The position numbers and the translations under genes were made by a program. Positions 1-42,500 of a DNA stretch of 42,500 nucleotides are shown here, piece after piece (the first letter of the stretch is position 1; every line of letters begins with the position of its first letter). The stretch spans positions 1 to 42,500 of the forward strand of contig CACOXF010000001.1 in NCBI GenBank assembly GCA_902631125.1, given 5' to 3'. The DNA comes from an uncultured Bacteroidota bacterium (GTDB taxonomy: Bacteria > Bacteroidota > Bacteroidia > Flavobacteriales > Flavobacteriaceae). The notes under the pieces are model-generated. The model searched no databases, had not been told where the DNA came from, and saw nothing but the letters and a program-made list of their open reading frames with translations.

Positions 1-369
1 CCTGCACAGTTTGATGTTATTCTCACGGGAAATCTATTTGGTGATATCATTTCTGATGAAGCGAGTGTCATTGGGGGTTCAATAGGGCTTTTGGCATCTG
101 CCTCAATAGGAGATTGTTATGCGATGTTTGAACCAATACATGGTTCTTTCCCACAAGGCAAAGGCAAAGGAATCGCCAACCCAACTGCTACCATACTATC
201 TGCTGCGATGATGCTCGATAATTTTGATATGGCTGATGAAGCAAATGCCATTCGTGTTGCAGTTCAGAAAACGATTGATAACAGAGTTGGTACTCTTGAT
301 TTATACCCTGAAAAAAGCTTTACAACTTCAGAAGTAGGGTCGTATATAAGTAATATTATTTCCCTATAA
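1..369 (+). CDS. leuB: 3-isopropylmalate dehydrogenase, C-terminal part (5' truncated by window edge)
   Basis: Open reading continues in frame from base 1 to TAA at 367-369, giving the last 122 residues of a protein normally about 350-370 long. It carries the isopropylmalate/isocitrate dehydrogenase signature: NLFGDIISDEAS, which includes metal-binding aspartates, then GSIGLLASAS, FEPIHGS and IANPTATILSAAMML. The family oxidatively decarboxylates 3-isopropylmalate with NAD in leucine synthesis, in the cytoplasm. The tail TSEVGSYI is also typical of bacterial LeuB. The other leu genes would lie to the left, outside the window. It is convergent with rpsA, 62 bp away. Isocitrate dehydrogenase or tartrate dehydrogenase are less likely from the EPIHGS context. 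Confidence 0.9.
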   Translation, partial: PAQFDVILTGNLFGDIISDEASVIGGSIGLLASASIGDCYAMFEPIHGSFPQGKGKGIANPTATILSAAMMLDNFDMADEANAIRVAVQKTIDNRVGTLDLYPEKSFTTSEVGSYISNIISL

Positions 370-431
370 AAAAAGTACTAAACAGCGCTTTTTTGTAGGT
401 AAATAATGAACTTAAATTAATCCTCATTTTC

Positions 432-2258
432 TTACCCATTCATTTTCTTTTTGAGATTGGCAAGAGCGTCAATATCACCCAAAGTAGAAACTTCCTTTTT
501 GGAGGATTTCTTCTTTGATTTTTTAACGATTTCTTTTTCCATCTCCATATAGACAGCGCTATGGGATAGCACAACACGCTTGTAGTCTTTATTGAATTCA
601 ATTACTTTAAACTCAGCAGACTCTCCTTTTTTCAATTTATTCCCATCCTCTTTATCCAGATGACGATTTGGAACAAAAGCAGTGATGTGTTCATTGAGAA
701 CAACTGTCGCACCTTTGTCAACTAACTCATGAATAGATGACTCAATGACTGTGCCCTCAGCATATTCACTTTCATACTTATTCCAAGGATTTTCTTGCAC
801 TTGCTTATGACCTAAGCTGAGTTTTCGTCCCTCAACGTCTAATTCAAGTACCACCACTTCTAAGTCCTGACCAACAGTAACCACCTCTGATGGATGCTTT
901 ACCTTTTTGGTCCACGACAATTCAGAAATATAAATGAGTCCATCGATTCCTTCTTCAAGTTCTACAAATACACCAAAGTTTGTGAAGTTTCTAATCACTC
1001 CTTTGTGTTTAGAGCCAACTGGGTATTTAGAGGTAATATCTGTCCATGGGTCTGGGGTTAGCTGCTTCATACCCAAAGACATTTTTCTCTCCTCTCGATC
1101 AAGGGATAAAATAGAAACCTTAACCTCGTCACCAACCTTTACAAAATCTTGCGCCGAACGCATGTGGGTACTCCATGACATTTCAGACACATGAACAAGA
1201 CCCTCAACACCTTGTGCGACTTCGACAAATGCACCATAGTCAGCAATGACAGCAACTTTACCATCAATCACATCTCCTTCTTTGAGGTCTCCACTAAGGG
1301 CTTCCCAAGGATGCTGGCTAAGTTGTTTAACACCTAATTGGATACGTGATTTATCATCATCAAAATCAAGGATAACAACATTTAGTTTTTGATCGATTTC
1401 TAAAATCTCACCTGGATGATTTATTCGATTCCATGACAAGTCTGTAATATGTACAAGTCCATCAACACCACCTAAATCAATAAATACACCATAAGACGTG
1501 ATATTTTTGACAATTCCTTCGAGCACCTGTCCTTTTTCAAGCTGAGATATGATTTCTTTCTTTTGCTCTTCAATGTCAGCCTCAATAAGTGCCTTGTGAG
1601 ATACTACAACGTTTTTGAACTCATGATTAATTTTAACAATCTTAAATTCCATGTTTTTATCTACATACTGATCATAATCACGTATTGGTTTCACATCGAT
1701 TTGAGAGCCTGGCAAAAATGCCTCAATCCCAAATACGTCAACGATCATACCACCTTTGGTGCGGCACTTTACAAAGCCTGTTACGACTTCGCCACTGTCA
1801 TGTGCATCGTTGACACGATCCCAAGCTTTTATCACGCGAGCCTTCCGGTGGGATAAAACAAGTTGTCCTGTTTTATCTTCTCTGATATCAACAATCACTT
1901 CAACATTGTCACCAACCTTTAGGTCAGGGTTGTATCGAAATTCATTTAATGAAATGACACCCTCAGATTTTGCATTAATATCAATAATTGCTTCACGATC
2001 AGTCATGTGTGTAACTGTTCCTTTAATTACATCTGTATGCTGTGTGTCCACAAAATTTTCATGAACAAGCTTTTCAAATTCTTTATACTTCTTCTCATCA
2101 ACAACCTCTGCTGCTTCTTGATAAGAAAGCCAATCAAAATTTTCTAAAAATTCTTTAGGAGATTGTTTTGGAGACTGATCTTCTGTTGTCTCTTCAGTGA
2201 TTTCTGGGGTCTCAACTTCTTCAACTTGAGGCTCCTTGTTTACATGATCATTCGTCAT
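432..2258 (-). CDS. rpsA: 30S ribosomal protein S1
   Basis: 608 residues with an acidic N-terminal tail (about residues 1-40) and six consecutive S1/OB-fold RNA-binding repeats (about 75-145, 155-225, 243-312, 325-398, 412-485, 498-570), then a Lys/Ser-rich tail. The repeats show the usual pattern, such as GVFIDLGGVDGLVHITDLSW and GAFVEVAQGVEGLVHVSEMSW. S1 binds mRNA on the 30S subunit and aids initiation. In Bacteroidetes, where Shine-Dalgarno sites are weak, its role is expected to be large (inference). The ATG at 2258 is followed by the plausible MTNDHVNKE start. A good promoter and an inverted-repeat leader lie upstream. The cmk-rpsA order is known from many bacteria. Confidence 0.97.
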   Translation of the reverse strand: MTNDHVNKEPQVEEVETPEITEETTEDQSPKQSPKEFLENFDWLSYQEAAEVVDEKKYKEFEKLVHENFVDTQHTDVIKGTVTHMTDREAIIDINAKSEGVISLNEFRYNPDLKVGDNVEVIVDIREDKTGQLVLSHRKARVIKAWDRVNDAHDSGEVVTGFVKCRTKGGMIVDVFGIEAFLPGSQIDVKPIRDYDQYVDKNMEFKIVKINHEFKNVVVSHKALIEADIEEQKKEIISQLEKGQVLEGIVKNITSYGVFIDLGGVDGLVHITDLSWNRINHPGEILEIDQKLNVVILDFDDDKSRIQLGVKQLSQHPWEALSGDLKEGDVIDGKVAVIADYGAFVEVAQGVEGLVHVSEMSWSTHMRSAQDFVKVGDEVKVSILSLDREERKMSLGMKQLTPDPWTDITSKYPVGSKHKGVIRNFTNFGVFVELEEGIDGLIYISELSWTKKVKHPSEVVTVGQDLEVVVLELDVEGRKLSLGHKQVQENPWNKYESEYAEGTVIESSIHELVDKGATVVLNEHITAFVPNRHLDKEDGNKLKKGESAEFKVIEFNKDYKRVVLSHSAVYMEMEKEIVKKSKKKSSKKEVSTLGDIDALANLKKKMNG

Positions 2259-2287
2259 GATTGATTGTTTTTGTATTCTGTTGCTTT

Positions 2288-2347
2288 TAGAGAATAAACG
2301 CCGAGCAACAAAAGGGGTTCATGTACAACACTAAGGAGTATTCTCTA
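2288..2347 (-). promoter_or_regulatory. Inverted repeat in the rpsA 5' leader
   Basis: A perfect 9-bp inverted repeat, TAGAGAATA (2288-2296) and TATTCTCTA (2339-2347), encloses 42 nt. On the rpsA transcript it would form a stem ending about 29 nt before the ATG, with a large loop. It lies between the predicted promoter and the gene, so it would be in the 5' UTR. Autoregulation of rpsA by S1 through leader structure is known in enterobacteria; that this hairpin does so here is inference. Confidence 0.45.
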
Positions 2348-2370
2348 CAAAACGTATCCCTTAGGGTGAG

Positions 2371-2401
2371 CAAAATTAACCCTTTTCAATAGACAAGCAA
2401 A
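2371..2401 (-). promoter_or_regulatory. Predicted Bacteroidetes-type promoter for rpsA
   Basis: Read on the minus strand, TTTG (2401-2398) is followed after 19 nt by TAATTTTG (2378-2371). This is an exact fit to the Bacteroidetes primary sigma consensus, TTTG at -33 and TANNTTTG at -7. Transcription would start near 2364, giving a leader of about 105 nt before the rpsA ATG. It lies in the 163-bp gap after cmk, so rpsA need not depend on read-through from lon-porQ-cmk. Confidence 0.6.
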
Positions 2402-2421
2402 TATTTGGGCAATAAAAATTA

Positions 2422-3090
2422 TTAAAACAGACTGTCGATTTTGGAAATAGCAACTTCGATAAGATGAGATAAACCTTCCTCATTATTGGTCAGAACAATC
2501 GCATTCTTTGGAATAACTAAAGGAGAATCATCTCTACTAGAATCAATATGATCTCTATTTTCAATATTGGAAATTACATCTGTTAAAGAAATATCAACAT
2601 TTTTCTGTGTGAGTTCAAGAAACCTTCGTTTGACTCGTACTTCCATCGATGCTTCAATATAAAATTTGATTGTTGAGTCAGGAAAAACAACACTGCCGAT
2701 ATCCCTTCCGTCCATGACAACGTTTCCTCTTTTTCCTAACTCTCTCTGCTTCGTGACCATAAATTTTCTGAATAAAGACTCCTTTGCAACGATACTTACA
2801 TAGTTAGAGACTTCCATTGATCGTACTTCATGTTCAATGATTTTACCATTTAGCATTACATAATCATCAGAAGAAAAATCAATTTCAATTGTTGGCAAAT
2901 GGGAAACAAGGGTGTCTATATCAAAATGATTTTTGTCTATAAGTTTATGATTCAAAGAATAAAAGGTTAGCGCACGATACATGGCGCCAGAGTCAATATG
3001 CTTGAACCTGTAATGTTTTGCAAGAGCTTTTGCCAAAGAGCTTTTGCCTGTTGATGATGCACCGTCTACGGAAATAATGATGTTCTTCAT
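2422..3090 (-). CDS. cmk: Cytidylate kinase
   Basis: 222 residues, normal length. The N-terminal P-loop is DGASSTGKSSLAKALA, followed by HIDSGAMYRALTF (CMP-binding Asp/Ser/Tyr region), VMDGRDIGSVVFPD and the mobile-lid region around KRRFLELTQK. It phosphorylates CMP and dCMP with ATP in the cytoplasm, feeding RNA, DNA and CDP-lipid synthesis. The ATG at 3090 directly abuts the porQ stop codon (TAG at 3093-3091), so the two are almost certainly co-transcribed. cmk beside rpsA is a common bacterial arrangement. Confidence 0.96.
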   Translation of the reverse strand: MKNIIISVDGASSTGKSSLAKALAKHYRFKHIDSGAMYRALTFYSLNHKLIDKNHFDIDTLVSHLPTIEIDFSSDDYVMLNGKIIEHEVRSMEVSNYVSIVAKESLFRKFMVTKQRELGKRGNVVMDGRDIGSVVFPDSTIKFYIEASMEVRVKRRFLELTQKNVDISLTDVISNIENRDHIDSSRDDSPLVIPKNAIVLTNNEEGLSHLIEVAISKIDSLF

Positions 3091-4098
3091 CTAGGGCACA
3101 AAGGTAATACCTAAAAAATTAGTGTTTCCAGCTGCACTGAAACGGGCATGACTATAATTGAATTTAAATTTTCGCAAATTGACACCAAAACCAAAACTCA
3201 ATCCAGAAAAACTGCGAATTTCAGAGATTGAAAGTTCTGCAGATCTCAAAAAATTATAACTAACTTGAATTGAGAATGGACGATCTGGAAACAATTCTGC
3301 CCCAAATACAAGGTGTCTGACGAACTCATCAATAAATGTTGAAGAATCATCCACCAACTCCCCTTCAAAATTAGTTTGCTGTTGGTTGGTGTTCACATAA
3401 TTAAGATCCCATCTGTTAAGATAGTCAAGACACAAATGCCAGCGAAGAGGCAAATACTCTAATTCGTTTGAAATGCCAAAAGATAAAGAAAAAGGTATGC
3501 TTTCCTTTACATTATCGTAAGTGATGAATTGAGAACCAATATTGCGCGCAACTAAAGCATAACGATATAGAGACGATTGAGATTCATGATACAGTCCCAA
3601 GTCAGCAGTCCAACCCATAGATTGATAATCTGCTAGAGTTGAACTTATCAGGTTTAATCTTGCCCCAACACGCAAATTTTTGGAATCAATAGTATAGGAA
3701 TATGCCACTCCTAAGGCAAATTCGTTTCCTGAAAATTCACCTATTTTCTCAGCGAAAATATCTCTTTCATCAAATGTCCCATAATGTATAAATCGAGTAT
3801 CAATCAAAATAGTATGAGATTCATTCAAAGTAATTGCAGCAGCAGCTGTACCTCGATTGATCCCTGCAAAATAAGGTTGATAGTTGAATGCGATTTGCCC
3901 TCGTATAGAGTCTGATACCTGGGCAGGATTTGCCAAGCTACTGTGGATTGAAGCAGTTGATAACGTTGACACCCATGTCCCAAGAGACATGTGTCTAGGA
4001 CTGGGAAAAAGGTCTAAAAACTGATATGTGTTTGACCCTCCCACTTGCGCAGATAATGATGCACAAAATAAAAAAACGCCAAAGACGATCAATCTCAT
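3091..4098 (-). CDS. porQ: Type IX secretion system protein PorQ
   Basis: 335 residues. A signal peptide (MRLIVFGVFLFCASLSAQ) ends at the typical Bacteroidetes A-Q junction. The mature part is rich in alternating aromatic and hydrophobic strands, as in an outer-membrane beta-barrel, and ends in an aromatic-hydrophobic-Pro tail (LGITFVP). The segment GGSNTYQFLDLFPSPRHMSLG is characteristic of PorQ, which is needed with PorU/V/Z-type proteins for T9SS maturation of exported cargo in Porphyromonas and relatives. It lies between lon (29 bp upstream) and cmk (abutting), an order I associate with Flavobacteriia. A client protein with a T9SS sorting domain is encoded at 37150-40560. The name rests on remembered family features, not a search. 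Confidence 0.85.
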   Translation of the reverse strand: MRLIVFGVFLFCASLSAQVGGSNTYQFLDLFPSPRHMSLGTWVSTLSTASIHSSLANPAQVSDSIRGQIAFNYQPYFAGINRGTAAAAITLNESHTILIDTRFIHYGTFDERDIFAEKIGEFSGNEFALGVAYSYTIDSKNLRVGARLNLISSTLADYQSMGWTADLGLYHESQSSLYRYALVARNIGSQFITYDNVKESIPFSLSFGISNELEYLPLRWHLCLDYLNRWDLNYVNTNQQQTNFEGELVDDSSTFIDEFVRHLVFGAELFPDRPFSIQVSYNFLRSAELSISEIRSFSGLSFGFGVNLRKFKFNYSHARFSAAGNTNFLGITFVP

Positions 4099-4127
4099 AT
4101 AGTAATTAAAACGTGTTGGGTTGAAAA

Positions 4128-6584
4128 TTATTTGATTTTACGAAGCTCTTTATTTGCTTTATGGGTGGTCAATGCAAAATCCAGTACATCAATCATAGAA
4201 GAAACGTATTGAAATTGTAAGCCACGAAGATAGCTTTGATTGATTTCATCTACATCTTTTTTGTTTTCAGCACACAATATGATGGTTTTGACATTTGCAC
4301 GCTTTGCAGCAAGGATTTTTTCTTTGATACCACCCACAGGTAAAACCTTTCCTCTTAATGTAATCTCACCTGACATTGCAATTCTACTTTTCACTTTGCG
4401 CCCTGTAATGGCAGAAACCAAAGAAGTAAGCATCGTAATTCCAGCACTGGGGCCATCTTTGGGAGTTGCTCCTTCTGGAACGTGAATGTGATAGTTACTC
4501 CTGTTCAGTTCCTCTGCGTTTGTGCCTATTTGATCTGCATACGATTTAATAAATTCCAAGGCAATTGTGGCAGATTCTTTCATGACTTTACCCAAATTTC
4601 CTGTCAGAGACAACTTTCCTGATCCCTTGGTCACCAAAGACTCAATAAAGAGAATATCTCCACCCATTTGCGTCCAAGCGAGGCCTGTCACTACACCTGG
4701 AACTTCATTGTTTTCATAGGCCGCTTTTGATACCTTTTCAGCACCAAGAATATCTTCAATGTATTTGGTGTCAACCGATGCCTCAAAGGTTTCTTCCATT
4801 GCTATGGTTTTTGCACGATTCCGAATCACTTTCGCAATTGTTTTATCGAGACCTCGAACACCCGACTCACGAGTGTACCCGGAAACAATCTTTTTTAAGA
4901 CGGACTTGCCAATTTTAATGTCATTTGCTGTCAGTCCATGTTCATTGATTTGCTTTGGAACCAAGTATTTTTTCCCAATGGCAATTTTCTCTTCAAGAGT
5001 ATATCCACTCAATTGTATAATTTCCATCCGATCCAACAAAGCTGGCTGTATGGTTGAGAGTGTATTTGAAGTTGCAATAAATAGAACTTTTGAAAGATCG
5101 TAACCAAACTCTAAAAAATTGTCATAAAACTCACTGTTTTGCTCAGGGTCAAGCACCTCAAGTAGTGCTGACGAAGGGTCGCCACTCATTCCTGAAGAAA
5201 GTTTGTCAATTTCATCTAGAACGAAGACCGGATTAGATGTACCTGCCTTCTTTATATTTTGCAAAATTCGACCTGGCATTGCACCAATATAAGTTTTTCG
5301 ATGACCTCTAATTTCTGCCTCATCACGCATACCACCAAGAGAGATTCGTACATATTCTCTACCCAGTGCCTCTGCTATCGATTTACCCAGTGATGTTTTT
5401 CCAACACCAGGAGGACCTGTCAAACATAAAATGGGCGATTTCATATCGTTTCGAAGTTTCAACACAGCCAAAAACTCAATGACACGCTTTTTTACCTTCT
5501 CCAATCCAAAGTGATCTCTATCTAGAATGCGCTGTGCACGCTTTAAATCAAAATTATCCTTTGAAAATTTGTCCCAGGGTAAATCGAGGAGTAGCTCTAA
5601 GTAATTTCTTTGAACACCATACTCTGCGACTTGAGAATTCATTCGTTCAAACTTTAAAAGTTCTTTTTCAAAATGCGATTTTACTTTTTTACTCCACTTT
5701 TTTTCACGACAACGAATTTTCATATCTGCAACATCCTTATGAGATGAAGATCCACCCAATTCTTCTTGAATGGCTTTCATCTGTTGATGTAAAAAATACT
5801 CACGTTGTTGCTGGTCTAAATCATTGCGCACTTTGGACTGCACCTCGTTTTTCAGCGAAAGCTTTTGAAACTCCACATCCATATGCTTGAGACAAAGTAA
5901 TGCTCGTTTGTGAAGATCATTGCTTTCCAAAATCTTTTGTTTATCAACAGATGCCATACTCATATTAGATGAAACAAAATTGACTAAGAAAGAATCACTT
6001 TTGATATTGTTGATTGCAAAAGACGCCTCAGACGGAATATTGGGACTATCAGCGATGATTTGAAGCGAAAGGTCTTTGATAGAATCGATGACTGCAGCAA
6101 ACTTTTTATCTCCCTTCTCGGGTCGTACGTCTTGCAACTCAGTAACTGTTGCTTTCATGTACGAATGGGATTCTATAAATTTTTCGATCTGAAAACGTTT
6201 TTTACCTTGCAGAATTATTGTAGTATTGCCATCAGGCATTTGTAGAATTCGAAGAATACGAGCCAGTGTTCCGACTTTATGAAGATCTTCTTGCTCTGGA
6301 GATTGAACTTTGGAATCGAGTTGAGCAACAACCCCAATCAATTTATTTGATGCATTTGCATCTCGAATCAGTTGTATGGACTTGTCACGCGTGGCAGTGA
6401 TTGGAATCACAACACCGGGAAACAGCACAGTATTGCGCAGTGGTAAAATGGGAATCACTTTGGGAACAGGCTCTTTCAAAATCTCTTCCTCGTCGTCTGT
6501 TGTCATCAACGGAATCAACTCTGCGTCAACTTCGAGCTCCTCTAATGATAGTTCATCCAATGAAATCAATTTTGCTTTGCTCAT
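4128..6584 (-). CDS. lon: ATP-dependent endopeptidase Lon
   Basis: 818 residues, normal for LonA. It has an N-terminal substrate-recognition domain beginning IPILPLRNTVLFPGVVIPI, a coiled-coil linker (about 230-330), and an AAA+ module with Walker A GPPGVGKTSLGKS, Walker B VFVLDEIDK and sensor-region TSNTL. The C-terminal Ser-Lys protease domain has the nucleophile in PKDGPSAGITM and the Lys in GGIKEKILAAKRA. Lon degrades misfolded and short-lived regulatory proteins in the cytoplasm. ATG at 6584. It heads the lon-porQ-cmk run. I found no clear TANNTTTG box directly upstream, so its promoter is undefined here. Confidence 0.97.
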   Translation of the reverse strand: MSKAKLISLDELSLEELEVDAELIPLMTTDDEEEILKEPVPKVIPILPLRNTVLFPGVVIPITATRDKSIQLIRDANASNKLIGVVAQLDSKVQSPEQEDLHKVGTLARILRILQMPDGNTTIILQGKKRFQIEKFIESHSYMKATVTELQDVRPEKGDKKFAAVIDSIKDLSLQIIADSPNIPSEASFAINNIKSDSFLVNFVSSNMSMASVDKQKILESNDLHKRALLCLKHMDVEFQKLSLKNEVQSKVRNDLDQQQREYFLHQQMKAIQEELGGSSSHKDVADMKIRCREKKWSKKVKSHFEKELLKFERMNSQVAEYGVQRNYLELLLDLPWDKFSKDNFDLKRAQRILDRDHFGLEKVKKRVIEFLAVLKLRNDMKSPILCLTGPPGVGKTSLGKSIAEALGREYVRISLGGMRDEAEIRGHRKTYIGAMPGRILQNIKKAGTSNPVFVLDEIDKLSSGMSGDPSSALLEVLDPEQNSEFYDNFLEFGYDLSKVLFIATSNTLSTIQPALLDRMEIIQLSGYTLEEKIAIGKKYLVPKQINEHGLTANDIKIGKSVLKKIVSGYTRESGVRGLDKTIAKVIRNRAKTIAMEETFEASVDTKYIEDILGAEKVSKAAYENNEVPGVVTGLAWTQMGGDILFIESLVTKGSGKLSLTGNLGKVMKESATIALEFIKSYADQIGTNAEELNRSNYHIHVPEGATPKDGPSAGITMLTSLVSAITGRKVKSRIAMSGEITLRGKVLPVGGIKEKILAAKRANVKTIILCAENKKDVDEINQSYLRGLQFQYVSSMIDVLDFALTTHKANKELRKIK

Positions 6585-6803
6585 AGATTATGTCATTTTG
6601 TCTTATTTTTACTGCTAAACAATTTATTTGTCAGTTGCAGTCAGTCGATTTGTATTAAAATCGCACCTTTTACAATTAAAGAGTATATCCTTCAACATCC
6701 ATGCCAACCATATTTTAAGTAATTATCATTATATCTAATTTACCAGATCTAAAAATCATGAATTATTTATTTATCACGATTATTCATCAATAGTCTTTTG
6801 TTT

Positions 6804-7460
6804 ATGATCAATTTAGACACAATTAAAGGCAACAACGTTTGAGAAACCTTACAATTTACAACTCAAAAATTTGATAGTTTTGAAATTTCTGCTCCCTCAA
6901 ATGTAACTTCAGAAAAAGGTAAGCATTACGAAGTTAAAATTATAGGCGAATGCAATGTAATACCTAAAGTATTTACTCAGGTTAAAAACAAAACTTTTCT
7001 TCTGAATAAGTTTAACAATGTGAAACTTCAGGGAAATGTAATAAGTAGAATACCAGTAACATTCACAACTTAAGATATTTCCGAAATATATGTGCTCGGA
7101 TCAGCAAAGGTTTCAAGTACGTACAACATAAAATCAAAACATTTATCTTTATGAATAATTGGTTCAGGTGAGATTAGTCTTATCATTAATTGTCAGAACG
7201 AACGTATCTTTTGTTATTGGTGGTTCTGGTAATTTTATTTTAAAGTTAATTGTAAAATCATTAAAGAGTAAGTCATTGGCTAGAGGAATCTTCACACAAG
7301 CCAATTGAAATCTAAAAATCATTTATTAAAATTGTTGGATCATGTCATGCAAGTGTTTGCTCGCTATAAAAGCTGGGTGTATCGATCAATGGAACTGCTG
7401 TTGTGACCTACGCAAGTGAACGCAAAAAAGTTGATATCACAACTTGGCTTGGAGATAAAA
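6804..7460 (+). pseudogene. Decayed GIN-domain (DUF2807-like) adhesin-type protein gene
   Basis: No intact gene lies in 6585-7471, but translating 6804-7460 across three frames gives one continuous family-like sequence. Frame of 6804: after a TGA at 6840, FTTQKFDSFEISAPSNVTSE then GKHYEVKIIGECNVIPKVFT. TAA at 7071 interrupts before DISEIYVLGSAKVSS, and a TGA at 7152 precedes GSGEISLIINC. The next frame gives VSFVIGGSGNF from 7204. The third frame, from 7328, gives KIVGSCHASVCSL, a TAA, then VSINGTAVVTYASERKKVDI. The Gly-Ser-Gly turns and the strand periodicity match DUF2807 (putative autotransporter adhesin head GIN domain), an envelope beta-helix family common in Bacteroidetes. A remnant signal peptide may start at 6758 (MNYLFITII). 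At least three stops and two frame changes argue for a pseudogene. Family assignment is by eye. Confidence 0.6.
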
Positions 7461-7471
7461 AACATCAGTAC

Positions 7472-8785
7472 TCAGTTGGTCATTCTTCTATGGATTCGAA
7501 TGAGCAGAAACGCTCCTATCAGGAAGAATGATAGAAAAAACAAAACTGAATTTCGCATCGAACCAGTGATTTGATCAATAGTCCCAAAGAGCAGCATCCC
7601 TATGACAATGCCAGTCATTTGTGATGTACTGTAAAAACTAAAGAAGGATGTGGTATCATCTGTTTTTGGGATAAATTTTGAATATGTGGATCGAGCCAAG
7701 GATTGTATACCTCCCATAGACAATCCAACAAATCCAGCTGCAATGTAAAATTGGATAGGTGATCGAACGAAGAATGCATATAGACATAGGCTTACCCAAA
7801 TGAAATTTAGGGTAATTAAAACAGGTAGATTTCCAAACTTTTTTGAACATTGTGCAGTTATGTTTGCACCAAAAATTGCGATTAGTTGAATGATCGTGAT
7901 ACTTATAATCAGTCCAATTTGCTTTTCACTTGAGCTTCCCCAATTGATCTCTTGTTCGCCAAAATAGGCTGCAATCAACATCACAGTCTGAACTGCCATA
8001 CTAAACACAAAAAAAGCACCGGTGTAGCTTTTTAGAATAGGATTATTTGAAAAAGTTTTCCAAACAGTACTAAGCTCGCGATATCCATTGAAAAAAACTT
8101 TGTTAGTCAATGGATTTTTTGAAATGTTTTTTGGTAAAAATCTGAAAGCAATTTGACTGAAAGCTATCCACCAAACTCCTACAGAAATAAATGAATATTT
8201 CATCGCTTTAACAGATGCTTCTGAGGCTGTACCCTCAATACCATATAAACTAGGATTGAGCACCATACTCAGATTAACAACCAACAACAAAACACTGCCT
8301 ACGTAACCAAGAGAATAACCCAAAGCACTCGCTTTGTCCATCTGTTCTGGATGAGCAATGTCTGGTAGATAAGAGTTGTAAAAAACCCAACTCAACCATG
8401 CCCCAACAGAAGCAAAAAAATAGCAAATCAAACCAAAATAAATATTGTCCAGATTGAACCAGTACAGGCCTACGCAGGATAGTGCTCCTACGTAGGTGTA
8501 AAACTTCATGAATGATTTTTTATTCCCAACATAATCTGCAATTCCAGAAAGAATGGGGGATAAAATAGCAACGACTGCAAATGCAGCTGCAGTGGTATAA
8601 CTGATCAACGCAGTGTTTTTTAATGACTGTCCAAAGATTTCAATGTATAAATTGTCAGCAAACAACGACCCATAGTAAATCGGAAATATAGTTGAAGTAA
8701 TGACTAAAAAATAAACCGAATTTGCCCAGTCGTATGAAGCCCATACGCGTATAAGTGTATTACTACCTTTTTGTAACTGCAACAT
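7472..8785 (-). CDS. MFS transporter, UMF1/Atg22-like family
   Basis: 437 residues from ATG at 8785 (MLQLQKGSNTLIRVWASYDW). Reading can extend upstream to 8881, but the extra N-terminus is unlike the family and would overlap the divergent gene. There are about twelve hydrophobic segments. YDWANSVYFLVITSTIFPIYY near the N-terminus is diagnostic of the UMF1 (Atg22-like) MFS branch; GIADYVGNKK fits the MFS loop 2-3 motif; GGIQSLARSTYSKFIP lies in the second half. It is an inner-membrane transporter. Atg22 of yeast exports amino acids from the vacuole, but bacterial substrates are not established. It is divergent from the hydrolase at 8861, with 75 bp between starts. Confidence 0.88.
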   Translation of the reverse strand: MLQLQKGSNTLIRVWASYDWANSVYFLVITSTIFPIYYGSLFADNLYIEIFGQSLKNTALISYTTAAAFAVVAILSPILSGIADYVGNKKSFMKFYTYVGALSCVGLYWFNLDNIYFGLICYFFASVGAWLSWVFYNSYLPDIAHPEQMDKASALGYSLGYVGSVLLLVVNLSMVLNPSLYGIEGTASEASVKAMKYSFISVGVWWIAFSQIAFRFLPKNISKNPLTNKVFFNGYRELSTVWKTFSNNPILKSYTGAFFVFSMAVQTVMLIAAYFGEQEINWGSSSEKQIGLIISITIIQLIAIFGANITAQCSKKFGNLPVLITLNFIWVSLCLYAFFVRSPIQFYIAAGFVGLSMGGIQSLARSTYSKFIPKTDDTTSFFSFYSTSQMTGIVIGMLLFGTIDQITGSMRNSVLFFLSFFLIGAFLLIRIHRRMTN

Positions 8786-8860
8786 TGTTAATTTAGAGCA
8801 CCAAAATAGTGAAAATAATGTGTTTGACTTTTTTATATTTACTAACTTTATTGAATTACA

Positions 8861-9727
8861 ATGAAAAAGAACAGAAAACAAAGGCCAGCAGTGCGTGTCC
8901 CCACTTTAATTCGATTAGTAATTTGGCTGTCGCAACTTATTTCTAGTGCGTTGGCTACGAAAGTAGCCTTGTATTTTTTTTTTCGACCACATCGTTTCAA
9001 AACGCCCAATCGAGAGCATCAAATGCGTGATGCAGCAGAGCAAATAAAGTTTTCTGTTTCTTCTTTTGATAAAGAAATTCAAGTTTACAGATTGAAAGGC
9101 GATAAACAGAAAGTTTTATTACTACATGGTTGGAGTGGTCGAGGAACACAACTTTTTTCCTTTGCTGACGAACTGCAAAAGGAAAATTGTGAGGTCATCA
9201 CATTTGATATGCCTGCGCATGGTCAATCACCCGGAAACAAAACCAATGTACTTGAACTAACATATTGTATACAGGATCTCAATCAAAAATTTGGGCCTTT
9301 TGATGCTGCCATTGCACACTCTATGAGTGGTTTTGCATTATTAAGAGCAATTAAAGATGGTTTGCCACTGAAATCAGCAGCAATCATTGGAAGTGGAGAT
9401 TCGATAAAAGGGGTCTTTTATCGATTCTCGCAACAACTCCATTTTTCTGATAAAATAACAGAACGAATGATTACTTCTGTTGAAAATAAATTTGGCATAA
9501 AACTTGAGACATATGCGTCGAGAATTAATATAAAAGATATCGATATTCCATTGTTGATTGTCCATGATAAAGATGACAAAGAGGCACCTTATGAGTGCAG
9601 CACTACGCTTCATGATTTGGCTCGAAACTCACAACTTAAATTAACATCAGGTCTTGGGCATCATAGAATTTTGAGAGACCCTAAAACTGTTCAACATATT
9701 GTTCAATTCTTATTTCAACACCCATGA
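8861..9727 (+). CDS. Alpha/beta hydrolase
   Basis: 288 residues. The N-terminus is basic and then hydrophobic (about 13-40), possibly a membrane-associating helix. The hydrolase fold follows: HGWSGRG oxyanion motif (89-95), FDMPAHGQSPG (115-125), nucleophile elbow AHSMSG with Ser154, acid at Asp236 or Asp238/239 (VHDKDDKEAP) and His267/268 (GLGHHRIL). The substrate cannot be inferred. The elbow has Ala and Ser where GxSxG enzymes have Gly. It starts at ATG 8861, with a TTTG (8823-8826) and a near-consensus TAACTTTA (8843-8850) ahead. Its stop overlaps the msrB start as ATGA, so the two are probably translationally coupled. Confidence 0.85.
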   Translation: MKKNRKQRPAVRVPTLIRLVIWLSQLISSALATKVALYFFFRPHRFKTPNREHQMRDAAEQIKFSVSSFDKEIQVYRLKGDKQKVLLLHGWSGRGTQLFSFADELQKENCEVITFDMPAHGQSPGNKTNVLELTYCIQDLNQKFGPFDAAIAHSMSGFALLRAIKDGLPLKSAAIIGSGDSIKGVFYRFSQQLHFSDKITERMITSVENKFGIKLETYASRINIKDIDIPLLIVHDKDDKEAPYECSTTLHDLARNSQLKLTSGLGHHRILRDPKTVQHIVQFLFQHP

Positions 9728-10203
9728 GATTTATTCTGTTTATATTGTTGATTTTTAGCCACATTACATGTGCGCAAAATCCCAAAACACCCAACGCGCC
9801 AGCACAAAATTTTTCTTGTCAGAAGACTGATGCGGAATGGAAAGCACAGCTTGACGATAATGCCTACTATGTTTTGCGTGAGGCTGGTACTGAAAGACCC
9901 TATTCAGGCCTATACAACGACCACTACAAAGAGGGGGTTTACAAATGTGCAGGTTGTGAAGCTCCACTTTACATCTCAGATCATAAATATGATTCTGGGA
10001 GTGGATGGCCTGCATTCGATAGAGCGGTTGAGGGGGCTGTATCCTACAAAAAAGACAATAAACTCGGCTATACAAGAATAGAGCTGATCTGTTCTAGCTG
10101 TGGTGGTCATCTAGGGCATCTTTTTAATGATGGCCCTGGCCAAACGACAGGACAAAGACATTGTATTAATTCAGTTGCATTATCTTTTGTATCCGATGAG
10201 TAA
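9724..10203 (+). CDS. msrB: Peptide-methionine (R)-S-oxide reductase MsrB, exported
   Basis: 159 residues. The N-terminal 18 residues are a signal peptide ending in CA before QNPK, so the enzyme probably acts in the periplasm or cell envelope. The MsrB fold has zinc-binding pairs Cys75/Cys78 (YKCAGC) and Cys123/Cys126 (ICSSCGGHLGHLF), plus catalytic Cys147 in RHCINSVAL. It reduces methionine-R-sulfoxide in oxidised proteins. Position 93 is Ser in GSGWPAF, where the neighbouring MsrB has Cys, so the recycling route may differ. Its ATG overlaps the hydrolase stop (ATGA), and its own end overlaps the next msrB start by 8 bp. Confidence 0.93.
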   Translation: MRFILFILLIFSHITCAQNPKTPNAPAQNFSCQKTDAEWKAQLDDNAYYVLREAGTERPYSGLYNDHYKEGVYKCAGCEAPLYISDHKYDSGSGWPAFDRAVEGAVSYKKDNKLGYTRIELICSSCGGHLGHLFNDGPGQTTGQRHCINSVALSFVSDE

Positions 10204-10588
10204 GCATCCCTTTAAAAAAACTGAAGATCATTGGAGAAAAATTCTCGATGACGAGTCATATCGAATTATGAGAGAAAAGGGAACAGAGTATCCACACACA
10301 GGAGAATATAACCTTCATTTTAGAAAGGGCACCTATATTTGTAAAGCCTGTAAAGAGCCCCTTTTTGTAAGTGAATATAAGTTTGAAAGCAACTGTGGTT
10401 GGCCGAGTTTCTCCGATTCGATTGATGGTAAAATTCGCTACGAACCCGATCACAGTCATAGCATGAATCGAATTGAAATTTTATGTGAAAACTGTGGTGG
10501 TCACCTGGGGCATATTTTTCCTGATGGCCCTACCCCGTCCCAACGAAGGTATTGTGTAAACTCAGCAAGCCTAAATTTTAAATCATAG
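10196..10588 (+). CDS. msrB: Peptide-methionine (R)-S-oxide reductase MsrB, cytoplasmic
   Basis: 130 residues from ATG at 10196 (MSKHPFKKTEDHW). The frame is open back to 10127, but that part lies inside the preceding msrB and adds nothing family-like. It has no signal peptide. Zinc pairs are Cys49/Cys52 and Cys97/Cys100 (CENCGGHLGHIFPDGP). Cys67 in NCGWPSF is a likely recycling Cys, and the catalytic Cys is Cys120 in RRYCVNSASLNF. This is the usual full-motif MsrB, acting on cytosolic proteins. Start and upstream stop overlap (ATGAGTAA), so the two reductases are probably made together, one for each compartment. The pair may be an old tandem duplication, though the sequences have diverged considerably. 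Confidence 0.93.
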   Translation: MSKHPFKKTEDHWRKILDDESYRIMREKGTEYPHTGEYNLHFRKGTYICKACKEPLFVSEYKFESNCGWPSFSDSIDGKIRYEPDHSHSMNRIEILCENCGGHLGHIFPDGPTPSQRRYCVNSASLNFKS

Positions 10589-10651
10589 TTATTTTATTTT
10601 CCCTATTAAATTCGTGATTCGTTTCGTATTTTCGCAATAAAAATATTTGAC

Positions 10652-12043
10652 ATGAACAAGTTTGATATTATTGTTTTAGGAAGTGGACCTGGAGGATATG
10701 TTACTGCAATTCGAGCATCACAATTGGGGCTTAAAACTGCCATAATCGAAAAAGAAAGCTTGGGTGGTGTATGCTTGAACTGGGGATGTATTCCGACAAA
10801 AGCACTTTTGAAATCTGCTCAGGTGTTCAACTACCTCAAACACGCCGATGACTATGGCTTGACAATCGAAAATTATGATAAGGATTTCGATGCAGTCGTC
10901 AATCGAAGTCGAAATGTTGCTGGCACTATGAGCAAAGGCGTTCAGTTTTTGATGAAGAAAAATAAAATTGTAGTTATCATGGGTCATGGCACGCTGAAAG
11001 CTGGCAAAAAAGTAGCTGTCACTAGCGAAGATGGAAGCGAAACAGAATATGAGGCAAATCATGTCATTATTGCAACTGGTGCACGATCTCGAGAACTACC
11101 CAGTCTTCCTCAAGACGGCAAGAAAATCATCGGCTATCGCGAAGCAATGACACTTTTAAAACAACCAAAGAAACTGATTGTTGTTGGCTCTGGCGCTATC
11201 GGTGTTGAGTTTGCCTATTTCTACAATGCCATGGGAACTGAGGTAACCCTCGTTGAGTATATGCCTAAAATTATCCCTGTTGAAGATAATGATATTTCAA
11301 AACAAATGGAAAGAAGTTTCACAGAAAGCGGAATTAAGGTTATGACCAGCGCAGAAGTCACCAAAGTAAATACAAGTGGTAAAGGTGTTAAGGCTACCAT
11401 CAAAACAATAGATGGTGAAGAAGAAATTTCTGCTGACATCGTTTTGTCAGCAGTTGGAATCAAAACAAACATCGAAAACATAGGTCTAGAAGAACTCGGC
11501 ATTGCCACAGATAGAGAAAAAATTTTAGTGGATGATTTTTATCAAACAAATGTCCAGGGATACTATGCTATTGGAGATGTAACTTCTGGACAAGCACTGG
11601 CGCATGTTGCATCTGCTGAAGGAATATTGTGTATTGAAAAAATTGCTGGTCATCATGTAGAGCCCATTGATTATAATAATATCCCAGGCTGCACCTACAG
11701 CTTTCCTGAGATTGCTTCTGTTGGTTATACTGAAGACGAAGCAAAAGAAAAAGGATATGAAATTAAAGTTGGTAAATTTCCGTTCACAGCTTCAGGTAAA
11801 GCCCAGGCTGGAGGTCATACCGATGGTTTTGTGAAAGTTATTTTTGATGCCAAATATGGCGAATGGCTTGGTTGTCATATGATTGGTGCTGGCGTCACTG
11901 ACATGATTGCAGAAGCAGTTGTTGGACGAAAGCTCGAAACAACTGGTCATGAAATTTTAAAAGCAGTACACGCTCACCCAACGATGAGTGAGGCGGTAAT
12001 GGAAGCAGTTGCTGCTGCCTATGACGAGGTGATACATATTTAA
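10652..12043 (+). CDS. lpdA: Dihydrolipoyl dehydrogenase
   Basis: 463 residues. It has an N-terminal FAD-binding GSGPGG motif (11-15), a redox disulfide Cys41/Cys46 in GGVCLNWGCIPTKAL, an NAD-binding GSGAIGVEF motif, an FAD-contacting YYAIGDV motif, and a C-terminal His-Glu catalytic dyad region HAHPTMSEAVMEA. It reoxidises dihydrolipoamide of the E2 subunits in 2-oxoacid dehydrogenases and the glycine cleavage system, in the cytoplasm. It lies 63 bp after msrB. A near-consensus -7 box, TATTTTCG (10627-10634), may give it its own promoter. No E1/E2 genes are adjacent, which suggests one shared Lpd for several complexes. Confidence 0.96.
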   Translation: MNKFDIIVLGSGPGGYVTAIRASQLGLKTAIIEKESLGGVCLNWGCIPTKALLKSAQVFNYLKHADDYGLTIENYDKDFDAVVNRSRNVAGTMSKGVQFLMKKNKIVVIMGHGTLKAGKKVAVTSEDGSETEYEANHVIIATGARSRELPSLPQDGKKIIGYREAMTLLKQPKKLIVVGSGAIGVEFAYFYNAMGTEVTLVEYMPKIIPVEDNDISKQMERSFTESGIKVMTSAEVTKVNTSGKGVKATIKTIDGEEEISADIVLSAVGIKTNIENIGLEELGIATDREKILVDDFYQTNVQGYYAIGDVTSGQALAHVASAEGILCIEKIAGHHVEPIDYNNIPGCTYSFPEIASVGYTEDEAKEKGYEIKVGKFPFTASGKAQAGGHTDGFVKVIFDAKYGEWLGCHMIGAGVTDMIAEAVVGRKLETTGHEILKAVHAHPTMSEAVMEAVAAAYDEVIHI

Positions 12044-12132
12044 CACACCTCACGGATTTTACTATTACAAAAGACAAGTAGCTTATTGGCGGCTTTTGCT
12101 TGTTTGGTATAATCCTAAATCATTTAAACAAC

Positions 12133-12984
12133 TTGAGCAAAAACATCATTATTACAGGAGTTTCGACAGGAATTGGCAGGGCAACACTTGATTTATTGCA
12201 CCAAAAAGGATATAGCATATATGGGAGTGTAAGAAAAAAAGAGGATGCAGATGAGTTGTCTTCAATCTATACAACCCGATTTACACCGCTTCAGTTTGAT
12301 GTACAAAATCATGATGAAGTTGTTAAAGCATCAAGAATTGTTTTTGAGAATTGTGATCGTATATCAGCACTGGTTAACAACGCTGGTATTGCAGTACCAG
12401 GCCCTCTAGAACTCTTGACAGAAGAAGAATTTGAAATGCAACTCGACGTTAATGTCATGTCTGTTCGTCGAATAACAAACCTCTTTCTACCATTATTGAA
12501 AACCACCTCAAAAAAACAAGCAGGTCGCATCATCAATATTAGCTCAGTTTCAGGACTATTTAATTCGCCATTCAATGGCGCTTACTGTATTTCAAAGCAT
12601 GCATTAGAAAGTATAAATGACATTTATCGAAGAGAATTAAGCCAGTATGGCATCCAAGTCATTGCCATTGAACCTGGCCCAATCAAAACAGAAATTTGGA
12701 AAAAGAATCTCAATAAAATGGATAGGTTTAAAGATTCAGATTATTATGTCGTACTCAAAAAAGCTGATCGAATGATCGAAAATGCCGAGCGCAATGCCCT
12801 ACCCGTTGAGAAAATATCTACTTTAATCCTCAAGTGCATATCAATCCCAAGACCAAAAACGCGGTATATTGTACATAAAAATAGATTTTTTTTCCGACTG
12901 ATGGCTTATTATTTTCCAGATAAACTCACTGATTGGTTCGTGAGAAAAACACTTACCAGTTCAAATCGTCACCGACCGATTTAA
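12133..12984 (+). CDS. SDR-family oxidoreductase
   Basis: 283 residues from a TTG at 12133 (SKNIIITGVSTGIG follows the start). An in-frame TTG at 12100 would add 11 residues; no ATG is available before the Rossmann motif. Classical short-chain dehydrogenase features are TGVSTGIG, NNAGIAVPGP, the catalytic Ser in ISSVSG, and Tyr/Lys in YCISK, then EPGPIKTEIW. It is NAD(P)-dependent; the substrate is unknown. The longish C-terminal part (KTRYIVHKNRFFFRLMAYYFP) resembles membrane-associated SDRs acting on lipids or retinoid-like substrates (inference). It is convergent with aroQ, and the two stop codons share one TTAA at 12981-12984. Confidence 0.85.
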   Translation: MSKNIIITGVSTGIGRATLDLLHQKGYSIYGSVRKKEDADELSSIYTTRFTPLQFDVQNHDEVVKASRIVFENCDRISALVNNAGIAVPGPLELLTEEEFEMQLDVNVMSVRRITNLFLPLLKTTSKKQAGRIINISSVSGLFNSPFNGAYCISKHALESINDIYRRELSQYGIQVIAIEPGPIKTEIWKKNLNKMDRFKDSDYYVVLKKADRMIENAERNALPVEKISTLILKCISIPRPKTRYIVHKNRFFFRLMAYYFPDKLTDWFVRKTLTSSNRHRPI

Positions 12985-13406
12985 AGCTTTGGCAAAAAAC
13001 TCTCAATCGCCAAACGATAAGCATCTAGTCCGAACCCAAGGATCAACCCTTTTGCGTTGGGAGTAATAAATGAAGTGTGTCGAAAATCTTCACGAGAGAA
13101 AGTATTGGAAATATGTACCTCTATCACTGGAGCTGCAATCGCTTTAATTGCATCCCCTATGCCAACAGAAGTATGTGTATAGGCAGCAGCGTTTAAAATT
13201 ATGCCATCAACATCAAAACCCACACGTTGGATCTCATTGATGAGTTCTCCCTCAACATTAGACTGATAATGAGTCAAACAAAAATCTATAAAATGGGATT
13301 GAAGTTGAAGAAAATATGCGTCAAAATCTTTATTACCATACAACTCAGGTTCACGCTTTCCTAACAGGTTCAGGTTAGGACCGTTTATAATTGCTATCTT
13401 AGTCAT
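12981..13406 (-). CDS. aroQ: 3-dehydroquinate dehydratase, type II
   Basis: 141 residues, the standard size. The motifs are IINGPNLNLLGKREPELYG (active-site Arg and Tyr), GIILNAAAYTHTSVGI, the EVHISN block and FRHTSFITPNAKGLILGFG. It forms 3-dehydroshikimate in the shikimate pathway as a cytoplasmic dodecamer (family knowledge). ATG at 13406. It is divergent from xerD, with 51 bp between starts, and shares its stop region with the SDR gene. Confidence 0.96.
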   Translation of the reverse strand: MTKIAIINGPNLNLLGKREPELYGNKDFDAYFLQLQSHFIDFCLTHYQSNVEGELINEIQRVGFDVDGIILNAAAYTHTSVGIGDAIKAIAAPVIEVHISNTFSREDFRHTSFITPNAKGLILGFGLDAYRLAIESFLPKL

Positions 13407-13457
13407 TGTTTTACAAAATATACGTAAAGGCGCTGTAAATATAATGTATCTTCGAAT

Positions 13458-14345
13458 ATGAACTGGAGTGAAAGTATCAAAGCTTTTAAATCATATCTAC
13501 TTCTAGAAAGGGGGCTTTCGGAAAATACACTGGAAAATTATGTTTTTGATGTTCAAAAACTGACCGCATACTTAGAAAAACACAATATCAAATTTGGCCC
13601 AACCAAAGTCGATTCAGATCAATTGCTTCAGTTTATTTATGAAACTGCCAAAGATGTAAAGCCCTCATCTCAATCCCGTTTACTTTCTGGTCTTAGATCG
13701 TTCTTTGACTTTCTAATCACAGAGGGCTTGCGCAACAATAATCCTGTCACTTTGGTAGAACCTCCAAAAATCGGAACCACCCTGCCAATTACTTTATCTG
13801 TTTCAGAAGTCGAAGAGCTTATCAAAAGTTTTTCTGGAGAGAAACCTATGTCGATACGAAATCGTTGTATACTTGAAATGCTTTACTCATGTGGATTACG
13901 TGTGAGTGAACTTGTCAACCTGCGCTGTTCAGATTTATTTTTTGAAGAAAGTTTAATTAAGGTAATCGGTAAAGGGGATAAAGAACGCTTTGTTCCCATT
14001 GGTCGAATTGCACAAAAAACTGTTAAACAGTTTCTGTCTGTTCGAGTGGAAGGAAAAAAAGGGCATGGTGATGTTTTATTCCTAAATAACAGAAGAACAA
14101 AACTCACGCGCAATATGATATTTGTAATAGTAAAAAAGGCTGCAGCGCTTGCAGGCATTCAGAAAAAAATAGGCCCACACAGTTTGCGTCACTCATTTGC
14201 CACACACCTTGTTGAAAATGGAGCTGACATCAGCTCTGTTCAACAAATGCTAGGTCATGGTAGTATCACGACTACTGAACGATATTTACATATGAGTAAT
14301 AAGCATTTACAACAAACAATTAACCAGTTTCATCCTCGGTCTTAA
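13458..14345 (+). CDS. xerD: Tyrosine recombinase XerD-type
   Basis: 295 residues. The N-terminal SAM-like core-binding domain spans about 1-90, with the catalytic domain after it. The full tyrosine-recombinase set is present: Arg148 (CGLRVSEL), Lys172 (GKGDKE), His241 and Arg244 (HSLRHSFATH), His267 (LGHGSITTTERYLH) and nucleophile Tyr276. Length and motifs fit XerC/D acting at dif to resolve chromosome dimers rather than a mobile-element integrase; no att repeats or element genes surround it. ATG at 13458, with TATCTTCG (one mismatch to TANNTTTG) at 13446-13453. It is convergent with the response regulator, again sharing TTAA for both stops (14342-14345). Confidence 0.93.
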   Translation: MNWSESIKAFKSYLLLERGLSENTLENYVFDVQKLTAYLEKHNIKFGPTKVDSDQLLQFIYETAKDVKPSSQSRLLSGLRSFFDFLITEGLRNNNPVTLVEPPKIGTTLPITLSVSEVEELIKSFSGEKPMSIRNRCILEMLYSCGLRVSELVNLRCSDLFFEESLIKVIGKGDKERFVPIGRIAQKTVKQFLSVRVEGKKGHGDVLFLNNRRTKLTRNMIFVIVKKAAALAGIQKKIGPHSLRHSFATHLVENGADISSVQQMLGHGSITTTERYLHMSNKHLQQTINQFHPRS

Positions 14346-15043
14346 GAAGTAAGCAAACGAAAACCCTCACCATGAATGTTTGCAATCTCGATGTTGGAGT
14401 CACTTCGTAGATACTTTCGCAACTTTGCAATATACACGTCCATACTTCTGGATGTAAAATAATTATCGTCGTTCCAAATTTCGATTAATGCTTTGTTTCT
14501 TGAAAGTAAATCATCTTGAGTTTCAACAAGCATTAACAACAGTTGATTTTCTTTTGGTGAAAGGCTTCTTGCTTCATCATTTTTATAGGTTAAAGTTCGC
14601 AAGCGAGGATTAAATATAAAATCCCCAATGACAAGCCGAGATTTTAGCTTTGATTTTTTTTTATTTTGTTCATTGCGCTGAATCAACACATCTAACTTTT
14701 TCATCAGAATATCAGAGTCAAAGGGCTTTGTCAAATAGTCATCTGCTCCAATTTTATAACCTTTTAATACATCGTCTTTCATCGATTTAGCAGTCAGGAA
14801 AACGATGGGTATTAACTTGTTTTTTGAGCGAATCTCTTTGGCAAGTGTAAAACCATCTTTGTAGGGCATCATAACATCAAAAACACAAATATCAAACTCA
14901 CTTTTTTTAAACTTTTCATAGCCCTCCAAACCATTTCGAGCGAGTACAACTTTATATCCATTTAGCTGCAAATAATCTCTCAATACTGTGCCAAAATTTA
15001 AATCGTCTTCAACTAACAACACGTGTTTATTTCTTGAATTCAT
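14342..15043 (-). CDS. Two-component response regulator, OmpR/PhoB family
   Basis: 233 residues. The receiver domain (about 6-120) has acidic pocket Glu12/Asp13/Asp14, phospho-acceptor Asp56 (FDVMMP), Thr in FLTAKS and Lys in LTKPFD. The C-terminal winged helix (about 140-230) has NQLLLML and the recognition region VYIAKLRKYL...IHGEGFRL. It resembles RprY of Bacteroidetes, but that name is not certain. It lies 11 bp downstream of the histidine kinase gene, its probable partner, and ends the long minus-strand block. Confidence 0.94.
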   Translation of the reverse strand: MNSRNKHVLLVEDDLNFGTVLRDYLQLNGYKVVLARNGLEGYEKFKKSEFDICVFDVMMPYKDGFTLAKEIRSKNKLIPIVFLTAKSMKDDVLKGYKIGADDYLTKPFDSDILMKKLDVLIQRNEQNKKKSKLKSRLVIGDFIFNPRLRTLTYKNDEARSLSPKENQLLLMLVETQDDLLSRNKALIEIWNDDNYFTSRSMDVYIAKLRKYLRSDSNIEIANIHGEGFRLLTS

Positions 15044-15054
15044 TTTAGACTATT

Positions 15055-16629
15055 TTAAAAGGGTAAAAACACAGTGAATATGCTTCCTTGATTAGGTGTG
15101 CTTGAAACAGAAATCGTGCCAGAGTGCATTTTTATTATTTGTTTTACATAAGCCAGCCCTAATCCATGACCTTTTACATTGTGGATATTTCCAGAGGATT
15201 CACGATAAAACTTGTCAAATATCCGTTTACGGACTGCAGTTGTCATTCCGATTCCTTTGTCTTTAATTTTGACAGTAAATCCTTTTTCATCAACGTAAGT
15301 TTTCATCTCAACAACGAGCTCTTTGTTTGAATACTTGATAGCGTTGTCCAGCAGATTTACCCAAACATTTGTCATGTGGATTGATGAAATGAACAATTGC
15401 ACAGGGTCTTTTGAAAACTGCTGTATCAACTGTCCACCACGATTTTGAATGATGAGACGAACATGATCAAGAGCATTTTGGATAGTCAGATGAGGATCGA
15501 TGTTTTGTTTTTCCAAATCCAATTCTCGCTTTTCAAGCTGAGAAATCTGCAATACATTTTCGACGTGGGTATGCAAACGTTTGTTTTCGTCTCTAATCAT
15601 TTTAAGATACCCGATAAACTTTTTAGAATCTTTTAACATCTCTTTATTATTCAATGCATCAAGTGCCAAATGAATAGTTGCAATGGGTGTCTTAAACTCA
15701 TGGGTCATATTATTGATAAAATCTGACTTGATTTCTGAAATCTTTTTTTGTTTTAAAATCTGAAATAAAGATGCTGCAAAAACACCCAAAATAATCAGCG
15801 TAAACAACAAAGATAGTAATAGCGTGTTGTAAACAGACTCCTCAATAAAACGGTCTAAATTTGGAAATGCAATCCTAAGCTCATAGCGATTTGATTCATC
15901 ATCGCGGATAAATAATGGGGTTTTAAATTGCCTTTCATTGAGCGTTAATAAATAGTTTTCAGATCCAACACCAGTCGCTTGATTTCCTTCAAAAACACGA
16001 AATTCAAATGGAATTCTGATTTCTCTTAGGAGAAATTCCTGACGCAACAACAATTCGAGTTCTAAGTTATTGACTCTCATTTGAATTGGCTTTGTATCAG
16101 CAAAATCCATAAAAATCATTTCATAACGTGCTTTGTCCATTGATGACATTCTCTCAATGCGTTGCAATCGCTCGGTTGAGCTCATATTGTCTTTTTCTCG
16201 CTCAAAACTTTCATCAATTATGGTAAGTGATTTAATTCTACGATAATCTAAAATAGGTGCAGAATCATTGCTCAACGAGTCAAAGGTTTGTAAAGAGATG
16301 TTGTAATCATCTTCAATGATTCCTTGTTGATAAAAGTAGGAAACGTCAGCGTCTGGACTACGATCGATATACTCAAAAACCTCTGTCAATTCAGAGTATC
16401 TCGGCATTCCTATACTATCAATCATTTTTTGGTAAGCAGACAAATAATCAAGTAGTTCTCGCTCCTTTATTTGAGAAGAAACCTGTGAAATAGCAGCACT
16501 AACACTCAATACAAACTGACGCTCAAAATTACTCTCATTTTTATTGATCCATGATCGTTGGATGAGAATAATTCCTATAAGGGAGAGTGTCATCAAGAAA
16601 ATCAATAATGGAAAAAACCCACGATTCAT
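15055..16629 (-). CDS. Sensor histidine kinase
   Basis: 524 residues from ATG at 16629 (MNRGFFPLLIFLM). A TTG two codons upstream is possible but less likely. TM1 is about 6-25, followed by a large periplasmic sensor domain of about 240 residues with no recognised family. TM2 is about 268-288. The HisKA phospho-acceptor His310 sits in MTHEFKTPIATIHLAL, and the HATPase domain carries an N-box (NLLDNAIKYS), G1 (DKGIGM) and G2 (GHGLGLAYVKQI). It phosphorylates the adjacent response regulator, like RprX/RprY. It follows coaE by 12 bp, in a run with fabI and ybbR, so an envelope-related signal is a reasonable guess but unproved. Confidence 0.93.
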   Translation of the reverse strand: MNRGFFPLLIFLMTLSLIGIILIQRSWINKNESNFERQFVLSVSAAISQVSSQIKERELLDYLSAYQKMIDSIGMPRYSELTEVFEYIDRSPDADVSYFYQQGIIEDDYNISLQTFDSLSNDSAPILDYRRIKSLTIIDESFEREKDNMSSTERLQRIERMSSMDKARYEMIFMDFADTKPIQMRVNNLELELLLRQEFLLREIRIPFEFRVFEGNQATGVGSENYLLTLNERQFKTPLFIRDDESNRYELRIAFPNLDRFIEESVYNTLLLSLLFTLIILGVFAASLFQILKQKKISEIKSDFINNMTHEFKTPIATIHLALDALNNKEMLKDSKKFIGYLKMIRDENKRLHTHVENVLQISQLEKRELDLEKQNIDPHLTIQNALDHVRLIIQNRGGQLIQQFSKDPVQLFISSIHMTNVWVNLLDNAIKYSNKELVVEMKTYVDEKGFTVKIKDKGIGMTTAVRKRIFDKFYRESSGNIHNVKGHGLGLAYVKQIIKMHSGTISVSSTPNQGSIFTVFLPF

Positions 16630-16641
16630 GTTCAAAAATAA

Positions 16642-17235
16642 TTAATCTTTCTGCAATTGTTTACGAATAGATGATATAGCAGAATTGAATTGTTGCTTTG
16701 CTTCTTCAAGTGCTATGTTTTCAATTAAATAGTCAGCATATTTGATTTTTTCTTCCTCTTGCCACTGAAAACGTGTGCGTGCCTGTACTTCATTCAAGGT
16801 CAAGCCATCACGTTTTTGGATACGTTCAAGTCGAATTTTTTCTGGGCATTGAACCAAAATCACAACGTCAAAATTCCCTTGATTCCCATGTTCAATTAGT
16901 ATGGCTGATTCGTAAGCGACGATATCCTTTGTTTGTTGAGACAACCAATTCAAATAGTTTTTTTGAACAACAGGATGGACCAAATTGTTTAAATCGTTTA
17001 GAGCAATTGCATCATCAAAGACTATGCTTGCAATCCATTTCCGATTCAGCATGCCATCGTGGTAGGATTCTTTACCAAAACGTTCTTTTATTGACTCCAT
17101 CAACGATTGATTTTGATTCATCAACTGTTTGGCATGAACATCGGAATAATAAACAGGTACCCCTTCACTCTCCATCATCTTACAAATTAAGGTTTTACCA
17201 CATCCCATATTTCCTGTAACTGCGATCTGTACCAT
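16642..17235 (-). CDS. coaE: Dephospho-CoA kinase
   Basis: 197 residues from ATG at 17235 (MVQIAVTGNMGCGKT). P-loop GNMGCGKT (8-15), the YYSDVHAK region that binds dephospho-CoA, VVILVQCPEKIRLERIQKRDGLT (the lid region) and ADYLIEN near the end all fit CoaE. It catalyses the final step of CoA synthesis. Its ATG shares one base with the TGA of the YbbR-like gene (TGATG), so the two are coupled. coaBC, an earlier step of the same pathway, lies about 4 kb upstream in the same block. Confidence 0.94.
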   Translation of the reverse strand: MVQIAVTGNMGCGKTLICKMMESEGVPVYYSDVHAKQLMNQNQSLMESIKERFGKESYHDGMLNRKWIASIVFDDAIALNDLNNLVHPVVQKNYLNWLSQQTKDIVAYESAILIEHGNQGNFDVVILVQCPEKIRLERIQKRDGLTLNEVQARTRFQWQEEEKIKYADYLIENIALEEAKQQFNSAISSIRKQLQKD

Positions 17236-18185
17236 CAATCTAAAAAATAACGTACTTGTTTTGGTGTGATGTCTTTAACCATGATACCTTCAGGTATTTT
17301 CTCAAAATTAACTTCTATATATTCCGCAGTCCTATCAGAGGGCAATCGACTTACTAAGACAAACTGTGATGGCTCGATTTGACGAACTCTTTCTATTGGA
17401 ACACTAAGGTTGACCAAAACAAATGCTGGAATCAAACTCACATCAACTTTTTCATCAGAGTCGATTACTTCGACAGGTAAACGGAGTTCAACTTGCGTGT
17501 AGCGAGAAATATTTTGCGTAACATAAACCTTTGTCTTGCTCCATTTAAAATTTGATTGTAAATCAGTTGTTAATGCTAATTTTTGGTCGAAAGAAGTATT
17601 GAACGTCTTGTTCTTTGGACTATCTAAAAGTGCATACATCAAAGTATCAACTTGTGAGGGCAATCCAAAAACTGTTAGAGAGTCTGGCACAATTTGTATG
17701 TCACTTGACCACGCATAACCATCCGCTGGTAGCAAGTCATGATCGAGTCGCACTGGTACTCTTTTTGATGCTGATTGAATGAATGGAGCATCAAGTCTTT
17801 TGAGTGATAGCTGATTGACTCGAAACACATTTCGAAAGCGTGATTCTACAGCAGAAATCAAATCTTGTTGGGTGAAATAAATCCCATCACCATCCATTTG
17901 GGCATCTAACATTGATAGAAAAACAGTTGGTTTTATAACTCGGGCGGAAAGCAAACGAAAACCTGTTCCAGAAACAATAAACTCAGTAGCTTTTGTTTCA
18001 TTATTTGTTCGATACATTTCAAAAGTTTCGTCGCTAAAATCAAATTGGATTTCAACGCTAGCAGTGTGTGTTTCCGACATTACCGAGGACAGCCAAACAA
18101 CAAAGGAAAAGAGGAAAAATATAAAAATTAAACGCAATTGCGTGAGCGATCCAATGTGTTTGGCAAGACCGCTTAATAAAGCCAT
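17235..18185 (-). CDS. YbbR-like domain protein, membrane-anchored
   Basis: 316 residues from ATG at 18185 (MALLSGLAKHIG), 16 bp after the fabI stop. A TTG at 18218 would add 11 residues and overlap fabI, so the ATG is preferred. One N-terminal membrane segment (RLIFIFFLFSFVVWLSSVM) is followed by an extracytoplasmic part with repeated beta-strand units of the YbbR kind, for example PVRLDHDLLPADGYAWSSDI and PDSLTVFGLPSQVDTL. In Firmicutes, YbbR/CdaR modulates the diadenylate cyclase CdaA. No cyclase gene is adjacent here, so that role should not be assumed. It sits between fabI and coaE and overlaps coaE by one base. Confidence 0.78.
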   Translation of the reverse strand: MALLSGLAKHIGSLTQLRLIFIFFLFSFVVWLSSVMSETHTASVEIQFDFSDETFEMYRTNNETKATEFIVSGTGFRLLSARVIKPTVFLSMLDAQMDGDGIYFTQQDLISAVESRFRNVFRVNQLSLKRLDAPFIQSASKRVPVRLDHDLLPADGYAWSSDIQIVPDSLTVFGLPSQVDTLMYALLDSPKNKTFNTSFDQKLALTTDLQSNFKWSKTKVYVTQNISRYTQVELRLPVEVIDSDEKVDVSLIPAFVLVNLSVPIERVRQIEPSQFVLVSRLPSDRTAEYIEVNFEKIPEGIMVKDITPKQVRYFLD

Positions 18186-18201
18186 AAATGATCGATTTAT
18201 T

Positions 18202-19020
18202 TTACTTTTTATTGTCAATCATGTCCATGACAGCATCGCTCACGCCCATGTTTGAAAAACCACCGTCATTATAGAGGTTTTGTAGTGTGACTCTTTTGGT
18301 CAAATCGGAAAACAAAGTGATTGTGTAGTTGGCGCAATCGATTGCTGTTGCGTTTCCTAAAGGTGACATTTTTTCAGCATAAGAGATAAAACCATCAAAG
18401 CCTTTTACTCCTTTACCAGCTGTGGTAGGCGTTGGAGATTGTGATATGGTGTTGACCCTCACATTCTTATCTCTCCCAAAGAAGTAGCCAAAACTTCTCG
18501 CTATAGATTCTAGGTAAGCCTTGTTGTCAGCCATATCATTGTAGTCGGGAAATACTCGCTGGGCTGCCATGTAGCTCAAAGCGACAATACTACCCCATTC
18601 GTTCATTGCATCTTTTTTGTACAATACTTGCATGAGCTTGTGAAACGAACCAGCTGAAACATCCCAACCCTTAACTGTCCAAATGTGGTTTTGGTCAACA
18701 TATGACTTTCCTTTACGTACATTGACTGACATGCCAATTGAGTGTAAAACAAAGTCAAACTTCCCGCCTAAAATCTCCATTGAATGGTCAATTAGCTTTT
18801 CCAAATCCTCAATACTAGTAGCATCGGCTGGAATCACATGAGATTTTGTTTTTTCTGCAAGATCATTAATTGCACCCATGCGTATGGCAACAGGTGCATT
18901 CGTTAAAACAAATTCACCACCTTCCTCATAAACACGATTGGCAGTTTGCCAAGCAATAGAGTTTTCATCTAATGCGCCGAATATTATTCCTTTTTTTCCT
19001 TTTAGTAAGTTGTAAGGCAT
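18202..19020 (-). CDS. fabI: Enoyl-[acyl-carrier-protein] reductase FabI
   Basis: 272 residues, usual length. The FabI-type glycine motif is GALDENSIAW, followed by LHSIGMS. The active site Tyr150, Tyr160 and Lys167 sits in SYMAAQRVFPDYNDMADNKA, spaced Y-x6-K as in FabI rather than Y-x3-K as in ordinary SDRs. It performs the last reduction of the type II fatty-acid elongation cycle with NAD(P)H, in the cytoplasm. ATG at 19020, 24 bp after the recN stop. It is presumably the main enoyl reductase and a target of FabI-type inhibitors (family knowledge). Confidence 0.95.
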   Translation of the reverse strand: MPYNLLKGKKGIIFGALDENSIAWQTANRVYEEGGEFVLTNAPVAIRMGAINDLAEKTKSHVIPADATSIEDLEKLIDHSMEILGGKFDFVLHSIGMSVNVRKGKSYVDQNHIWTVKGWDVSAGSFHKLMQVLYKKDAMNEWGSIVALSYMAAQRVFPDYNDMADNKAYLESIARSFGYFFGRDKNVRVNTISQSPTPTTAGKGVKGFDGFISYAEKMSPLGNATAIDCANYTITLFSDLTKRVTLQNLYNDGGFSNMGVSDAVMDMIDNKK

Positions 19021-19044
19021 AAAAAAATTTTCATAAATATAGTA

Positions 19045-20697
19045 CTAATTCAGTAATTTCTCTGCGTAAGTGCGAGCAGTTTGCGTAATTTGATTTCCAC
19101 CAATCATTTGCGCAATTTCTATCACTCGATCCTCACCTACCAATGTCTTCACACGTGTTCGTGTGGTTTCATCATCTGAGGTTTTATACACTTTGATGTG
19201 TGAAGTGCCCATTGCAGCAATTTGTGGCAGGTGAGTAATAGATATCAGCTGTGTATGTTGACTGATCTCTCGCATAAAATCACCCATCGCCTTTGCCATC
19301 TCACCTGAAACACCTGTGTCGATTTCATCCAAAATCATTGTTGGACAGTGAGCATTTTTTGCAAGGATCGACTTGATAACAAGCATAACTCGCGAACGTT
19401 CACCGCCAGAGGCTATCTTACGTAGCTCAGAAAAGTCGATGCCTTTATTGGCAGAAAATAAAACTGTAAGGGTGTCAGAACCTGTAAAACTTAGGGTTGC
19501 CTCTGCATGTAAATGAAAGTCAAAACGAGCATGCTCCATCCCTAGTTTTTTGAGGCGTATTGTAAGCTCCTCTGCTAATTGTTTTACATGATTTCTTCGT
19601 AGTCTGGCTAATTTTTTAGATAAATCCCAAGCTTTATTCTCTGCCTCTTCATGAAGTTGCTTTTGAATTTTAATATCATCATCTCCTGCTGTTACTACTT
19701 GGCAAAGTGCTGATAATTGCTGTTCTTTTTTCATCAATCCCTCAACATCAAAAACTTGGTGTTTTTGTTGGAGCGTGTAAATCTTACTCAGTGTTTGATT
19801 TACAACTTCAAGGCGTGCAGGATCAACAGCCAAGTCATCGTCGAGTGTCGATAAAGTCGCTTGAATATCAAACCATTCAATCCACATACTGTCCAATCGC
19901 TGCGACAATGCTTGAAACTGTTCACTAAATGATTCAAGCTTTTGCAAACCCATTTTACATTGGCTTAATTGATCAGTCAATCCAAGATTTTCTTTTGTAG
20001 CAATTTCCAAAACCTGATGAATACTTTCTTTGATATCGTGAGCGTGTTGCAGCAGATTTCGTTCATCTTCTAAAGTAGATTGCATATCATTTCGCAGTTC
20101 TAACCCTTTTAATTCTTCTAAAAGAAATAAGTTATAGTCAAAAGACTCTTTAGCAGTTCGTTGGGCCTCGAGAAGTTTTTGATATTTCTTTTCAATTTGT
20201 TTTGCAGTCGATAAGGCTTCTTGTAACTCTGACCTCAAATCCATTGCGCCAGAAAAGGTGTCCAACAAGTCAAAATGAAATGCCGAATTTGCCAATTGCG
20301 AAGTTTGATGTTGAGAATGCAAGTCAACAAGTTGTGATCCAATAAATCGTAATTTGTCCAGCTGAACTGGTGTATCGTTAATAAATGAGCGTGATTTTCC
20401 AGAAGGTAAAATCTCTCTCCTCAAAATTGTTTCAGCTTCAAAATCAACTCCCGACTCATCAAAAAATGAGCGCAATGATGACTTTGACAGATCAAATACA
20501 ACTTCGACAATACACTTTTTGGAAGAATCTCGAACAGCTGACAAGTCTGCTCTTGCGCCCAAAACTAGAGATAGGGCATCCATCACAATCGACTTTCCTG
20601 AGCCTGTTTCGCCTGTCACAACATTAAGTTGAGGGCCAAAATCAGATTGTATGTCATCTATAAGAGCAAAATTGACTATCGAAATGGACTGTAACAA
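19045..20697 (-). CDS. recN: DNA repair protein RecN
   Basis: 550 residues, an SMC-like ATPase. Walker A is GETGSGKSI (about 30-38), with a central coiled coil of about 150-350, ABC signature SGGERSRVML and Walker B MILDEIDTGVSGEMA. RecN acts on double-strand breaks. The start is a TTG at 20697 (LQSISIVNFALIDDIQ follows). An in-frame TAA 15 bp upstream rules out an earlier start, and no ATG precedes the conserved N-terminus. Two boxes fitting TANNTTTG on the minus strand (20743-20736 and 20728-20721) lie between this start and the end of porD, so recN may have a promoter of its own in addition to operon read-through. Confidence 0.94.
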   Translation of the reverse strand: MLQSISIVNFALIDDIQSDFGPQLNVVTGETGSGKSIVMDALSLVLGARADLSAVRDSSKKCIVEVVFDLSKSSLRSFFDESGVDFEAETILRREILPSGKSRSFINDTPVQLDKLRFIGSQLVDLHSQHQTSQLANSAFHFDLLDTFSGAMDLRSELQEALSTAKQIEKKYQKLLEAQRTAKESFDYNLFLLEELKGLELRNDMQSTLEDERNLLQHAHDIKESIHQVLEIATKENLGLTDQLSQCKMGLQKLESFSEQFQALSQRLDSMWIEWFDIQATLSTLDDDLAVDPARLEVVNQTLSKIYTLQQKHQVFDVEGLMKKEQQLSALCQVVTAGDDDIKIQKQLHEEAENKAWDLSKKLARLRRNHVKQLAEELTIRLKKLGMEHARFDFHLHAEATLSFTGSDTLTVLFSANKGIDFSELRKIASGGERSRVMLVIKSILAKNAHCPTMILDEIDTGVSGEMAKAMGDFMREISQHTQLISITHLPQIAAMGTSHIKVYKTSDDETTRTRVKTLVGEDRVIEIAQMIGGNQITQTARTYAEKLLN

Positions 20698-20720
20698 CGA
20701 ATCAAAAAATTAATGACAAT

Positions 20721-20743
20721 CAAATATAGCTTTTTCAAAGATA
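20721..20743 (-). promoter_or_regulatory. Possible recN promoter -7 boxes
   Basis: Two exact TANNTTTG matches on the minus strand, TATCTTTG (20743-20736) and TATATTTG (20728-20721), lie in the 51-bp porD-recN gap. A TTTG at the right -33 distance is not evident for either, so activity is uncertain. Such boxes also occur by chance in AT-rich DNA. Confidence 0.3.
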
Positions 20744-20748
20744 TTAGA

Positions 20749-21627
20749 CTATTGAATTTGAGACCATTTGGCAGTAAAGAAAGGAGCAACTCGATTTAAG
20801 TCATCCACAAGTCGTGTGGTATCGAATGAGGGGCCTCCTCCAAAAATCTGAATAATTTCATCTGCCTTGGCATCAAAAAATAATTGTGCAACCAAGCTGT
20901 TTGGGCGACTATCAGATAAGGTCTTTAGGTCCGAAATACTCTTGGCAATGGCTCGTTTGCCAACTTCTGGCTGGGAAGACATCACGTCCAATCCATTGAG
21001 ATGATAATCATATAAGGCTTGTCGAAAAAGAGAAAAGGGATTTGTACTCAGCTGGTCGATTAGCCAATATCTGTTGGTTCTTCTTTCAGACTGTTTCCAT
21101 CCTGAGAAGCGATTAGATTGAGATAAATCAACAATTTTTCGAGCTTGATTAAAATAGGCATCTCCCCCATTTAGAGAAAACGAATCAGCATCAATCCCAA
21201 GAGTCACATAAACATAGTAACTAATCAATGATACAAGAGATGAGTTTGTGGTGTTGGGGTTGAAATTTAGAGGTTCGAATTCCTGATAATTAAAATTAAA
21301 ATCATCGTCCTTTCGATTCAGTAGAGGAGTTTCGTAGGTTGATCCAAAAACAGGGCGTGAGGATTGAATTTGCAAATTGGCTTGAAATTCGTTGTTGTTA
21401 TAATTTTGAATCGTGATCAACATTGTACAGCTGATTTTATTGTAATCCTCTGCACGAATATCAATCCATTTTGTCGATGAGACAAATTCATTTAATTCTT
21501 GCGCAAGGGTTTCAAAAATCTGACTATTTGTTTGATCGACTAAATCTGCATTCACATTGATTTTGCAATCTATTAACTGTGCAAATGAAATTCTAGAAAC
21601 AATAAAAAAAAGAAGTAGTTTATGCAT
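20749..21627 (-). CDS. porD: PorD-like protein (DUF4835), T9SS-associated
   Basis: 292 residues. A signal peptide (MHKLLLFFIVSRISFAQ) has the A-Q cleavage junction. The mature part begins with LIDCKINVNADLV and contains the family-typical SRPVFGSTYETPLLN and NFNYQEFEPLNFN, then FSGWKQSERRTNRYWLIDQL. These match DUF4835, to which Porphyromonas PorD belongs; PorD is linked to T9SS function, mechanism unclear. Its ATG overlaps the coaBC end by 8 bp. The order bamD-rpoZ-coaBC-porD-recN is one I associate with Flavobacteriia. Confidence 0.83.
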   Translation of the reverse strand: MHKLLLFFIVSRISFAQLIDCKINVNADLVDQTNSQIFETLAQELNEFVSSTKWIDIRAEDYNKISCTMLITIQNYNNNEFQANLQIQSSRPVFGSTYETPLLNRKDDDFNFNYQEFEPLNFNPNTTNSSLVSLISYYVYVTLGIDADSFSLNGGDAYFNQARKIVDLSQSNRFSGWKQSERRTNRYWLIDQLSTNPFSLFRQALYDYHLNGLDVMSSQPEVGKRAIAKSISDLKTLSDSRPNSLVAQLFFDAKADEIIQIFGGGPSFDTTRLVDDLNRVAPFFTAKWSQIQ

Positions 21628-22828
21628 CGATCATTGTTTTAATTTCGTCTAATATATCAACAGCAACTTCAGATTTATTTTTTAAGGGGTACGTTTTATG
21701 TTTTCCTTTGGCAGGGATGAAAGTGATTTTATTTGTATTGTGTTGAAAGCCAGCTCCTTTATCTGCCAGGGAATTCAGGACTACTGCGTCGAGATTTTTT
21801 TTCTGAAGTTTTGTTTTTGCATTAGCTAATCCGTTTTCTGTTTCTAGTGAAAACCCAACAAGAAACTGATTCGATTTTTTTTCACCAAGTTGTTGAAGGA
21901 TATCAACGGTTTTTACCAGTTCGACGGAAAAATTTTTCACGCTCTTATTTATTTTATTTTTCTTCAAGTTCTTTGGTTTGAAATCAGCAACTGCAGCAGC
22001 CATCACAAGTATGTTACAATCATTAAAATCTTGCAAACAAGCTTCAAGCATTTCATCGGTAGTATTAGCTCTGACTAGCTTGATGGCTGGATGAATAGGG
22101 ATTTCATCAGAGGGGCCTGAGACCAACACTACTTCTGCGCCTCGTGAAGCAGCTTCATTTGCAATTGCATAACCCATTTTACCTGACGAGTGATTACCTA
22201 TATAACGAACTGGATCAATTGGTTCGTATGTTGGGCCAGCAGTAATCAATATCTTTTGACCAATGAGTGGCATTTTGGCAGCTAAATCTTTTTCGAGAAA
22301 ATCTACAATCTGATTTGGCTCTTGCATACGTCCAATCCCTTGCAGACCACTGGCCAATTCCCCTTCTTGGGCAGCGATATGTATGTTGTTACGCATCACT
22401 AGTTGTTGAATAGCCTTTTGGGTAGCAGGATGCTCGTGCATATCTAAATCCATTGCAGGAGCAAAATAGACAGGACATTTCGCAGAGAGATAAACTGCAA
22501 GTAACAGGTTGTCACAAATGGCTTGTGACATTTTAGATAGTGTGTTGACAGATGCAGGTGCAATCAATATCAGATCTGCCCAAAGCCCAAGATCTACATG
22601 GTTATTCCACAAATCATCTTCGCTTCCAACAAATTCTGAATAAACAGACTTGTTGGAAACTGTAGATAATGATAATGGTGCAACAAACGACTTTGAAGCA
22701 GGGGTCATAACCACTTGCACTTCTGCGCCAGCTTTGATAAGCGCACGTACGAGTAAAGGAGTCTTGTAGGCAGCTATGCTTCCAGAAATGCCAAGGAGGA
22801 CCTTTTTGGCATGTAGGGGAAGAAACAT
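21620..22828 (-). CDS. coaBC: Bifunctional phosphopantothenoylcysteine decarboxylase / phosphopantothenate-cysteine ligase
   Basis: 402 residues. The N-terminal flavoprotein (CoaC) domain (about 5-180) has GISGSIAAYKTP, catalytic-His context NNHVDLG, LIAPASVNTLSK and APAMDLDMHEHPATQ. The C-terminal CoaB domain (about 190-400) has ITAGPTYEPIDPVRYIGNHSSGKMGYAIA, AAAVADFKP, FLVGFSLET and NKITFI. Together they make 4'-phosphopantetheine from phosphopantothenate and cysteine in CoA synthesis. ATG at 22828 abuts the rpoZ stop directly, and the 3' end overlaps porD by 8 bp. Confidence 0.96.
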   Translation of the reverse strand: MFLPLHAKKVLLGISGSIAAYKTPLLVRALIKAGAEVQVVMTPASKSFVAPLSLSTVSNKSVYSEFVGSEDDLWNNHVDLGLWADLILIAPASVNTLSKMSQAICDNLLLAVYLSAKCPVYFAPAMDLDMHEHPATQKAIQQLVMRNNIHIAAQEGELASGLQGIGRMQEPNQIVDFLEKDLAAKMPLIGQKILITAGPTYEPIDPVRYIGNHSSGKMGYAIANEAASRGAEVVLVSGPSDEIPIHPAIKLVRANTTDEMLEACLQDFNDCNILVMAAAVADFKPKNLKKNKINKSVKNFSVELVKTVDILQQLGEKKSNQFLVGFSLETENGLANAKTKLQKKNLDAVVLNSLADKGAGFQHNTNKITFIPAKGKHKTYPLKNKSEVAVDILDEIKTMIDA

Positions 22829-23155
22829 TTACTTAGTTGTTTCGTCAGTATGACGGTAATATATTTTTTCTGCTAACCACTGTTCAACAGCTACAGCGTG
22901 GGGCTTGGGTAGCTTTTCATAAAACCTAGAAACTTCAATTTGTTCTTTATTTTCAAAAATCTCTTCTAATGTTTCGATAGGTGTAGCAAACTCTTCTAAC
23001 TTCTCAAAAAGTTCTGTGCGCAGCTCTTCATTAATCTGAATCGAACGTTTAGCTAGTATAGAAACAGTCTTGTAGATGTTTCCTGTTGGTTTATCTAACC
23101 GATTTCGGTTGTAAGTTACCGTTGTATCTGGTGCATTGGAATTTTTAATCGACAT
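22829..23155 (-). CDS. rpoZ: RNA polymerase omega subunit, Bacteroidetes type
   Basis: 108 residues. The conserved stretch GNIYKTVSILAKRSIQINEELRTEL resembles the RpoZ core that binds beta-prime and helps assemble RNA polymerase. The N-terminal extension and C-terminal part (PHAVAVEQWLAEKIYYRHTDE) are as seen in Bacteroidetes homologues, which are easily missed by general omega models. It lies 9 bp after bamD and abuts coaBC; rpoZ next to coaBC occurs widely in bacteria and supports the call. Confidence 0.88.
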   Translation of the reverse strand: MSIKNSNAPDTTVTYNRNRLDKPTGNIYKTVSILAKRSIQINEELRTELFEKLEEFATPIETLEEIFENKEQIEVSRFYEKLPKPHAVAVEQWLAEKIYYRHTDETTK

Positions 23156-23164
23156 ACCGTGTTT

Positions 23165-23974
23165 TTAATTGGATGCAAATGTACTAATTTCTTTCTCGAT
23201 ATCATTTCTTATCGAGTTTGTCTGTTCAATAAATTCTGAATCAGGATAAGATCTGATAAAATCGTCATAATAAGCAACTGCATTATCGAGGCGTTCTTCT
23301 TTCTTAGAAAAAATACTATTGATGGCAAGTACGGCAGCAGATTGAAACTGTACAAACATCGCTTCTTCGCGATATGGAGTTCCCGGAAAATCGCCTATGA
23401 AGTTGTCAATTGCTTTGATGGCTGCTTTGAAATCCCGGATGGTGTAAAACTGTCTGGCATTTTCAAAAGACTTTCGCTCGAGTTTTCGCAACAATTCCTC
23501 CACCAAACTGTTGACTTCTACCATGCGCTCGCTGTCGGGATAACGATTGATGTAGTCTTGTAATTTATTCAGGGCTTCTTCTGTGTCTTTTTGATCTAGG
23601 CTATAAACAGGAGAAATCTCAGCATAAGCATAAGCAACTAGATAATAAGCCTCCTCAAGTTTGTCACTGTTCGGGAATGTTTTGTTAAAAGACTCAAATT
23701 CGTAAGCTGCTGATATATAGGACTTGGTATTGAGCAAGCAATTTGCATAAAAGTAAGTGACTCGCTCTGACTGTGGCTTGCCTCTATAAATTGGTTTTAA
23801 TTGCTCGAAAAGTCCTTTTGCTCTTCGAAAATCACCCTCATCATAATAGGCTTCAGCCATGTCATACTTAAGTTTAATTTCTTCACTCTTCAGTGCTTTT
23901 TGATAGGGCCCACAAGAATGGAAGAGCATAAAAATCAATCCTAGAAATGATATTTTAAGTTTTAGTTGTTGCAT
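23165..23974 (-). CDS. bamD: Outer membrane assembly factor BamD (lipoprotein)
   Basis: 269 residues. A lipoprotein signal peptide ends at the cysteine in LMFHSCGPYQK (about residue 21). Repeated TPR-like helices follow, for example YDMAEAYYDEGDFRRAKGLFEQL and DNAVAYYDDFIRSYPDSEF. This fits BamD, the essential TPR lipoprotein of the BAM complex that inserts beta-barrel proteins, on the periplasmic face of the outer membrane. It would also be needed for barrels such as PorQ. It lies 36 bp after dapA and heads the rpoZ-coaBC-porD run. Confidence 0.92.
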   Translation of the reverse strand: MQQLKLKISFLGLIFMLFHSCGPYQKALKSEEIKLKYDMAEAYYDEGDFRRAKGLFEQLKPIYRGKPQSERVTYFYANCLLNTKSYISAAYEFESFNKTFPNSDKLEEAYYLVAYAYAEISPVYSLDQKDTEEALNKLQDYINRYPDSERMVEVNSLVEELLRKLERKSFENARQFYTIRDFKAAIKAIDNFIGDFPGTPYREEAMFVQFQSAAVLAINSIFSKKEERLDNAVAYYDDFIRSYPDSEFIEQTNSIRNDIEKEISTFASN

Positions 23975-24010
23975 GATGTAAAGTTAGACAATTGAACAAA
24001 AATCCCAAGG

Positions 24011-24895
24011 CTAATCGTACTTATCCACAAAAGTTTTTAATGCTGATCCAACAGTCTCAGAAACTGGAATCAAAGGTAACCGAAGTTGATTATCGATCAT
24101 GCCACGAAGTGTAAGCACTGCCTTGATCCCACCTGGATTGCCTTCAGCGTACACTTGATAAGCGATTGATTGAACGAGATTTGCGATTTGATCAGCCTTT
24201 TTGTGGTCCCCTTCGATTGCAGCTTGTACACCTGATTTAAACAAATTTGGGAATCCACCAGCAATGACTGAAATAACACCCTCAGCACCAGATTGAATCA
24301 ATGGGATTGCTGTTTCGTCATCACCAGAAACAACAATAAACCCCTCTGGCCTACCCTCAAGAATTTCCCTTCCTTGCACCAAATCTCCACTGGCTTCTTT
24401 AATTCCAATAACATTTGGACAGTCATGCGCAATCCTCAATGTTGTTTCAGCAGTGATATTTGCAGCAGTCCTTGCTGGAACATTATACAATATGAGCGGC
24501 AATGGGGTAGCTTCGCCCAAAGATTTATAATGTCTATAGATCCCTTCTTGCGTTGGTCTGTTGTAATAGGGTGAAACTGATAATATAGCCGAAAACCCAT
24601 TAGAATCGACCTGTTGTAATGATTGTGTTAGTGCAGCGGTGTTGTTGCCCCCAAGACCCATGACCAAGGGCACACGATTGGCAGTTGTTTCGACAAAACA
24701 GTCAAAAATCTGTTTCTTCTCTTTCACAGATATGGTTGATGGCTCTGCAGTCGTACCCATCGCAACCAAATAATCTATATCACTACCGATCAAATAATCG
24801 ATAAGTTGACTAAGAGACTTATAATCAACTTCGAGACATGAATTAAATGGAGTGATGACTGCAACACCTGTTCCACTAAATGGGGACTTGCTCAT
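24011..24895 (-). CDS. dapA: 4-hydroxy-tetrahydrodipicolinate synthase
   Basis: 294 residues, a TIM barrel. GTGVAVITPF lies at the N-terminus, GTTAEPSTIS binds pyruvate, catalytic Tyr is in LYNVPARTAANI and Schiff-base Lys in IGIKEASGD; ISVIAGGFPNL follows. It condenses pyruvate and aspartate semialdehyde toward diaminopimelate and lysine, needed for peptidoglycan. dapF of the same pathway is at 34124-34903. Its ATG overlaps the upstream gene's TGA (ATGA). Confidence 0.96.
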   Translation of the reverse strand: MSKSPFSGTGVAVITPFNSCLEVDYKSLSQLIDYLIGSDIDYLVAMGTTAEPSTISVKEKKQIFDCFVETTANRVPLVMGLGGNNTAALTQSLQQVDSNGFSAILSVSPYYNRPTQEGIYRHYKSLGEATPLPLILYNVPARTAANITAETTLRIAHDCPNVIGIKEASGDLVQGREILEGRPEGFIVVSGDDETAIPLIQSGAEGVISVIAGGFPNLFKSGVQAAIEGDHKKADQIANLVQSIAYQVYAEGNPGGIKAVLTLRGMIDNQLRLPLIPVSETVGSALKTFVDKYD

Positions 24896-25392
24896 TTTGT
24901 ACTGATTTTAAAGAAAAAATTATTGAAAGTATTAAAAAATTGCTCAACTGAATTGTTTTCGTATCCAAGCATAAAGTCATTTAGTCTATGATCGACTGAT
25001 GCATAGCCAACTCTAAAATCTGCTTTAACATGAGACGAAATTGACTGTAGCGTGCAATTGTCTTTAACAAAAAAATTGAATAACAAATCATATTTTTTGG
25101 ACATAATTTTTTTCTTCATCGGATGAATAAGTGTGCCGTCCCAATGCAGGTGGCGATTGCAAAACAGAGGACTGTAGGATGTTAATTCTTTTGATCGCTT
25201 TGGCGCATAATACACAGTCATGATTTTATTCTTTTTTATTCCGAAAATCTTCTCAAAATAGGTGGTCAAATTCGGCTCATTCAGGATGCTCAAATCAATC
25301 AAACAAATGACCGTCCGAACAGTATCAGGCTTCATTACTGTACGACTCGAAAGCTCATCAAGAGCTTTTTCAACAACTCGATTTTTAAACAT
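24892..25392 (-). CDS. Conserved Flavobacteriia protein (probably DUF6913)
   Basis: 166 residues, no signal peptide or membrane span. The sequence (TVICLIDLSILNEPNLTTYF near residue 30, then FCNRHLHWDGTLIHP and KADFRVGYASVDHRLNDFML) is like a small conserved Bacteroidetes protein found beside dapA. I believe it corresponds to DUF6913 but cannot confirm this. Function is unknown. The ATG at 25392 is preceded by an exact TANNTTTG box on the minus strand (25410-25403) with a TTTG (25428-25425) 14 nt further up, somewhat closer than usual. It overlaps dapA by 4 bp, so it probably forms a transcription unit with it. Confidence 0.75.
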   Translation of the reverse strand: MFKNRVVEKALDELSSRTVMKPDTVRTVICLIDLSILNEPNLTTYFEKIFGIKKNKIMTVYYAPKRSKELTSYSPLFCNRHLHWDGTLIHPMKKKIMSKKYDLLFNFFVKDNCTLQSISSHVKADFRVGYASVDHRLNDFMLGYENNSVEQFFNTFNNFFFKISTK

Positions 25393-25481
25393 TTTCCTTA
25401 AGCAAAATTAATGATTCCACGGTTCAAATCATGATAAAAGAAATTATTTTTAAAAACAAACAAAATGTTATAATTATAACA

Positions 25482-28313
<2,832 letters not shown>

Positions 28314-28324
<11 letters not shown>

Positions 28325-28817
28325 CTCGCAATGTTTTAACCATCCATACAGAACAAGAATAATGATTAGTATTGTCTAGTGGATGTTCAATATATTCAAA
28401 TCCCAATTTTTGATATAGTTTTTGAGCGTACATCATATTTGGTATTGTATCAAGATAACGATCTGTAAAGCGAAACTTTTTGGGTTGTTGCAAACATTTG
28501 CGCATCAATTGACTACCCAACCCTCTTGCTCTTGCATTTGGAAGAAAATATATTTTTTGCAACTCAGAATGCCCGTAAGGAACATTACGCAAGGTGGCAA
28601 TATCAGCAACTCCCAAAATGCGATTTCGATGACACACGACCCAATAATCGTCTCTTACATATTGATAGGTATCATACATTGCATCCATTTCGAGATCGGA
28701 TATAGCAGTTCCATCGAATGGAACCTCCATTTCGATCAGTGCCTCTCGCAATAGTTGTGCTAAAACAACATTATCCTCAGGACGCACCAAACTAATCACC
28801 CATTGACCTGTTGCCAT
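28314..28817 (-). CDS. GNAT-family N-acetyltransferase
   Basis: 167 residues, a single GNAT domain. LQKIYFLPNARARGLGSQLM forms strand 4 and the acetyl-CoA pyrophosphate loop (R-x-x-G-x-G). YAQKLYQKLGFEYIEHPLDN is the usual C-terminal region. The substrate is not inferable. It is the first gene of the long minus-strand block (ATG 28817), divergent from ribD with 45 bp between starts, and overlaps prmC. Confidence 0.87.
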
Positions 28818-28831
28818 TTCTTTAGCTTATT

Positions 28832-28860
28832 TTTGTTGCTTAAATGTACAATCAAATTTG
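28832..28860 (+). promoter_or_regulatory. Predicted ribD promoter
   Basis: TTTG (28832-28835), 17 nt, then CAAATTTG (28853-28860), one mismatch to TANNTTTG. The box ends only 2 nt before the chosen ATG at 28863, so the transcript would be leaderless or nearly so, and this supports that start over any further upstream. CAAATTTG is palindromic and could also be read toward the GNAT gene. Confidence 0.45.
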
Positions 28861-28862
28861 GT

Positions 28863-29939
28863 ATGAGTCACTCCAAATTTATGAACAAATGTATAGAGCT
28901 GGCACAGCGAGGGCTTGGAAACACCTATCCCAACCCACTCGTTGGGTCTGTCGTTGTGTCCACCAATAAGGTCATTGGGTCGGGTTGGCATCAAAAAGCG
29001 GGAGAAGCACATGCAGAAGTACAAGCCATCCGTTCTGTTTTGGATACTAATGCTTTGCCTAAGTCTACTTTATATGTCAATCTAGAGCCTTGCAGTCATC
29101 ATGGTAAAACCCCACCTTGCACAGATTTAATTATTAAAAGTGGTATTCGGCATGTGGTTGTTGGAATGCTTGATCCCTTTCAAAAAGTAAATGGACAGGG
29201 GGTTCAAAAACTACGCGATGAAGGCATAAAAGTTGACGTTGGCGTGGAAGAGGAGTCTTGCAAAACACTCAACAAACGCTTCCTAACTACAATCAAAAGC
29301 AAACGTCCTTATGTAATTTTAAAATGGGCGCAAACAAAAGATGGTTACATTGCTCCAAAGAATAAAAAAAACAATCAACCTGTTTGGGTCACCAATTCAA
29401 TTTCGAGAACATTAGCACATCAGTGGCGCGCTGAAGAACAATCGATTTTGATTGGGAGACAAACTGCTGTTGACGATAATCCCGCCTTAACCACCAGGCG
29501 AATTGATGGCCCCTCTCCTACTCGTATTGTGATCGACCCAAACGAAATGATAGATCGTAATGCCAAACTATTTACAGCAGATCAAAAAGTGATCATTTAC
29601 ACAAATAATCATTCGCGAGTCGATGAACATATATTCTATGTATCTATAGATTTTTCAGGCAATGTATTGGAACAAATTTTGAGAGACTTACATTTAAAAA
29701 ACATACAATCAGTTTTGGTAGAAGGCGGCACCAAAACGCTTCAGTATTTCATTGATTCTGGTATGTGGGATGAGGCAAAAGTATTTACAGGGCAGGGAAA
29801 ATTTGGAGATGGGGTATTAGCACCAGATATATCATCATTTACTAACGCACCCGTATCGGTTACTAAGTTAAATGGGGATGTTTTGAAAGTATGGGTCAAT
29901 CTGCAGCAGTATCAATTAAAATCTCTTGACAATGCATGA
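28863..29939 (+). CDS. ribD: Bifunctional riboflavin biosynthesis deaminase/reductase RibD
   Basis: 358 residues from ATG 28863 (MSHSKFMNKCIELAQ). An in-frame start at 28803 would run through the promoter and the GNAT 5' end and is rejected. The N-terminal cytidine-deaminase-like domain (about 1-145) has zinc ligands in GEAHAEVQAI and EPCSHHGKTPPCTD. The C-terminal reductase domain (about 150-355) has KWAQTKDGYIAP, WVTNSISR and LVEGGTKTLQYFI. It performs two consecutive steps of riboflavin synthesis. It stands alone, with no rib neighbours in view. Confidence 0.94.
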   Translation: MSHSKFMNKCIELAQRGLGNTYPNPLVGSVVVSTNKVIGSGWHQKAGEAHAEVQAIRSVLDTNALPKSTLYVNLEPCSHHGKTPPCTDLIIKSGIRHVVVGMLDPFQKVNGQGVQKLRDEGIKVDVGVEEESCKTLNKRFLTTIKSKRPYVILKWAQTKDGYIAPKNKKNNQPVWVTNSISRTLAHQWRAEEQSILIGRQTAVDDNPALTTRRIDGPSPTRIVIDPNEMIDRNAKLFTADQKVIIYTNNHSRVDEHIFYVSIDFSGNVLEQILRDLHLKNIQSVLVEGGTKTLQYFIDSGMWDEAKVFTGQGKFGDGVLAPDISSFTNAPVSVTKLNGDVLKVWVNLQQYQLKSLDNA

Positions 29940-30285
29940 TTTTTTTGGTCTCAGTACTTACAAATGTCAATTGGATTTTGGCAGTTTTACAAAGTGTCTT
30001 TCTTGATCATAGATGGAGTAGGAAAAATCAGTAATTGAACTCGGCACTTTATCCATATAGATTTCAATTTCTATCGCATCATCACAATATTAAGGATGTT
30101 TGAACTATGTTGATAGTGATATTACTGGAAGCAGTATGACTCGCATTTGAAGCTATGCAAAAATTAACCCAAAGAAACGCAACCATTCGATTCTTGCAAA
30201 CTCAAAATAAGTTGCTTAACTATCTTGTTGAATTACACCCATTAGGTCAGTTTTTAAATAGCGAGTTTTTAATTTAAAAGTAATT

Positions 30286-30318
30286 TTTTCTTACAAATTA
30301 TATGTATTTTCTTACAAA
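30286..30318 (+). repeat. 12-bp direct repeat, two copies at 21-bp spacing
   Basis: TTTTCTTACAAA is present identically at 30286-30297 and 30307-30318, start to start 21 bp (two helical turns), with AT-only DNA plus one G between them. The position about 170-200 bp upstream of dnaA and the helical phasing suggest a protein-binding site; the binder is unknown. Confidence 0.5.
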
Positions 30319-30408
30319 ATAAAATTGATTTGTTCGTCCATAATATGCACAAAAGTTTCTTAAAATTCAATACTAAAAAAGTTTTTTTTCATTTTTTTTC
30401 AATGCATA

Positions 30409-30436
30409 TTTGTTAAAGAGTTTTAGAAAAACTTTG
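30409..30436 (+). promoter_or_regulatory. Predicted dnaA promoter
   Basis: TTTG (30409-30412), 16 nt, then AAACTTTG (30429-30436), one mismatch to TANNTTTG. The start site would be near 30443, giving a leader of about 47 nt before the dnaA ATG. Spacing is at the short end of what is seen in Bacteroidetes. Confidence 0.35.
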
Positions 30437-30489
30437 TTTTACAGAAGCCCCATTTAAAAACAGAAAAAACAAACAAAAGACGACAAATA

Positions 30490-31917
30490 ATGCAGCAAAA
30501 TGCTGAATCTGTTTGGGAAAAATGCTTGAATTTTGTTGAGGATAATATCGATTCTCAAGCATTCAAAACCTGGTTCAAACCTATTGTGCCAGTTAAACTT
30601 AAAGATAATGCCCTGAACATAGAAGTACCAAGTAAATTCTTCTACGAATGGATTGAAGAGCATTACATCAAAATCCTTAAAACTTCGCTCCATAAAGAAC
30701 TCGGTGATGATGCACGTCTGGTGTACATTATCAGAATGGAAAATACCTACGGTAGTAAACTTCCCTTTACACAAAAAATACCAAGTAGCGGTCGAAAAGG
30801 GATAGATAACCAAAGTATTGAAGCACCAAGTCAAGGGGAAACATCTGAACTTAAAAACCCATTTATCATACCTGGAATTCGCAACCTCAAAATTGAATCT
30901 CAATTAAATGCCAACTATAATTTTGACAATTTTTTGGAAGGCGACTCCAACCGACTTGCAAGATCTGCTGGTATTGCAGTAGCAAATCGACCAGGGGGTA
31001 CTTCCTTTAACCCGTTACTTATTTTTGGAGGAGTTGGGTTGGGAAAAACACACCTTGCGCATGCCATTGGCGTTCAAGTCAAAGAAAATTATCCTGAAAA
31101 AACTGTGCTCTATATCTCTGCTGAAAAATTTACACAGCAATACATTGACGCTATTAAGAAAAACAGTAGAAATGACTTCATTCACTTCTACCAACTGATC
31201 GATGTGTTAATTATTGACGACGTGCAGTTTTTTTCAGGAAAATCTGGGACGCAAGATGTGTTCTTCCATATTTTCAACCACCTACATCAAAATGGAAAAC
31301 AGGTTATCCTAACTTCTGACAAAGCACCAGTTGATATGCAAGACATAGAGCAGCGATTACTCTCCCGATTTAAATGGGGGCTTTCTGCTGAACTCCAAAA
31401 ACCTGATTATGAAACTCGTGTTTCAATTCTAAAAAACAAATTGTACAGAGATGGTGTTGAATTGTCAGACGACATTATTTCGTATGTGGCCAAATCAGTT
31501 AAAACAAACATTCGTGAGCTTGAAGGAGCTGTCATCTCATTGATTGCGCAGTCTTCCTTCAACAAACTTGAAGTAACACCTGAACTTACCAAGCGAGTTG
31601 TTGAGAAATTTGTCAGAAATACGAAAAGAGAAATTTCAATCGACTACATCCAAAAAGTGGTTTCCGACTATTTCAAAATGGATGTGATAACACTTCAGTC
31701 AAAAACACGTAAACGCCACATTGTGCAAGCAAGACAGTTAGCTATGTTTTTTGCCAAAAAACTAACCAAGGCTTCTTTAGCCAACATCGGTCAGCAAATT
31801 GGTCATCGCGATCATGCGACAGTGCTGCACGCTTGCAAAACAGTTGACAACTTGGCATTTACCGACAAACAATTTCGCAAATACGTCGAAGACCTTTCCA
31901 AAAAATTCTCGAACTAA
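30490..31917 (+). CDS. dnaA: Chromosomal replication initiator DnaA
   Basis: 475 residues. Domain I (about 1-85) begins SVWEKCLNFVEDNIDSQAF, followed by a linker. The AAA+ domain III has YNFDNFLEGDSNRLA, Walker A GGVGLGKTHLAHA and Walker B VLIIDDVQFF. Domain IV is the DNA-binding helix-turn-helix with the signature IGHRDHATVLHACKTV. It binds DnaA boxes and opens oriC. ATG at 30490. It is followed 5 bp later by a phosphatase gene. Confidence 0.98.
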   Translation: MQQNAESVWEKCLNFVEDNIDSQAFKTWFKPIVPVKLKDNALNIEVPSKFFYEWIEEHYIKILKTSLHKELGDDARLVYIIRMENTYGSKLPFTQKIPSSGRKGIDNQSIEAPSQGETSELKNPFIIPGIRNLKIESQLNANYNFDNFLEGDSNRLARSAGIAVANRPGGTSFNPLLIFGGVGLGKTHLAHAIGVQVKENYPEKTVLYISAEKFTQQYIDAIKKNSRNDFIHFYQLIDVLIIDDVQFFSGKSGTQDVFFHIFNHLHQNGKQVILTSDKAPVDMQDIEQRLLSRFKWGLSAELQKPDYETRVSILKNKLYRDGVELSDDIISYVAKSVKTNIRELEGAVISLIAQSSFNKLEVTPELTKRVVEKFVRNTKREISIDYIQKVVSDYFKMDVITLQSKTRKRHIVQARQLAMFFAKKLTKASLANIGQQIGHRDHATVLHACKTVDNLAFTDKQFRKYVEDLSKKFSN

Positions 31918-31922
31918 AATCC

Positions 31923-32381
31923 ATGGCCAAGCGTATCCTCATGGTGTGCTTGGGAAATATCTGTCGTTCCCCACTCGCCCATGGCATTATGGCTCAAATG
32001 CTTCCTGACTCTTTTGTTGATTCCGCAGGAACTGGTCTATATCATATTGGTAGTCCACCTGATCCTAGATCGATTGAAGTTGCCAAGCTAAATGAAATCG
32101 ATATTCAATATCAAAGTTCACGGCAATTTGAACCCAAGGATTTTGGCGATTTTGATCATATCTATGTTATGGATCGACAGAACTACAGAGACGTTGTTGC
32201 AAAGGCCAAGACCCTTGATGAAGTTAATAAAGTAGAGTTGCTTTGTGAAGCAGCAGACATGGGTTCAGTTCCTGTACCTGACCCCTATTATGGTAATGAC
32301 GATGGGTTTCAAAAAGTATTTGATTTGGTCAATAATGCATGTGGTCGTATTGTAAAGAAATTGGAGGAAAACGATGCATAA
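31923..32381 (+). CDS. Low-molecular-weight protein-tyrosine phosphatase
   Basis: 152 residues, the usual size. The P-loop C-x5-R near the N-terminus is VCLGNICRSP (Cys9, Arg15), and the general acid Asp is in PDPYYG. It dephosphorylates phosphotyrosine or small phosphomonoesters in the cytoplasm; the physiological substrate is not indicated by the sequence. It lies 5 bp after dnaA and overlaps the next gene by 8 bp. I recall the dnaA-phosphatase-methylase order from other Flavobacteriia. Confidence 0.93.
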   Translation: MAKRILMVCLGNICRSPLAHGIMAQMLPDSFVDSAGTGLYHIGSPPDPRSIEVAKLNEIDIQYQSSRQFEPKDFGDFDHIYVMDRQNYRDVVAKAKTLDEVNKVELLCEAADMGSVPVPDPYYGNDDGFQKVFDLVNNACGRIVKKLEENDA

Positions 32382-33111
32382 ATCTACTGCAAAGCTTTAT
32401 TTGATTCCAAACACCCTAGGTCACAACACACCCAGTGACGTGATGTCTCAGTCCATTGGAAAAATCATAGCGTCGATTGATTATTTTGTTTTTGAGAAAG
32501 AAAAAATCGGTCGTTCATATATCAAAAGTTGGTGTCCTAACAAATCGCAAGATAAGCTTAATGTTTTAACACTTAACAAACAAACAACCCAACAGGATTT
32601 GATCATGATACTAGACCCTTGCATGGCAGGGCATGACATGGCTCTCATCTCTGATTCTGGCTGCCCTTGCTTGGCCGACCCAGGCGCCGATTTGGTGCTA
32701 CTTGCACATCAATCTCAAATTGAGGTTTGCCCACTTGTGGGGCCTTCTTCCATTCTTTTAGCTCTGATGGCATCTGGATTGAACGGACAGCAATTTGCAT
32801 TTCATGGCTATCTCCCAATTGACAAGCAAGCTTGTAAAAAGGCAATCAAAAAATATGAACGCCTTTCTTTTCAAAACAATCAAACACAAATTTTTATTGA
32901 AACGCCATATCGCAATATGCGTTGCTTTGAAATGCTGATCGAGCAACTGTATCCTCATACCTTATTAAGTGTGGCATGCGACTTGAATCTATCTACAGAA
33001 ATGATACGGACAAAATCAATTTCTGAATGGACAAAAGGAGAACTTGATCTTCATAAGCGACCATGCATCTTTTTGTACATACAACCTAACGCATTATGCG
33101 ACTCTTATTGA
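32374..33111 (+). CDS. RsmI-like SAM-dependent methyltransferase (tetrapyrrole methylase fold)
   Basis: 245 residues, shorter than typical RsmI (about 280). Family blocks seen are LISDSGCPCLADPGADLVLLAH, PLVGPSSILLALMASGLNGQQFAFHGYLP, and IFIETPYRNMRCFEML. The usual N-terminal LYVVATPIGN is replaced by LYLIPNTLGHN, so its first substrate-facing loop differs. Canonical RsmI 2'-O-methylates C1402 of 16S rRNA; whether this short form does so is uncertain. It overlaps the phosphatase gene by 8 bp and runs 26 bp into the convergent mltG. Confidence 0.82.
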   Translation: MHKSTAKLYLIPNTLGHNTPSDVMSQSIGKIIASIDYFVFEKEKIGRSYIKSWCPNKSQDKLNVLTLNKQTTQQDLIMILDPCMAGHDMALISDSGCPCLADPGADLVLLAHQSQIEVCPLVGPSSILLALMASGLNGQQFAFHGYLPIDKQACKKAIKKYERLSFQNNQTQIFIETPYRNMRCFEMLIEQLYPHTLLSVACDLNLSTEMIRTKSISEWTKGELDLHKRPCIFLYIQPNALCDSY

Positions 33112-34120
33112 GCCAGCGTATATACATATCCCGATTTGCTAGGTGTTGCTTGTAAGTACTCGCAAATAAATGATAACCAACTTTGTTTGGGTCAGCAACA
33201 AAATAGAGATAATTGTGAGACTCTGAATTGAGAACTGCATCTATTGAACTCACGTCTGGCATTGTGATGGGGCCAGGGGGTAATCCACTTTTTCTGTAAG
33301 TATTATAAGGCGAGTTGATTTGTAAATCTTTATAAAGAACACGCCGTACAACCAAATCGAAATCATTGGCCTTACGCTTCATGGCATAAACAACTGTTGG
33401 ATCAGCTTGTAATTTCATGCCCTTTCGCAACCGATTGAGATATACCCCTGCCACACGAGGACGCTCATCTACTTTTTTAGATTCCTCATTGACAATAGCA
33501 GCAAGACTAATCACTTCAACTCTGCTGAGATTGAGTTTTTTGCGCTTTTCTTCTCTGTAAGTGTTCCAAAATCGATCATTTTCAACCCGCATGCGATCGC
33601 AAAAATCAGCTGCTGATATGTTCCAATACATCTCGTAGGAGTTTGGTAAAAACAAACTCAACAGTTCGTCACTACTTAGATTCACATCAGTTGAGAAACG
33701 TTCACTTTTGATTTCATTTAAAATTGTAAGACTATCTATTTCGAGTTGTTTACCAACACGTCCCGCCAAGTGCTCAACTGTTTGTTGATTGTTAAAAACA
33801 ACATGAATTGGTGTATTTCCTGAACGCAAAGTGTTGATTATTTTATGGTTACCCATACTTGGCTTGATCTTAAAATGACCTACTCGAGGTGTGTCGAAAC
33901 GTTTGGCGATTGCAGCCAACGAAAAAGTGGTTGAACTTTTGATATGGGGTTTTATCATCTCTTTGAACTCATCAAAAGTGGTTCCAGTTGGCACAAAAAT
34001 CGACTGACCTTGGTCATCAACGCTGGCGTTGGGAAAGTAAAACACAATAATATAAATAAAAACAAGTATCACGACAGAGAATATTGCAAATTTAAAATAC
34101 TGTTTGATCGATTGTAACAT
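33086..34120 (-). CDS. mltG: Endolytic murein transglycosylase MltG
   Basis: 344 residues. One N-terminal membrane anchor (about 10-29, FAIFSVVILVFIYIIVFY), then the extracytoplasmic YceG-like domain. Family blocks include FLPNSYEMYWN, the glutamate-rich active-site segment AAIVNEESKKVDERPRVAGVYLNRL, LQADPTVVYA, and INSPYNTYRKSGLPPGPI. It cleaves nascent glycan strands and so sets their length. It lies 3 bp after dapF, pairing precursor supply with glycan processing, and its 3' end overlaps the RsmI-like gene. Confidence 0.94.
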   Translation of the reverse strand: MLQSIKQYFKFAIFSVVILVFIYIIVFYFPNASVDDQGQSIFVPTGTTFDEFKEMIKPHIKSSTTFSLAAIAKRFDTPRVGHFKIKPSMGNHKIINTLRSGNTPIHVVFNNQQTVEHLAGRVGKQLEIDSLTILNEIKSERFSTDVNLSSDELLSLFLPNSYEMYWNISAADFCDRMRVENDRFWNTYREEKRKKLNLSRVEVISLAAIVNEESKKVDERPRVAGVYLNRLRKGMKLQADPTVVYAMKRKANDFDLVVRRVLYKDLQINSPYNTYRKSGLPPGPITMPDVSSIDAVLNSESHNYLYFVADPNKVGYHLFASTYKQHLANRDMYIRWLNKSRIMR

Positions 34121-34123
34121 TGA

Positions 34124-34903
34124 CTAATAATATATTGTTCCGCTGTATACCAACTCGGTTGGACCTGTTAAAATAATATCAGTAAAGCTATCTTTTTGCT
34201 TTTGAAAATTTACTGTTAAAAATCCACCCAATGTCTGAACTTGAATGTGATTGAGATTAATTTTGTCGGTTGAAAACGCTGCCAAGGCAGCAGCAATAAC
34301 GCCTGTACCGCATGATAAAGTTTCGTCTTCAACACCCCTTTCAAAAGTCCGAACAGTAATGTGATCTTCACTGTCAACACAAACAAAATTGACATTGGAC
34401 CCTTTTTCGCCATAAGTCTCATTATGAGCAATTAATGCACCCTCGGTAAGTACATCTAATTTTTTCGTGCTAGCCACAAACATTACGTGGTGTGGCGAAC
34501 CGGTATCTAAAAAAACATGTTTTGGATAGATTGAAATATTATTGACATCTGCAATAGATAGTGAAACCACATTATCAACGATTGTTGCTTCGTGAAGTCC
34601 GTCATAGGCTGAAAAAACAGTTTTACTGTCAATGATCTCCAATTTTTTTGCGAAAGCAACAATACACCTTGCCCCATTACCACAAAAAGATCCGGGTTTT
34701 CCATCGGCATTAAAGTAATGCATTAAAAAATCGACTTTATTGTGGTTTTGTAGTAGAATTATGCCATCAGCCCCAATGCCAAAGCGACGATCGCAAAGGG
34801 TTGCAATCAGTTCGTGATTAGAACGAGGAAAATTGTCATTGCGATTGTCGATCATCACAAAATCATTTCCTGTACCTTGGTATTTATAGAAAGGAATGTT
34901 CAC
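34124..34903 (-). CDS. dapF: Diaminopimelate epimerase
   Basis: 259 residues beginning with a GTG codon at 34903; the canonical N-terminus FYKYQGTGNDFVMIDNR follows, and no ATG is in frame there. The two catalytic cysteines lie in GSFCGNGARC and LSCGTGV. It converts LL- to meso-diaminopimelate, the peptidoglycan cross-linker and lysine precursor. It is followed by mltG after 3 bp. It is divergent from the HtrA gene, with about 106 bp between starts. Confidence 0.94.
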   Translation of the reverse strand: MNIPFYKYQGTGNDFVMIDNRNDNFPRSNHELIATLCDRRFGIGADGIILLQNHNKVDFLMHYFNADGKPGSFCGNGARCIVAFAKKLEIIDSKTVFSAYDGLHEATIVDNVVSLSIADVNNISIYPKHVFLDTGSPHHVMFVASTKKLDVLTEGALIAHNETYGEKGSNVNFVCVDSEDHITVRTFERGVEDETLSCGTGVIAAALAAFSTDKINLNHIQVQTLGGFLTVNFQKQKDSFTDIILTGPTELVYSGTIYY

Positions 34904-34983
34904 GACGTAAAGATATTGCTAAATTTTTATACAAAAGGATGTTAAATTGAAGTTAAAAAATTAAAATTTGGCATGAAATCTGC

Positions 34984-34991
34984 TAATTTTG
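34984..34991 (+). promoter_or_regulatory. Possible -7 promoter box of the HtrA gene
   Basis: TAATTTTG is an exact TANNTTTG match ending 18 bp before the ATG at 35010. A TTTG at 34967-34970 is only 13 nt upstream, shorter than the usual spacing, so the -33 part is doubtful. Confidence 0.35.
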
Positions 34992-35009
34992 TTGCAAAAA
35001 TAAATTGTT

Positions 35010-36398
35010 ATGCCATCGTTATATCGTCAATTATTACTTTCATTTACAACTGCTTTATTTCTTGTAAGTGTTTATCACTTTTCTTTTTCAACGACTGAAG
35101 TCATTGTTACACAACCAGCAACGCCTATGGTAGAAACATCCTATTCGACACCAGTTTTTGTCAGGGATTCAGCAGAAAACACTGACTTTACAGTGGCTGT
35201 TGACCGTACAATCGACGCTGTTGTTCATATTACAAACACAGCAAAAAACAACACACAATCATACAGTTTATGGGATTTGTTCAATGATTCTCCAAAAAAT
35301 TACCCTCGTATTGGAATGGGGTCTGGTGTTATTGTTTCTCCAGATGGATACTTGATTACCAACAATCACGTGATTGAAGACGCAGACCAAATTGAAGTCA
35401 CAACAAATGACAATCGTGTTTTTGCTGCCGATTTGATTGGTACTGATCCGAGCTCAGATATCGCAGTATTGAAAATTATTGGTTCTGAACCTTTCCCATA
35501 CGTTCGTTTTGCAGATTCTGATCAAACCCGCATTGGTGAATGGGTTCTTGCAGTTGGCAATCCTTTTAACCTAAATTCAACAGTGACTGCTGGAATTATC
35601 AGCGCAAAGGCACGTGACCTTAACCCCTATGATGCTTCAAACCAATCGTTTATACAAACCGATGCTGCTGTAAATTCGGGAAATAGTGGAGGTGCTTTGG
35701 TCAACACCTATGGTGATTTGATTGGCATCAACACAGCAATTACCAGTAATGGGATGGGTACTTTTATTGGATATTCTTTTGCAGTGCCAAGTAATATCGC
35801 AAAAAAGGTCTATGAAGATATCATCGAATATGGTGGTGTGCAAAAAGCGCTACTGGGTGTGAGTGGAAATGGGATTAACAATCGGTTTTCAAAAGATTAT
35901 AATCTTGACACAACAGAAGGTTTTTACATCGCTAACGTGGAAGACGGGATGGGTGCCAAAGAAGCTGGATTGAGAGCAGAAGACATTATAATTGGTGTGG
36001 ACAATACCGAAGTCCGTTCCTTTGCTGATATGACTGGCTACCTCAACAGTAAGCGACCTGGCGATAAAGTAAAAGTTACCTATTTGCGAAACGGAAATAA
36101 GCAAACAACTGAAGTCACACTTAAGCCAAATCCATTTGTTGAATATTTTGGCATGCGCCTAAAAGACATCACACCCTCTGAGGCCAAGACCTTTAATGTT
36201 ACTAGTGGAGTAAAAATTGTCAGTAACCGAAATGAGCGCTTGCGCAGACGTGGAATTGGTCAAGGGATACTCATTCAATCAATCAATGGCATCGAAATCC
36301 AATCTACTGAAAACTTGTTAAAAATCAATGAAAGTGAGATTTATGAAATCAAATTTATGAATGAGAAACAGGAAAGTTTTCGGTTCTTTTTCGATTGA
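35010..36398 (+). CDS. Do/HtrA-family periplasmic serine protease
   Basis: 462 residues. The N-terminal signal or anchor helix is at about 8-26. The trypsin-like domain has the complete triad: His120 (TNNHVIED), Asp150 (DPSSDIAVLKI) and Ser226 (NSGNSGGAL). One clear PDZ domain follows (about 275-370: LLGVSGNGI ... GMGAKEAGLRAEDIIIGV ... RPGDKVKVTYLRNG), then a shorter, degenerate second PDZ-like part to the end. It degrades or refolds damaged envelope proteins. DegP, DegQ and DegS types cannot be told apart here. It precedes trmD by 61 bp, in the same direction. Confidence 0.94.
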   Translation: MPSLYRQLLLSFTTALFLVSVYHFSFSTTEVIVTQPATPMVETSYSTPVFVRDSAENTDFTVAVDRTIDAVVHITNTAKNNTQSYSLWDLFNDSPKNYPRIGMGSGVIVSPDGYLITNNHVIEDADQIEVTTNDNRVFAADLIGTDPSSDIAVLKIIGSEPFPYVRFADSDQTRIGEWVLAVGNPFNLNSTVTAGIISAKARDLNPYDASNQSFIQTDAAVNSGNSGGALVNTYGDLIGINTAITSNGMGTFIGYSFAVPSNIAKKVYEDIIEYGGVQKALLGVSGNGINNRFSKDYNLDTTEGFYIANVEDGMGAKEAGLRAEDIIIGVDNTEVRSFADMTGYLNSKRPGDKVKVTYLRNGNKQTTEVTLKPNPFVEYFGMRLKDITPSEAKTFNVTSGVKIVSNRNERLRRRGIGQGILIQSINGIEIQSTENLLKINESEIYEIKFMNEKQESFRFFFD

Positions 36399-36459
36399 TT
36401 AAATCTATATCAATCCACTGTACTGGTGTTTTTAGACAAGCCATTTAAAATTTTGCCTA

Positions 36460-37131
36460 ATGCGCATTGACATACTTTCTGTTGTTCCTGAACTTTTATC
36501 GAGTCCATTTGGTGCATCCATACTCAAGCGTGCTCAAGAGGCAAAGCTAGTTGAGGTTCATGTCCATAATATTAGAGATTATTCATCGAATCGCTACAAA
36601 CAGGTAGATGATTATCCTTATGGTGGCGGTGCTGGTATGGTATTGATGATTGAACCTATCGCTAAATGCATCGAATCCCTTCAAGCAAAACTAAAGTATG
36701 ATGCCGTAGTTTATATGACACCAGATGGAAAACAACTCAAACAAAAAACTGCGAATCAATTTTCGCTATTTAATAATATCATCATTTTATGTGGTCATTA
36801 CAAAGGGGTCGATCAGCGTGTGAGAGATTTGTTTATAACAGATGAAATTTCTGTTGGGGATTATGTTTTGTCTGGTGGAGAACTTGCAGCAGCTGTGTTT
36901 TGTGATGCCCTGATTCGATTGATCCCAGGGGTTCTTGGCAACGAAACCTCTGCACTCTCTGATTCTTTTCAAGACAACTTGCTAGCCCCTCCCATATACA
37001 CGCGCCCTGCCGATTACAAAGGACATCTAGTTCCTGACATACTCACGTCTGGAAATACACAAAAAGTAGAGCAATGGCGTGAAGACCAAGCTTTGAAGCA
37101 AACAAAAAAACTTCGCCCAGATTTATTTTAG
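36460..37131 (+). CDS. trmD: tRNA (guanine-37-N1)-methyltransferase
   Basis: 223 residues, SPOUT fold. Motifs are MRIDILSVVPELL, DDYPYGGGAGMVLMIEP, ILCGHYKGVDQRV, DEISVGDYVLSGGELAA (the knot and SAM site) and YTRPADYKGHLVPDIL. It forms m1G37 in tRNAs and so prevents frameshifting. Usual partners rimM, rpsP and rplS are not adjacent; here it sits between the HtrA protease and an exported Asp-box protein. Confidence 0.96.
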   Translation: MRIDILSVVPELLSSPFGASILKRAQEAKLVEVHVHNIRDYSSNRYKQVDDYPYGGGAGMVLMIEPIAKCIESLQAKLKYDAVVYMTPDGKQLKQKTANQFSLFNNIIILCGHYKGVDQRVRDLFITDEISVGDYVLSGGELAAAVFCDALIRLIPGVLGNETSALSDSFQDNLLAPPIYTRPADYKGHLVPDILTSGNTQKVEQWREDQALKQTKKLRPDLF

Positions 37132-37149
37132 TATATTCACAAAAATATT

Positions 37150-40100
37150 ATGAAAAGAATTTTATTACTTACCATATTTCCATTTTTAGTGTTTGGACAA
37201 GTGATTAGTCCTACAAACCCTTACACCAAAAGTTTTGTGACTTCAACAGAAAACAAACCAGGATTTGTACGACACTCTAAGCAACAGAAAGCCCCTACAT
37301 TGTCTGAAATTGTGCATGAGTTTGATGCCTATTGGAAAGATAAAGATTTTACTAAAAAGGGAAGCGGATATAAGCCGTTTAAACGCTGGGCAAACCACTG
37401 GGAAGATTATCTACAAAAAGATGGAACCATAGCACCTCCTGCTGTATTATGGGAAGCATGGGAGAAAAAGAAGAAAAATGAATCTTTGACCAGTCAACTA
37501 AACCAACCAAATATTCCAATACCATCATGGACTAATATTGGTCCTGCTACAGTTGCTAACACTGCAACTACTACTAGTGGTCAAGGAAGATTAAATACAA
37601 TAATTAAAGATCCCATTGACTCACAAACAATTTATGTTGGTGCACCAGCAGGAGGATTATGGAAATCTATTGATAATGGTATTAATTGGTCCCCACTTAC
37701 GGACCATTTACCGCAAATTGGAGTTTCTGGAATTGCGATCGATCCAACTGATAACAACATAATTTATATTACAACAGGTGACGATGATGCTGGCGACTCA
37801 TATAGTGTTGGTGTGATGAAAAGTTTAGATGGCGGTTTATCATGGAATTCTACTGGACTTGAATATAATTGGACTAACTACAAAACAACAAATGAAATTT
37901 TTATAGACCCTTATGATAATAATACAATTTGGGTCGCCTCAACTGATGGACTTCAAAAATCTACTGATGGAGGAGATTCATGGACAATTAAATTACCTGG
38001 AATCATCGAAGATTTTCGTTTCAAACCACTTAGCGATTTGGATATTTTAAACGGTGAAATACTTACAATTTACGCTGTTGGTTATGACCAAGATGGTATT
38101 TCCAGATTTTACAAATCAATTGATGCCGGTGAGAGTTTTTCAATAAGCCCATCTATTCCCGAAAACTCGAATCGCATTATTTTAGAAGTCACAAAAGCTA
38201 ACCCAGAAAAGGTATATGTCCTTTCCGCCTATGATAATGGAGATGGAACATATGAGGGACGTAATTCTTTTCAAGGACTATACGTTTCTGATAACTCAGG
38301 ATCTGATTTTACAAAAACTGCTGAGAATGATGACATTTTTCAAAGTGGTCAATCCTGGTATGATATGGCATTAACTGTAGCAGATGATGACCCTGATATT
38401 GTTTTTGTTGGGGTTTTAGATATATGGAAATCTATTGATGGTGGTAACGATTTTAATCAGCTTAACAAGTGGTGGGAAAGAAACGCATCATTTACACACG
38501 CTGATATTCATTTCTTAAGATACTTTGAAGGTGATCTTTATGCAGGCACTGATGGAGGAATTTATCGCTCATCTAATAATGGTGAGAATTTTGAAGATTT
38601 AAGCAACACTTTATCTATTTCTCAAATTTACTCTGTTGCTACCTCAAAACCAAACTCATCGAAACTTGCCAGTGGGCTTCAAGACTGCGGTGGTTTTGGC
38701 TTTTCTGAAGGAACATGGAACAGCTATCATGGAGGCGATGGCATGGGTACAGCCGTCCATCCATTTGATGAAGATACTTATTATGGTTTTACTCAATATG
38801 GATCTCAACTATCTGTAACTACAAGTGGAGGCCAAACAAGCAATATGTATATAGCCAGTGGCCCTGTGGAAGGCCAATGGGAAACACCTCTTCAATTTGC
38901 AAAGAACGGAGAACTTTATTCTGGATTTGATCAGCTGTACATTTTAAACGGCAATAATTGGGATTCTGTCTCCAACCATAATTTTGGATTTTTACTGAGA
39001 CATTTAGAGATGGATCCAAATAACACTAATATTATTTATGCTGCTACTTACAATGAAGTTTTCAAGAGTAATGACCGGGGGGAAACATTTGAGTTAATAT
39101 TATCAACTGATTATTATTACATCAGAGATATAGAGGTTCATAACACTGACAGCAATACTTTGTGGGTAATTAGCTCTCAAGAACTTTTCCAATCAAATGA
39201 TGGAGGTGCTAGTTTTATAAATTTAAGTTCTGACTTGCCATCAGAGGCAAACGTTAGTTTGGCTCATCAGGCATACAGTGAAAATGATGCTTTATACTTA
39301 GGTACACTGTTAGGAGTTTATTATAAAGACAATACATTAAACAATTGGGTGTCAATTTCAGAAAATCTACCAAATGTAAAAGTGTCTGACATGGAAATTA
39401 ATTCAAATGATAATATTTTAACTGTTTCAACATACGGTCGTGGTGTTTGGCAAACACCTATTCCACCTGTATCACGACCAAGCCATGACTTGGACTTGTT
39501 AGACATTAACACTCAAATTGATTCAGACTACAGGTGCAACAATCTTTTAAATGCCAGTATAAAAGTTTATAATAATGGTACTACACCCATTACATCTTTC
39601 TCTTATGAAAGTTCACTAAATAATGTTTCACAAGGATTAGACGATTGGACAGGCAATCTAGCAGCTGGTGAAGTATTAAATCTTCCGTTGAACATTCAAA
39701 ATCATTCTATTATTGGAACGAATAGTTTAAGAGTTGATTTATCATACCAAAATGAGAATGTTGTTGTGAATAACAGCATGAATAGAAAATTTGAGATCGA
39801 CAATCCTCCCAATTACGATGGACAAAGTAACACAACCTATACTTTTGAAGCGACTGAGGATGACTGGATTGTCGTTGGTGATGCCCTTTGGGAAAAAGGA
39901 ATTCCTAGTGGTGATGCTTTAAATCAGGTGATTTCTGGAACAAATGTATATGCTACAAATCTTTCAGGCAATTATCCTGAAAATTCTAATTCTAAATTAG
40001 TGTCCCCTTGTTTTGATTTATCTACTCTTGAGAGTGGATCAGTTAAATTTTATATTGGCTATAATCTCGAAACAGGTTACGATTATTTACATTTCGACTA

Positions 40101-40560
40101 CTCATTAAATGGAGGAGTCGACTGGACAAATATTGAAACATTTAATGGAGTTGACTCAACTTTAAAACTAAAGGAATATTCATTGTCACAAGAAATGCTT
40201 ACAACAAATATCGTCTTTCGGTTTAATATCATAACAGATGAACTTGTACAAGAAGAGGGGGCAGTTATTGATGACTTTGTAGTTGAAGGAACTTCGCTAA
40301 GTTTTACTAATGATTTTGATCAATATATTAGTATCTTTCCTAACCCTACTAAAGATGTCTTTACCATCAATACTGCAGACAGTTTTCAAATTAATGATAT
40401 TAGTATTTTTAGCTTAGATAGCAAACTAGTTTACGATATAAAATCTATCAAAAACAGTACCCATATAATCGACTTTACAAATCAGTCGAGGGGCATGTAT
40501 TTTGTAGAACTTACAACAACCGATGGACACAAAATTATTCGAAAATTACTTGTTGAATAG
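37150..40560 (+). CDS. T9SS-exported Asp-box (BNR/VPS10-like) beta-propeller protein
   Basis: 1136 residues. The signal peptide (MKRILLLTIFPFLVFGQ) ends before V at residue 17-18. After a pro-like N-terminal stretch, about 130-775 forms propeller repeats with some nine Asp-box-like turns, among them KSIDNGINW (172-180), KSLDGGLSW, KSTDGGDSW, KSIDAGESF, KSIDGGNDF, RSSNNGENF, KSNDRGETF and QSNDGGASF, and PAGGLWKS. About 780-890 resembles a CARDB-type Ig-like domain, and about 895-1045 an immune-inhibitor-A/MAM-like jelly roll (WEKGIPSG ... SKLVSPCFDLS ... GAVIDDFVVEG). The last 80 or so residues are a type A T9SS sorting domain (ISIFPNPTKDVFTIN ... GMYFVELTTTDGHKIIRKLLVE). Sialidase or sortilin activity should not be inferred from Asp boxes alone. 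It starts 18 bp after trmD. Confidence 0.88.
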   Translation: MKRILLLTIFPFLVFGQVISPTNPYTKSFVTSTENKPGFVRHSKQQKAPTLSEIVHEFDAYWKDKDFTKKGSGYKPFKRWANHWEDYLQKDGTIAPPAVLWEAWEKKKKNESLTSQLNQPNIPIPSWTNIGPATVANTATTTSGQGRLNTIIKDPIDSQTIYVGAPAGGLWKSIDNGINWSPLTDHLPQIGVSGIAIDPTDNNIIYITTGDDDAGDSYSVGVMKSLDGGLSWNSTGLEYNWTNYKTTNEIFIDPYDNNTIWVASTDGLQKSTDGGDSWTIKLPGIIEDFRFKPLSDLDILNGEILTIYAVGYDQDGISRFYKSIDAGESFSISPSIPENSNRIILEVTKANPEKVYVLSAYDNGDGTYEGRNSFQGLYVSDNSGSDFTKTAENDDIFQSGQSWYDMALTVADDDPDIVFVGVLDIWKSIDGGNDFNQLNKWWERNASFTHADIHFLRYFEGDLYAGTDGGIYRSSNNGENFEDLSNTLSISQIYSVATSKPNSSKLASGLQDCGGFGFSEGTWNSYHGGDGMGTAVHPFDEDTYYGFTQYGSQLSVTTSGGQTSNMYIASGPVEGQWETPLQFAKNGELYSGFDQLYILNGNNWDSVSNHNFGFLLRHLEMDPNNTNIIYAATYNEVFKSNDRGETFELILSTDYYYIRDIEVHNTDSNTLWVISSQELFQSNDGGASFINLSSDLPSEANVSLAHQAYSENDALYLGTLLGVYYKDNTLNNWVSISENLPNVKVSDMEINSNDNILTVSTYGRGVWQTPIPPVSRPSHDLDLLDINTQIDSDYRCNNLLNASIKVYNNGTTPITSFSYESSLNNVSQGLDDWTGNLAAGEVLNLPLNIQNHSIIGTNSLRVDLSYQNENVVVNNSMNRKFEIDNPPNYDGQSNTTYTFEATEDDWIVVGDALWEKGIPSGDALNQVISGTNVYATNLSGNYPENSNSKLVSPCFDLSTLESGSVKFYIGYNLETGYDYLHFDYSLNGGVDWTNIETFNGVDSTLKLKEYSLSQEMLTTNIVFRFNIITDELVQEEGAVIDDFVVEGTSLSFTNDFDQYISIFPNPTKDVFTINTADSFQINDISIFSLDSKLVYDIKSIKNSTHIIDFTNQSRGMYFVELTTTDGHKIIRKLLVE

Positions 40561-40666
40561 CAAATCGTAAAAGTTGTCATTCTGATTTTAAACGACCATT
40601 AATAATTTTATTCATTCGTATATAACTTGTTGTTAAGGAATCCGTAATCAAACTAAAAGCAAAAAA

Positions 40667-41821
40667 TTAACGACGATCAGTACTACCTGAATAAATTGGA
40701 AAATGTACCAAACGGCTATCGAGTTTACCATTAAACAGTTGTATTTTTCTTTTTGTTCGTAAGCCAAAGCTTTTTAATCCTTCTACACTAGAAGTAATCA
40801 TCCAAACATCAGTATTGGTGTAGTTTTGCTTAAAGTTATCACCCATTTGCTTGTAAAACAGTTGGGCATCAACTGCGAGACGTTTGCCGTAAGGAGGATT
40901 AGTCAGCACGTGTAAATGTTGATCAGGGTGTTCTTTTTGAGTCTTAAAAAAGTCTCTTCTACGAATGCTAACATAGTCCGATAAATTAGCCGCTTCGATA
41001 TTCTGTAGGGCTTTGCGAACTGCTGAGTGGGCTTTGTCATATCCAACAAGTGGCACAAAACATTCTTTTACTCTGTTGAGCATGGCCTTACGAATCGTCA
41101 CAAACAATTCCTGATCGTAGTCGTTCCACTTCTCAAAAGCAAATTCTTTTCGGTTGATTTGGGAGGGGATGTTACATGCCTGCATCGCTGCTTCGATGAG
41201 TAGCGTACCACTCCCACACATGGGGTCTAACAAGGGTGTTGTGTGTTTCCATCCAGAAAGGGCGACAAGTCCAGCTGCCAATACTTCATTGATCGGAGCG
41301 ATGTTGGTTTCGGTTCGATATCCTCGCTGATTGAGTGGTGCGCCAGAACTATCTATTGATACTTCCATACCCTTTTGGTAAAGGTGCACAAAAAATGTGA
41401 TATCTGGTTGTTCTCTTCGTACTCTGGGTCGTTTACCCTCTTGTTTACGAAAGCGATCGACAAGGGCATCTTTGGCACGTTGGGCAGCAAACATAGTGTT
41501 GCGAAACATTGGTACCGATTGACTGACTTGTATCGAAAATCGTGTGTCGATCGTCATATAGTCTTCCCAAGGTAGTCGAGAGAGACTATGGTAATATGCA
41601 TCGGCTGACTTAACATGATCGAAATAAATGGGCTTCAGAATGCGTAGAGCTGTACGACAACAGAGGTTTGCTTTATACATAAATCCAGTATCTCCTGTAA
41701 AACGAACATTCCGAATACCCTGCTTAACTGAAGTGGCACCCAATAATTTGAGTTCATTTTCCAACACTTGTTCGAGACCAAAAAGTGTCTTGGCAACCAT
41801 TTCAAACTGCAGCTGTTTCAT
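40667..41821 (-). CDS. THUMP-domain RNA methyltransferase (RlmL N-terminal-like)
   Basis: 385 residues from ATG 41821 (MKQLQFEMVAKTLFGLEQVL). The frame opens further upstream, but a strong promoter box immediately before 41821 supports this start; ATG 41800 is an alternative. The N-terminal ferredoxin-like/THUMP region (about 5-155) is followed by a Rossmann methyltransferase with LLDPMCGSGTLLIEAA (SAM) and LTNPPYGKRL (NPPY catalytic motif of N2-guanine methylases). It matches the COG0116 family, whose E. coli member RlmL makes m2G2445 in 23S rRNA. The C-terminal RlmK half of E. coli RlmKL is absent, as usual outside gammaproteobacteria. Confidence 0.9.
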   Translation of the reverse strand: MKQLQFEMVAKTLFGLEQVLENELKLLGATSVKQGIRNVRFTGDTGFMYKANLCCRTALRILKPIYFDHVKSADAYYHSLSRLPWEDYMTIDTRFSIQVSQSVPMFRNTMFAAQRAKDALVDRFRKQEGKRPRVRREQPDITFFVHLYQKGMEVSIDSSGAPLNQRGYRTETNIAPINEVLAAGLVALSGWKHTTPLLDPMCGSGTLLIEAAMQACNIPSQINRKEFAFEKWNDYDQELFVTIRKAMLNRVKECFVPLVGYDKAHSAVRKALQNIEAANLSDYVSIRRRDFFKTQKEHPDQHLHVLTNPPYGKRLAVDAQLFYKQMGDNFKQNYTNTDVWMITSSVEGLKSFGLRTKRKIQLFNGKLDSRLVHFPIYSGSTDRR

Positions 41822-41826
41822 CAGTA

Positions 41827-41855
41827 CAAAGGTAGTCAATATCGTTGCTAACAAA
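41827..41855 (-). promoter_or_regulatory. Predicted promoter of the THUMP methyltransferase gene
   Basis: On the minus strand, TTTG (41855-41852), 17 nt, then TACCTTTG (41834-41827), exact at both elements. The -7 box ends 5 nt before the ATG at 41821, implying a transcript that starts at or next to the start codon. Confidence 0.55.
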
Positions 41856-41877
41856 AGAATACTATTACTTACTTTTG
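41845..41877 (+). promoter_or_regulatory. Predicted promoter of the rightmost methyltransferase gene
   Basis: TTG (41845-41847), 22 nt, then TACTTTTG (41870-41877), an exact TANNTTTG. The box ends 5 nt before the ATG at 41883. It interleaves with the minus-strand promoter of the divergent THUMP methyltransferase, so the two could compete. Confidence 0.45.
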
Positions 41878-41882
41878 TACGT

Positions 41883-42500
41883 ATGCACAATAATAAGGAA
41901 TGGTTTGCTTCGTGGTTTGACTCCTCTTACTATCATAGTCTATATGCGCACAGGGGCCATCAAGAGGCAGCTTCTTTTATTTCGCAACTGATCGATTTGA
42001 TACAACCAAAAGATGATGCAACAATCCTAGATGTTGCTTGTGGTCGAGGGCGTCATTCGTTGGAAATTCATCGTCATGGTTATGAAGTCACTGGTATAGA
42101 TTTGTCACTAAAAAACATACAGTATGCTCAAGAAACTGCTCAGCGAGAAGGTTTTGACGAGAAGATACGATTTATGGTGCAAGATATGCGTGAACCGCTG
42201 AATAAACAATTTTCCCATTTGCTGAACCTGTTTACCAGTTTTGGGTATTTCAAAGATCAAAATGACAATATTCGTACCCTAAAAGCCTTTCGTTCCCAAC
42301 TCGCACCAAATGGAGTTGGCGTAATCGATTATCTAAACCCAAAGTGGGCTCTATCCAACCTCATTGAAAGTGAAAAGTTGATTCGTGATGATATTGAATT
42401 TTCAATCCAACGGAAACAAAAAGGTAACTGGCTGCAGAAAAACATCCGATTTCAAGTAAATGGACAAGATTTTCATTTTCAAGAAGAGGTAGAGTTGTTG
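41883..42500 (+). CDS. Class I SAM-dependent methyltransferase (3' truncated by window edge)
   Basis: 206 residues are visible from ATG 41883 (MHNNKEWFASWFDSSYYHSL) and the frame is open to the last base. The SAM-binding motif is ILDVACGRGRHSLEIHRHG, followed by TGIDLSLKNIQYAQE (motif II) and the acidic/polar VQDMREPL. This is the UbiE/Methyltransf-11/25-like fold with no substrate-specific motif seen. SWFDSSYYHSLYAHRG is characteristic of a Bacteroidetes SAM methyltransferase group. It is divergent from the THUMP methyltransferase, with 61 bp between starts. Confidence 0.85.
   Translation, partial: MHNNKEWFASWFDSSYYHSLYAHRGHQEAASFISQLIDLIQPKDDATILDVACGRGRHSLEIHRHGYEVTGIDLSLKNIQYAQETAQREGFDEKIRFMVQDMREPLNKQFSHLLNLFTSFGYFKDQNDNIRTLKAFRSQLAPNGVGVIDYLNPKWALSNLIESEKLIRDDIEFSIQRKQKGNWLQKNIRFQVNGQDFHFQEEVELL

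What the first reader, a model, noticed from the sequence alone, without database searches (positions are those of the whole stretch)
6804..7460. Decaying GIN-domain (DUF2807-like) surface protein gene in the largest coding gap
Stitching three frames together gives a continuous beta-rich sequence with the repeated Gly-Ser-Gly turns of this Bacteroidetes envelope family (SFEISAPSNV, EIYVLGSAKV, IIGSGEISL, VIGGSGNF, VSINGTAVV). Stops at 6840, 7071, 7152 and 7367 and at least two frame changes interrupt it. In a genome this compact, a still readable wreck suggests recent loss of a surface function, or else sequencing errors, although several independent lesions make the latter unlikely. Family identity is judged by eye.
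Basis: partly seen in the sequence, partly recalled or inferred. Interest (0 to 1): 0.6.

Follow-up and report, generated by a model that had tools for sequence, protein, structure and literature searches.

The report
Broken surface-protein gene in shrinking genome
A small-genomed flavobacterium carries the ruins of a gene for a secreted, surface-type protein, the last remnant of a four-gene cell-envelope cluster that many larger-genomed relatives keep at the same place; it is an ordinary dead gene, but it shows one step of a stepwise gene loss unusually clearly.

Summary
Window 6758-7444 (+) is a dead gene of the DUF2807/head-GIN family (PF10988, 44.3 bits, cut-off 24.2). Against the ortholog of congener G007 it aligns over all 229 residues with 7 in-frame stops and 4 frameshifts, between lon and an ATG22-like MFS gene. 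Of 13 genomes of the genus, only G003 and G005 have an undisturbed frame there. G001 shares three lesions with the window, and the two copies differ evenly at all codon positions (43:39:40; dN/dS 0.85, lon 0.08): sequencing error is excluded, and the loss is not very recent.

New here: among 63 other Flavobacteriaceae genera with lon and MFS as neighbours, 46 hold an ECF-sigma/GIN cluster (usually four genes) between them, 3 GIN only, 8 nothing, 6 something else. The cluster stands in 1 of 13 small genomes (under 2.5 Mb) against 45 of 50 larger ones (relatedness uncorrected). Some larger genomes lack it beside MFS too. The window is a late stage of this erosion; a GIN paralog elsewhere in its genome stays intact. 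An ordinary pseudogene in an instructive place.

The parts
6758..7444 (+). DUF2807 / head-GIN domain pseudogene (remains of a secreted protein of about 240 aa)
   Evidence: PF10988 44.3 bits at 6870-7199; alignment to the G007 ortholog, 149/230 identical, 7 stops, 4 frameshifts
6791..6793 (+). first in-frame stop (TAG), codon 12, inside the presumed signal peptide
6813..6817 (+). -2 frameshift at codon 20, shared with G001
6840..6842 (+). in-frame stop TGA
   Evidence: read from the sequence
7071..7073 (+). in-frame stop TAA at codon 106, shared with G001
7152..7154 (+). in-frame stop TGA
7269..7271 (+). in-frame stop TAA
7281..7283 (+). in-frame stop TAG at codon 175, shared with G001
7367..7369 (+). 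in-frame stop TAA
4128..6584 (-). lon (endopeptidase La), intact left flank
   Evidence: TIGR00763 908 bits; no stops
7472..8881 (-). ATG22-like MFS transporter, intact right flank, convergent with the pseudogene
   Evidence: PF11700 208.5 bits; no stops

Best explanation
The stretch is a pseudogene, decayed in place, of a secreted DUF2807/head-GIN beta-helix protein. Shown: the family, the place, the lesions, neutral drift, and lesions shared with a sister species. Also shown: many relatives keep beside the same MFS gene a cluster on one strand of an ECF sigma factor, a protein with one hydrophobic segment, usually a large beta-rich protein, and GIN. Read from the tree: this lineage lost the other genes once, kept GIN alone, and then lost GIN repeatedly. 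Inferred: the cluster is an operon for envelope sensing or response in which the single-segment protein is the anti-sigma factor and the beta-helix proteins are secreted output or sensor; cells with reduced genomes dispensed with it. The wreck now has no such product: its first stop lies in the presumed signal peptide and a frameshift follows at codon 20.
For: PF10988 over cut-off. Full-length alignment to a same-locus ortholog with 7 stops and 4 frameshifts. Shared with G001: the -2 frameshift at codon 20, TAA at codon 106, TAG at codon 175. G000-G001 differences by codon position 43:39:40 and dN/dS 0.85, against 0.081 (lon) and 0.082 (MFS), with similar dS of 0.227, 0.244 and 0.211. Copies with open or nearly open frames in four congeners evolve under constraint (dN/dS 0.25-0.38). 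The AlphaFold model of the G005 ortholog (pLDDT 89.1) matches 3PET, a Bacteroides fragilis DUF2807 structure (TM 0.82/0.90). ECF and GIN stand beside MFS in 66 of 112 other genera, with all four genes in 62; lon is seen within 5 kb in 46 of the 66. All four genes in 20 of 70 named non-genus loci. ANTI-D4097-GIN also occurs in another family of the order (L032). Profiles of the second and third gene find 0 of 13 genomes of the genus, with 3 of 3 full-cluster control genomes ringing.
Against: The genus genomes are 58-86% complete by the tool's measure, so absence elsewhere in a genome is not certain. The anti-sigma and beta-rich proteins match no Pfam family over cut-off, and Foldseek TM-scores of the latter are low (query-normalised 0.21-0.36 for matches with E up to 0.001), so the function is inference. 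The link with genome reduction is not strict: 24 larger genomes show neither lon nor GIN within reach of MFS, and within Flavobacterium L151, L159 and L161 have a bare gap and L140 GIN only (sizes not measured). Small-genomed genera may be related to one another.
Confidence: 0.95

Rival explanations
1. Sequencing, assembly or amplification error in an intact gene.
For: The G000 assembly has 88 contigs and 65% estimated completeness; some congener copies with a single lesion (G008, G011, G012) could be errors.
Against: Eleven lesions in 0.7 kb while the flanks lon and MFS are clean. Three lesions are shared with G001, a different genome. Substitutions are spread evenly over codon positions.
Confidence: 0.02
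2. Not dead but recoded or phase-variable: frameshifting or stop readthrough still yields a protein, or slippage switches it on and off.
For: The sequence is still readable across frames.
Against: All three stop codons occur, 7 stops in all, with 4 frameshifts, and the protein-level constraint is gone (dN/dS 0.85); a recoded gene would keep it.
Confidence: 0.01
3. The interval has been kept for another role, such as the lon promoter, a terminator or a small RNA.
For: The first bases upstream of lon are conserved among five close genomes.
Against: No Rfam match in 6400-7600. The gene part drifts at about the synonymous rate of the flanks. Eight other genera get by with a gap of 109-182 bp.
Confidence: 0.04

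Closest known systems
[quoted passage not shown] solved members 3PET, 3LJY, 3LYC, 4OPW, 3JX8, 4YGU
   Same: Family profile over cut-off; the intact ortholog has the fold (3PET TM 0.82/0.90), a signal-peptide-like N-terminus and repeated Gly-Ser-Gly turns.
   Different: The window copy is broken. The G005 ortholog is only 23-31% identical to the 27 members from outside the genus in alignment A2.
PGN_1547 of Porphyromonas gingivalis, a DUF2807 protein whose deletion reduces biofilm formation and attachment (PMC10949514; abstract and passages seen)
   Same: Same domain family.
   Different: A distant, host-associated species in which the function was tested. No evidence that the protein of the window's genus is an adhesin.
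Toastrack proteins (DUF4097/DUF2154/DUF2807) of LiaFGI/PSP envelope-stress systems (PMC11237479; two passages seen)
   Same: Same domain superfamily, next to a regulator in the complete cluster of relatives.
   Different: The regulator here is an ECF sigma factor with a probable anti-sigma factor, not LiaRS or PspC; the two passages seen do not describe this arrangement.

Membership tests
DUF2807 / head GIN (PF10988) | Profile match over the curated cut-off | tested here: met
   Window 44.3 bits against 24.2 with stops read through; intact G005 ortholog 133.5 bits. Two single open pieces of the wreck (65 and 26 aa) match nothing alone.
DUF2807 / head GIN (PF10988) | Beta-helix fold as in the solved members | tested here: met
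   Model of the intact G005 ortholog, pLDDT 89.1, best match 3PET, E 9.2e-13, TM 0.82/0.90; tested on the ortholog, not on the broken copy
DUF2807 / head GIN (PF10988) | Export signal at the N-terminus | tested here: inconclusive
   Hydrophobic N-terminus ending in AQ or SQ in G003, G005, G007 and G012, judged by eye; no signal-peptide predictor was available. The window copy has a stop at codon 12.
DUF2807 / head GIN (PF10988) | Adhesin function | not testable with these tools
   Seen here only as reported for a distant member, PGN_1547
Pseudogene (decay in place) | Intact ortholog at the same locus in relatives | tested here: met
   G003 and G005 intact, G007 nearly so, all between lon and MFS
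Pseudogene (decay in place) | Several disabling lesions and loss of codon constraint | tested here: met
   7 stops, 4 frameshifts; 43:39:40, dN/dS 0.85
ECF sigma / anti-sigma / secreted beta-helix cluster | Regulator genes present beside GIN | tested here: not met
   The lon-MFS interval of the window has none; 0 of 13 genomes of the genus match the second or third gene, so the window holds a remnant, not a member

The most novel reading that the evidence does not exclude
One lineage of Flavobacteriaceae took an ECF-sigma envelope operon apart in a fixed order: the sigma factor, its partner and the large beta-rich protein went first, once; the GIN gene was kept as an orphan under selection (dN/dS 0.25-0.38) and was then lost at least five times independently within one genus. 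If so, the GIN protein has a use of its own without its regulator, and that use disappears in some small-genomed cells. The genus is then a natural experiment that could reveal the function of DUF2807 by correlating its presence and absence with habitat.
Probability: 0.5. Interest if true: 0.45.

Novelty: new member of a known kind. Interest (0 to 1): 0.35.

Why it matters
A single locus shows the full gene cluster, orphan gene, wreck and clean junction in related bacteria, which makes the order and repeatability of envelope-gene loss countable. It also ties a little-studied surface-protein family to an ECF sigma factor cluster, a testable lead on its function.

Tried and rejected
Rfam on 6400-7600: no match. 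Pfam and NCBIfam on the anti-sigma-like and beta-rich genes: nothing over a cut-off. Pfam on two single open pieces of the wreck (65 and 26 aa): nothing, so the family is visible only with stops read through. Paper searches: 'DUF2807' 5 papers (listing; two of them opened for passages); 'GIN domain' with adhesin and Bacteroidetes 1 (listing); 'head GIN domain' with 'sigma factor' 0; five streamlining terms together 0; any two of DUF4097, sigma factor, Bacteroidetes 489, of which 10 were listed (listing only); any two of genome streamlining, marine Flavobacteriaceae, pseudogene 162, of which 10 were listed (listing only); Toastrack with anti-sigma 0. I saw no description of this gene cluster in these, which cover open-licence papers only and mostly listings. 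A first tree used genes in the wrong orientation and was thrown away; one search stopped before the tree; one search is the valid one. The idea that the MFS neighbour decays too was dropped for the window (MFS intact), although G010's copy is broken.

Rows left out. One search used 112 of the 128 non-window genomes with an MFS match; 16 were dropped because their only match was a paralog of about 42-45% identity or a fragment (four of these 16 have 1.8-2.2 Mb assembled). The test compares 66 full with 11 reduced loci and leaves out 35 of 112 (25 with neither lon nor GIN in reach, 6 with another filling, 4 cut). Among those 35, G133, G063 and G158 keep the three other genes without a detected GIN, and G092 has them on the other strand. 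In one search I repeated it with nothing left out: full cluster in 1 of 14 small and 65 of 98 larger genomes (p 2.9e-5). The only small genome with the cluster is G070. In one search, 6 of 80 loci had no state, two genus loci with remnants (L086, L088) were labelled clean, and the window itself is not in the tree (10 congeners are).

Full report
What is there. The gap 6585-7471 is the largest between main ORFs of the window (887 bp; about 93% coding). PF10988 (DUF2807, head GIN) matches its + strand at 6870-7199 with 44.3 bits (cut-off 24.2), with two stops inside; a second match in the same genome, G000:C6:3542-4084, has no stops (97 bits). Aligned with the ortholog of G007, allowing frameshifts, the whole gene is recognisable at 6758-7444: 149 of 230 columns identical, 7 in-frame stops, 4 frameshifts, score 612. 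The best of 15 shuffles scored 38. The first stop lies in the presumed signal peptide.

The same place in the genus. All 13 genomes of the genus, the window's included, have the MFS and lon genes. In 12 of them both lie on one contig (in G011 only part of lon); in G010 they lie on two contigs. I read the interval in all 13, in G010 without its middle. Undisturbed frame: G003, G005. Frame open but about 12 residues shorter at the end: G007. One lesion seen: G008 (AAG where the others have the start ATG), G011 (frame broken near the start), G012 (one TAA). Several lesions: G000, G001, G004, G010. Mostly deleted: G002 (remnant of codons 144-240 with 4 stops), G006 (weak remnant of codons 1-27), G009 (197 bp, no clear remnant). 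Single lesions in draft genomes may be errors. Names, matched by me through contig length: G001 AG-908-E14, G007 AG-913-F17, G002 AG-349-I20 (titled uncultured Bacteroidetes isolates), G010 AG-920-I17 (titled MAG), G004 UBA5950, G006 SP190, G008 TMED81 and others (MAGs). The window's own record was not named.

How it was lost. G000 and G001 are sisters (support 100) and share a -2 frameshift at codon 20, TAA at codon 106 and TAG at codon 175; G004 and G010 have none of these where they can be read. So the gene died before the G000/G001 split, and separately in G004 and G010. G004's three stops are not in G010, but its frameshift at codon 120 falls in the unread middle of G010, so these two may share one event. 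With distinct deletions in G002, G006 and G009 this makes at least five losses in the genus, six if G004 and G010 are separate, seven with G012 (inference from lesion patterns). Between G000 and G001, differences at codon positions 1, 2 and 3 are 43, 39 and 40 (dN/dS 0.85), while lon has 21, 8 and 125 (0.081) and MFS 18, 3 and 58 (0.082); dS is alike (0.227, 0.244, 0.211). The copies of G003, G005, G008 and G012 show dN/dS 0.25-0.38, so the gene was under selection where it survives. The less damaged pair G004-G007 gives 0.34.

Paralogs. The genus has three GIN loci. B lies between rnr and a LysE-family gene and is intact in G000 (224 aa; G000-G001 dN/dS 0.22); going by position and length it was found without stops in 9 of 13 genomes and not found in G005, G009, G011 and G012. 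C lies before yebC: matched in 7 of 13 genomes, intact in G012, interrupted in G003, G004, G007 and G008, cut by the end of a contig in G005 and incomplete in G011; no match in G000, G001, G002, G006, G009 or G010. So of three loci the window's genome keeps one intact GIN gene, B.

The ancestral cluster. Outside the genus, in Flavobacterium sinopsychrotolerans (L120), the MFS-lon interval holds four genes on one strand: an ECF sigma factor (PF04542, PF08281), a 197-aa protein with one hydrophobic stretch, a 354-aa beta-rich protein, and GIN (PF10988, 180 bits) next to MFS. Of 70 named non-genus loci, 20 have all four, 3 are cut by the locus end but have GIN and D4097, 10 have GIN only, 18 have a bare gap of at most 306 bp, 13 another filling and 6 are undecided, two of these with a GIN piece at the locus end (classes set by me). 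These 70 are among the best matches to the window's MFS, not a random sample. In a second set of one genome per genus, 66 of 112 have ECF and GIN beside MFS (62 all four genes; lon in reach in 46), 3 GIN only (one of them, G134, a short piece), 8 a bare gap of 109-182 bp, 6 other fillings, 4 GIN but cut, and 25 neither lon nor GIN within the stretch read, mostly 5 kb. ANTI-D4097-GIN also occurs in one of five loci from other families of the order (L032; no MFS within its flank), which favours the cluster as ancestral; the other four show GIN without these neighbours within 1.5 kb. In the tree of 80 loci, the ten congeners of the window, nine of the ten other GIN-only loci and one undecided locus (L118) fall on one side of a supported branch (99; 20 rows), which reads as one loss of the other genes. 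The tenth GIN-only locus (L140, a Flavobacterium) stands elsewhere in the tree, and three Flavobacterium (L151, L159, L161) have a bare gap (root placed at the midpoint). In the sister group L092 (two stops) and L148 (one frameshift) are damaged too.

Genome size. The 11 reduced loci (8 bare, 3 GIN-only) are all in genomes of estimated size under 2.5 Mb; 1 of 66 full ones is (Fisher p 1.8e-12, Mann-Whitney p 2.1e-7). Where lon is in reach, the cluster stands in 1 of 13 small and 45 of 50 larger genomes (p 2.7e-8); over all 112 it is 1 of 14 and 65 of 98 (p 2.9e-5). So 33 larger genomes lack the full cluster beside MFS, 24 of them with neither lon nor GIN in reach: these were not followed up and may be rearrangements or losses. 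Relatedness is not corrected for, and estimates divide assembled bases by completeness. Profiles of the second and third gene find 0 of 13 genomes of the genus, 0 of 5 reduced genera, and 3 of 3 full-cluster genera used as controls.

Structure and function. The model of the intact G005 ortholog (pLDDT 89.1) matches DUF2807 crystal structures, 3PET best (TM 0.82/0.90). The third-gene model (pLDDT 90.9) has 4QRK and 3PET as best Foldseek matches but with low TM-scores (query-normalised 0.21-0.36); my label D4097 for it is a resemblance, not a Pfam match. Toastrack is the published name for a domain uniting DUF4097, DUF2154 and DUF2807, linked to envelope-stress systems (PMC11237479, two passages). 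A P. gingivalis DUF2807 protein affects biofilm formation and attachment (PMC10949514, abstract and passages). From this I infer an envelope sensing or surface role for the cluster; the anti-sigma assignment rests on position and a single hydrophobic segment only.

Verdict. The find is an ordinary pseudogene; its worth lies in the erosion series around it.

Noticed in passing
G010:C11:41305-42712 (L045, L046, L073): The MFS (ATG22-like) gene next to the locus is itself interrupted in G010 (two overlapping pieces with 2 TGA and 1 TAA), though intact in the window.
   Followed up: partly
L169, L170, L171, L172, L173 (SDR-C-yebC locus): A third GIN paralog before yebC is also being lost in the genus: interrupted in G003, G004, G007 and G008, and without a match in six genomes including G000.
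   Followed up: partly
L163:3479-4153 (G000:C6): GIN paralog B sits tightly between rnr and a LysE-family gene and has no stops in the 9 of 13 genomes in which it was found; its retention while A and C decay suggests a separate role.
   Followed up: partly
L094, L106, L109, L115, L123 (MFS-lon interval): In these Flavobacterium and Aequorivita loci the GIN cluster is absent and the interval holds a gene of 169-475 aa on the other strand with a lipoprotein-like start (by eye).
   Followed up: no
window 29940-30489: Second largest coding gap of the window (550 bp); not examined.
   Followed up: no
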